Source of the DNA: Burkholderiales bacterium
GTDB lineage: Bacteria; Pseudomonadota; Gammaproteobacteria; Burkholderiales; Burkholderiaceae_C
DNA: 36,020 nucleotides
Direction of reading: 5' to 3'
NCBI GenBank assembly: GCA_028868875.1
Contig: JAGWTS010000010.1
Span: 1 to 36,020 of the forward strand
A program made the translations under genes and the position numbers. Positions 1 to 36,020 of the stretch are shown piece after piece. The notes under the pieces were generated by a model. That model had not been told where the DNA came from. It was given only the letters and a program-made list of their open reading frames with translations, and searched no databases. Each line of letters starts with the position of its first letter. The first letter of the stretch is position 1.

Positions 1-1495
1 GCACGCCGAAGGCCCCGCCGGCGCCGCGGATGGTCGTCACCGCCCCGCTGCGAACGTCGTGCGCCCGCAGCGCGGGAGAGCTCGGCGGGTGGCCCGCGCG
101 CGCATAGTCGTCGACGACGAGGGCTTCGGGGGCATCGGCCGTGAGCAGATCCGCGTGTTCTTCCTGCTCGTCGTAGACGTGGTCGCCGGTCCAGGGGGCG
201 CTCCAGCCGACGCCGGCGGCGAGGCGGAGCGTGCCGGGCGCCTCGCCCCGGACGAGCAGCCGGCCGAGTTCGGCATCGAGCCCGGCGCAGGCCGTGGCCT
301 CGGCTTCGGCGAACAGGGCGCCGGGGTCGGGGTTGGCGAGCGCGAACTGGCCGAAGCTCGCGACGAGGCCCTGGCGCGCGGCCTGGCGGTGAATCGCCTC
401 TTCGGCCCGCACTTCGTCGCCCACGTCGCGCAGCAGGCCGACCATTCGCTTGTCTTCGGTGTCGTGGACGTCGGCCGTGATTTCGAGGTTGCGCGTCGCA
501 CCGCCGGGCGTGACGAAGCGGCAGCGCGCGCGAACGGATCCGCCTTCGGCCAACGCCTGCTCGATGGCGCCCTGGACCCGCGCGACGTCGCCCGGGTGGA
601 TGGCGTTGCGCAGGCTTTGCGGGTCGAGTTCCGCGACCGCGCCCGGGGCGAGGCCGAGCAGGCTTGCCGCACGCGCATCGAACTGGACCCGGTGCTCGGC
701 CAGCAGCCAGTCGAAGACGCCGAGGTTTGCGGCATCGGCGGCCAGGTCCCAGCGCCGGCTGCTGATTTCGAGGGCGGCCTCGACCTCGCGCTGGGCCCGG
801 TTCGAGCGGACGGCATAGAGCACCAGCAAGCTGCTCAGCCCCGCCGCCAGGACGAGGTTCACGACGATGAGCAAGGCCACGGTCTGGCGTGAGGCCGCGC
901 CCAGCTGCTCGGAAAAGCGTTGCTCGAGCTGCGTGAGGCGCGCGTCCAGCACAAGGGCGTGGGCGCGCAGCTCGGCGACCTGGCTCGGCGGCGCATCGGC
1001 CGCGAGCGATCGCGCCTGCGCCATGAGTGCGGAGAGCTCCTCGATGCTGGTGTCGGCCTGGGCCCAGGTGGCCACCGCCTCGGCCATCAGCGGCGTGTCG
1101 TGGCCCCAGCGGTAGAGGCGGCTCATGCCCGGGATGTCGTCGCGCGGCACGCCGCCCTGGGTGAAGCCGCGGGCAACGATGACCGGATCGGCGTGCCGGC
1201 GGTCGAGCTCCTCGCGCGCGCTGCGGTCGCCCCGGGTCACGGCGATGGCGTCGAGAAAGGCCTGGTGGTCCGCCTCGGCATGCGTCACGAGGTAGGCGCG
1301 CAGGTGCAGAACCGCATTGCGCTGCGCCTTCGACCACAGGCTTTCGCCGCCGACGAAGGCGCGCGCCGAGGACACGAGGTCCAGGCTGACCATTCCGAGC
1401 AAGGCCTGCACGAACACCGCGAAGACGAACAGGCCAATGATCAGGCGCTGGCTGCGCCAGCGGGAGTGCGCGGCACTCGTGCCATGCGCGCTCAA
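1..1495 (-). CDS. Membrane sensor protein with PAS and GAF domains (5' part; runs off the window)
   Basis: This gene is absent from the ORF track because its stop lies outside the window. Translating the minus strand gives 498 residues. A hydrophobic segment at about 17-37 and another at about 206-229 enclose a region of about 165 residues, mostly helical and probably periplasmic. A PAS-like domain covers about 245-360 (RWDLAADAANLGVFDW near its start). A GAF-like domain begins near 375 (LVASFGQFALANPD) and is cut at the window edge. This layout is typical of sensor histidine kinases, often hybrid, but the output domain is not visible; a diguanylate cyclase is also possible. I chose the TTG at 1495-1493 because GGGAG lies about 10 nt upstream and no in-frame ATG precedes the first membrane segment. 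It is transcribed away from the CoA-transferase at 1797. Confidence 0.75.
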   Translation of the reverse strand, partial: MSAHGTSAAHSRWRSQRLIIGLFVFAVFVQALLGMVSLDLVSSARAFVGGESLWSKAQRNAVLHLRAYLVTHAEADHQAFLDAIAVTRGDRSAREELDRRHADPVIVARGFTQGGVPRDDIPGMSRLYRWGHDTPLMAEAVATWAQADTSIEELSALMAQARSLAADAPPSQVAELRAHALVLDARLTQLEQRFSEQLGAASRQTVALLIVVNLVLAAGLSSLLVLYAVRSNRAQREVEAALEISSRRWDLAADAANLGVFDWLLAEHRVQFDARAASLLGLAPGAVAELDPQSLRNAIHPGDVARVQGAIEQALAEGGSVRARCRFVTPGGATRNLEITADVHDTEDKRMVGLLRDVGDEVRAEEAIHRQAARQGLVASFGQFALANPDPGALFAEAEATACAGLDAELGRLLVRGEAPGTLRLAAGVGWSAPWTGDHVYDEQEEHADLLTADAPEALVVDDYARAGHPPSSPALRAHDVRSGAVTTIRGAGGAFGV

Positions 1496-1796
1496 GATGG
1501 AGCGACTCCCGCTGCCCTGGTGCCGGGCGGCCGGATGGCGGACGCCAGTCGCGTCGCGATCTCGATCTTCGGGCCCGGGCCGCCCCGGGTACTGCTGGAA
1601 CCGCGCACGACCTGCCTGCTCTGGACTGCTCCGGACAAGGAATTTAAAGCATGGCGCCCCTTTGTGCGCGTGCAGATTGGGCAGGGCGCCCCCCTCCGTC
1701 ACGCCGGTGCCGGGCGCGATCTGCCTCTTCGGCCTGGTCGTGCGCGGGTTCCTGCCCGAAACTCGCGCCATCGCCCTTCCTCTGAGAGACAGCTTC
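1496..1796. promoter_or_regulatory. Divergent intergenic region between the sensor gene and the CoA-transferase
   Basis: This 301-nt stretch separates two divergent genes and should hold both promoters. The only AT-rich patch is around 1639-1650 (ggaatttaaagc). I could not assign convincing -35/-10 pairs on either strand. A short ORF beginning at the ATG after that patch has no recognisable domain and I do not call it a gene. Confidence 0.35.
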
Positions 1797-3002
1797 ATGA
1801 ACACCCCCACCCCTGCCATGGCCCTGCAGGGCGTCAAGGTGGTCGAGATCGGCACCTTGATCGCCGGCCCCTATGCCGCGAGCCTGCTGGCGCAATTCGG
1901 CGCCGAGGTCGTCAAGATCGAATCGCCCGAGGGCGGCGACCCGCTGCGCAGCTGGCGCAAGCTGCACGAGGGCACCTCGCTGTGGTGGTACTCGCAAAGC
2001 CGCAACAAGAAGTCGGTGACGCTGAACCTGAAGGACCCGCGCGGCCAGCAGATCGTGCGCGACCTGGTCGCGGGCGCCGACATCGTGATCGAGAACTTCC
2101 GCCCCGGCACGCTCGAGCAATGGGGGCTGGGCTGGGAGGACCTGTCGCGCATCAACCCGAAGCTGATCATGGTGCGGGTCTCGGGCTACGGCCAGACCGG
2201 GCCCTACAAGGACCGCCCGGGTTTCGCGGCGATCGCCGAATCGATGGGCGGGCTGCGCTACGTGGCCGGCCACCCGGACCGGCCACCGGTGCGGGTGGGG
2301 GTGAGCCTCGGCGACACCCTGGCCTCGCTCTACGGCGTGATGGGCGCGCTGCTGGCGCTGCACCACCTGAAGGCCAACGGCGGCACCGGCCAGTACATCG
2401 ACGTCGCCTTGTACGAGGCGGTGTTCGGGGTGATGGAAAGCCTGATCCCGGAGTTCTCGGCCTTCGGCCATGTGCGCGAACGCAGCGGCGCGGCGCTGCC
2501 CGGCATCGTGCCGTCGAACACCTACCTGTGCCGCGACGGCGCCTACGTGATCATCGCCGGCAATGCCGACGGCATCTACAAGCGCCTGATGCGCGCGATC
2601 GGCCGCGCCGAGCTCGCCGACGATCCGCGCCTGGCGCACAACGACGGCCGCGCCCGCCACACCGAACTGATCGACGGCGCGATCGGCGCCTGGACCCGGC
2701 AGCGCGGGCTGGCCGAGGTGCTGGCGACGCTCGAAGCCGCCGAGGTGCCCAGCGGCCGCATCTACACCGCCGCCGACATCCACGCCGACCCGCATTACCG
2801 GGCGCGCGAGATGATCGAGTCGCACGCCTTGCCCGACGGCAAGGCGCTGGACTTTCCCGCCGCCGTGCCCAGGCTCTCGGCCACGCCGGGCCGGACCCGA
2901 TGGCTGGGCCCGGCCCTGGGCGAGCACACTCGCGAGCTGCTGGCCTCGATCGGCATCGACGAAGCCGGCTATGCCGAGCTGAAGGCGCAGGGCGTGGTCT
3001 GA
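1797..3002 (+). CDS. Family III (CaiB/BaiF) CoA-transferase
   Basis: A 401-residue member of the family III CoA-transferases, which move CoA between carboxylic acids through a covalent aspartyl-CoA intermediate. The length is normal for formyl-CoA-transferase-like members. The N-terminal Rossmann signature is clear (GVKVVEIGTLIAGPYAASLL, then FGAEVVKIE). The expected catalytic Asp is D173 in SLGDTLAS, and SGYGQTGPY is also a family block. The ATG at 1797 starts just before the conserved domain and follows a purine-rich GAGAGA. The longer ORF from 1317 extends into non-homologous sequence and is rejected. The next gene is a small cupin 81 nt downstream. The substrate cannot be read from the sequence. 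The family includes formyl-, carnitine-, succinyl-, mesaconate- and itaconate-type enzymes, and this one has no neighbour that narrows the choice. Confidence 0.9.
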   Translation: MNTPTPAMALQGVKVVEIGTLIAGPYAASLLAQFGAEVVKIESPEGGDPLRSWRKLHEGTSLWWYSQSRNKKSVTLNLKDPRGQQIVRDLVAGADIVIENFRPGTLEQWGLGWEDLSRINPKLIMVRVSGYGQTGPYKDRPGFAAIAESMGGLRYVAGHPDRPPVRVGVSLGDTLASLYGVMGALLALHHLKANGGTGQYIDVALYEAVFGVMESLIPEFSAFGHVRERSGAALPGIVPSNTYLCRDGAYVIIAGNADGIYKRLMRAIGRAELADDPRLAHNDGRARHTELIDGAIGAWTRQRGLAEVLATLEAAEVPSGRIYTAADIHADPHYRAREMIESHALPDGKALDFPAAVPRLSATPGRTRWLGPALGEHTRELLASIGIDEAGYAELKAQGVV

Positions 3003-3083
3003 TCCAGCGCGCCCGGCGATCTGTCCACCACCACGAACGGCAGGCGCGTCCCGATCCGGGCGGGCGCCGGCCCGGGAGACCGC

Positions 3084-3365
3084 ATGAACCCGACCGATTT
3101 CGACACCTACCGCCGCGAGCGCCTGGCCGAGGGTTTCGACGAAGTGGCCGAGCGCGTCTGGGCGCCGGACACGATCGTCGAGGTCCACACCCATCCCTTC
3201 GCCGTCGAGGCCCGGGTGGTGCAGGGCGAGATGTGGCTGACGGTCGGCGCCGCGACCCGCCACCTGCTGCCCGGCGACCGCTTCGAGCTCGCGCGCGCGC
3301 AGCCGCATGCGGAGCGCTATGGCCCGGCCGGCGCCACCTACTGGGCGGCGCGCCGGCACGGCTGA
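3084..3365 (+). CDS. Small cupin-domain protein
   Basis: A 93-residue single-domain cupin. The metal-ligand pattern of the first cupin motif is visible as H35, H37 and E42 (VHTHPFAVEARVVQGEMWLT), with a later H75 as the possible fourth ligand. The start ATG has GGGAGA five nucleotides upstream. It follows the CoA-transferase by 81 nt on the same strand and may be co-transcribed. Its stop is separated by one base from the stop of the convergent dehydrogenase gene. Small cupins of this type are usually metal-binding proteins of unknown function, sometimes isomerases, dioxygenases or sensors. I cannot assign a reaction. Confidence 0.8.
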   Translation: MNPTDFDTYRRERLAEGFDEVAERVWAPDTIVEVHTHPFAVEARVVQGEMWLTVGAATRHLLPGDRFELARAQPHAERYGPAGATYWAARRHG

Positions 3366-3366
3366 A

Positions 3367-4281
3367 TCAGGCCGCCGGTTGCGCCGGCGCCAGCCGCACC
3401 TGGATGCCGAGCTCGTCCTCGCGGATCTTCATCAAGGCCGCGGTGTCGCGCTCGGCGTAGCCCAGCTTGGCCGCGCGCTCGAGCGACTCCTGCGCCGCGC
3501 GGCCGACGAGGGCGTCGAAGCCGTAGGCCCGGGCGAGCTCCACCGCCAGGCGCACGTCCTTGCCGGCGAGCTTGACCATGAAGCCGGGGCTGTCGTCGCC
3601 GATGAAGGCCTTCTTGGGCATCGCGACGTAGAGCTGGTGGTTGAAGGCCATCGTGGTCTTCATCACCTCCATCATGAGCTCGAGCTTCAGCCCGGCCTTG
3701 ATGCCGATCGCCAGCACTTCGGTGTCGGCGACCATGATCGTGGTCGCGAGCAGGTTGTTGGTGATCTTCATCGCGTGGCCCATGCCGGGGCCGCCGCAGA
3801 GGAAGGTGTCGGTGCCCATGCATTTGAGCACCGGCATCGCGCGCTCGATGTCGGCGGACTCGCCGCCGACCATCAGCGTCAGGGTGCCGCTCACGGCGTG
3901 CTCGCTCGTCTTGCCCACGGGCGAGTCGACCATCGCGATGCCGAGTTCCTTCAAGGCGCGGCCGACGCGCTGCGAGGTCACGGGGTCGATGGTGCTCATG
4001 TCGATCACCATGCCGCCCCGGGCCAGGCCGGCGGCGACGCCGTTCTCGCCCAGCACCACCTGCTCGACATGCTGCGGCTCGGGCAGCATGGTGACGACGA
4101 TCTCGCTCGCGGCGCCCACTTCCCTGGGGCTCGTGGTCGCCCGGGCGCCGGCGGCGACGAGGCGCGCGATGGCCTCCGGGCTGCGGTCGTAGACGGTGAG
4201 CTGGTGCCCCCCCTTCAGGATGTTCAGGGCCATGGGGCCCCCCATCACGCCGAGACCGATGAATCCGACTTTCATGTTCAC
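3367..4281 (-). CDS. NAD(P)-dependent beta-hydroxyacid dehydrogenase, sulfolactaldehyde-reductase (YihU)-like
   Basis: A 304-residue member of the 3-hydroxyisobutyrate dehydrogenase superfamily. The N-terminal nucleotide-binding motif is GFIGLGVMGGPMA. The catalytic Lys is K172 in GPGMGHAMKITNN. The middle segment MVDSPVGKTSEHAVSGTL resembles the corresponding block of E. coli YihU (sulfolactaldehyde 3-reductase) more than that of GarR/GlxR or 3-hydroxyisobutyrate dehydrogenases. By my recollection the YihU sulfonate-binding residues are R123, N174 and S178. Here the equivalents are K124, N175 and A179, so sulfonate specificity is not assured. It is the last gene of the SDR-ABC operon, 34 nt after the binding-protein gene. 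It probably reduces or oxidises a C3-C6 hydroxyacid or semialdehyde from the imported substrate. Fold and chemistry are secure; substrate is not. Confidence 0.85.
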   Translation of the reverse strand: MNMKVGFIGLGVMGGPMALNILKGGHQLTVYDRSPEAIARLVAAGARATTSPREVGAASEIVVTMLPEPQHVEQVVLGENGVAAGLARGGMVIDMSTIDPVTSQRVGRALKELGIAMVDSPVGKTSEHAVSGTLTLMVGGESADIERAMPVLKCMGTDTFLCGGPGMGHAMKITNNLLATTIMVADTEVLAIGIKAGLKLELMMEVMKTTMAFNHQLYVAMPKKAFIGDDSPGFMVKLAGKDVRLAVELARAYGFDALVGRAAQESLERAAKLGYAERDTAALMKIREDELGIQVRLAPAQPAA

Positions 4282-4315
4282 TCCGGGTTGATTGAAGAAG
4301 CGGGGCCGTGCCGGG

Positions 4316-5560
4316 TCAGCTCGGGTTGGCCCATTGGTCGATGTTCCACACCGGCAGGCCGCGCAGGTCGGCGACGTCGGTGCGGACGAATTCGCTCGCC
4401 GCCGGCTTGGCTCCGAGCTTCAGGTAGGCCTGCTTGACGAGCGGCGCCGCGTGCTTGAAGCGATCGCGCACCGTCTCCCAGTCCAGCGGCTTGTCGATCT
4501 GCTTGTTGTCGGCCATGTAGCGCGAGGACTCCAGGATCGCGAGCGCGTCCTTCTCGGTCGGCCAGGACCAGCCGCGGGAGAACAGCACGTCGTCCTTGAC
4601 CACCTTGGCGCCGGCGACGGCGTCGAGCTTCCAGTACTCCTTGACGAGCTGCGAGACCGCGCCCGGGTCCATCGCCGAGAGCGCGACCACGGCTTGCTGC
4701 TGCGCGACGATGAAAGCCTCGACCGCCTGCGGCTGCTCGTCGATGAGGGCGTTGCGGCCGATCCAGAACGAGCGGTGCAGGTAGTAGCCGTCGGGATAGA
4801 AGGGCGACTTCTTCACCGAGGGCAGGAGGTGGCCGGCGCCCTGGCCGGCCGGGCCTTCGTAATAGTCCTCGGTGTAGCCGAAGCTGTTCATGATGGCCAC
4901 CGTGCCATGGGCCTGCGCCGCGTAATAGGCGGGCGAGATCGTGCAGGTGGCGTCGACGCCGATCGGCACCGAGGCCGCCTGCGCGTGCGTGGGCATGTTG
5001 ATGTACTTGATGCCGGCCTCCTTGAGCGGGTCCTTCACGCCGAGCTCGTACTTGAGCATCTGCGTCAAGGCGCTCTGCGGGTCGCCGCCGAGCGAGACGC
5101 CGATGGTCTTGCCGCGCAGGTCCTGCGCGTTGCGGATCGGCGAGCCCTTGCGCGTCGTGATCAGGAAGCGCAGATGGCCTTCGCCGACGACGAGCGGGCT
5201 GATCGGCAGGCCGCTGGCGATGCCGCGGATGATGGGCGTGTTGCCCCACATGCCGATGTCCAGGTTGTTGCCGACCATGGCCTCGACCATCGGCAGCGCG
5301 GTCGGGTAGTCGCGCCAGTCGATCGTGAGGTCGTAGCCGGATTCGGCGGCGCGCTTTTCCAGCAGCTTGTTCTGGATCATGTACTGCGTCACCGGCGAAT
5401 TGCCGGCGGCCCAGGGGATGCGGCCGATCGAGAGCTTGAGCGGCTTGCGGCCCTGGGCGCGCGCGAGGCCGGGCAGGGCGAGGGCGGCGGCAGCGCCCAG
5501 GCTGCCCGCGATGAGCTGGCGGCGCGTGGGCTGCGGGAGGGGGCGGCGGGTTTCGGTCAT
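4316..5560 (-). CDS. ABC transporter periplasmic binding protein, NitT/TauT (SsuA-like) family, Tat-exported
   Basis: A 414-residue solute-binding protein of the nitrate/taurine/sulfonate class. The N terminus carries a twin-arginine signal (TRRQLIAGSLGAAAALALPG, RR at 13-14) with likely cleavage after ALARA near 35. The mature part shows the fold typical of SsuA/TauA proteins: a lobe-1 segment with MVEAMVGNNLDIGMWGNTP and a DLRGKTIGVSLGGDPQSAL block. It is larger than most SsuA proteins (about 320 residues), the excess lying in the C-terminal half. The genes for its ATPase and two permeases lie directly upstream in the same operon (31-nt gap to the ATPase). Binding specificity of this family (sulfonates, nitrate, pyrimidine precursors, aromatic acids) cannot be read from sequence. 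Confidence 0.88.
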   Translation of the reverse strand: MTETRRPLPQPTRRQLIAGSLGAAAALALPGLARAQGRKPLKLSIGRIPWAAGNSPVTQYMIQNKLLEKRAAESGYDLTIDWRDYPTALPMVEAMVGNNLDIGMWGNTPIIRGIASGLPISPLVVGEGHLRFLITTRKGSPIRNAQDLRGKTIGVSLGGDPQSALTQMLKYELGVKDPLKEAGIKYINMPTHAQAASVPIGVDATCTISPAYYAAQAHGTVAIMNSFGYTEDYYEGPAGQGAGHLLPSVKKSPFYPDGYYLHRSFWIGRNALIDEQPQAVEAFIVAQQQAVVALSAMDPGAVSQLVKEYWKLDAVAGAKVVKDDVLFSRGWSWPTEKDALAILESSRYMADNKQIDKPLDWETVRDRFKHAAPLVKQAYLKLGAKPAASEFVRTDVADLRGLPVWNIDQWANPS

Positions 5561-5591
5561 GGCAAGTCCTTCTCGGGAGGGGGTTCTCGGG

Positions 5592-6446
<855 letters not shown>

Positions 6447-6449
6447 CGG

Positions 6450-7313
6450 TCAGGTCCTCCAGGGCATGAGGCGCGACTCCAGCGAACGGAAGACGCGGTC
6501 GATCAGCAGGGCGACGACACCGACCGCCACCATGCAGACGACGATGGCGTTGAGGTCGATGCTGTAGGAATAGAAGACGAACATCATCTGGCCGATGCCG
6601 CCCGAATTGCCGCCGCCGGACTTGGCGCCGACCGCGAGTTCGGCGGCGATGATGGCGGTCCAGGCCACGCCCATCGCGAGCCGCGCGCCGAGCAGGATGC
6701 CCGGCAGGGCGCCGGGCAGGATCACCGAGACGAGGATGCGCAGGCGCGGCACGCCCATCGTGCGCGCCGCGTCGACGAGCTTGCGGTCGACCCGGCTCAC
6801 GCCGTGCACGGTGTTGATCAGGAGCGGGAAGAAGGCGGCATAGGCGACGATGGCCAGCGCCGTCGGCGTGCCGGTGCCGAACCAGAGGATGGCGATCGGC
6901 AGCAAGGCCATCGGCGCGATCGGGCGGAAGCTCTCGATGATCGGGTCGAGGTTGTGGCGCAGCGCCCGGCTCGTGCCCATCCAGGCCCCCAGCGTCAGCG
7001 CCAGCACGAGCGCGATGGCAAAGCCCGCGAGCACGCGCCCCAGGCTTTGCAGCAGCGCCAGCGGCAGGTCGCCGCTGCGGGTCAGGGTGACGAAGGCCCG
7101 GGCCACCTTCAAGGGCATCGGCGCCGGCGAGTCGGGCGCCAGCGTCTGCGCCCAGGCCTGCCAGAGCAGCACCAACAGCAGCGGCAGGGCCAGCATGCGG
7201 CCGCAGGCGGCCCAGCGCGAGGGGCCGGCGATCGCTGCCGGGGCGGGTGCGGCGGGAGCCGTGGCGGCGGCTTGCGGGGCGGCGATCTTGCTCATGGTGC
7301 CGGCGCGGTTCAT
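6450..7313 (-). CDS. ABC transporter permease (SsuC/TauC-like), second of a pair
   Basis: A 287-residue inner-membrane permease with about six predicted transmembrane segments. The coupling region that contacts the ATPase is visible as DAARTMGVPRLRILVSVILPGALPGI, the EAA-type loop of this family, followed by AWTAIIAAELA. The 594-residue ORF in the track runs through the upstream permease in another frame and is not real. I chose the ATG at 7313-7311 because it forms an ATGA overlap with the stop of the upstream permease and has GGAAC just before it. An alternative ATG at 7295 would remove six residues. The N-terminal 25 residues are Ala/Pro-rich. With its neighbour it forms a heterodimeric channel, whereas classical SsuC/TauC systems use one permease gene. 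Confidence 0.88.
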   Translation of the reverse strand: MNRAGTMSKIAAPQAAATAPAAPAPAAIAGPSRWAACGRMLALPLLLVLLWQAWAQTLAPDSPAPMPLKVARAFVTLTRSGDLPLALLQSLGRVLAGFAIALVLALTLGAWMGTSRALRHNLDPIIESFRPIAPMALLPIAILWFGTGTPTALAIVAYAAFFPLLINTVHGVSRVDRKLVDAARTMGVPRLRILVSVILPGALPGILLGARLAMGVAWTAIIAAELAVGAKSGGGNSGGIGQMMFVFYSYSIDLNAIVVCMVAVGVVALLIDRVFRSLESRLMPWRT

Positions 7314-8119
7314 GCCAGTTCCATGCCGTCGGCCCAGGGCGTGAGCCAGCCTTGCAGGGCGCGCAGCAGCGCATCGCACAGATAGCCGACGACGCCGATC
7401 ACGGCGATGAAGGCGAAGACCTTGGGCGTCATCAGCAGCTCCCGGTTCCATTCGATCGCGAAACCCAGCCCGCTCGGGGCGCCGATCAGCTCGGCGGCGA
7501 CGATCGCCGACCAGGCGCCGGCAAAGGCCAGCCGCAGCCCGACCATCACCGTCGGCAGCGCCGCGGGCACGACGACGTGGCGCAGCATCGCGCCGCGGCC
7601 CACGCCCATCGTGCGCGCCGCAGCCACGAGCTTGGGGTCGACCTGGCGCACCCCGGCGACGGTGTTGAGCAGGATCGGGAAGAAGGCGACGTAGACCATG
7701 ATGAACACCGGCAGCGTGTCGCCGATGCCGAAGATGAAGAGCGCGAGCGGAATCCAGGCGATGCCCGAGATCGGCCGCAGCAGCTCGACCAGCGGGTCGA
7801 CGTAGGCGTCCAGGCGCTTGCTCAGCCCCATCGCGAAGCCCAGCGGCACCGCGAGCACGATCGCGACGACGAGCGCGATGCCCAGGCGCGCGCTGCTGAT
7901 CGCGGCGTGCTGCAGCAGCTCGCCGCTGGCCGCCAGGCGCCACAAGGCCGCGGCCACCGCGAGCGGCGAAGGCAGCTGCAGCGGGCTCGCCTTCCAGGCC
8001 GCCAGCGCCGCCCACAGCAGCACGAACAGCACGAAGGACCGCACGGCGATGAAGGCGCGCGCCCGGCCCAGGCGCTGCCAGGCGGGCACGGCGATCGAGG
8101 GGGCGGCGGCGGTGCTCAT
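7310..8119 (-). CDS. ABC transporter permease (SsuC/TauC-like), first of a pair
   Basis: A 269-residue inner-membrane permease of the NitT/TauT class with about six hydrophobic segments. It shows the EAA-type loop (AAARTMGVGRGAMLRHVVVP) and the family motif AWSAIVAAELIGAPSGLG. It is clearly paralogous to the next gene; both contain PxxWIPLALFIFG/LLPIAILWFG-type blocks. The stop codon overlaps the start of the second permease as ATGA. The upstream SDR gene ends 18 nt before its ATG, so the dehydrogenase and the transporter are probably one transcript. Confidence 0.9.
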   Translation of the reverse strand: MSTAAAPSIAVPAWQRLGRARAFIAVRSFVLFVLLWAALAAWKASPLQLPSPLAVAAALWRLAASGELLQHAAISSARLGIALVVAIVLAVPLGFAMGLSKRLDAYVDPLVELLRPISGIAWIPLALFIFGIGDTLPVFIMVYVAFFPILLNTVAGVRQVDPKLVAAARTMGVGRGAMLRHVVVPAALPTVMVGLRLAFAGAWSAIVAAELIGAPSGLGFAIEWNRELLMTPKVFAFIAVIGVVGYLCDALLRALQGWLTPWADGMELA

Positions 8120-8137
8120 GGCGCGGGCTCCCGGCCT

Positions 8138-8932
8138 TCAGCGCGTGACGGCGAGAAAGCCGCCGTCGACGTACAGCGTGTGGCCGTTGATGTAGGCGCC
8201 GGCGTCCGAGGCCAGCAGCAGCGCGGCGCCGCACAAGTCCTCGGGCTTGCCCCAGCGCCGCGCGGGCGTCCAGCCGGCGACGAAGTCGTGGAACTCCTTC
8301 TGCCCGGCCTGGCTGAACGGGGTCTCGGTATAGCCGGGGGCGAGGGCGTTGGCGGTGACGCCGGTGCCGCCGAGGTCGGCGGCCAGCGCCCGCGTGAAGG
8401 CCGAGACCGCGCCCTTGGCCGCGACATAGGCGGTGAGCAGCGGGCGCGCCACGTGGTTCATGATCGAGCCGACGTTGATGATGCGCCCCGAGCCCTGCTC
8501 GACCATGTGGCGCGCCGCCTGCTGCGCGAGCAGGAAGCTCGCGGTGAGGTCGGTGTCGATGACGCGCTTCCAGTCTTCCAGCGACAGCTCGAGCACATGC
8601 TGGCGCACGATGACGCCGGCATTGGCCACGGCCACGTCGAGGCGGCCGCAGCGCTGCACGGTGTCGCGCACGGCGGCAGCCACCGCGGCCTCGTCGGTGA
8701 CGTCGAAGGTGAGCGAATGGGCATCGGCGCCGGCATCGCGGAACTGCGCGGCGCGCTCGTGCACCGCCTCATTGCGGTCGGCGAGCACGAGGCGGGCGCC
8801 GGCGGCGGCAAAGGCCTTGGCCAGGCCGAGCGCGATGCCGCCGGCGGCGCCGGTGAGCAGCACCACGCGGCCTTCGAGCGAGAAGAGGCGTTGCGGGGCC
8901 TGGTCGTTGAACAGATGCGCTGGAGTGCCCAT
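8138..8932 (-). CDS. SDR-family dehydrogenase, gluconate-5-dehydrogenase-like
   Basis: A 264-residue classical short-chain dehydrogenase. The cofactor motif is TGAAGGIALG, where the usual final Gly of TGxxxGIG is Ala. D52 in VLADRN at the end of the second strand suggests a preference for NAD(H). NAG appears as VANAGV. The catalytic residues are S156 (NVGSIM), Y169 and K173 (YVAAK). The N-terminal LFSLEGRVVLLTG block resembles gluconate 5-dehydrogenase and related polyol or sugar-acid dehydrogenases. The ATG at 8932 sits at the natural domain start; the longer ORF to 9175 runs into the divergent promoter region. As first gene of the operon with the ABC importer, and divergent from a lactonase and an acid-sugar dehydratase, it probably oxidises the imported sugar or polyol. 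Confidence 0.88.
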   Translation of the reverse strand: MGTPAHLFNDQAPQRLFSLEGRVVLLTGAAGGIALGLAKAFAAAGARLVLADRNEAVHERAAQFRDAGADAHSLTFDVTDEAAVAAAVRDTVQRCGRLDVAVANAGVIVRQHVLELSLEDWKRVIDTDLTASFLLAQQAARHMVEQGSGRIINVGSIMNHVARPLLTAYVAAKGAVSAFTRALAADLGGTGVTANALAPGYTETPFSQAGQKEFHDFVAGWTPARRWGKPEDLCGAALLLASDAGAYINGHTLYVDGGFLAVTR

Positions 8933-9013
8933 GGCGTTCGGGTGGCTGGAGCTTCGATGCGGCGGGATCCTAGGACCGCGGCCTGCGGCCCGGGAATCGG
9001 AACTTGGGCAATG

Positions 9014-9039
9014 CCGGGTTCGCGCCTTGCGAAGCCCGG
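9014..9039. promoter_or_regulatory. Bulged inverted repeat in the SDR/SMP-30 divergent promoter
   Basis: CCGGGTTCGC, a 5-nt spacer and GCGAAgCCCGG form a 10-bp dyad with one bulged G, between divergent genes that start at 8932 and 9129. A weaker dyad CTTCG-N7-CGAAG follows at 9053-9069. The location fits an operator for a local sugar-responsive regulator. No regulator gene is adjacent, so this is an inference from symmetry and position only. Confidence 0.4.
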
Positions 9040-9128
9040 GATATCCCATGGACTTCGGATTCGTCGAAGCCCCGATTGCCGCGAAACGGATTCCCGCCGC
9101 GTTGCGCGTCGCTCTAGCATCGCCGCCC

Positions 9129-10007
9129 ATGCCCGCTACAGCGCCCTTGACCCGGGTCGGCGACCAGACCGACATCCTCGGCGAATCCCCGTTGTGGGAC
9201 GAGCGCGCGCAGGCGCTTTACTGGATCGACATCCGGCGCCCCGCGCTGCGCCGGATGAACGGCGCCGACGGCCGCATCGAGACCTGGACCCTGCCCGCGC
9301 TCGTCGGCTCGATCGCGCTGGCCGAAGACGGCCGCCTGCTCGTCGCGATGGGCGACGAGGTGACGCTGTTCGAGCCCGCGAGCGGGCGCTTCGAGACCCT
9401 GGCGCGGCTGCCGCGGCGCATCGAGGGCCAGCGCTTCAACGACGGCCGCTGCGACCGCCAGGGCCGCTTCTTCGTCGGCACCATGCACAACCTCACGCGC
9501 GCCCCCGAAGGCGTGCTCTACCGGCTCGAAGGCCGCGGCCCGCTGGTGCCGGTGCTGCAAGGCCTGTGCATCCCGAACAGCCTGTCGTGGAGCCCGGACG
9601 GCCGCACGATGTACTTCGCCGACTCGCTGCGCCACGCGATCGAGGCCTTCGACTACGACCCCGTGCGCGGCACGCCGGGCGCGCGCCGCGGCTTCGCCAC
9701 GACCGAGCCTCCGGGCTTTCCCGACGGCGCCATCGTCGACGCCGAAGGCGGCCTGTGGAGCGCGCAGTTCAAGGCCTCGCGCGTGGTGCGCTACGGCGCC
9801 GACGGCCGCGTCGATCGCGTCATCCCGATGCCGGTGGACAAGCCGACCGCCCTCGCCTTCGGCGGCGCGAACCTCGAGCGCCTCTACATCACGAGCGCGA
9901 GCCAGCAGATGTCGGCCGAGGAACTCGCCGCCCAGCCGCTCGCGGGCGCCTTGTTCGTGATGGACCCCGGTGTGCGCGGCCTGCCCGAGCCGCGCTTTGT
10001 TCTCTGA
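9129..10007 (+). CDS. SMP-30/gluconolactonase/LRE family sugar lactonase
   Basis: A 292-residue six-bladed beta-propeller lactonase. The divalent metal ligands known from SMP-30/regucalcin are present: E19 (ILGESPLW), N150 (IPNSLSW) and D199 (FPDGAI). The substrate-side residues R102 and N104 are in QRFNDGRCD. These enzymes open aldonolactones to aldonic acids. The ATG at 9129 starts ten residues before the domain but has no strong ribosome site; an ATG at 9048 in the same frame would add 27 residues with no homology that I can see. The enolase-superfamily gene begins 25 nt after its stop, so the two are probably co-transcribed. They would act in order: lactone opening, then dehydration of the acid. 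Confidence 0.9.
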   Translation: MPATAPLTRVGDQTDILGESPLWDERAQALYWIDIRRPALRRMNGADGRIETWTLPALVGSIALAEDGRLLVAMGDEVTLFEPASGRFETLARLPRRIEGQRFNDGRCDRQGRFFVGTMHNLTRAPEGVLYRLEGRGPLVPVLQGLCIPNSLSWSPDGRTMYFADSLRHAIEAFDYDPVRGTPGARRGFATTEPPGFPDGAIVDAEGGLWSAQFKASRVVRYGADGRVDRVIPMPVDKPTALAFGGANLERLYITSASQQMSAEELAAQPLAGALFVMDPGVRGLPEPRFVL

Positions 10008-10032
10008 CCCAGCCCCTACCCGAGCAGCCGCC

Positions 10033-11169
10033 ATGCAGCCCAGCCCCCCCGTCACCATCGCTTCGGTCGAGGCCTTTGCCTACCGCGTGCCGATCCAGCA
10101 GCCGATCAAGGTTTCGTTCGGCACCTTCCGCGATCGCCCGGTCGTGCTCGTGCGCGTCGTCGACAGCGAAGGCGCCGTCGGCTGGGGCGAAGCCTGGTGC
10201 AACTGGCCCTCGGTCGGTGCCGAGCACCGCGCGCGCCTCGTCAACGACTTCGCCGAGCGCCTCGTCGGCCGGACCTTCGAAGCGCCGCAGCAGGCCTTTC
10301 ATCTGCTGACCCGGCAGCTCGAGGTGCTGGTGCTGCAGACGCTCGAAGTCGGGCCCATCGCCCAGGCCGTGGCGGGCATCGACATCGCTCTGTGGGACCT
10401 CTTCGCACGCAAGGCCGGACAGCCGCTGAACCGCTTCCTGGGCGGCGGCGCGGTCGATTCGGTGCCGGTCTACGTCACCGGCATCAACCCCGACAGTCCC
10501 GAAGCCTTCGCCGCCGCCAGGCGCGCCGAAGGCCACCGCGCCTTCAAGCTCAAGACCGGCTTCGGCCATGCGCTGGACCTGCGCAACCTGCGTGCGATGC
10601 GCGCGGCGATCGGCCCCGACGACGAACTGTCCTGCGACGCCAACCAGGTGCTGGACGTCGACCAGGCGATCGCCTTTTGCCGCGACGTGGCGCCGCTGAA
10701 TCTCGCCTGGTTCGAGGAGCCGATCCGCGTCGACGCGCCAGTCGAAGCCTGGCGCCGCCTCGCCGCCGCCTCGACGACGCCGCTGGCCGGCGGCGAGAAC
10801 CTGCAGGGGGCGCAGTTCGACGCGGCCTGCGCCGATGACGTGCTGCGCGTCATCCAGCCCGACGTCACGAAATGGGGCGGCATCACCGGCAGCCTGCACA
10901 TCGCGCGCGCTGCGGTCGCCGCCGGCAAGCGCTATTGCCCGCATTACTTCGGCGGTGGGGTGTCGCTGCTGGCTTCGCTGCATGTGCTCGCTGCCGCCGG
11001 CGGCAGCGGCCTGCTCGAATTCGACTGCCACCCCAATCCGGGTCGCGAAGCCGTGCTCGGCGATCTGCTGCCGGTGAGCGAGGGCCGTGTGCCGGTGCCC
11101 GGCGGCCCAGGCCTGGGCGCGCTGCCCAACCTGGCCGCGCTGCGCCGCTACCGCACCTGGCCGCTGTAG
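10033..11169 (+). CDS. Mandelate racemase/muconate lactonizing-type enolase-superfamily enzyme, probable acid-sugar dehydratase
   Basis: A 378-residue enolase-superfamily protein with an N-terminal capping domain and a TIM barrel. The active-site set of the mandelate racemase subgroup is complete: KxK at K172 and K174 (FKLKTG), metal ligands D202 (CDAN), E228 (FEEP) and E255 (GGEN), and the His-Asp dyad D277 (IQPDVTKWGG) and H304 (CPHYFGGG). Most bacterial members with this set dehydrate aldonic acids such as galactonate, gluconate, fuconate or rhamnonate to 2-keto-3-deoxy acids. The start ATG at 10033 is the natural domain start; the ORF in the track begins inside the lactonase. No 2-keto-3-deoxy-acid aldolase is adjacent, so the next step must be encoded elsewhere or be done by an unrecognised enzyme. 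Confidence 0.9.
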   Translation: MQPSPPVTIASVEAFAYRVPIQQPIKVSFGTFRDRPVVLVRVVDSEGAVGWGEAWCNWPSVGAEHRARLVNDFAERLVGRTFEAPQQAFHLLTRQLEVLVLQTLEVGPIAQAVAGIDIALWDLFARKAGQPLNRFLGGGAVDSVPVYVTGINPDSPEAFAAARRAEGHRAFKLKTGFGHALDLRNLRAMRAAIGPDDELSCDANQVLDVDQAIAFCRDVAPLNLAWFEEPIRVDAPVEAWRRLAAASTTPLAGGENLQGAQFDAACADDVLRVIQPDVTKWGGITGSLHIARAAVAAGKRYCPHYFGGGVSLLASLHVLAAAGGSGLLEFDCHPNPGREAVLGDLLPVSEGRVPVPGGPGLGALPNLAALRRYRTWPL

Positions 11170-11208
11170 CCTTCCCGAAAAAAGAAGCTTCGAAGCCCCT
11201 TCGGCCCC

Positions 11209-11253
11209 CAGGGGGCGATGCCAGCGGCCGCGCCGGTTGCGTGGCGCCCCCTG
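11209..11253. repeat. Palindromic GC-rich intergenic stem-loop, possible dispersed repeat
   Basis: CAGGGGGCG at 11209-11217 pairs perfectly with CGCCCCCTG at 11245-11253 around a 27-nt loop. It lies between the dehydratase and DUF2520 genes. The surrounding gaagcttcgaagcc and ggcccccaggggg stretches are also palindromic. The arrangement resembles dispersed palindromic elements that are common between genes in Burkholderiales, but no second copy is in this window. It could attenuate transcription between the two genes. Confidence 0.45.
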
Positions 11254-11299
11254 TTCGTTCGGCGGCGCGCCGTGGCCGCAGCCGGCATGGAGACTCGAG

Positions 11300-12217
11300 A
11301 TGACGCGCGCCATTGCGGCTTCGATCGATTCGCTGCGAATCGGCTTCATCGGCGCCGGCCGCCTGGGCCAGGCCCTGGCCTGGAGCCTGGCCGCGCAAGG
11401 GCTGAAGGTGGTGGCCGCGGCGAGCCAGCGCCGCACGAGCGCGCAGGCGCTGGCGGCGCCGATCCCGGGCTGCCGCGTCGACGCGGCGCAGACCCTGGTC
11501 GATGACTGCGATCTCGTTTTCTTGACGACTCCGGATGCCGCGCTCGAGCCCAGCGTCGCCGCCTTGCGCTGGCGCGCGGGCGTCGCCGTCGTCCATTGCA
11601 GCGGCGTCACCGAAGTGGCGGCGCTGGCGAGCGCCGCGGCCGCGGGCGCGCAGGTCGGTGGTTTTCATCCGATGCAGACCTTCGGCGACCCCGCGGTGGC
11701 GGCGCGCTCGCTGCCCGGTTGCACCATCACGATCGAGGCGGGCGAGCCGCTCGACGCCACGCTGGTGGCGCTGGCCGAGCGCCTGCAATGCCGCACCAAC
11801 CGCCTGCCGCCGGGCATGCGGGCGCGCTACCACGCGGCGGCCGGCTACACCTCGCAGTTCATCAACGTGTTGTTCGCCGACGCGGAACGGCTTTGGCGCA
11901 GCTGGGGTGCGAGCGAGGCGCAGGCGGTCGATGCCCTGCTGCCGCTGGCGCGCGGCACGCTCGCCGCGATCGAAGCGGCCGGGATTGCGCGCGCGATGCC
12001 GGGGCCGGTCTCGCGCGGCGACCTGGCTTCGATCGAGAAGCACCTGCAGGCGCTGGTGCCCTTCGGCGACGAGGCCTGCGCCCGCTACCGGATTCTGTGT
12101 CGGGCGACGGTGCCGCTGGCGCAGGAGCGCGGCGCCATCGATGCGCAAATCGCGCGCCGATTCGAGGACTTGCTGGCGCAGCCGAGCGTCGCCGACCGCG
12201 ATCCGTCCGGCCGCTGA
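11300..12217 (+). CDS. Rossmann-fold DUF2520 domain-containing protein
   Basis: A 305-residue protein with an N-terminal Rossmann-like dinucleotide-binding segment (RIGFIGAGRLGQALAWSL) followed by the DUF2520 region. Characteristic blocks are VVHCSGVTEV, GGFHPMQTF and the helical YHAAAGYTSQFINVLF. The family is related to ketopantoate/beta-hydroxyacid dehydrogenases and its reaction is not known to me. The ATG at 11300 follows GGAGACTCGAG. The ORF in the track starts inside the previous gene. It is 130 nt downstream of the dehydratase, separated by a stem-loop, so co-transcription is uncertain. A role as an NAD(P)-dependent oxidoreductase in the neighbouring sugar-acid pathway is possible but unproven. 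Confidence 0.85.
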   Translation: MTRAIAASIDSLRIGFIGAGRLGQALAWSLAAQGLKVVAAASQRRTSAQALAAPIPGCRVDAAQTLVDDCDLVFLTTPDAALEPSVAALRWRAGVAVVHCSGVTEVAALASAAAAGAQVGGFHPMQTFGDPAVAARSLPGCTITIEAGEPLDATLVALAERLQCRTNRLPPGMRARYHAAAGYTSQFINVLFADAERLWRSWGASEAQAVDALLPLARGTLAAIEAAGIARAMPGPVSRGDLASIEKHLQALVPFGDEACARYRILCRATVPLAQERGAIDAQIARRFEDLLAQPSVADRDPSGR

Positions 12218-12230
12218 GGCGAAACCGTGC

Positions 12231-12251
12231 GGCGCTGGTCACGCCAGCGCC
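12231..12251. terminator. Stem-loop between convergent genes, possible bidirectional terminator without T tract
   Basis: GGCGCTGG, loop TCACG and CCAGCGCC form a perfect 8-bp hairpin in the 44-nt gap between the convergent DUF2520 and CoA-transferase genes. The position is right for a shared terminator, but no T run follows on either strand, so intrinsic termination is uncertain. Confidence 0.45.
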
Positions 12252-12261
12252 CGGGGCCTCC

Positions 12262-13362
12262 TCAGCGGTGCTCCCCCAGGCGTGGCGCCGGTGCGAAGGC
12301 CGCGTCGTCCCACTCCGTCTTGTAGGGCGGCGCGGGGATCTCGGCACGCTGGCCGTTGACCGTCATCGGCCGGGTCCGCAACTGCGGGTGGTCGATCAGG
12401 TCGTGCACCGAGTTGATGGCGCCGAACGCGGTCTGGGCCTCGGTCAGGCGGGCGATGGCCTGGGCGTGGCTCAGGCGGGCGAAGGCGCACTGGACGGCCT
12501 CTTCCAGCGCCTCGCGGTGCTGGACCCGGGCGGCATTGCTGCAAAAGCGCGGATCGCTCGCCATGGCGGCGTCGCCCATCACCACGGTGCAGAAGTTCGC
12601 CCACTCGCGTTCGTTCTGGATCGACAGCACGATGGCTCGACCGTCGCTGCAGGTGTAGGCGCCGTAGGGCGCGATGCTGGGGTGCTTCAAGCCGACGCGC
12701 TCCGGTGCCTTGCCGCCGTAGCGCGCCTGCAGATAGGGCACCGCCATCAGCTCGGCGGCGGAATCGAACAGCGAGACCTGGACGCCGCTGCCGCGGCCGC
12801 TGCGCTCGCGCTGCAGCAGGGCCTGCTGCACGCCGATGAGCGCGTTCATGCCGGCGCTGATGTCGCAGATCGAAACGCCGATGCGGCCCCAGGGTCCGGG
12901 CGCGCCGCTGACGGCGACGAGCCCGGCTTCGGCCTGCACGAGCAGGTCGTAGGCCTTCAGATGCTGCAAGGGCCCGGATTCGCCGTAGCCGCTGATGTCG
13001 CAGGTGACGAGACGCGGATGGCGCTGGCGCAGGATGCCCGATCCGAAGCCGAGCCGGGCCGCTGCGCCGGGCGCGAGGTTCTGCACGAACACGTCGGCCG
13101 TTTCCAGCAGCCCGTGCAGCTCCTGCCTGGCCTCGGGCTGGCGCAGGTCGAGCACCAGCGATTCCTTGCCGCGGTTGATCCAGACGAAGTACGCGGACTC
13201 GCCGAAGACCGCGTGGTCGTAGCCGCGCGCGAAGTCGCCCTCCGGGCGCTCGATCTTGATGACGCGGGCGCCGGCGTCGGCCAGTCGGCTGGTGCAGTAG
13301 GGCGCTGCCACCGCCTGTTCCAGCGCGACGACGGTGATTCCCTCGAGTGGTTTGCCGGGCAT
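12262..13362 (-). CDS. Family III CoA-transferase, itaconate/C5-dicarboxylate type
   Basis: A 366-residue family III CoA-transferase. The N terminus (GITVVALEQAVAAPYCTSRL) and the blocks ERPEGDFARGYD, WINRGKESL and CDISGYGESGP closely resemble my recollection of Pseudomonas aeruginosa PA0882, the itaconate CoA-transferase. The expected catalytic Asp is D167 in SICDISAG. Relatives activate itaconate, mesaconate, citramalate or similar diacids with succinyl-CoA. A citramalyl-CoA-lyase-like gene at 18502 supports a C5-diacid role. The ATG at 13362 is chosen because the family begins here; an upstream in-frame ATG (MGVDPND) would add 13 residues. It is the last gene of the minus-strand series starting at 18402, and a LysR regulator lies 119 nt upstream. 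Confidence 0.87.
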   Translation of the reverse strand: MPGKPLEGITVVALEQAVAAPYCTSRLADAGARVIKIERPEGDFARGYDHAVFGESAYFVWINRGKESLVLDLRQPEARQELHGLLETADVFVQNLAPGAAARLGFGSGILRQRHPRLVTCDISGYGESGPLQHLKAYDLLVQAEAGLVAVSGAPGPWGRIGVSICDISAGMNALIGVQQALLQRERSGRGSGVQVSLFDSAAELMAVPYLQARYGGKAPERVGLKHPSIAPYGAYTCSDGRAIVLSIQNEREWANFCTVVMGDAAMASDPRFCSNAARVQHREALEEAVQCAFARLSHAQAIARLTEAQTAFGAINSVHDLIDHPQLRTRPMTVNGQRAEIPAPPYKTEWDDAAFAPAPRLGEHR

Positions 13363-13481
13363 CGTGGGGGACTCGTGGAGGTCGTTGGGGTCGACGCCCA
13401 TTCTTCGGCCGCACGCCCGCGGCCGTCCATCGGAATCTGTGCAAGCCCGACTTGTGGATTTTCGAACCGGGTGCCGCCGCC

Positions 13482-14393
13482 TCAGGCCCTGCCGGCTTGC
13501 GTCAGGTGCTTCACGAGCAGCGCGAGCGAGGAATTCGCCGGCCGCAGCTGCTTGACGCAGATGAGCATGCGGCGCTCGGCCCATTCGTCGGCCAGCGGCC
13601 GCACCACCAGGCCCATCGCGGTGCCCAGCGCCAGGGCCGCCTGCCAGGGCAGCAGCCCCGTGCCCAGGCCGGCCTGCACCATGCGGCACACGGCCTCGAA
13701 GCTGCGCACCTGCACGCGCAACTGCAGCGTCTTTTCGGCGATCACGGCCTGCTGGGCGAGCAGGCGCATCATCGACGAGCCCGATTCCAGGGCGATGAGG
13801 TCGTCGTCGAGCACGTCCTCGAAGACCACGCTCGGTGCCGCGTCGCGCGCCTGGGCCGAGGCGAGCCGGTGGTCGGCGCGCAGCACCACCGCCAGGCGAT
13901 CGGTGCGGTAGGGGAGGGTGTCGAGCCCGTCGGTGGCGACGCCCTCGACGACGATGCCGATGTCGCCTTCGGCGGCATTGAGCGAGCGCACGATCTCGTC
14001 GCTCCAGCGTTCCAGCACGATGAGTCGCACATCCGGGTTGGCCTGGGCGAAACCGGCGAGGTCGTCGGGCAGCGCCTCGGTGATGACCGAGGTGTTGGCG
14101 AGCACGCGCAGCGCCCCCTTGCTGCCGGCCGCGTGGTCGCGCATGTCGGCCTGCATCTGGTTGATCTCGACCAGCAGGGCCTGGGCGTGGGGCAGCAGCG
14201 AGGCGCCCGCCGGCGTCAGCTCCACGCCGCGCGGCGAGCGCTCGAACAGCGTCGTCTTGAAGCGGTGTTCCAGCAGCGCCATGCGCCGGCTCGCAGCGGC
14301 CAGGCCGATGTTCGAGGCCTCGGCCGCCTTGGTCAGGCTGCGCAATTCGGCGGCCCGCACGAAGAGGGCCAGGGAGTCGATATCGGGCAGCAT
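13482..14393 (-). CDS. LysR-family transcriptional regulator
   Basis: A 303-residue LysR regulator. The N-terminal winged helix-turn-helix covers about 1-65 (FVRAAELRSLTKAAEASNIGL then ASRRMALLEH). A substrate-binding-like effector domain begins near 90. The recognition segment has GLAAASRR where SQPAVSRQ is more usual. It lies between the lactonase-like gene and the itaconate-type CoA-transferase gene on the same strand, with gaps of 48 and 119 nt. It probably controls one or both, but no clear T-N11-A box is visible in the short gap upstream of it. An effector such as a diacid or CoA ester is a guess from context. Confidence 0.9.
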   Translation of the reverse strand: MLPDIDSLALFVRAAELRSLTKAAEASNIGLAAASRRMALLEHRFKTTLFERSPRGVELTPAGASLLPHAQALLVEINQMQADMRDHAAGSKGALRVLANTSVITEALPDDLAGFAQANPDVRLIVLERWSDEIVRSLNAAEGDIGIVVEGVATDGLDTLPYRTDRLAVVLRADHRLASAQARDAAPSVVFEDVLDDDLIALESGSSMMRLLAQQAVIAEKTLQLRVQVRSFEAVCRMVQAGLGTGLLPWQAALALGTAMGLVVRPLADEWAERRMLICVKQLRPANSSLALLVKHLTQAGRA

Positions 14394-14441
14394 CGTGGAC
14401 AGCCAGGGGTGAGCGGCAATGCTACCTGCACGGCGGCCGGC

Positions 14442-16256
14442 TCAGGCCTCGATCAGCGCGACCGCATAGGGCTCGAGGCGCAGGGTCCGGTCGGCCGTGC
14501 CGGCAGCGCGCCAGGCGGGCGCTTCGTCCCGGCTGGCATCGAGCGCCAGCTGGCGGCTTGCGGCGGCCAGCCCCTCGAGCTGCACCTCGGCCGGCTCGGG
14601 GCCCAGATTGCCGATCACGACCAGCGGCCGCCCGTCGCGCTGCAGCGCCAGCGCCGCAATCCGCTGCGGCTGCGAAACCTGCACGCTCAGCCGGCGCGCC
14701 GGCCGCCCGAGCTGGCGCAGGAGGTGGAACGCGGGATGGCGCGTCACGCCGCCGCCGGACTCGAGGGTCACGATGCCCTGGGCCCCGCGCAGCGACAGCA
14801 GGGTGAGCGCCTGCACGCCGTGCTGGGCCAGGCCGACGACATGGCCCAGGGCCCAGGCGGCGCCGAACTGGGCGCGGCTGCGCGGATCGACCGCGGCCAA
14901 GGCGATGCGGCGCGTGCCGTCGCTGGGCGGCTGCGCGCCGAGCGGACTGGAGCGCGCGGCGATCGCGCTCGGGCCGATGCGCAGCGGCAGCGCCGGCTCG
15001 CGTGCGCGCCAGCTCGCGACCAGGGCCGGCAGGCTGGCGAGGCCGAGCATGACTTCGTCGTCGTCCGCGCCGTGCACGACCGAGGCGGTGGTGAAGCTCG
15101 CGAAGTCGACCGCGCCCAGCGCGTCGAGCCGGCTCAGCTGGACGAAGAAATGGGGCGTGCCGCCGCCGACCTCGACCCGCGCCAGCACGCGCCGGGCCGC
15201 GTCGATGGTGGCGGGGTCGCTCGGGAAGACGGCGATGGCCGCGGGTGCGACGGCGGCCGCGTCGAGCTCGGCCTGCAGCGCCTGGAGTGCGGCCGTCGCG
15301 TCGCCGGCGTCGGGCAGCAGGGCATCCAGCCGCAGCCGGGCGCCGGCGGCTTCCAGCATCGCCGCCATGCCGGGCCAGTGCACGCCCAGGCCCGGGCGCC
15401 AGGCCAGATGCAATTGCGCCGGCCGCAGCTCGCGCAGCAAGGGCAGCAGCGCCGCTTCGCGGGCGTCGTCCGCGTGGACCTCGATGCCCACCGCGAGCCA
15501 GGGCCCGGAATCGGCGCCCGGCGTCACGCGCAGCGGCTCGTGCGGCCGCCGCACGAGCCGCTGCGGGCGCTCGATGCGCAGCAGCGCCGATTGCCGCAGC
15601 GCCACGCCGGCGCCGAGCCGGTAAGGCCGCGGCGCCATGTTCGAGCGGCTGTAGGTCTTGAACGAGGCGTCGGCGTTGTTGCGCTGGTCCTCGGTCTCGA
15701 AGCTGTCGCCTTCGAGGGTGGCCTGGGCCCAGCGCCCCGGCGCCCATTCGTGGCGCAGCGCGCGCACGAGCATGAACGGCGGCCAGGGCGGAACCTGTTC
15801 GGGAAAGGTCGAGGCGCTGCAGCGCCCGTCGGTGTGCGTGACCTGCACGCGTGCGCCGCAGGCCTGCAGCGGATGCAGCAGGCACAGGCCCAGGCGGTTC
15901 AGCTCGAGGTCCGCCGTCGGGACGGCCTCGGCCTCGAAGCGGATGCTGCCGTCGGCGCTGCCGCCGAGGTGCAGGCGGAAAGGAAGCGGCGCCGGGGTGG
16001 CAAAGCGGCCCTCGATGCGGACCTCGAACGCATCGTCGGCGCTGCGGATCTCGATGTGCTCGACGAGCGCCTGCGGCGTGCCCCAGTCGGCATCGCGCAG
16101 CACGAAGGCCAGCCCGTGCCAGACCTCGTGCCCGCCGCAGCGGATGTGGCGCAGCCGCCCGCGCTGCAGTTCCAGCGTCAGCGGGCCCGCCCGCAGCACG
16201 CGCGCGGGCTCGACGGCTTCGTCGGTGCCGTAAAGGCGCTGCGCGGGCGACGCCAC
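14442..16256 (-). CDS. apnL: D-apionate-lactonase-like protein (three-domain TIM-barrel family)
   Basis: A 604-residue protein that I recognise by its family blocks: LYGTDEAVEPARVLRAGPL at the N terminus, LRHIRCGGHEVWHGLAFVLRD, DADWGT, and ETEDQRNNADASFKTYSR, where relatives usually read DQRNWTDASFKTY. Such proteins have an N-terminal beta domain, a central TIM barrel (here about 270-500) and a C-terminal beta domain. Characterised members are D-apionate lactonases (ApnL) of apiose catabolism; many others are untested. The 745-residue ORF in the track is not real upstream because it overlaps the EthD gene in a wrong frame. I chose the GTG at 16256, 17 nt after the EthD stop, with GAAGG just upstream. 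The neighbours (hydratase, dehydrogenase, EthD protein) are not the published apiose set, so the true lactone may differ. Confidence 0.65.
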   Translation of the reverse strand: MASPAQRLYGTDEAVEPARVLRAGPLTLELQRGRLRHIRCGGHEVWHGLAFVLRDADWGTPQALVEHIEIRSADDAFEVRIEGRFATPAPLPFRLHLGGSADGSIRFEAEAVPTADLELNRLGLCLLHPLQACGARVQVTHTDGRCSASTFPEQVPPWPPFMLVRALRHEWAPGRWAQATLEGDSFETEDQRNNADASFKTYSRSNMAPRPYRLGAGVALRQSALLRIERPQRLVRRPHEPLRVTPGADSGPWLAVGIEVHADDAREAALLPLLRELRPAQLHLAWRPGLGVHWPGMAAMLEAAGARLRLDALLPDAGDATAALQALQAELDAAAVAPAAIAVFPSDPATIDAARRVLARVEVGGGTPHFFVQLSRLDALGAVDFASFTTASVVHGADDDEVMLGLASLPALVASWRAREPALPLRIGPSAIAARSSPLGAQPPSDGTRRIALAAVDPRSRAQFGAAWALGHVVGLAQHGVQALTLLSLRGAQGIVTLESGGGVTRHPAFHLLRQLGRPARRLSVQVSQPQRIAALALQRDGRPLVVIGNLGPEPAEVQLEGLAAASRQLALDASRDEAPAWRAAGTADRTLRLEPYAVALIEA

Positions 16257-16273
16257 GCCAGCCCTTCGCGCCT

Positions 16274-16615
16274 TCAGGTGTCGAGCATCAGGTGCTCGAC
16301 CGCGACGATGGGGTGGATGTCGCCGGCGAAGTTCGGCAGGTCGGCCAGCAGCGTCTTGCCCTCGGGGCTGGCGAGCGAGGCCGCGAGCGCCTCCTCGGAG
16401 TCGAACCAGAGTTCGGAGAAGCCGTCGTAAGGGAAATGCGGGAAGCGCTCGCGGTCGACGAAGTTGACCGAATAGCGGCGCAGGTTCGGCAGCTTCATGC
16501 ACAGCACGGCGTGCACTTCCAGCCAGTGCTTCTTGAAGGCCTCGTAGGGCATGCCGTCCTTCTTGCGCAGGATGCCGAGGCGCTTGGTTTGGGTCTGGGC
16601 CACCAGGGCCTCCAT
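16274..16615 (-). CDS. EthD-domain protein
   Basis: A 113-residue protein with an EthD/NIPSNAP-like dimeric alpha-beta barrel. Visible blocks are the KRLGILRKKDGMPYEAFKKH helix start, EVHAVLCMKLPNLRRY with the conserved His region, and DGFSELWFDSEEALAASL with SPEG. The family includes small proteins next to sugar, ether and polyketide degradation genes; a few are isomerases, decarboxylases or dehydratases, most have no known activity. The ATG at 16615 begins the domain; no strong ribosome site is seen. The longer 182-residue ORF adds unrelated sequence. It is followed after 17 nt by the lactonase-like gene, so translation may be coupled. Confidence 0.82.
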   Translation of the reverse strand: MEALVAQTQTKRLGILRKKDGMPYEAFKKHWLEVHAVLCMKLPNLRRYSVNFVDRERFPHFPYDGFSELWFDSEEALAASLASPEGKTLLADLPNFAGDIHPIVAVEHLMLDT

Positions 16616-16685
16616 CGGTGGAAACGATGGCCGCAATGCTAGTGACGAAGGGCGCGCCTGCCCATTCGAATTCGGGCAAACGGCT

Positions 16686-17573
16686 CTACGAGGCCTGCGA
16701 AGGCGGGGCCTCGGCGAGCAGCCCGGCGAGCTCGGGCACCAGCGCCTCGGGGCCGGCGCGCTCCAGCGCGGATTGCAGCGTGTCCCGTACCGCGCCTGCC
16801 ACCGCCGCGGCGGCCCCGGCATCGCCCGCCATCTGGCGGTAGTAGCCCAGGTCCTTGGCGGCGTTGGCGATCGAGAAGCGCAGCCCGCCGGGGTCGCGCG
16901 CGAGCAGGTACGGCTTGATGCGCTCGAGTGCGATGCCGCCGCCGCCGCCCTTGGCCAGCACGTCGACGAAGGCCGCGGCCTCGACGCCGCTGCGCTGGGC
17001 GCAGGCGGCGGCCTCGGCGATCAGCGTGACCATGCCCAGCGAGACGTAGTTGTGCAGCAGCTTCATGCCGTGGCCCGCGCCCACCGGCCCCATGTGGGTG
17101 ATGTTCTCGGCGAAGCAGCGCAGGATCGGGCGGCAGGCTTCGAGCAGGTCGGCGTCTCCGCCCACCAGCAGGTTGAGGCGGCCTTCGGCGGCTTCCTTGG
17201 GCGTGCGCGTCATCGGCGCGTCGAGAAAGTGCGATCCCGCCCGCTGCACCGCCTGCGCCATGCGCAGCGTCGAAGACGGAATCGCGGTCGAGCAGTCGAT
17301 GACGATGCAGCCCGGGCGCAGGCCCTCGAGAACGCCCTCGGGCCCGGTGAGCACGGCTTCGACCTGGGGCGAGCCGGTCACGACCAGGATCACGACGTCG
17401 ACGCACGCGGCCAGCGCCTTCGCGCTGTCCACGCCCACCGCGCCGGCGGCCTTCAGGGCCTGCAGCGGCTGGTTGCCCGGGTGCTCCAGCAGCACCAGTT
17501 CATGGCCGTGCTTGACGAGGTTGGTGGCGATGCCCTGCCCCATCATGCCGATGCCCACCATGCCGATCTTCAT
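16686..17573 (-). CDS. NAD(P)-dependent beta-hydroxyacid dehydrogenase (second paralogue)
   Basis: A 295-residue protein of the 3-hydroxyisobutyrate dehydrogenase superfamily. The nucleotide motif is GMVGIGMMGQGIA and the catalytic Lys is K171 in GAGHGMKLLHN. The substrate loop reads LDAPMTRTPKEAAEGRL. Against E. coli YihU numbering it keeps R123 and S178 but has H174 instead of Asn, whereas the paralogue at 3367 keeps only the Asn. It therefore probably binds an anionic hydroxyacid or aldehyde different from that of the first paralogue. It lies 43 nt after the hydratase-like gene and 70 nt before the EthD gene in the same minus-strand series. Confidence 0.88.
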   Translation of the reverse strand: MKIGMVGIGMMGQGIATNLVKHGHELVLLEHPGNQPLQALKAAGAVGVDSAKALAACVDVVILVVTGSPQVEAVLTGPEGVLEGLRPGCIVIDCSTAIPSSTLRMAQAVQRAGSHFLDAPMTRTPKEAAEGRLNLLVGGDADLLEACRPILRCFAENITHMGPVGAGHGMKLLHNYVSLGMVTLIAEAAACAQRSGVEAAAFVDVLAKGGGGGIALERIKPYLLARDPGGLRFSIANAAKDLGYYRQMAGDAGAAAAVAGAVRDTLQSALERAGPEALVPELAGLLAEAPPSQAS

Positions 17574-17616
17574 TGCGTTTCCTTTTCGAGTTGATTGGGT
17601 TCAGAGCTTCTCGAGC

Positions 17617-18402
17617 TCAGGCAAAGCTTGCCGCGATGCGGCCGATCCAGCCGAAGTCCGCTTCGACGCGCTGGCCGGGCAGCACGGCGATCGGCGCCAC
17701 GCAGGCGCCGGTGGTGACGAACTGCCCCGCTTCCAGCGCGCGGCCGCTGGCGCGGAGCTCGTTGGCCAGCCAGCACAGCGCCGCCACCGGGTCTCCCAGC
17801 ACGTTGCGGCCCGCACCTTGCGGCGTGCGCCCGTCGCTGACCCGCGCCTGCACGACGAGCGCGGGCAGCGCCTGGATGCGCTCGTCCGGCGCCACGGCGG
17901 CGCCGAGCACCATGTCGTTGCAGCAGGCGCAGTCGGCGGCGAGCTGGGCCTCGCCTGCGCGCTCGAATTCGCGAAAGCGCGAGTCGGGCACCTCGATGCC
18001 GGGGTGCAGCCACTGCACCGCCGCCAGCACCTCGGAGCGGCTGTAGGGCTGCGGGCGCGGATCCAGCGTGCGGCCGATCGTGAACACTACCTCGCACTCG
18101 GCCACGCGCATGCGGTTGCCGGCGAGCGAGACCGTGGCGCCGTCGCAGACCACGCGGCGCGCGAACACCGGCCCGGCGATGGGGCCGGCAACGGCGATGT
18201 GGCGCTGGCCGGCCTCGCTCGTGGCCGCGATCTTCCAGCCGGCGATCGCGTCGCCGACCACCCCGGCCCAGAGGGCCTGGATCGCGCGCCCTTCTTCGAG
18301 CGAGCGCGGCCGCAGCGGCGGCGGCAGGTCGTCGAGGTGCTCGCCCGCGAGCCAGCTGCGGGCCAGCCGCTGCGCGGCCTGGAGGGCGGGGGAGTTCTGC
18401 AT
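17617..18402 (-). CDS. 2-keto-4-pentenoate hydratase-like protein (FAH superfamily, MhpD type)
   Basis: A 261-residue member of the fumarylacetoacetate-hydrolase superfamily, hydratase branch. The metal ligands of MhpD-type hydratases are present as E102 and E104 (RVAECEVVF) and E137 (HPGIEVPD). The conserved active-site Lys is K57 in GWKIAAT. The length matches 2-hydroxypenta-2,4-dienoate hydratases of meta-cleavage pathways, but no aromatic ring-cleavage genes are here. In this context it may hydrate or dehydrate a 2-keto acid made from a sugar acid or diacid. The ATG at 18402 is the natural start (AAAGGCAGCCGACTG upstream). The 691-residue ORF in the track runs antisense through the lyase gene. 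It is the promoter-proximal gene of the minus-strand series. Confidence 0.85.
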   Translation of the reverse strand: MQNSPALQAAQRLARSWLAGEHLDDLPPPLRPRSLEEGRAIQALWAGVVGDAIAGWKIAATSEAGQRHIAVAGPIAGPVFARRVVCDGATVSLAGNRMRVAECEVVFTIGRTLDPRPQPYSRSEVLAAVQWLHPGIEVPDSRFREFERAGEAQLAADCACCNDMVLGAAVAPDERIQALPALVVQARVSDGRTPQGAGRNVLGDPVAALCWLANELRASGRALEAGQFVTTGACVAPIAVLPGQRVEADFGWIGRIAASFA

Positions 18403-18430
18403 CAGTCGGCTGCCTTTCGTTTCCGTCAAC

Positions 18431-18451
18431 GGCTGGTTTGCCAGCCGGCAA
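18431..18451. promoter_or_regulatory. Overlapping inverted repeats in the hydratase/CoA-lyase divergent promoter
   Basis: GGCTGG-TTTG-CCAGCC (18431-18446) overlaps TTGCC-AGCC-GGCAA (18438-18451) in the 99-nt gap between divergent genes at 18402 and 18502. Only one of the two could pair at a time. The position suits an operator that serves both directions. It is inferred from symmetry only. Confidence 0.35.
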
Positions 18452-18501
18452 TTGCGGCCTGGCGGCGATCGCGCCATGCTCGCAAATTTCGGGATCGACC
18501 C

Positions 18502-19290
18502 ATGTTGCCACGCTCGTACCTCTTCGTCCCCGCCGACCGGCCCGAACGCATCGCCCGCGCCCTGCAGAGCGGCGCCGACGCCGTCATCGTCGATCTGGAA
18601 GATGCCGTCGCCCCGGCCGCCAAGGCGGCGGCGCGCCAGGCCTTGCAGGGCTGGCTGGAATCGGCCGCGGCGGCCCCGGTGCTGGTGCGCGTCAATGCCT
18701 CGAACACGCCCTGGCACGAAGACGACCTGCGCTTGTGCGAGCGGCCCGCGGTGCGCGCCATCGTGCTGCCCAAGGCCGAGGACGCCGCCGCGCTGGCGCG
18801 CCTGGCCAAGCCGGTGCTGCCGCTGATCGAGACCGCGGCCGGCTTCGATGCGCTGCGCGCCATCGCCGCCGCGCCGGGCGTGCGGCGCCTGGCCTTCGGC
18901 GCGCTCGACTTCCAGGTCGACCTGGGGATCGAAGGCGACGACGACGCGCTGCTGTTCTTCCGCTCGCAGCTCGTGCTGGCCTCGCGCCTGGCGGGGCTGG
19001 AGGCGCCGGTGGACGGCGTGACCACCGCGCTCGACGACGAAGAGGCGGTGCGCGGCGACACGGCGCGCGCGCGCCGGCTGGGCTTCGGCGCCAAGCTGTG
19101 CATCCACCCGAAGCAGGTGGCAGCCGTGAACCGCGGCTTCACCCCCGCCGACGCCGAGATCGACTGGGCGCGGCGCGTCATCGCGGCGGCGCAGGGCGGT
19201 GCTGCGGTGGCGGTGGACGGCAAGATGGTGGACGCTCCGGTGCTGTTGCGGGCCGAGGCCTTGTTGCGCCGGGTGCCGCCTCTGCCTTGA
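18502..19290 (+). CDS. HpcH/HpaI-family CoA ester lyase, citramalyl-CoA-lyase-like
   Basis: A 262-residue CitE-like TIM-barrel lyase. The N terminus RSYLFVPADRPERIARAL with VIVDLEDAVAP is typical of the family. R63 in LVRVN and the Mg ligands E110 (PLIETAAG) and D136 (FGALDFQVD) are present, and KLCIHPKQV is a late family block. It resembles the small lyases of itaconate degradation (P. aeruginosa PA0883, citramalyl-CoA lyase), which give acetyl-CoA and pyruvate. Malyl-CoA or beta-methylmalyl-CoA cleavage cannot be excluded. The ATG at 18502 has GGGATCGACCC upstream. The itaconate-type CoA-transferase at 12262 and mcd-mct at 24468-27367 fit a citramalyl-CoA substrate. It is divergent from the hydratase-like gene. 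Confidence 0.85.
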   Translation: MLPRSYLFVPADRPERIARALQSGADAVIVDLEDAVAPAAKAAARQALQGWLESAAAAPVLVRVNASNTPWHEDDLRLCERPAVRAIVLPKAEDAAALARLAKPVLPLIETAAGFDALRAIAAAPGVRRLAFGALDFQVDLGIEGDDDALLFFRSQLVLASRLAGLEAPVDGVTTALDDEEAVRGDTARARRLGFGAKLCIHPKQVAAVNRGFTPADAEIDWARRVIAAAQGGAAVAVDGKMVDAPVLLRAEALLRRVPPLP

Positions 19291-19496
19291 GGGCGGACGC
19301 GCACGCGCACAAAGCCCGGCCTGCCGGCGCCTGGCGCGGCGCGCCGGACGCCCCGGAAGGCCCCTCCGCTGCTTGCCCTGAGTCGCGTCGCCTGTGCGGC
19401 TTGTGCCATGCGTGCGGACTATAGGCAGGCTGCTTGCGCCGGGGGAATTGGAATGTCGGCAAGGTCGGCTTGCGCGCGGGGCAATCCCCGGCCTCG

Positions 19497-20122
19497 CTAC
19501 TGCCCCGCAATCCGCTGCGTCAACTCCGCCGCCGCCGTCACCACGAGCCCGCACAGAAGGCTTTCCTGGAAAGCCCTGAAGCGCTCGCTGCGGCCCACCA
19601 GCGTGATGCTGCCGAGCACGCGCTTCTTCTCGTCGAAGATCGGCGCCGCGACGCCTGAGCGGTCGGGCTTCAGCTCGCCTTCGCTGAGGCACCCCCCCTG
19701 CTTGCGGATCGCGAGCAGGCCTTTCGAGAACGCCTTCCAGTCCTGGCCCAGGCGCTGCATTTCAGGGCCGCCAGCGCGCCGAAGATCTCTTCGTACAGCG
19801 CATGGCCCGAGGGCGTGAGTCCGATGTTTGCGCTGCGGGCATCACCGCGCGTCGCGCTGCGCCGCGCCAGGCCCTTGTCCAAGAGCGAGGCGAGGGTCTT
19901 GGACGTCGAGCCGCGGTCCAGGCTCGCCAGCAGCGCGAGCTCGGAAGGCCGCAGGCTGCCGTGCTGCGCCAGCAGCCCGAGGAAGCGCCATTCGCGCCGC
20001 GTGACGCCGAACTCGCCTTCGCACAGCCGAGTCACGATTGCGCCGCAATGGCTCTCGAGCGTGGCGATGCGGTCGTGCAGCAGGTCGGCCAGCGCGCGCG
20101 GCTCGGTAAAACTACCAGTCAT
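19497..20122 (-). pseudogene. Broken or chimeric regulator: MarR-type HTH half joined out of frame to an IclR effector-domain tail
   Basis: Two pieces in different frames meet near 19755-19760. The 5' piece (ATG at 20122, or TTG at 20137) encodes about 121 residues of a MarR-type winged helix with TRREWRFLGLLAQHGSLRPS, ALLASLDRGSTSKTLASLLD and SANIGLTPSGHALYEEIF. This frame then runs on through 29 residues of unrelated, Arg/Ser-rich sequence to a stop at 19670. The 3' piece is open from 19760 to 19497. It matches the end of an IclR effector domain (GELKPDRSGVAAPIFDEKKR and LGSITLVGRSERF). The first half of a normal IclR effector domain is missing, so this looks like a deletion fusion plus frame change, not a simple frameshift. 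The MarR part might still make a truncated DNA-binding protein. It lies divergent from the aminotransferase gene, its likely former target. Confidence 0.7.
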
Positions 20123-20129
20123 GGTTGAT

Positions 20130-20157
20130 TTGAACAATTACCGCGCCGTCTTCTAGT
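20130..20157 (+). promoter_or_regulatory. Candidate promoter and operator for the aminotransferase gene
   Basis: TTGAAC (20130-20135), 16 nt, then TCTAGT (20152-20157) lies about 38-65 nt before the aminotransferase ATG in an unusually AT-rich patch. The -35 element is inside TTGAACAA, a short dyad of the kind bound by MarR-type regulators, and the patch overlaps the 5' end of the broken MarR gene. Weak by sequence alone. Confidence 0.35.
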
Positions 20158-20194
20158 CTCGCAACTTGTCACCATTCAAGGTCGAGCCCAACCC

Positions 20195-21556
20195 ATGCCG
20201 AACCCAGGCGATGCCCTCCGCGAGGCCAACGGCCGCTACATGTTCCACCCGATGGTCGACCCGAAGGCGGTGGCCGAAGAAGCGCCGCTGATCATCGAGC
20301 GCGGCCAGGGTGTCCATGTCTGGGACATCGACGGCAAGCGCTACCTCGACACCGTGGCTTCGCTCTGGAACGTGAACGTCGGCCACGACCGGCCCGAAGT
20401 GAAGCGGGCCATCGTAGAGCAACTGGACAAGCTTGCCTACTACTCCACCTTCGTCAACACCTCGAATCCGCCGGCCATCGAACTGTCGCAGCGCCTCGTC
20501 GAGCTGTTCGCGCCGGAGCGCATGCGCAAGGTGCTGTTCAGCGCCGGCGGCTCCGATGCCGTCGAGACCGCGCTCAAGCTCGCGCGCCAGTACTGGAAGC
20601 TCGAAGGCCAGGCCCAGCGCAGCAAGTTCATCTCGCTGAAGCTGGGCTACCACGGTGTCCACTTCGGCGGCGCCTCGATCAACGGCAACCCGCTCTTCCG
20701 CCTCGCCTACGAGCCGCTGCTGGCGGGCTGCTTCCAGGTCGAGACGCCCTATCTCTACCGCAACCCCTGGGGCGAGACGGATGCGGCGCGCCTGGCCGCG
20801 CGCTGCGCCGCCGAGCTCGACCGTGCAATCCAGTACCAGGGTCCCGAGACCGTCGCCGCCTTCATCGCCGAACCGGTGCAGGGCGCGGGCGGCGTGATCG
20901 TGCCGCACGAAAGCTACTGGCCGCTGGTGCGCGAGGTCTGCGACCGCCACGGCGTGCTCCTCATCGCCGACGAGATCGTCACCGGCTTCGGCCGCATCGG
21001 CGCAATGTGCGGCAGCCGCGCCTGGGGTGTCGCGCCCGACATCATGGCCCTGGCCAAGGGCATCAATTCGGGCTACGTGCCGCTGGGCGCCACCGTGGTG
21101 AACGATCGCGTCTGCGCCGCCTTCGACAAGCCCGGCGCCGCGGCCGCGCTGATGCACGGCTACACCTACAGCGGCCATGCCCTGGCCTGCGCCGCCGCGA
21201 ACGCGAACCTGTTGATCGTCGAGCAGGAAGACCTGCCCGGCCGCGCGCGCGAAGTCGGGGCCTATCTGCAGGAGCGCCTGGGCGAATTCATGCGCTTTCG
21301 CAACGTCGGCGACGTGCGCGGCAAGGGCCTGATGGCGGCAATCGAGCTGGTGGAAGACCGCGAAAGCCGGGTGCCGCTGGCCGCGCCCGCCCTGTTCGTG
21401 CGCAGGCTGGTAGGCTTTGCGCGCGAAGAAGGCGCCATCGTGCGCGTGCAGGGCAACCGGCTGATCCTGTCGCCGCCGCTCGTGTATTCGAAGGCCGATG
21501 TCGACGAGACGGCACGCATACTCGGGCGCGCCTTCGAGCGCGCCGAGAAAGAGTGA
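20195..21556 (+). CDS. Class III (omega) aminotransferase, PLP-dependent
   Basis: A 453-residue fold-type I, class III aminotransferase. The PLP Lys is K288 in ALAKGINSGYVPLGA. D259 in LLIADEIVTGFGR pairs with the cofactor ring. The phosphate and stacking region is FSAGGSDAVETALK with GYHG following. The length is normal for omega-amino acid:pyruvate transaminases. Candidate amino donors include beta-alanine, taurine, putrescine or other omega amines. A NitT/TauT-type binding protein follows after 58 nt, and a beta-peptidyl-aminopeptidase-like gene lies further on, which point to taurine or a beta-amino acid. Neither is proven. The start ATG at 20195 is the natural one, though no strong ribosome site is seen. 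Confidence 0.9.
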   Translation: MPNPGDALREANGRYMFHPMVDPKAVAEEAPLIIERGQGVHVWDIDGKRYLDTVASLWNVNVGHDRPEVKRAIVEQLDKLAYYSTFVNTSNPPAIELSQRLVELFAPERMRKVLFSAGGSDAVETALKLARQYWKLEGQAQRSKFISLKLGYHGVHFGGASINGNPLFRLAYEPLLAGCFQVETPYLYRNPWGETDAARLAARCAAELDRAIQYQGPETVAAFIAEPVQGAGGVIVPHESYWPLVREVCDRHGVLLIADEIVTGFGRIGAMCGSRAWGVAPDIMALAKGINSGYVPLGATVVNDRVCAAFDKPGAAAALMHGYTYSGHALACAAANANLLIVEQEDLPGRAREVGAYLQERLGEFMRFRNVGDVRGKGLMAAIELVEDRESRVPLAAPALFVRRLVGFAREEGAIVRVQGNRLILSPPLVYSKADVDETARILGRAFERAEKE

Positions 21557-21614
21557 ACGCAGGCGGGGCCGCGGCGAGCGCGGTTCGCAGCCACTGATCA
21601 ACCAGGAGACGTAG

Positions 21615-22589
21615 ATGAAGATTGCAAGAGCATTGCTCGGCCTGATGGCCGGCACCGTGCTGGCCTTGGCGGCCCAGGGCGCCTCGGCCGAGGTCGAAAC
21701 GATTCGCGTCGCCGCCCTGCGCGCCGACACGATGATCCGCTTCAAGCAGGCCGAGGAAGCCGGCTACCTGGCCAAGGAAGGGCTGCGCGTCGAGATCTCG
21801 TACCTGGGCTCGGGCCCGGCGGTGATGTCGGCCCTGGTCAGCGGCTCGGCCGATGTCGGCTACTCGGCGGTCGTGCCGGCGATCTTCGCCCACGCCGCGG
21901 GCCAGCCCGTGCGCATGGTGATGACCCTCGCGACCGAGTCCGGCAAGCCCGGCGAGCAGGGCACCTGGATCGGCGTCAAGGGGTCGAGCCCGATCAAGAC
22001 GGTGGCCGGCCTGAAGGGCCACACCGTGGCCATCAACGCCTCCGGGGCGCTGTGCGAGCTGATGGTGCGCGACCAACTCGCCAAGGCCGGCGTCTCGTGG
22101 GACGACGTGAAGAAGATCGTCGTCCCGTTCCCGCAGATGCAGGCCGCGCTCGAACTCGGCAACGCCGACGCCGCCTGCTTCGCCGAACCCTTCTTCGCCG
22201 CCGCCAGCGTGGCGCCCAAGGTGCAGGCGCGGGCGCTCACCGCGGGCATGCTCGCCGCGCTTTCGCCCGACCGCCGCATCGCCGAGGACGGCCTCTTCGT
22301 CACCACCGCCTGGGGCGAGAAGCATCGCGATGCGCTGGTGCGGCTCGAGCACGCGCTGACGCAGGCCACCGACGACTTCAAGAAGGACCCGGAGCGCTAC
22401 CGCTCGATGATGGTCAAGGAGTTCAAGCTCGATCCGGCCGTGGGCAAGAAGGTCGCCATCTATTTCGCCTTCGGCGGCGTTGCGACCGATGCCGGCGACC
22501 TGCAGCCGATCCTCGATGCCATGCTGCACTACGGCATGCTCGCGAAGCCCATGTCGGCCGAGTCGTTCATCCTGCCGATTTCGAAGTAG
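21615..22589 (+). CDS. Orphan ABC transporter binding protein, NitT/TauT (NMT1/SsuA-like) family
   Basis: A 324-residue periplasmic binding protein with a Sec signal peptide (KIARALLGLMAGTVLALAA, likely cleavage after ASA at about 25). Family features are GSGPAVMSALVSGSADVGYS, AGLKGHTVAINASGAL and NADAACFAEPFF. The ATG follows AGGAGACGTAG, a good ribosome site. No permease or ATPase gene is beside it, so it must use another transporter, possibly the one at 5592-8119, or serve as a sensor. It is probably co-transcribed with the aminotransferase 58 nt upstream, so its ligand may be the amino donor or a precursor. Confidence 0.88.
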   Translation: MKIARALLGLMAGTVLALAAQGASAEVETIRVAALRADTMIRFKQAEEAGYLAKEGLRVEISYLGSGPAVMSALVSGSADVGYSAVVPAIFAHAAGQPVRMVMTLATESGKPGEQGTWIGVKGSSPIKTVAGLKGHTVAINASGALCELMVRDQLAKAGVSWDDVKKIVVPFPQMQAALELGNADAACFAEPFFAAASVAPKVQARALTAGMLAALSPDRRIAEDGLFVTTAWGEKHRDALVRLEHALTQATDDFKKDPERYRSMMVKEFKLDPAVGKKVAIYFAFGGVATDAGDLQPILDAMLHYGMLAKPMSAESFILPISK

Positions 22590-22661
22590 GTCGGAGAACA
22601 CGGCGTCGAATCAGGGCGGCGCAGCGAAGCGATCGAGCCACGTGCCGCCCCGGGCCCGGAT

Positions 22662-23804
22662 TCAGCGCCATGAAAAGCTTCGCAGCAGTTCGAGCATCTG
22701 CTCCACGTCCAGCGCATGCAGGGTTCCGGGTGGCTTGTGGGTCGGCATCGAACGGGCCGCGAACAGGGCGTTGAGGATGGCCTCCTCGGTGGCCTGGACC
22801 GTCGCCTCGTAGAGCGGGTCGAGCGCCGCATGGTCCAGCTGCAGGGCAGGAATCAGCGCGTCGGCAACAGGCCTCAGCCCGCGCGCCGGCCGCGCGTTGG
22901 CGACCGAGAAGGCCAGGCTGATCTCGCCCGAATGGTTGCCGGCCCGGCCGCCGAGCAGGGCGACGCCCATCGGCACGCGGCGCGCCACCAGGTCGAGCTG
23001 GCCGGCGTCCAGCGGCAGGTCGGTCGCCACGATCGTGATCAGCGAACCCGCTTCGCCCGAACCCGGCGCGAAGGGGGAGGGTTGGTCGATCAGTCGTCCG
23101 ATCGGCACTCCGCGGAACTGGAATTGATCGCGGTTGCCGAAGTTCGATTGCACGAAAACGCCCACCCGGCCTTCGACGCCGCCGCAGCGAACCCGGCGCG
23201 AACTCGAGCCGCTGCCGCCCTTGAAGGCGAAGCTCTGCATGCCCATGCCGCCGCCGACGTTGCCTTGCGCGATCGGGGCCGCGGCGCCTGCCTCGGCCGC
23301 CGCGCGTGCGGTGCGGAGCGCGTCGTCGAGTGCCAGCCGCGCATGCTCGGGGCGCAGGCGAAAGCCCAGGAGGTCGTTCGTGAAGCCGTCGTAGGTCTCC
23401 GCGACGACCGGCAAGGCCCAGGCATGGTCCTCGTCGAACAGGCCCGGGTAGGTCTCGACCATCCAGCGCACGGCGGCTTCGTGGGCGGCGCCGACGCCAT
23501 GGGTGTTGGTGATGAGGATCGGCGAGGCCATCCTGCCGGAATCCCGGATCCAGTGGCTGCCGGTCATCTCGCCGTTGCCGTTCTGCGAATGAACGGCCGC
23601 GGGGCAGCTGAGAAGCGTCTGCTCGGCACCGAACGGCAGGATGGCCGTGACACCGGTGCGGAACGGGCGCCCGTGCGCACCCGCTTCGTCGACCTGCCAG
23701 TAGCCGACCGCCACCGCGCCGACATCGGCGATCGAATTCGTCGGCCCCGGCTCGCCTTCCAGCGGGAGATCGAGTTCGCGGGGCAGGGGGCGGCGTGAAG
23801 TCAT
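22662..23804 (-). CDS. P1-family peptidase (DmpA/BapA-type beta-peptidyl or L-aminopeptidase/D-esterase)
   Basis: A 380-residue N-terminal-nucleophile hydrolase. The self-cleavage site is G253-S254 in EAGSLITIVATDLPL; the new N-terminal Ser is the nucleophile. S292 and E294 in GNHSGEISLAF keep exactly the spacing of Ser250-Ser288-Glu290 in DmpA. N221 in VQSNFG fits the oxyanion Asn. Known members release N-terminal D-amino acids or beta-amino acids from small peptides and amides, some acting on carnosine. There is no signal peptide, so it should be cytoplasmic. It is convergent with the orphan binding-protein gene, and a striking inverted repeat lies 53 nt upstream of its ATG. Confidence 0.9.
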   Translation of the reverse strand: MTSRRPLPRELDLPLEGEPGPTNSIADVGAVAVGYWQVDEAGAHGRPFRTGVTAILPFGAEQTLLSCPAAVHSQNGNGEMTGSHWIRDSGRMASPILITNTHGVGAAHEAAVRWMVETYPGLFDEDHAWALPVVAETYDGFTNDLLGFRLRPEHARLALDDALRTARAAAEAGAAAPIAQGNVGGGMGMQSFAFKGGSGSSSRRVRCGGVEGRVGVFVQSNFGNRDQFQFRGVPIGRLIDQPSPFAPGSGEAGSLITIVATDLPLDAGQLDLVARRVPMGVALLGGRAGNHSGEISLAFSVANARPARGLRPVADALIPALQLDHAALDPLYEATVQATEEAILNALFAARSMPTHKPPGTLHALDVEQMLELLRSFSWR

Positions 23805-23856
23805 GGCATCGGCCTTCTTCGTTGATCTCGAAGGCCGGGATTCTGCCCATGACTCG

Positions 23857-23885
23857 CGACCGATCGGATGCCTTCCGATCGGTCG
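23857..23885. promoter_or_regulatory. Perfect 12-bp inverted repeat between the doxX-like and P1-peptidase genes
   Basis: CGACCGATCGGA, loop TGCCT and TCCGATCGGTCG form a perfect 12-bp dyad in the 97-nt gap. It is 17 nt after the DoxX stop and about 53 nt before the peptidase ATG (both minus strand). It may be a terminator for the DoxX gene, but no T tract follows, or a dyad operator for the peptidase. Each arm contains the palindrome CCGATCGG, which favours a protein-binding site. Confidence 0.55.
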
Positions 23886-23901
23886 AACGCGTGTGATCGC
23901 G

Positions 23902-24312
23902 TCAGGCGTCGGCGCGATTCGCGGGCTTGACGGCCATGGCGCCGTCGCCGAGGAGAAAGAGGACGAACAGGGAGATGGCCCAGAACAACGGGTATTCCCA
24001 GCCGCCGCCCTTGTTCGAGAACAACCACCCGTTGGCGCCGTGAGCCATCGCGATGGTGCCCAGCATCTCCACGCCCAGCGGCAGGGCCACGAGCGGCGCG
24101 TAGATGCCGAGAATCAGGGCCAGGCCTCCGAACACTTCCAGTGCCAGCACGGCATAGGCGGCGATGGCCGGCAATCCGAGCGAGGCGAAGTAGCCGACGA
24201 AGCCGGGAACGGTGAACACGAAGATCTTGAGCGCCGCGTGGGCGAGGAAGAGGATGCCCAGGCTCACGCGCAGGAGGAGTGCGGCGTAAGGGGCCGTCGA
24301 TGTCTTGATCAT
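23902..24312 (-). CDS. DoxX-family integral membrane protein
   Basis: A 136-residue protein with four predicted membrane helices: LLLRVSLGILFLAHAALKIF, an AAYAVLALEVFGGLALIL block, PLVALPLGVEMLGTIAMA and PLFWAISLFVLFLL. The order and the GG in helix two are typical of DoxX/DoxD-like proteins. These are related to the membrane subunit of thiosulfate:quinone oxidoreductase, but most are uncharacterised and linked to redox stress. The ATG at 24312 follows AGGACCCCCC. The 182-residue ORF adds 46 residues of non-membrane sequence upstream and is not favoured. Confidence 0.85.
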   Translation of the reverse strand: MIKTSTAPYAALLLRVSLGILFLAHAALKIFVFTVPGFVGYFASLGLPAIAAYAVLALEVFGGLALILGIYAPLVALPLGVEMLGTIAMAHGANGWLFSNKGGGWEYPLFWAISLFVLFLLGDGAMAVKPANRADA

Positions 24313-24377
24313 GGGGGGTCCTACAGGATTGAATGAGTCCGATTGTCCGCAGCAGCCCCCGTTCGTTGCTGGAAAGC

Positions 24378-24398
24378 GCTTGAACGATGCATTCAAGC
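24378..24398. promoter_or_regulatory. Inverted repeat upstream of the doxX-like gene
   Basis: GCTTGAA-N7-TTCAAGC is a perfect 7-bp dyad about 66 nt upstream of the DoxX ATG, in the 155-nt gap after the mcd stop. A second dyad GGGTTC-TC-GAACCC lies at 24411-24424, which could be part of an mcd terminator. Both are inferred from symmetry. Confidence 0.35.
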
Positions 24399-24467
24399 CC
24401 ACGCAATCTTGGGTTCTCGAACCCGGGGCCGCGTCGGCGCCGCCCGGCACCGGGGGAGCAGACCCGC

Positions 24468-26123
24468 TCAGCCGGCGCCCGGCGCCTGCGCCAGCAGCCC
24501 GCGCCCGATCACCTGGGCCTGGATCTCCGCCGCGCCTTCGAAGATGTTGAGGATGCGCGCATCGCAGAGCACGCGGCTGATCTCGAATTCGAGCGCATAG
24601 CCGTTGCCGCCGTGGATCTGCAGGCCGGCATCGGCATTGCTCCAGGCCACACGCGCGGCCAGCAGCTTGGCCATGCCGGCCTCGATGTCGCAGCGCAGCC
24701 CCTGCTCCTTTTCCGCCGCGGCGTGCAGCGTGAGCTGGCGCGCGACGAAGGTTTCGGCCACCATCATCGCGAGCTTGTCGGCCACGCGCGGGAACTGGAC
24801 GATGGCGGCGCCGAACTGGCGCCGCTCGTTGGCGTAGCGCCAGGCCAGGTCGAAGGCGCGCCAGGCCACGCCCAGCGCGCGCGCCGCGGTCTGGATGCGC
24901 GCGCTCTCGAAGGTCTGCATCAGCTGGCGGAAGCCCTGGCCGCGCCGGCCGCCGAGCACGGCGTCGGCTTCGAGTTCGAAGCCGTCGAACGCGATCTCGT
25001 ATTCCTTCATGCCGCGGTAGCCCAGCACCGGAATGTCGCCCCCGCTCATGCCCGCGGCCGGGAAGGGCCGGGCGTCGTCGCCGCGCGGCTTAGGCGCCAG
25101 GAACATCGTGAGCCCGGCATGGTCTTCGACGCCGGGCTCGGAGCGCGCCAGCAGCGTCATCAGGTCGCTGCGCGCGCCGTGGGTGATCCAGATCTTGTTG
25201 CCGTCGATGCGCCAGCGGCCTTGCGGGGTGAGCGTGGCGCGCGTGCGCAGCGAGGCCAGGTCCGAGCCGCAATCGGGTTCGGTGAAGACGGCGGTCGGCA
25301 GCACCCGGCCCGAGGCGATGGCGGGCAGCCAGCGCGTCTTCTGCGCGGGCGTGCCCGCCGTCGCGATCAGGTCGCCGGCGATCTCGCTGCGCGTGCCCAG
25401 CGAGCCCGCGGCGATCCAGCCGCGGCTCAGTTCTTCGGTGACGATGCACATCGCGCGCTTGCCCAGCCCCATGCCGCCGTATTCGGCCGGAATGCAGATG
25501 CCGAAGACGCCGAGGGCGGCGAGTTCGTCGATCAGTGCCTGCGGGATGAGGGCGTCGGCGAGGTGCCAGGCCTGGGCATGCGGGGTGACCTCGCGTTCGG
25601 CGAAACGGCGGAACTGGTCGCGGATGAGGTCGAGCTCATCGTCGAGCGCGGTCTCGCTCAGCTGCACGCCGCTGCGCAAGGCCTCGACCAGGGCCCGGCG
25701 CGCTTCGGCACCGCCGGCGGCGAACAGGTCCTGCACCGCGGGCAGGGCGGCGAACGCCTCGGCCTGCACGTGCAAGCCGAGCTCGCGCGGGCGGAAGATC
25801 TCGTTCTGGCCCATCGGGATGCCGCCCGCGACCTGGGCCACGTACTCCGCGAGCCCGACCGCCAGCACCTGCGCGTCCAGCGCGCCGAGGCGGCCCGCGT
25901 CGGCCAGGCGCAAGCCCCAGGCGGCGGACTGCGCCACCGCCTCGACCGTCGTCGCGGTCCAGGCGAAGCCGTGCAGCGCCCGTTGGTGGCGCAGCAGCAA
26001 GGCCGGGTCGGCGCGGCCGGTCGGACAAAGCAGGCTGCGAGCGGCGTTCTGCGCGGCGTGGCCGTAGGCGCGCACGGCGGGCACCAGGATCTGGAGAATT
26101 TCGCTGAATTCCGGTGCGGCCAT
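24468..26123 (-). CDS. mcd: (2S)-methylsuccinyl-CoA dehydrogenase
   Basis: A 551-residue flavoprotein made of an N-terminal extension of about 165 residues and a full acyl-CoA dehydrogenase domain. The extension is the mark of Mcd and shows its blocks GLAEYVAQVAGGIPMGQNEI and RALHGFAWTATTVEA. The junction LDDELDLIRDQFRRFAEREV and the core TEPDCGSDLASLRTRA, GYRGMKEYEIAFDGF and QTFESARIQTAARALG match my recollection of alphaproteobacterial Mcd closely. E406 in FESARI is the expected catalytic base. It oxidises methylsuccinyl-CoA to mesaconyl-C1-CoA and passes electrons to ETF. I chose the ATG at 26123, 5 nt after the mct stop; a TTG at 26132 would overlap mct by four bases. In the ethylmalonyl-CoA pathway mcd works with ccr, ecm and mch, none of which are here. 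Confidence 0.9.
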   Translation of the reverse strand: MAAPEFSEILQILVPAVRAYGHAAQNAARSLLCPTGRADPALLLRHQRALHGFAWTATTVEAVAQSAAWGLRLADAGRLGALDAQVLAVGLAEYVAQVAGGIPMGQNEIFRPRELGLHVQAEAFAALPAVQDLFAAGGAEARRALVEALRSGVQLSETALDDELDLIRDQFRRFAEREVTPHAQAWHLADALIPQALIDELAALGVFGICIPAEYGGMGLGKRAMCIVTEELSRGWIAAGSLGTRSEIAGDLIATAGTPAQKTRWLPAIASGRVLPTAVFTEPDCGSDLASLRTRATLTPQGRWRIDGNKIWITHGARSDLMTLLARSEPGVEDHAGLTMFLAPKPRGDDARPFPAAGMSGGDIPVLGYRGMKEYEIAFDGFELEADAVLGGRRGQGFRQLMQTFESARIQTAARALGVAWRAFDLAWRYANERRQFGAAIVQFPRVADKLAMMVAETFVARQLTLHAAAEKEQGLRCDIEAGMAKLLAARVAWSNADAGLQIHGGNGYALEFEISRVLCDARILNIFEGAAEIQAQVIGRGLLAQAPGAG

Positions 26124-26128
26124 GGATC

Positions 26129-27367
26129 TCAATCGTTCGAGGGGGTGGGGCCCGGCCCGGCGACGAGCCCGGCGTCATGCAGCTCGGCGATGCGCGCGGG
26201 GCTGAGCGAGAGCAGGTCAGCGAGGACGGCATCGGTGTGCTCGCCCAGCCGCGGCGCGCGCACGACCGGCGCGCGCGCCATGCCGACGAAGTTCGCCGGC
26301 GCGCCCGGTGCCGGATAGCGCTCGCCGCTGGGGTGGTCCAGTTCGTCGAACAGCGGCGCGGCGAGCGCAAAGCGCGGGTCTTCGCGCAGCGCCTGGCCGA
26401 GCGTGCGGTACAGGCTCCAGCACACGCCATGGGCCTCGAAGCGGCGCGCCAGCTCGTCGAAGCCGAGCGCGCCGATGGCCTGCTCGAAGATCGGGAACAG
26501 CGCCTCGCGGTGGATGAAGCGCTGGCCTTCGTCGCGGTCGAAGGCGACCCGGCGCTCGGCTTCGAGGCCTGCGATCCGGGCGTCGAGCTGCAGCGCCTGC
26601 ACGAGGCCGGTCCATTGCCGCGGCGTGATCGCGACCACCATCACGCGCCGGCCGTCGGCGCTCGTGAAGTCGCGGCCGAAGGCGCCGAACACGGCGTTGC
26701 CGAAGCGCGGCCGGTCGCCGCCGGCCAGCACCTCGGCGATCTGGCCGGTGTGGCCGAGCGCGGTCAGCGCCACGTCGGACAAGGCGATCGTCACCTCGTG
26801 GCCGCGGCCGCTGCGCAGGCGCTCGCGCTCCGCGGCCAGCGTCGCGAACGCGGCATAGGCCCCGGTGAGCAGGTCCCAGGCCGGCAGCACGTGGTTCACC
26901 GGGCGCGCGCCGGGTTCGGGCTCGCCCGTCATCCAGGGCAGGCCGAGCGCGGCATTGACGGTGTAGTCGACGCCCGATCCGCCGTCGCTCCAGCCCATCA
27001 CGCGCACCGTGATCAAGTCCTCGCGCTGCTTGCGCAGGGCCTCGTGCGAGAGGAAGCCGTCCTTCGGAAAATTCGTCACCAGGATGCCGCCGTCGCGTCC
27101 CGGCGCGGTGATGAGCTCGAGCGCGAGCCGGCGCCCTTCCGGTCGCGAGAAATCGATCGCGATCGAGCGCTTGCCCTTGTTCAGCCCTTCCCAGTAGTAG
27201 CTGGAGCCGGCGGCCGAAAGTGGCCAGCGGTGGAAGTCGGGCCCGCCGCCGATCGGGTCGATGCGGATCACCTCGGCACCCAGCTGCTGCAGTTGCAGCG
27301 CGCAGGACGGCGCGGCGATGAAGGACGCACATTCGACGATGCGCATCCCGGCGAGCAAGGGGTACAT
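26129..27367 (-). CDS. mct: Mesaconyl-CoA C1-C4 CoA transferase (2-methylfumaryl-CoA isomerase), family III
   Basis: A 412-residue family III CoA-transferase that matches my recollection of Chloroflexus aurantiacus Mct over its whole length. Shared blocks include IDPIGGGPDFHRWPL, GLNKGKRSIAIDF, VDYTVNAALGLPWMTG, VNHVLPAWDLLTG and GAFGRDF. The catalytic Asp falls at D165, the same number as in the Chloroflexus enzyme. Mct moves CoA within mesaconyl-CoA from C1 to C4 without an external acceptor. It is known from the 3-hydroxypropionate bicycle, where a C4 hydratase and citramalyl-CoA lyase follow. Here it precedes mcd with a 5-nt gap, so the two are certainly one transcript, and the substrate of Mct is the product of Mcd. 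No other bicycle gene is in the window. Confidence 0.88.
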   Translation of the reverse strand: MYPLLAGMRIVECASFIAAPSCALQLQQLGAEVIRIDPIGGGPDFHRWPLSAAGSSYYWEGLNKGKRSIAIDFSRPEGRRLALELITAPGRDGGILVTNFPKDGFLSHEALRKQREDLITVRVMGWSDGGSGVDYTVNAALGLPWMTGEPEPGARPVNHVLPAWDLLTGAYAAFATLAAERERLRSGRGHEVTIALSDVALTALGHTGQIAEVLAGGDRPRFGNAVFGAFGRDFTSADGRRVMVVAITPRQWTGLVQALQLDARIAGLEAERRVAFDRDEGQRFIHREALFPIFEQAIGALGFDELARRFEAHGVCWSLYRTLGQALREDPRFALAAPLFDELDHPSGERYPAPGAPANFVGMARAPVVRAPRLGEHTDAVLADLLSLSPARIAELHDAGLVAGPGPTPSND

Positions 27368-27456
27368 GGTTCGGTGCTCCTGCGGCGGCGGGGGGCGTGC
27401 GGCGCGCTCGCGTCGGCGGTTTAGCGTGTCGTCACGACGCGGGCCGCAGCCCCGCT

Positions 27457-28227
<771 letters not shown>

Positions 28228-28274
28228 GGGCTTGGTTCTTCGTGGGCGGGGTCTTCGAGCGCGCCGGCGGGCTT

Positions 28275-28988
28275 TCAGTGCCCTTGCGGCCGCTGGAACG
28301 CGAGCAGGCGATGTTCGAGCTTGCGAAAGAGTGCGATCAGCACGAACGCCAGCGAGGCATACAACAACGCGGCGATGCCGTAGGCGTCGAACGACGCGAA
28401 GGTCGCCGAATTGACGTCGCGCGCGACCTTCAGGATGTCGGGAATCGTCGCCGTGAAGGCCAGCGGCGTGGCGTGCAGCATCAGGATGACCTCGTTGCTG
28501 CATTGGGGCAGCGAGCGCCGCAGCGCCGAGGGCAGGATGACGCGGCGCAGCATCGTAAAGCGCGACATGCCGAAGGCCTGCGCGGCCTCGATCTCGCCGG
28601 CCGCTGTGGTCTTGATCGCGCCGGCGAACACCTCGAGCATGTACGCGCATTCGTTGAGCGCGAAGGCCAGCAGGGTGCAGTTCATCGCGTCGCGAAAGAA
28701 GGCGTTCAAGGCCGGCTGGTCGCGCACGGCCTGCAGGCTGTAGATGCCCGTGTAGCAAAGCAGCAGTTGCACGTAAAGCGGCGTGCCGCGGATCACGTAG
28801 GAGTAGAACCACACCGGCGCCGAGATCCAGCGCTTGCTCGAAGCCCGCGCCACGGCCAGCGGCACCGCGAGCACGAAGCTCATGACGATCGAGGCGACGA
28901 GCAGCCAGAGGGTCACGACCAGCCCCGAGGGCCGGAAGCCGTCGGAATACAGATAGGCGACCCCGTATTGCCGGAGGATGTCGATCAT
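28275..28988 (-). CDS. Amino-acid ABC transporter permease, HisM-like
   Basis: A 237-residue inner-membrane permease with about five membrane helices. The HisM-type block [20 protein letters not shown] is at the N-terminal side, and the ATPase-contact loop reads [20 protein letters not shown] followed by [12 protein letters not shown]. Its ATG overlaps the stop of the upstream permease as ATGA, so the two are translationally coupled and form the heterodimeric channel typical of HisQM. The ATPase gene follows after 47 nt. Confidence 0.92.
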
Positions 28989-29674
28989 GATTCGACCCTT
29001 CTCATCCCGACCGAGAAGCGTTTTTCGAGGCGGTGCAGAACGAGGCTGGACAGCGTCGTGATGAGCAGGTAGATGGCGCCGGTGACGAAGGTGAAGAAGA
29101 AGAACCGGAGCGTGTTCTTGCCCGCATCCTGCGCCACCTTGACGACATCCGACAGGCCGATGATCGAGACCAGGGCCGTGGCCTTGATCAGCACGAGCCA
29201 GTTGTTCGTCAGCCCCGGTAGCGCGAAGCGCATCATCTGCGGGAAGAGGATGCGCCGGAAGACGCGCCAGCCGCTCATCCCGAAGGCGGCGCCGGACTCG
29301 ATCTGCCCGCGCGGCACGGCGAGGATGGCGCCGCGGAAGGTCTCGGTGAAATAGGCGCCGTAGATGAAGCCCAGCGTCAGCACGCCGGCGAGAAACGGGT
29401 CGATGTCGATCTGCTCGAAGTGCAGCGCGTCGGTGATGCGGTTGAGCAGGATCTGCATGCTGTAGAAGAGCAGCAGCATCAGCACGAGGTCGGGCACGGC
29501 CCGGATCAGCGTCGTGTAGGCATTGCCGATGCCGCGCAGCAGCGGGTTCGCCGACAGCTTGGCGCCGGCGCCGAGCAGGCCGAGGCAGAACGCCGCGAGC
29601 AGCGAGACGAACGCGAGCTTGAGCGTGAGCAGCGTGCCGACGAGGAGTTGGGGCCCGTAGCCTTGCAGGGACAT
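28985..29674 (-). CDS. Amino-acid ABC transporter permease, HisQ-like
   Basis: A 229-residue permease. Family features are [20 protein letters not shown] at the N terminus, [20 protein letters not shown] and the contact loop [20 protein letters not shown] with [18 protein letters not shown]. The ATG at 29674 begins the usual HisQ start ([10 protein letters not shown]); the 272-residue ORF adds 43 residues of unrelated Pro/Arg-rich sequence. It follows the M14 peptidase by 31 nt and overlaps the HisM-like gene by four bases. Confidence 0.92.
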
Positions 29675-29705
29675 GGTGGTCTCGGGGAGGGGTCGGCGCG
29701 CCGCC

Positions 29706-30836
29706 TCAGCGCGGCTGCGGGGGCGCCAGCGTGGGCAGGGCGGCGAGGGCGCGCTCGAAGGCGTGCCAGCTGCGCCGCCAGGCGATCTCGCGCCAGTCGC
29801 CATCGGCGGGCAGGAAGCGCTCGAACAACTCGCGCTTGATGGCGCGCGTTACGGGGTCGGCGGGGTCGGCGTGCGGGCCGTGCAGGTGCAGCCAGTGGTC
29901 GTCGCGCAGCGAGCGGTGCATCGCGACCGGGTCGTAGGTCCCGCACTCGATCACGAGTTGCAGCAAGGCGGTGCGCGGCAGGGCATCGAGCAGGGCCTGC
30001 GAGGTGTAGCCGGTGGCGCCGGCAGCGACGCCGGTGTCGCTGCTGCGGCCCTTGCCGGTGAACAGCGTGTAGAGCCAGGGGCCGAAGATCGATCGCGCCG
30101 GCTCGAGCGCCGGGTAGGGCGCCTGGGCAATGGCCATCAGCATCGGGTGGCCGAACTCGCCTGCGCCGGTGTGCAGGTCGAAGCCGATCGCCGCTTCGGC
30201 GTGGCCCAGGTGCTGCTCGACGATGCGCTGCAGCGTCCGGCGCGACCAGCTGGGTTCGCGCCCACCGTAGAACAGGCCGTCGGCGTGAGCATATTGGCCC
30301 GCGCCCGTGATGTCGTGCAGGCCGCGCCAGCCGTGGGTGGCAACGGCTTTCTCGAGCAAGGCGTCGGCGCGGCGCCTTTCGGGGCCGTCGAGGTCGCGGC
30401 AGGTGTAGATCTCGTGCAGGCCTTCGTAACCTTCGTTGCGCGGGGGGCCGGCGGCGAAATCGACGTAATTGCGATTCAGGTCGACGTTGTCTTCGGTGAC
30501 GCGGCGGCACCAGGCCGCGCCCCAGGGATTGATGAGGTGGACCATCATCACCGCCACGTCGCCGGGCAATGGGCGGCCCTTCAATTGCTGCAGCCAATTG
30601 CTCTGGCAGGTCGAGCCGTAATAGCCCTCGACGCCATGGGTGCCCGAAATGATGAACAGGACGCGGCGCGCGCGCGGATCGCCGAGCCAGGCCACGTCGG
30701 TCCGAAGGGTCTCGCCGGCGGGGCCCGGCAGAGGGTGGGAATGGGTGCTGAGCGCCGCTCCGGCAGCCTGCGCGGCGTTCAGAAATCGATCTCGCACCAG
30801 GCTGTAGTCGGCGCTATCGGGGAAACCCTGGGTCAT
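29706..30836 (-). CDS. M14-type metallopeptidase, DUF2817 family
   Basis: A 376-residue zinc carboxypeptidase-like protein. The zinc ligands are H67 and E70 in ISGTHGVEG and H222 in FDLHTGAG. NVDLNRNYVDF is the M14 substrate-binding block, and E297 in LVIECGTYD is the likely general base. No signal peptide is present, so it should act in the cytoplasm. The ATG at 30836 has AAGGATGA just upstream. It is the first gene of the operon encoding the HisQ-, HisM- and HisP-like transporter. This suggests it processes an imported peptide or N-acyl amino acid, perhaps releasing histidine. The family has few characterised members, so the substrate is a guess from context. Confidence 0.85.
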   Translation of the reverse strand: MTQGFPDSADYSLVRDRFLNAAQAAGAALSTHSHPLPGPAGETLRTDVAWLGDPRARRVLFIISGTHGVEGYYGSTCQSNWLQQLKGRPLPGDVAVMMVHLINPWGAAWCRRVTEDNVDLNRNYVDFAAGPPRNEGYEGLHEIYTCRDLDGPERRRADALLEKAVATHGWRGLHDITGAGQYAHADGLFYGGREPSWSRRTLQRIVEQHLGHAEAAIGFDLHTGAGEFGHPMLMAIAQAPYPALEPARSIFGPWLYTLFTGKGRSSDTGVAAGATGYTSQALLDALPRTALLQLVIECGTYDPVAMHRSLRDDHWLHLHGPHADPADPVTRAIKRELFERFLPADGDWREIAWRRSWHAFERALAALPTLAPPQPR

Positions 30837-30891
30837 TCATTCATCCTTGATTGCCTCGGTGCAGGCCCTGCTGTTGAACGCCGGCGCACGA

Positions 30892-30920
30892 GCTTAACGG
30901 GCGTAGGAAAAAAAGGATAG
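30892..30920 (-). promoter_or_regulatory. Candidate promoter of the peptidase-transporter operon
   Basis: On the minus strand CTATCC (30920-30915), 17 nt, then TTAAGC (30897-30892) gives a weak sigma-70 promoter with a start near 30885. The LysR-type dyad at 30941-30957 is centred about 64 bp upstream, the normal position for activation. Both hexamers are poor matches, as expected for an activator-dependent promoter. Confidence 0.4.
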
Positions 30921-30940
30921 CTGGCAAAATCCCGCCACTC

Positions 30941-30957
30941 ATTTAGACTTTCTAAAG
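30941..30957. promoter_or_regulatory. LysR-type operator ATTTAG-N5-CTAAAG, copy 1
   Basis: The sequence ATTTAGACTTTCTAAAG contains a perfect TTTAGA-CTT-TCTAAA dyad and fits the LysR T-N11-A rule. It lies between the divergent peptidase operon and the LysR gene, 28 bp before the LysR ATG. That position allows both autoregulation and activation of the operon. The same outer twelve bases recur at 32882-32898. Confidence 0.7.
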
Positions 30958-30985
30958 TGTAGTCATTGGCCGTGCAGGGATCGAG

Positions 30986-31930
30986 ATGACCAAGCTTCCT
31001 CCGCTTCGCGCGCTTCAAACCTTCGAGGCTCTGGGCCGCTGCGGCAGCGTCGCCTCCGCGGCAAAGCGCCTGGGCGTTTCGCCCGGGGCGGTGAGCCAGC
31101 AGATGAAGCTGCTCGAAGACGTGCTGGGCCTGCGCCTGACACAGAAGGACGGCAAGCGCCTGCGCCTGACGGCGCTCGGGCGCCAGTACCACGAAGGCTG
31201 TGCCGCGGGTTTCGAGGCCTTGCGCGTCACCCATGCCGAGGTGGTGCGGTCTAAGTGCGAGCGCAAGCTGAGCGTGAGCGCGCTGCCTTCGCTGCTGGCC
31301 CAGTGGCTGGCGCGGCGCGTCTACGCCTGGCAGGAAGGGCAGGGCGATGTCAGCCTGTACCTGGATGGCACCCACACCGAGCCTTCGCCCGACGGCCACG
31401 AGGTGGATTTCCGCGTCAGCTACGGCGACCGCGCCACCGATGTCGACAACGCGGTCGAGTTGTTCCGCGACAGCGTCGTCCCGGTCTGCAGCCCGCAGCT
31501 GCTGGCGGGTGCGGTGCTGAAAGGCCCGGCCGACATCCTGGCCTACCCCTTGATCAGCATCGACTGGTTGCCCAAGTTCGCTTCGCCGCCGGGCTGGCGC
31601 GACTGGTTCGAGGCCAACGACGTGGCCTGTGCCGACCTCGCCGACGGGAGGCAAGTTCACTCGCTGTCCAGCCTCGCGATCCAGGCCGCGGTCGAAGGCC
31701 GGGGCTTTGTCCTGGCGCAGGTCTCGATGGTCTGCGACGACCTGGCTGCGGGCAGGCTCGCGATGCCGTTCGCGCTCGGCCTGCCGCTGCCCTGGCCCTA
31801 CTTCCTGACCTGGAAGCCGAGCGCCTTCGACAAGCCGCATTGCCGCAGTTTCCACCGCTGGTTGCTCACACGAGGCAGGGAGCAGCAGCAGGTCAACGAC
31901 CGCATGCTGCGCCTGCCCGAGCCGGCATGA
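30986..31930 (+). CDS. LysR-family regulator, GcvA-like, of the amino-acid transport genes
   Basis: A 314-residue LysR regulator. The winged helix-turn-helix is at the N terminus (LRALQTFEALGRCGSVASAA, then LGVSPGAVSQQMKLLE), of the GcvA/AmpR-like type with PPLRALQTFE. The effector-binding domain begins near 95 (KLSVSALPSLLAQWLARR) and continues to WPYFLTWKPSAF. It is divergent from the peptidase-transporter operon and convergent with the binding-protein gene, whose stop is only 17 nt away. Two copies of one dyad, beside this gene and upstream of the binding-protein gene, suggest it activates both units, perhaps in response to histidine or urocanate. Confidence 0.92.
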   Translation: MTKLPPLRALQTFEALGRCGSVASAAKRLGVSPGAVSQQMKLLEDVLGLRLTQKDGKRLRLTALGRQYHEGCAAGFEALRVTHAEVVRSKCERKLSVSALPSLLAQWLARRVYAWQEGQGDVSLYLDGTHTEPSPDGHEVDFRVSYGDRATDVDNAVELFRDSVVPVCSPQLLAGAVLKGPADILAYPLISIDWLPKFASPPGWRDWFEANDVACADLADGRQVHSLSSLAIQAAVEGRGFVLAQVSMVCDDLAAGRLAMPFALGLPLPWPYFLTWKPSAFDKPHCRSFHRWLLTRGREQQQVNDRMLRLPEPA

Positions 31931-31947
31931 GGCGGGAGGCCGGGGAC

Positions 31948-32721
31948 TCAGCGCCCGGAGATGTCGAAGTCGAAGTACTTGGCTTCGATCTTGCGGTAGG
32001 TGCCGTCCTTGAAGAGGGCGCTGATGGCGCCGTCGACCTTGGCGCGCAGCGCGTCGTCGCCCTTGCGGAAGCCGATGCCGGCGCCGACGCCCATCGTCTT
32101 GGGGTCGTTGACGTCGCCGCCGGCGAAGGCGTAGCCCTTGCCCTGCGCCGTCTTCAGGAAGCCCAGGCTGCCGGCGAGCGTGTCGGTGAAGGTGGCGTCG
32201 ATGCGGCCCGAACGCAGGTCGGCCCAGATGGCTTCCTGGTTCGGGTAGGAGACGACGTCGACGCCCGCAGGCTTCCAGTAGGCGTTGGCATAGGCCTCCT
32301 GGATCGTGCCCTGGGCGATGCCGACGGTGTGGCCCTTGAGCGAAGCGACCGTGGGCCTGAGGGGCGAGCCCTCCTTGGCGATGAGCCGGCTCGGGGTGTT
32401 GAACAGCGGCTGCGAGAACGCCACCTGCTCCTGGCGCTTGGGCGTGATCGACATGGCCGAGAGGATGGCGTCGAACTTGCGGCCTTGCAGCGCCGGGATG
32501 ATGCCGTCGAAGCCGGTCTCGACCCAGACGCATTTCACGTCGAGGCGCTTGCAGATCTCGTTGCCGACGTCGATCTCGAAGCCCACGAGTTCGCCCGAGG
32601 GCGACTTGGATTCGAAGGGGGCGAAGGTCGGGTCGACGCCGAAGCGCAGGGTCCCCTCGGCATGGGCCGGGACGACGAACGCGGCGATCGACAGCGCGAT
32701 GCCGGCGATGAATTTCTGCAT
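31948..32721 (-). CDS. Periplasmic amino-acid binding protein, HisJ/ArgT (LAO)-like
   Basis: A 257-residue binding protein with a Sec signal peptide (QKFIAGIALSIAAFVVPAHA, cleavage after AHA near 21). The mature start TLRFGVDPTFAPFESKSPSG and the blocks GFEIDVGNEICKRL, FDGIIPALQGRKFDAILSAM and MSITPKRQEQVAFS are typical of HisJ/ArgT proteins. It is separated from its likely permease and ATPase genes by the LysR and peptidase genes. It has its own promoter region with a copy of the LysR dyad. By context it feeds the importer at 27457-29674, most likely with histidine or another basic amino acid. Confidence 0.92.
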   Translation of the reverse strand: MQKFIAGIALSIAAFVVPAHAEGTLRFGVDPTFAPFESKSPSGELVGFEIDVGNEICKRLDVKCVWVETGFDGIIPALQGRKFDAILSAMSITPKRQEQVAFSQPLFNTPSRLIAKEGSPLRPTVASLKGHTVGIAQGTIQEAYANAYWKPAGVDVVSYPNQEAIWADLRSGRIDATFTDTLAGSLGFLKTAQGKGYAFAGGDVNDPKTMGVGAGIGFRKGDDALRAKVDGAISALFKDGTYRKIEAKYFDFDISGR

Positions 32722-32831
32722 GGGAACTCCAGGTGGGCTGAGGGGGAGAGTGACGAGGCTGCGATCGCGGGGCCGGTGCCCGAAAGGAGGGGCGTCCGAC
32801 CGAGCCGCGGCAGCCTGGCCACGGGAGGCCT

Positions 32832-32860
32832 AGTCTAGGAGGCGCGACCTGCTTCGACCA
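32832..32860 (-). promoter_or_regulatory. Candidate promoter of the HisJ-like gene
   Basis: On the minus strand TGGTCG (32860-32855), 17 nt, then TAGACT (32837-32832) predicts a start near 32825, giving a leader of about 100 nt. The LysR dyad at 32882-32898 is centred about 65 bp upstream of this start, the same geometry as at the peptidase operon. Confidence 0.45.
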
Positions 32861-32881
32861 GGGGACAAACTCTGCTGCGTG

Positions 32882-32898
32882 ATTTAGCGGGGCTAAAG
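32882..32898. promoter_or_regulatory. LysR-type operator ATTTAG-N5-CTAAAG, copy 2
   Basis: The sequence ATTTAGCGGGGCTAAAG contains a perfect TTTAGC-GGG-GCTAAA dyad. Its outer twelve bases are identical to the copy at 30941-30957, while the five central bases differ but keep the symmetry. It lies between the hutD stop and the HisJ-like gene, so it should control the latter. Confidence 0.7.
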
Positions 32899-32914
32899 CC
32901 ATGCCTGCGCCTTG

Positions 32915-33556
32915 TCAGCGCGGGCTGCCCCGCGCACCGACCGACTCGCCGTCGACGGGCCCGATCTCGATCTGGAACAGGGTCAGCGCCTGTTCGGCCT
33001 CGGCGCGCCAGGCCCCGGGGTGCGCCGCTTCGACGAACAGCGCATCCAGCGGGCCGAGCATCACGGCATCGATCTTCGGCCCGCGGATGCGTGCCGCGCC
33101 GTCCTGGCACAGCCAGAGCAGGGTGGGCGCGTCGCTGCGGCATTCCAGCAGGTGCTCGAACCGGTGGCGTTCGACGCGGTGGCGCAGCAGCGCGCGCCGC
33201 GTCATGACGTTGAGGTCGCGCACCGCACCGTTCGTCAGCTGGGCCCGGGTCGGGGCGTCGGCGGCGAAAGTCAGCGGCGCCGATTCGGGGCCCAGCGTCA
33301 CGGCTGCTGCGGTTCCCACTTCGAGCCGCAGCCCCGCGCCGCGAACCACTGCGAGCGTGCGGTCGACGCCGGGGAAGGTCGAGAACGGCCCATCGGCCGC
33401 GACGCCGGCCAGGCTGACGCGCCAGTCGAAATCGCCGATGCCGGCCCCCGGCGGGTGGACCGCCACCTCGACGGTCTCGCCGCCGCCGTTCTTCCACGGC
33501 ATGCGGCGCGCCTCGGCGGCGCGGATCAGGCGCCACCTGGGTGCGTCGTTCGCCAC
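32915..33556 (-). CDS. hutD: HutD-family protein
   Basis: A 213-residue HutD protein, recognised by RLIRAAEARRMPWKNGGGET at the N terminus, FDWRVSLAGVAADGPFSTFPG and the cupin-like continuation. HutD is found with histidine-utilisation genes; its exact role is unclear, and it has been proposed to limit over-accumulation of pathway intermediates. I chose the GTG at 33556, which is 5 nt after the hutU stop. No ATG lies between that stop and the conserved MPWKNGGG block except the one inside the block. The 668-residue ORF in the track is hutU read in a wrong frame. It is the last gene of the hut operon in this window. Confidence 0.88.
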   Translation of the reverse strand: MANDAPRWRLIRAAEARRMPWKNGGGETVEVAVHPPGAGIGDFDWRVSLAGVAADGPFSTFPGVDRTLAVVRGAGLRLEVGTAAAVTLGPESAPLTFAADAPTRAQLTNGAVRDLNVMTRRALLRHRVERHRFEHLLECRSDAPTLLWLCQDGAARIRGPKIDAVMLGPLDALFVEAAHPGAWRAEAEQALTLFQIEIGPVDGESVGARGSPR

Positions 33557-33561
33557 GCCGT

Positions 33562-35252
<1,691 letters not shown>

Positions 35253-35256
<4 letters not shown>

Positions 35257-35384
35257 CGGGAATCTCCGGGCAGGTTCGGGGAAGAAGGGCCGGCCTTGGC
35301 CGGCTCGGTGGCCCACTGCAGGGTGGAGGCCAGGACGTCGGCCAGGGTGCGCCGGGTGGGCTCGGCGCGGTCGGGGTCGCTCAT
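35253..35384 (-). CDS. Small ORF (43 residues) between hutH and hutU, unknown function
   Basis: This ORF is too short for the track. Its ATG (35384-35382) overlaps the hutH stop as ATGA and follows the strong ribosome site GGAGAGG. Its stop overlaps the hutU ATG as ATGA. About 37 of 42 sense codons end in G or C, as in the neighbouring genes, and the exceptions are near the end, where the hutU ribosome site lies. The product begins [20 protein letters not shown], then has a likely short helix ending [11 protein letters not shown] and a Pro/Ser-rich tail. I recognise no domain. It could be a small accessory protein of histidine catabolism or a coupling cistron that carries ribosomes from hutH to hutU. 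Confidence 0.65.
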
Positions 35385-36020
35385 CGCACCTCTCCGGCGA
35401 CGCCGGGCAAGGCCACTCCGGCCGCCGCCTCGGCCAGGGCGCCGCGCCGCACGAGGCCGATCGCGGCTTGCAGGTCGGGGTGGAAATGGCGGTCTTCGTC
35501 CAGGTGCGGCACCTCGGCGCGCAACAGGGCCCGCGCGGCTTCGAGCGGCGGGCTGGTCTTCAGGGGCGCGTGGAAGTCGCAACCCTGGGCTGCGGCGAGC
35601 CATTCGATGCCGATCACCGCGCTCGCGTTCTCGGCCATGGCCAGCAGGCGGCGCGCGCCATGTGCGGCCATCGAAACATGGTCTTCCTGGTTCGCCGAGG
35701 TCGGAATCGAATCGACGCTGGCCGGGTAGGCGCGCTGCTTGTTCTCCGAGACCAGGGCCGCGGCCGTGACCTGCGGAATCATGAAGCCCGAATTGAGCCC
35801 CGGGCGCGGGCACAGGAAGGCGGGCAGCCCCGAGAGCGCCGGGTCGACGAGCATCGCAATGCGGCGCTCGGCGAGCGAGCCGATCTCGCACAGCGCCAGC
35901 GCAATCATGTCGGCGGCAAAGGCCACCGGCTCGGCGTGGAAGTTGCCGCCCGACAGCGCCTCGCCTTCGGCGGCGAAGACGAGCGGGTTGTCCGAGACGC
36001 TGTTGGCCTCGATGTGCAGC
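35381..36020 (-). CDS. hutH: Histidine ammonia-lyase, C-terminal part (runs off the window)
   Basis: The last 212 codons of a histidine ammonia-lyase, which deaminates histidine to urocanate. Diagnostic blocks are [20 protein letters not shown] with FHAEPVA at the window edge, then [20 protein letters not shown] and [15 protein letters not shown]. The Ala-Ser-Gly segment that forms the MIO cofactor is upstream, outside the window. The 181-residue ORF in the track begins at an internal Met; the frame is open to the edge. It is the most upstream hut gene seen here and overlaps the small ORF by four bases. Confidence 0.96.

Follow-up and report, generated by a model that had tools for sequence, protein, structure and literature searches.

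The mct-mcd gene pair and its proteins

The window, which is the whole 36,020-nucleotide stretch of DNA analysed here, encodes two adjacent genes, mct for a CoA-transferase and mcd for a homologue of (2S)-methylsuccinyl-CoA dehydrogenase (Table 1). Both are genuine genes with a clear coding signature by codon position (GC3 0.92-0.93, GC2 0.51-0.52). The close adjacency of mct and mcd claimed in the original prediction is borne out, and the short gap makes it likely that the two are co-transcribed.

Table 1. Positions of the gene pair and of two further genes of interest in the window.
Feature	Position	Strand	Length	Basis
mct	26129..27367	-	412 aa	PF02515, TIGR04253, structure matches, conserved residues
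Spacer, mct stop to mcd ATG	26124..26128	-	5 nt	Sequence
mcd (from its ATG)	24468..26123	-	551 aa	(2S)-methylsuccinyl-CoA dehydrogenase homologue; 6es9 match, 58% identity
HpcH/HpaI lyase, candidate citramalyl-CoA lyase (Ccl)	18502..19290	+	262 aa	PF03328, RipC_Ccl, 8khl
CaiB-type CoA-transferase	12262..13362	-		48-51% to itaconate CoA-transferases of ich clusters

The closest solved structure to Mcd is that of the Paracoccus denitrificans enzyme (6es9; E=3e-192, 305 of 525 residues identical), and Mcd belongs to the same family as the dehydrogenase of the ethylmalonyl-CoA pathway in Paracoccus and Rhodobacter (PMC5798300). The alignment to 6es9 begins at residue 14, and an N-terminal extension of about 160-170 residues precedes the acyl-CoA dehydrogenase core (Acyl-CoA_dh domains at 162-544). 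With 50-58% identity to solved structures, the folds of Mct and Mcd are settled. All six residues examined for a role in specificity or catalysis are kept. In Paracoccus numbering these are the carboxylate arginines R252, R376 and R421, the methyl pocket A285/F287 and the base E535, corresponding to R245, R370, R415, A278, F280 and E529 in the window protein. E406, originally named as a key residue, aligns with Paracoccus E412 and was rejected as the catalytic base, since it is E529 that aligns with the base.

Mct matches PF02515 at residues 5-378 (profile search, E=1.1e-56) and TIGR04253, 2-methylfumaryl-CoA isomerase, at residues 4-405 (E=1.2e-125). At 420 bits it falls short of the equivalog cut-off (725), as do 3-hydroxypropionate (3HP)-type Mcts of the same family, which reach 657-706 bits. 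The top solved structures are the Mct enzymes of Roseiflexus (7xkg) and Chloroflexus (8apq), which belong to the 3HP bicycle; they align over residues 3-406, with 50% identity to the Chloroflexus protein. D165 is present, as predicted, together with R47 and Y136 (Y135 in the window). The protein falls in a clade with support of 100, termed clade C, and these three residues are retained in all 30 clade-C proteins; R47, D135, Y136 and D165 are invariant between the Mct clades.

Characterised intramolecular Mcts have in common a 'cork' residue, Leu/Ile43, and their Arg75 and Arg104 contact the adenosyl group (PMC9813914). In the alignment, the window Mct has none of these, carrying Pro43, Ser74 and Asp103 at positions 43, 75 and 104 (L43 to P, R104 to D). 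Across clade C, position 43 is Pro in 21 proteins, Met in eight and Leu in one. Given that Leu/Ile43 and Arg104 are replaced and that TIGR04253 scores below its cut-off, CoA transfer in clade C could be intermolecular.

Distribution of the pair and the known carbon cycles

In 19 of the 21 related clade-C loci with enough downstream sequence, mct is followed by mcd, and the pairing is therefore beyond chance. These loci span Burkholderiaceae, Comamonadaceae, Pseudomonas and Alphaproteobacteria, and the pair has been retained across this deep divergence with intact active sites. Within the family, Mcd of the window type is encoded in three of 301 genomes, which are exactly the three with clade-C Mct. 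Mct and Mcd have also co-evolved: their pairwise distances correlate with r=0.93 (0 of 5000 permutations in a Mantel test run with the clade-D pair left out).

Many soil bacteria have the pair, and so do pollutant-degrading plasmids. Plasmid pSHV1 of Sphingobium herbicidovorans carries mct-mcd-meh-ccl consecutively, as a complete four-gene operon, and S. paeninsulae has mct-mcd-meh. The loci of Acidovorax, Caballeronia and their relatives contain lyase, MaoC, ligase, ACAD, thiolase and ECH genes along with mct and mcd, and etf adjoins several of them. The MCPA plasmid pCADAB1 carries mct-mcd as well as chlorocatechol, oxoadipate CoA-transferase and thiolase genes (pcaIJF); there, about 25 kb separate the pair from pcaF, and it is not part of transposon Tn6228.

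The original prediction, which listed ccr and mch among the genes to look for in the genome, proposed a possible route outside the known carbon cycles, and comparative genomics supports the view that neither cycle explains the pair. In the ethylmalonyl-CoA pathway, Mcd takes its substrate from the Ccr, Epi and Ecm steps and hands its product on to Mch and Mcl; here searches recovered neither ccr nor mch, and the partner of Mcd is Mct. The best match to ccr in the window's genome reached 72.5 bits against a cut-off of 378.6, and ccr was found in none of the 26 genomes with clade-C Mct (this one and 25 others); the ethylmalonyl-CoA pathway was rejected as the context because ccr is absent. Mch was undetected in the window's genome, where the best match was partial and, at 21.8 bits, under the cut-off. 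Searches of the other clade-C genomes gave mostly half-length MaoC matches. The profile, PF19315, tests poorly for Mch; since even a Burkholderiales Mch reaches just 56 bits, partial matches in other genomes were not counted as Mch. The absence of mch and ccr from the window's genome is not absolute, because the assembly is a draft in 571 contigs and has 6% contamination.

The 3HP bicycle is not supported as the context either. Its likeness to the present case extends to a Meh homologue, which is linked to the pair in relatives. However, in related genera the 3HP-type Mct belongs to a separate clade, A, whose genes are flanked by a CaiB pair and by mcl, mch and meh; clade C differs from the bicycle enzymes, and from such partial CaiB pair-mct-mcl-mch-meh versions, in its altered residues at positions 43, 75 and 104. 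Neither mcl nor mch adjoins mct in the window, and mesaconyl-CoA would derive from Mcd instead of beta-methylmalyl-CoA.

Downstream enzymes and the proposed route

If Mct delivers a C4 thioester, the next steps would call for a mesaconyl-C4-CoA hydratase of the MaoC/FAS1 type and a lyase for citramalyl-CoA. Relatives encode both in the operon of the pair, and the window's genome has a homologue of each. The candidate lyase (PF03328, 4.3e-36; PDB 8khl, 2e-50; RipC_Ccl, 165 bits against a cut-off of 375) is 56% identical to the ccl product of P. flavum, whose gene adjoins meh. It lies near mct-mcd but outside their operon, and its role in the proposed route is putative. An ich-type (Meh-like) hydratase homologue was recovered with a six-sequence Meh alignment; its gene is truncated by the end of contig C543 and stands outside the mct-mcd operon. 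PF13452 alone was discarded as a test, as in this genome it gave only short, unrelated MaoC proteins. The ich-type, ccl-like and ict-like genes are not clustered together, the latter two being in the window. The CaiB-type CoA-transferase is a possible accessory gene of the module, its membership being uncertain. Hydratase homologues occur in all 22 mct-positive genomes of the family compared with 143 of the full set of 301 (P=3e-8); such Ich/Meh proteins are common, and in many of these genomes they serve itaconate clusters.

Probably, mct and mcd form the centre of a catabolic module, separate from both the ethylmalonyl-CoA pathway and the 3HP bicycle, in which methylsuccinyl-CoA would be oxidised to yield acetyl-CoA and pyruvate. 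We infer each reaction, the direction of flux and the upstream substrate as follows. A thiolase would cleave a methyl-branched C6 dicarboxylate or oxoadipate, candidates being 3-methyladipate and the 4-methyl-3-oxoadipate formed from methylcatechol, to acetyl-CoA and methylsuccinyl-CoA. Mcd would then oxidise (2S)-methylsuccinyl-C1-CoA to mesaconyl-C1-CoA, with electrons passing to ETF, and Mct would shift the CoA to C4. A FAS1/MaoC-type mesaconyl-C4-CoA (itaconyl-CoA) hydratase would form citramalyl-CoA, which a Ccl/CitE-like lyase would split to acetyl-CoA and pyruvate. The placing of Mct directly after Mcd, towards citramalyl-CoA, fits the downstream enzymes in relatives' operons, but Mct may act before Mcd as well, namely in organisms whose thiolase gives the C4 ester, as carbon tracing predicts for MCPA.

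A published route for methylsuccinate has the same sequence of intermediates, from methylsuccinyl-CoA through mesaconyl-CoA and citramalyl-CoA to acetyl-CoA and pyruvate, and its clusters contain homologues of the FAS1/MaoC-type hydratase and Ccl lyase that accompany mct-mcd. However, it employs a different, shorter dehydrogenase and C4 thioesters throughout, without Mct, and its authors regard methylsuccinyl-C1-CoA as a dead end (PMC12290011); here, a C1-specific dehydrogenase of the ethylmalonyl-CoA type would be bridged to C4 by Mct. Since the published route dispenses with Mct, free methylsuccinate, one of the inputs first proposed, is unlikely to be the main substrate, and the pair more likely handles methylsuccinyl-CoA arising from beta-oxidation or methylcatechol ortho-cleavage. 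Of the original interpretation, the independence from known cycles and the downstream enzymes are supported, and free methylsuccinate as main substrate and E406 as key residue are not.

The ortho-cleavage (mml) pathway of methylaromatics would supply such an input: 4-methyl-3-oxoadipate is converted to methylsuccinyl-CoA, the products being methylsuccinyl-CoA and acetyl-CoA, and the account consulted stops at this point with no downstream fate given (PMC6449761). For toluene, the authors of an ortho-cleavage study report that they were unable to work out the pathway past 2-methylmuconolactone (PMC4321380), and in the MCPA plasmid paper the product is taken to be succinyl-CoA.

An operon pairing an intramolecular CoA-transferase with a dicarboxyl-CoA dehydrogenase has a parallel in ThnP/ThnO of anaerobic naphthalene degradation, where CoA is moved between carboxyls ahead of a beta-oxidation step (PMC11659651). 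The transferases are unrelated, however, as ThnP belongs to family I, and its substrate is a cyclohexane derivative.

Possible alternative roles of Mct and wider significance

By analogy with benzylsuccinate CoA-transferase, Mct might act first and intermolecularly, as a succinyl-CoA:methylsuccinate (or mesaconate) CoA-transferase activating the free acid for Mcd. This is rather unlikely. The gene order, with the transferase ahead of the dehydrogenase, agrees with it, as does the replacement, in clade C, of Leu/Ile43 and Arg104, which form part of the cork in intramolecular enzymes, and family III does include intermolecular dicarboxylate CoA-transferases, the benzylsuccinate enzyme among them. 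Yet R47, D135, Y136 and D165 do not vary across the clades, and R47 is reported to fill the site at which intermolecular enzymes have their flexible glycine loop (PMC9813914). Related bacteria, moreover, have a dedicated C4 route for free methylsuccinate (PMC12290011), and the best-equipped operons contain their own acyl-CoA ligase and thiolase.

It is also unlikely that the chief task of Mct is to convert methylsuccinyl-C4-CoA to the C1 ester ahead of Mcd, with a second transfer on mesaconyl-CoA. Cleavage of 5-methyl-3-oxoadipyl-CoA, from MCPA or 3-methylcatechol, is expected from carbon tracing to give methylsuccinyl-C4-CoA. Such an order of steps would match the gene order mct-mcd-meh-ccl, and the changed tunnel mouth could admit a saturated substrate; the company of the chlorocatechol pathway and pcaIJF on pCADAB1, and of meh and ccl on pSHV1, is in keeping with it. 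Against this, the ester position is a prediction from carbon tracing, the distance from pcaF and the position outside Tn6228 weaken the link on pCADAB1, and a search of the Mct paper for activity of any Mct on methylsuccinyl-CoA turned up none.

That the pair is a remnant or partial ethylmalonyl-CoA pathway or 3HP bicycle, gained piecemeal and forming no new route, is very unlikely: these cycles are where the two enzyme families are most familiar, but the lack of ccr in all 26 genomes, the undetected mch in the window's genome, the separate clade and neighbourhood of 3HP-type Mct, and the intact active sites of a pair conserved over deep divergence speak against it.

On the preferred reading of a module for methylsuccinyl-CoA, the route probably breaks down methyl-branched acid residues, such as those that methylated aromatics leave behind. 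It is possible, if doubtful, that this amounts to a terminal pathway, undescribed so far and carried in part on plasmids, for methylaromatics and methyl-branched dicarboxylates. In it, an Mct clade with an altered tunnel mouth might move CoA within methylsuccinyl-CoA as well as mesaconyl-CoA, on either side of a C1-specific Mcd. The papers found do not describe the fate of methylsuccinyl-CoA from these sources; the mct-mcd module, widespread and partly plasmid-borne, fits this gap and makes the question directly testable. If true, the doubtful reading of a terminal pathway would explain how degraders of MCPA, mecoprop and methylcatechol mineralise methylsuccinyl-CoA after ortho cleavage. The module also provides an example from nature of C5 metabolism in which the ethylmalonyl-CoA half is linked to the citramalyl-CoA half, of relevance to synthetic carbon-fixation cycles, and the clade-C proteins offer a test set for the 'cork' model of intramolecular CoA transfer.

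The mct-mcd pair and its recurrence

The original prediction described mct (a mesaconyl-CoA C1-C4 CoA-transferase homologue) and mcd (a (2S)-methylsuccinyl-CoA dehydrogenase homologue) as neighbours 5 nt apart, and the window sequence bears this out, with mct first. A histidine-type ABC transporter (hisQ-hisM-hisP) lies upstream and a DoxX gene downstream; the histidine-use region directly upstream is probably unrelated to the pair. The 604-aa protein encoded elsewhere in the window has no Pfam matches.

Features of the window
Feature	Coordinates	Strand	Remark
mct	26129-27367	-	412 aa
mcd	24468-26123	-	551 aa counted from ATG
Citramalyl-CoA-lyase-like gene	18502-19290	+	
Histidine-use region	27457-36019	-	hisM/hisQ/hisP-like transporter, DUF2817 gene, ArgT/HisJ-like binding protein, hutU
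Gene for 604-aa protein	14442-16256	-	between EthD-domain gene and LysR regulator gene

A three-sequence Mct alignment, searched against one genome per species (84,980 species), returned 25 relatives with 57-75% identity, from Variovorax, Caballeronia, Candidatus Paraburkholderia kirkii, Acidovorax, Ramlibacter, Rubrivivax, Rhodoferax, Ottowia, Pseudomonas, and Limoniibacter. Mcd is encoded immediately 3' of mct in 19 of the 21 loci having enough downstream sequence (the exceptions are L069 and L075), and all complete mcd genes of these loci encode the Mcd-type active-site residues. Four plasmid loci carry the same pair. The window's Mct belongs to a single group of 30 Mcts (clade C, support 100), and Mct and Mcd pairwise distances correlate (r=0.93; 0 of 5000 permutations). 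In the window's family, Mct scores above 380 bits in 22 of 301 genomes, in several clades, and Mcd (E<=1e-90) is found in only three, which are the three with a clade-C Mct. The pairing is not due to chance.

In Candidatus Paraburkholderia kirkii (L073, 10001-12801), mct and mcd align in pieces only and look decayed. In Sinorhizobium mexicanum (L167, 6665-9732), an Mcd-like gene has a gene for a clade-D Mct immediately 3' of it, which suggests that the pairing had multiple origins. In Azospirillum (L111, L170) and Pseudorhizobium flavum (L168), the neighbour of mcd encodes the E1 component of 2-oxoglutarate dehydrogenase; Azospirillum also has an Ile43-type mct roughly 2 kb from its mcd.

Family assignment and active sites

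The window's Mct matches TIGR04253 with E=1.2e-125 and 420 bits, under the cut-off of 725, and matches the Roseiflexus and Chloroflexus Mct structures (50% identity to the latter). Mcd is 58% identical to the Paracoccus denitrificans structure 6es9, with the N-terminal extension covered. The residues checked were those named in PMC9813914 and PMC5798300. All six Mcd residues are retained (Paracoccus numbering): R252, R376, and R421 for the carboxylate, A285 and F287 of the methyl pocket, and the base E535 (PMC5798300), which aligns with E529 of the window's Mcd. Of the two key residues originally named, D165 of Mct is retained, as are R47 and Y136, but E406 of Mcd aligns with Paracoccus E412 and is ruled out as the base.

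The Mct 'cork', whose Leu43, Arg75, and Arg104 make tunnel-mouth and adenosyl contacts (PMC9813914), is substituted in the window by Pro, Ser, and Asp, respectively. Residue 43 is reported to be conserved across all intramolecular Mcts (PMC9813914). In clade C it is Pro in 21 of 30 sequences, Met in eight, and Leu in one, and thus the activity of this clade as an intramolecular Mct stays putative; the other clades compared retain Leu or Ile.

Another family of dehydrogenases linked to Mct shares about 40% identity with Mcd and occurs at L053-L059, L063, L085, L112 (plasmid pAKD34), and L113 (Variovorax SRS16 plasmid 3). It retains the three arginines and the base, with Ala285 replaced by Ile and Phe287 by Ile or Met. 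Genes for Meh, an FAD oxidoreductase, and a thiolase, and HMG-CoA-synthase-like genes, belong to some of the operons of this family. Its substrate is probably a different dicarboxyl-CoA.

Known carbon cycles and the hydratase and lyase genes

The pair was proposed to lie outside the known carbon cycles, and the genome data agree. In the window's genome, a draft of 571 contigs (96.7% complete, 6% contamination), the best ccr match scores 72.5 bits where the cut-off is 378.6, and the sole mch match is partial, at 21.8 bits; there are no ccr matches in any of the 26 clade-C genomes. The genome's mutase genes resemble one methylmalonyl-CoA mutase divided between two contigs, plus a single long fusion protein; without ccr, there would be no ethylmalonyl-CoA to supply them. 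Within the window's family, Mcts of the 3-hydroxypropionate type (L048, L050) belong to another clade, and their neighbours are a CaiB pair together with mcl, mch, and meh.

Hydratase and lyase genes accompany the pair in several organisms. Plasmid pSHV1 of Sphingobium herbicidovorans MH has four consecutive genes separated by 26, 13, and 5 nt: mct, mcd, the gene of a FAS1/MaoC-type hydratase, and that of a lyase (266 bits to RipC_Ccl). Sphingomonas paeninsulae has the order mct-mcd-hydratase; on plasmid 2 of P. flavum, mct is accompanied by hydratase, lyase, and etf genes, and mcd is located elsewhere on the plasmid. Acidovorax, Caballeronia, Ramlibacter, and relatives share the operon order lyase, MaoC, AMP-ligase, acyl-CoA dehydrogenase, thiolase, enoyl-CoA hydratase, mct, mcd, with etf adjoining in several cases. 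The FAS1-type hydratases are 42-56% identical among themselves and to the hydratase adjoining 3-hydroxypropionate-type mct. Hydratase homologues occur in 143 of the 301 family genomes versus 22 of 22 with mct (P=3e-8, kinship between genomes being ignored). The suggested search of the window's genome for a MaoC-type mesaconyl-C4-CoA hydratase yielded one homologue (E=7e-35), cut off by the end of contig C543; over 98 residues, it is 76% identical to a Rubrivivax hydratase adjoining an itaconate-type CoA-transferase gene.

In Rhodoferax OV413 (L155, 4482-8562, the same place as L075), clade-C mct adjoins oppositely oriented ccl, C4-type dehydrogenase, and hydratase genes; this itaconate-type set is a physical link of Mct to the C4 route. 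In Novosphingobium aromaticivorans pNL2 (L166, 6908-9351) and Novosphingobium ES2-1 (L169, 6941-9387), the FAS1/MaoC hydratase gene lies immediately 3' of mcd, and mct is not adjacent; either mct is located elsewhere or the hydratase takes the C1 ester.

The proposed route and its substrates

All enzyme families of the route are already known, as is its latter half, from itaconate degradation; no description of mct-mcd as a unit was found in the literature searched. Upstream, thiolytic cleavage of a methyl-branched 3-oxoadipyl-CoA would give methylsuccinyl-CoA. By carbon tracing, 3-methyladipyl-CoA and 4-methyl-3-oxoadipyl-CoA are predicted to yield the C1 thioester, the Mcd substrate. The published C4 route would be unable to use this thioester; methylsuccinyl-C1-CoA was called a dead end for C. 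necator by its authors (PMC12290011). Mcd would oxidise it to mesaconyl-C1-CoA and, without mch, Mct would shift the CoA to C4, producing the hydratase substrate; mesaconyl-C4-CoA hydratase activity is reported for itaconyl-CoA hydratase (PMC12290011). The hydratase would form citramalyl-CoA, from which the lyase would release acetyl-CoA and pyruvate.

The pair also occurs on pollutant plasmids. In Sphingomonas ERG5, which degrades MCPA, mct-mcd is located on plasmid pCADAB1 about 25 kb from the thiolase gene pcaF, outside the catabolic transposon Tn6228; no route-type hydratase or lyase was seen in the stretches examined. One study of toluene ortho-cleavage reports being unable to resolve the steps below 2-methylmuconolactone (PMC4321380). 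Carbon tracing predicts that MCPA would yield the methylsuccinyl C4 ester, and therefore Mct would act both before and after Mcd.
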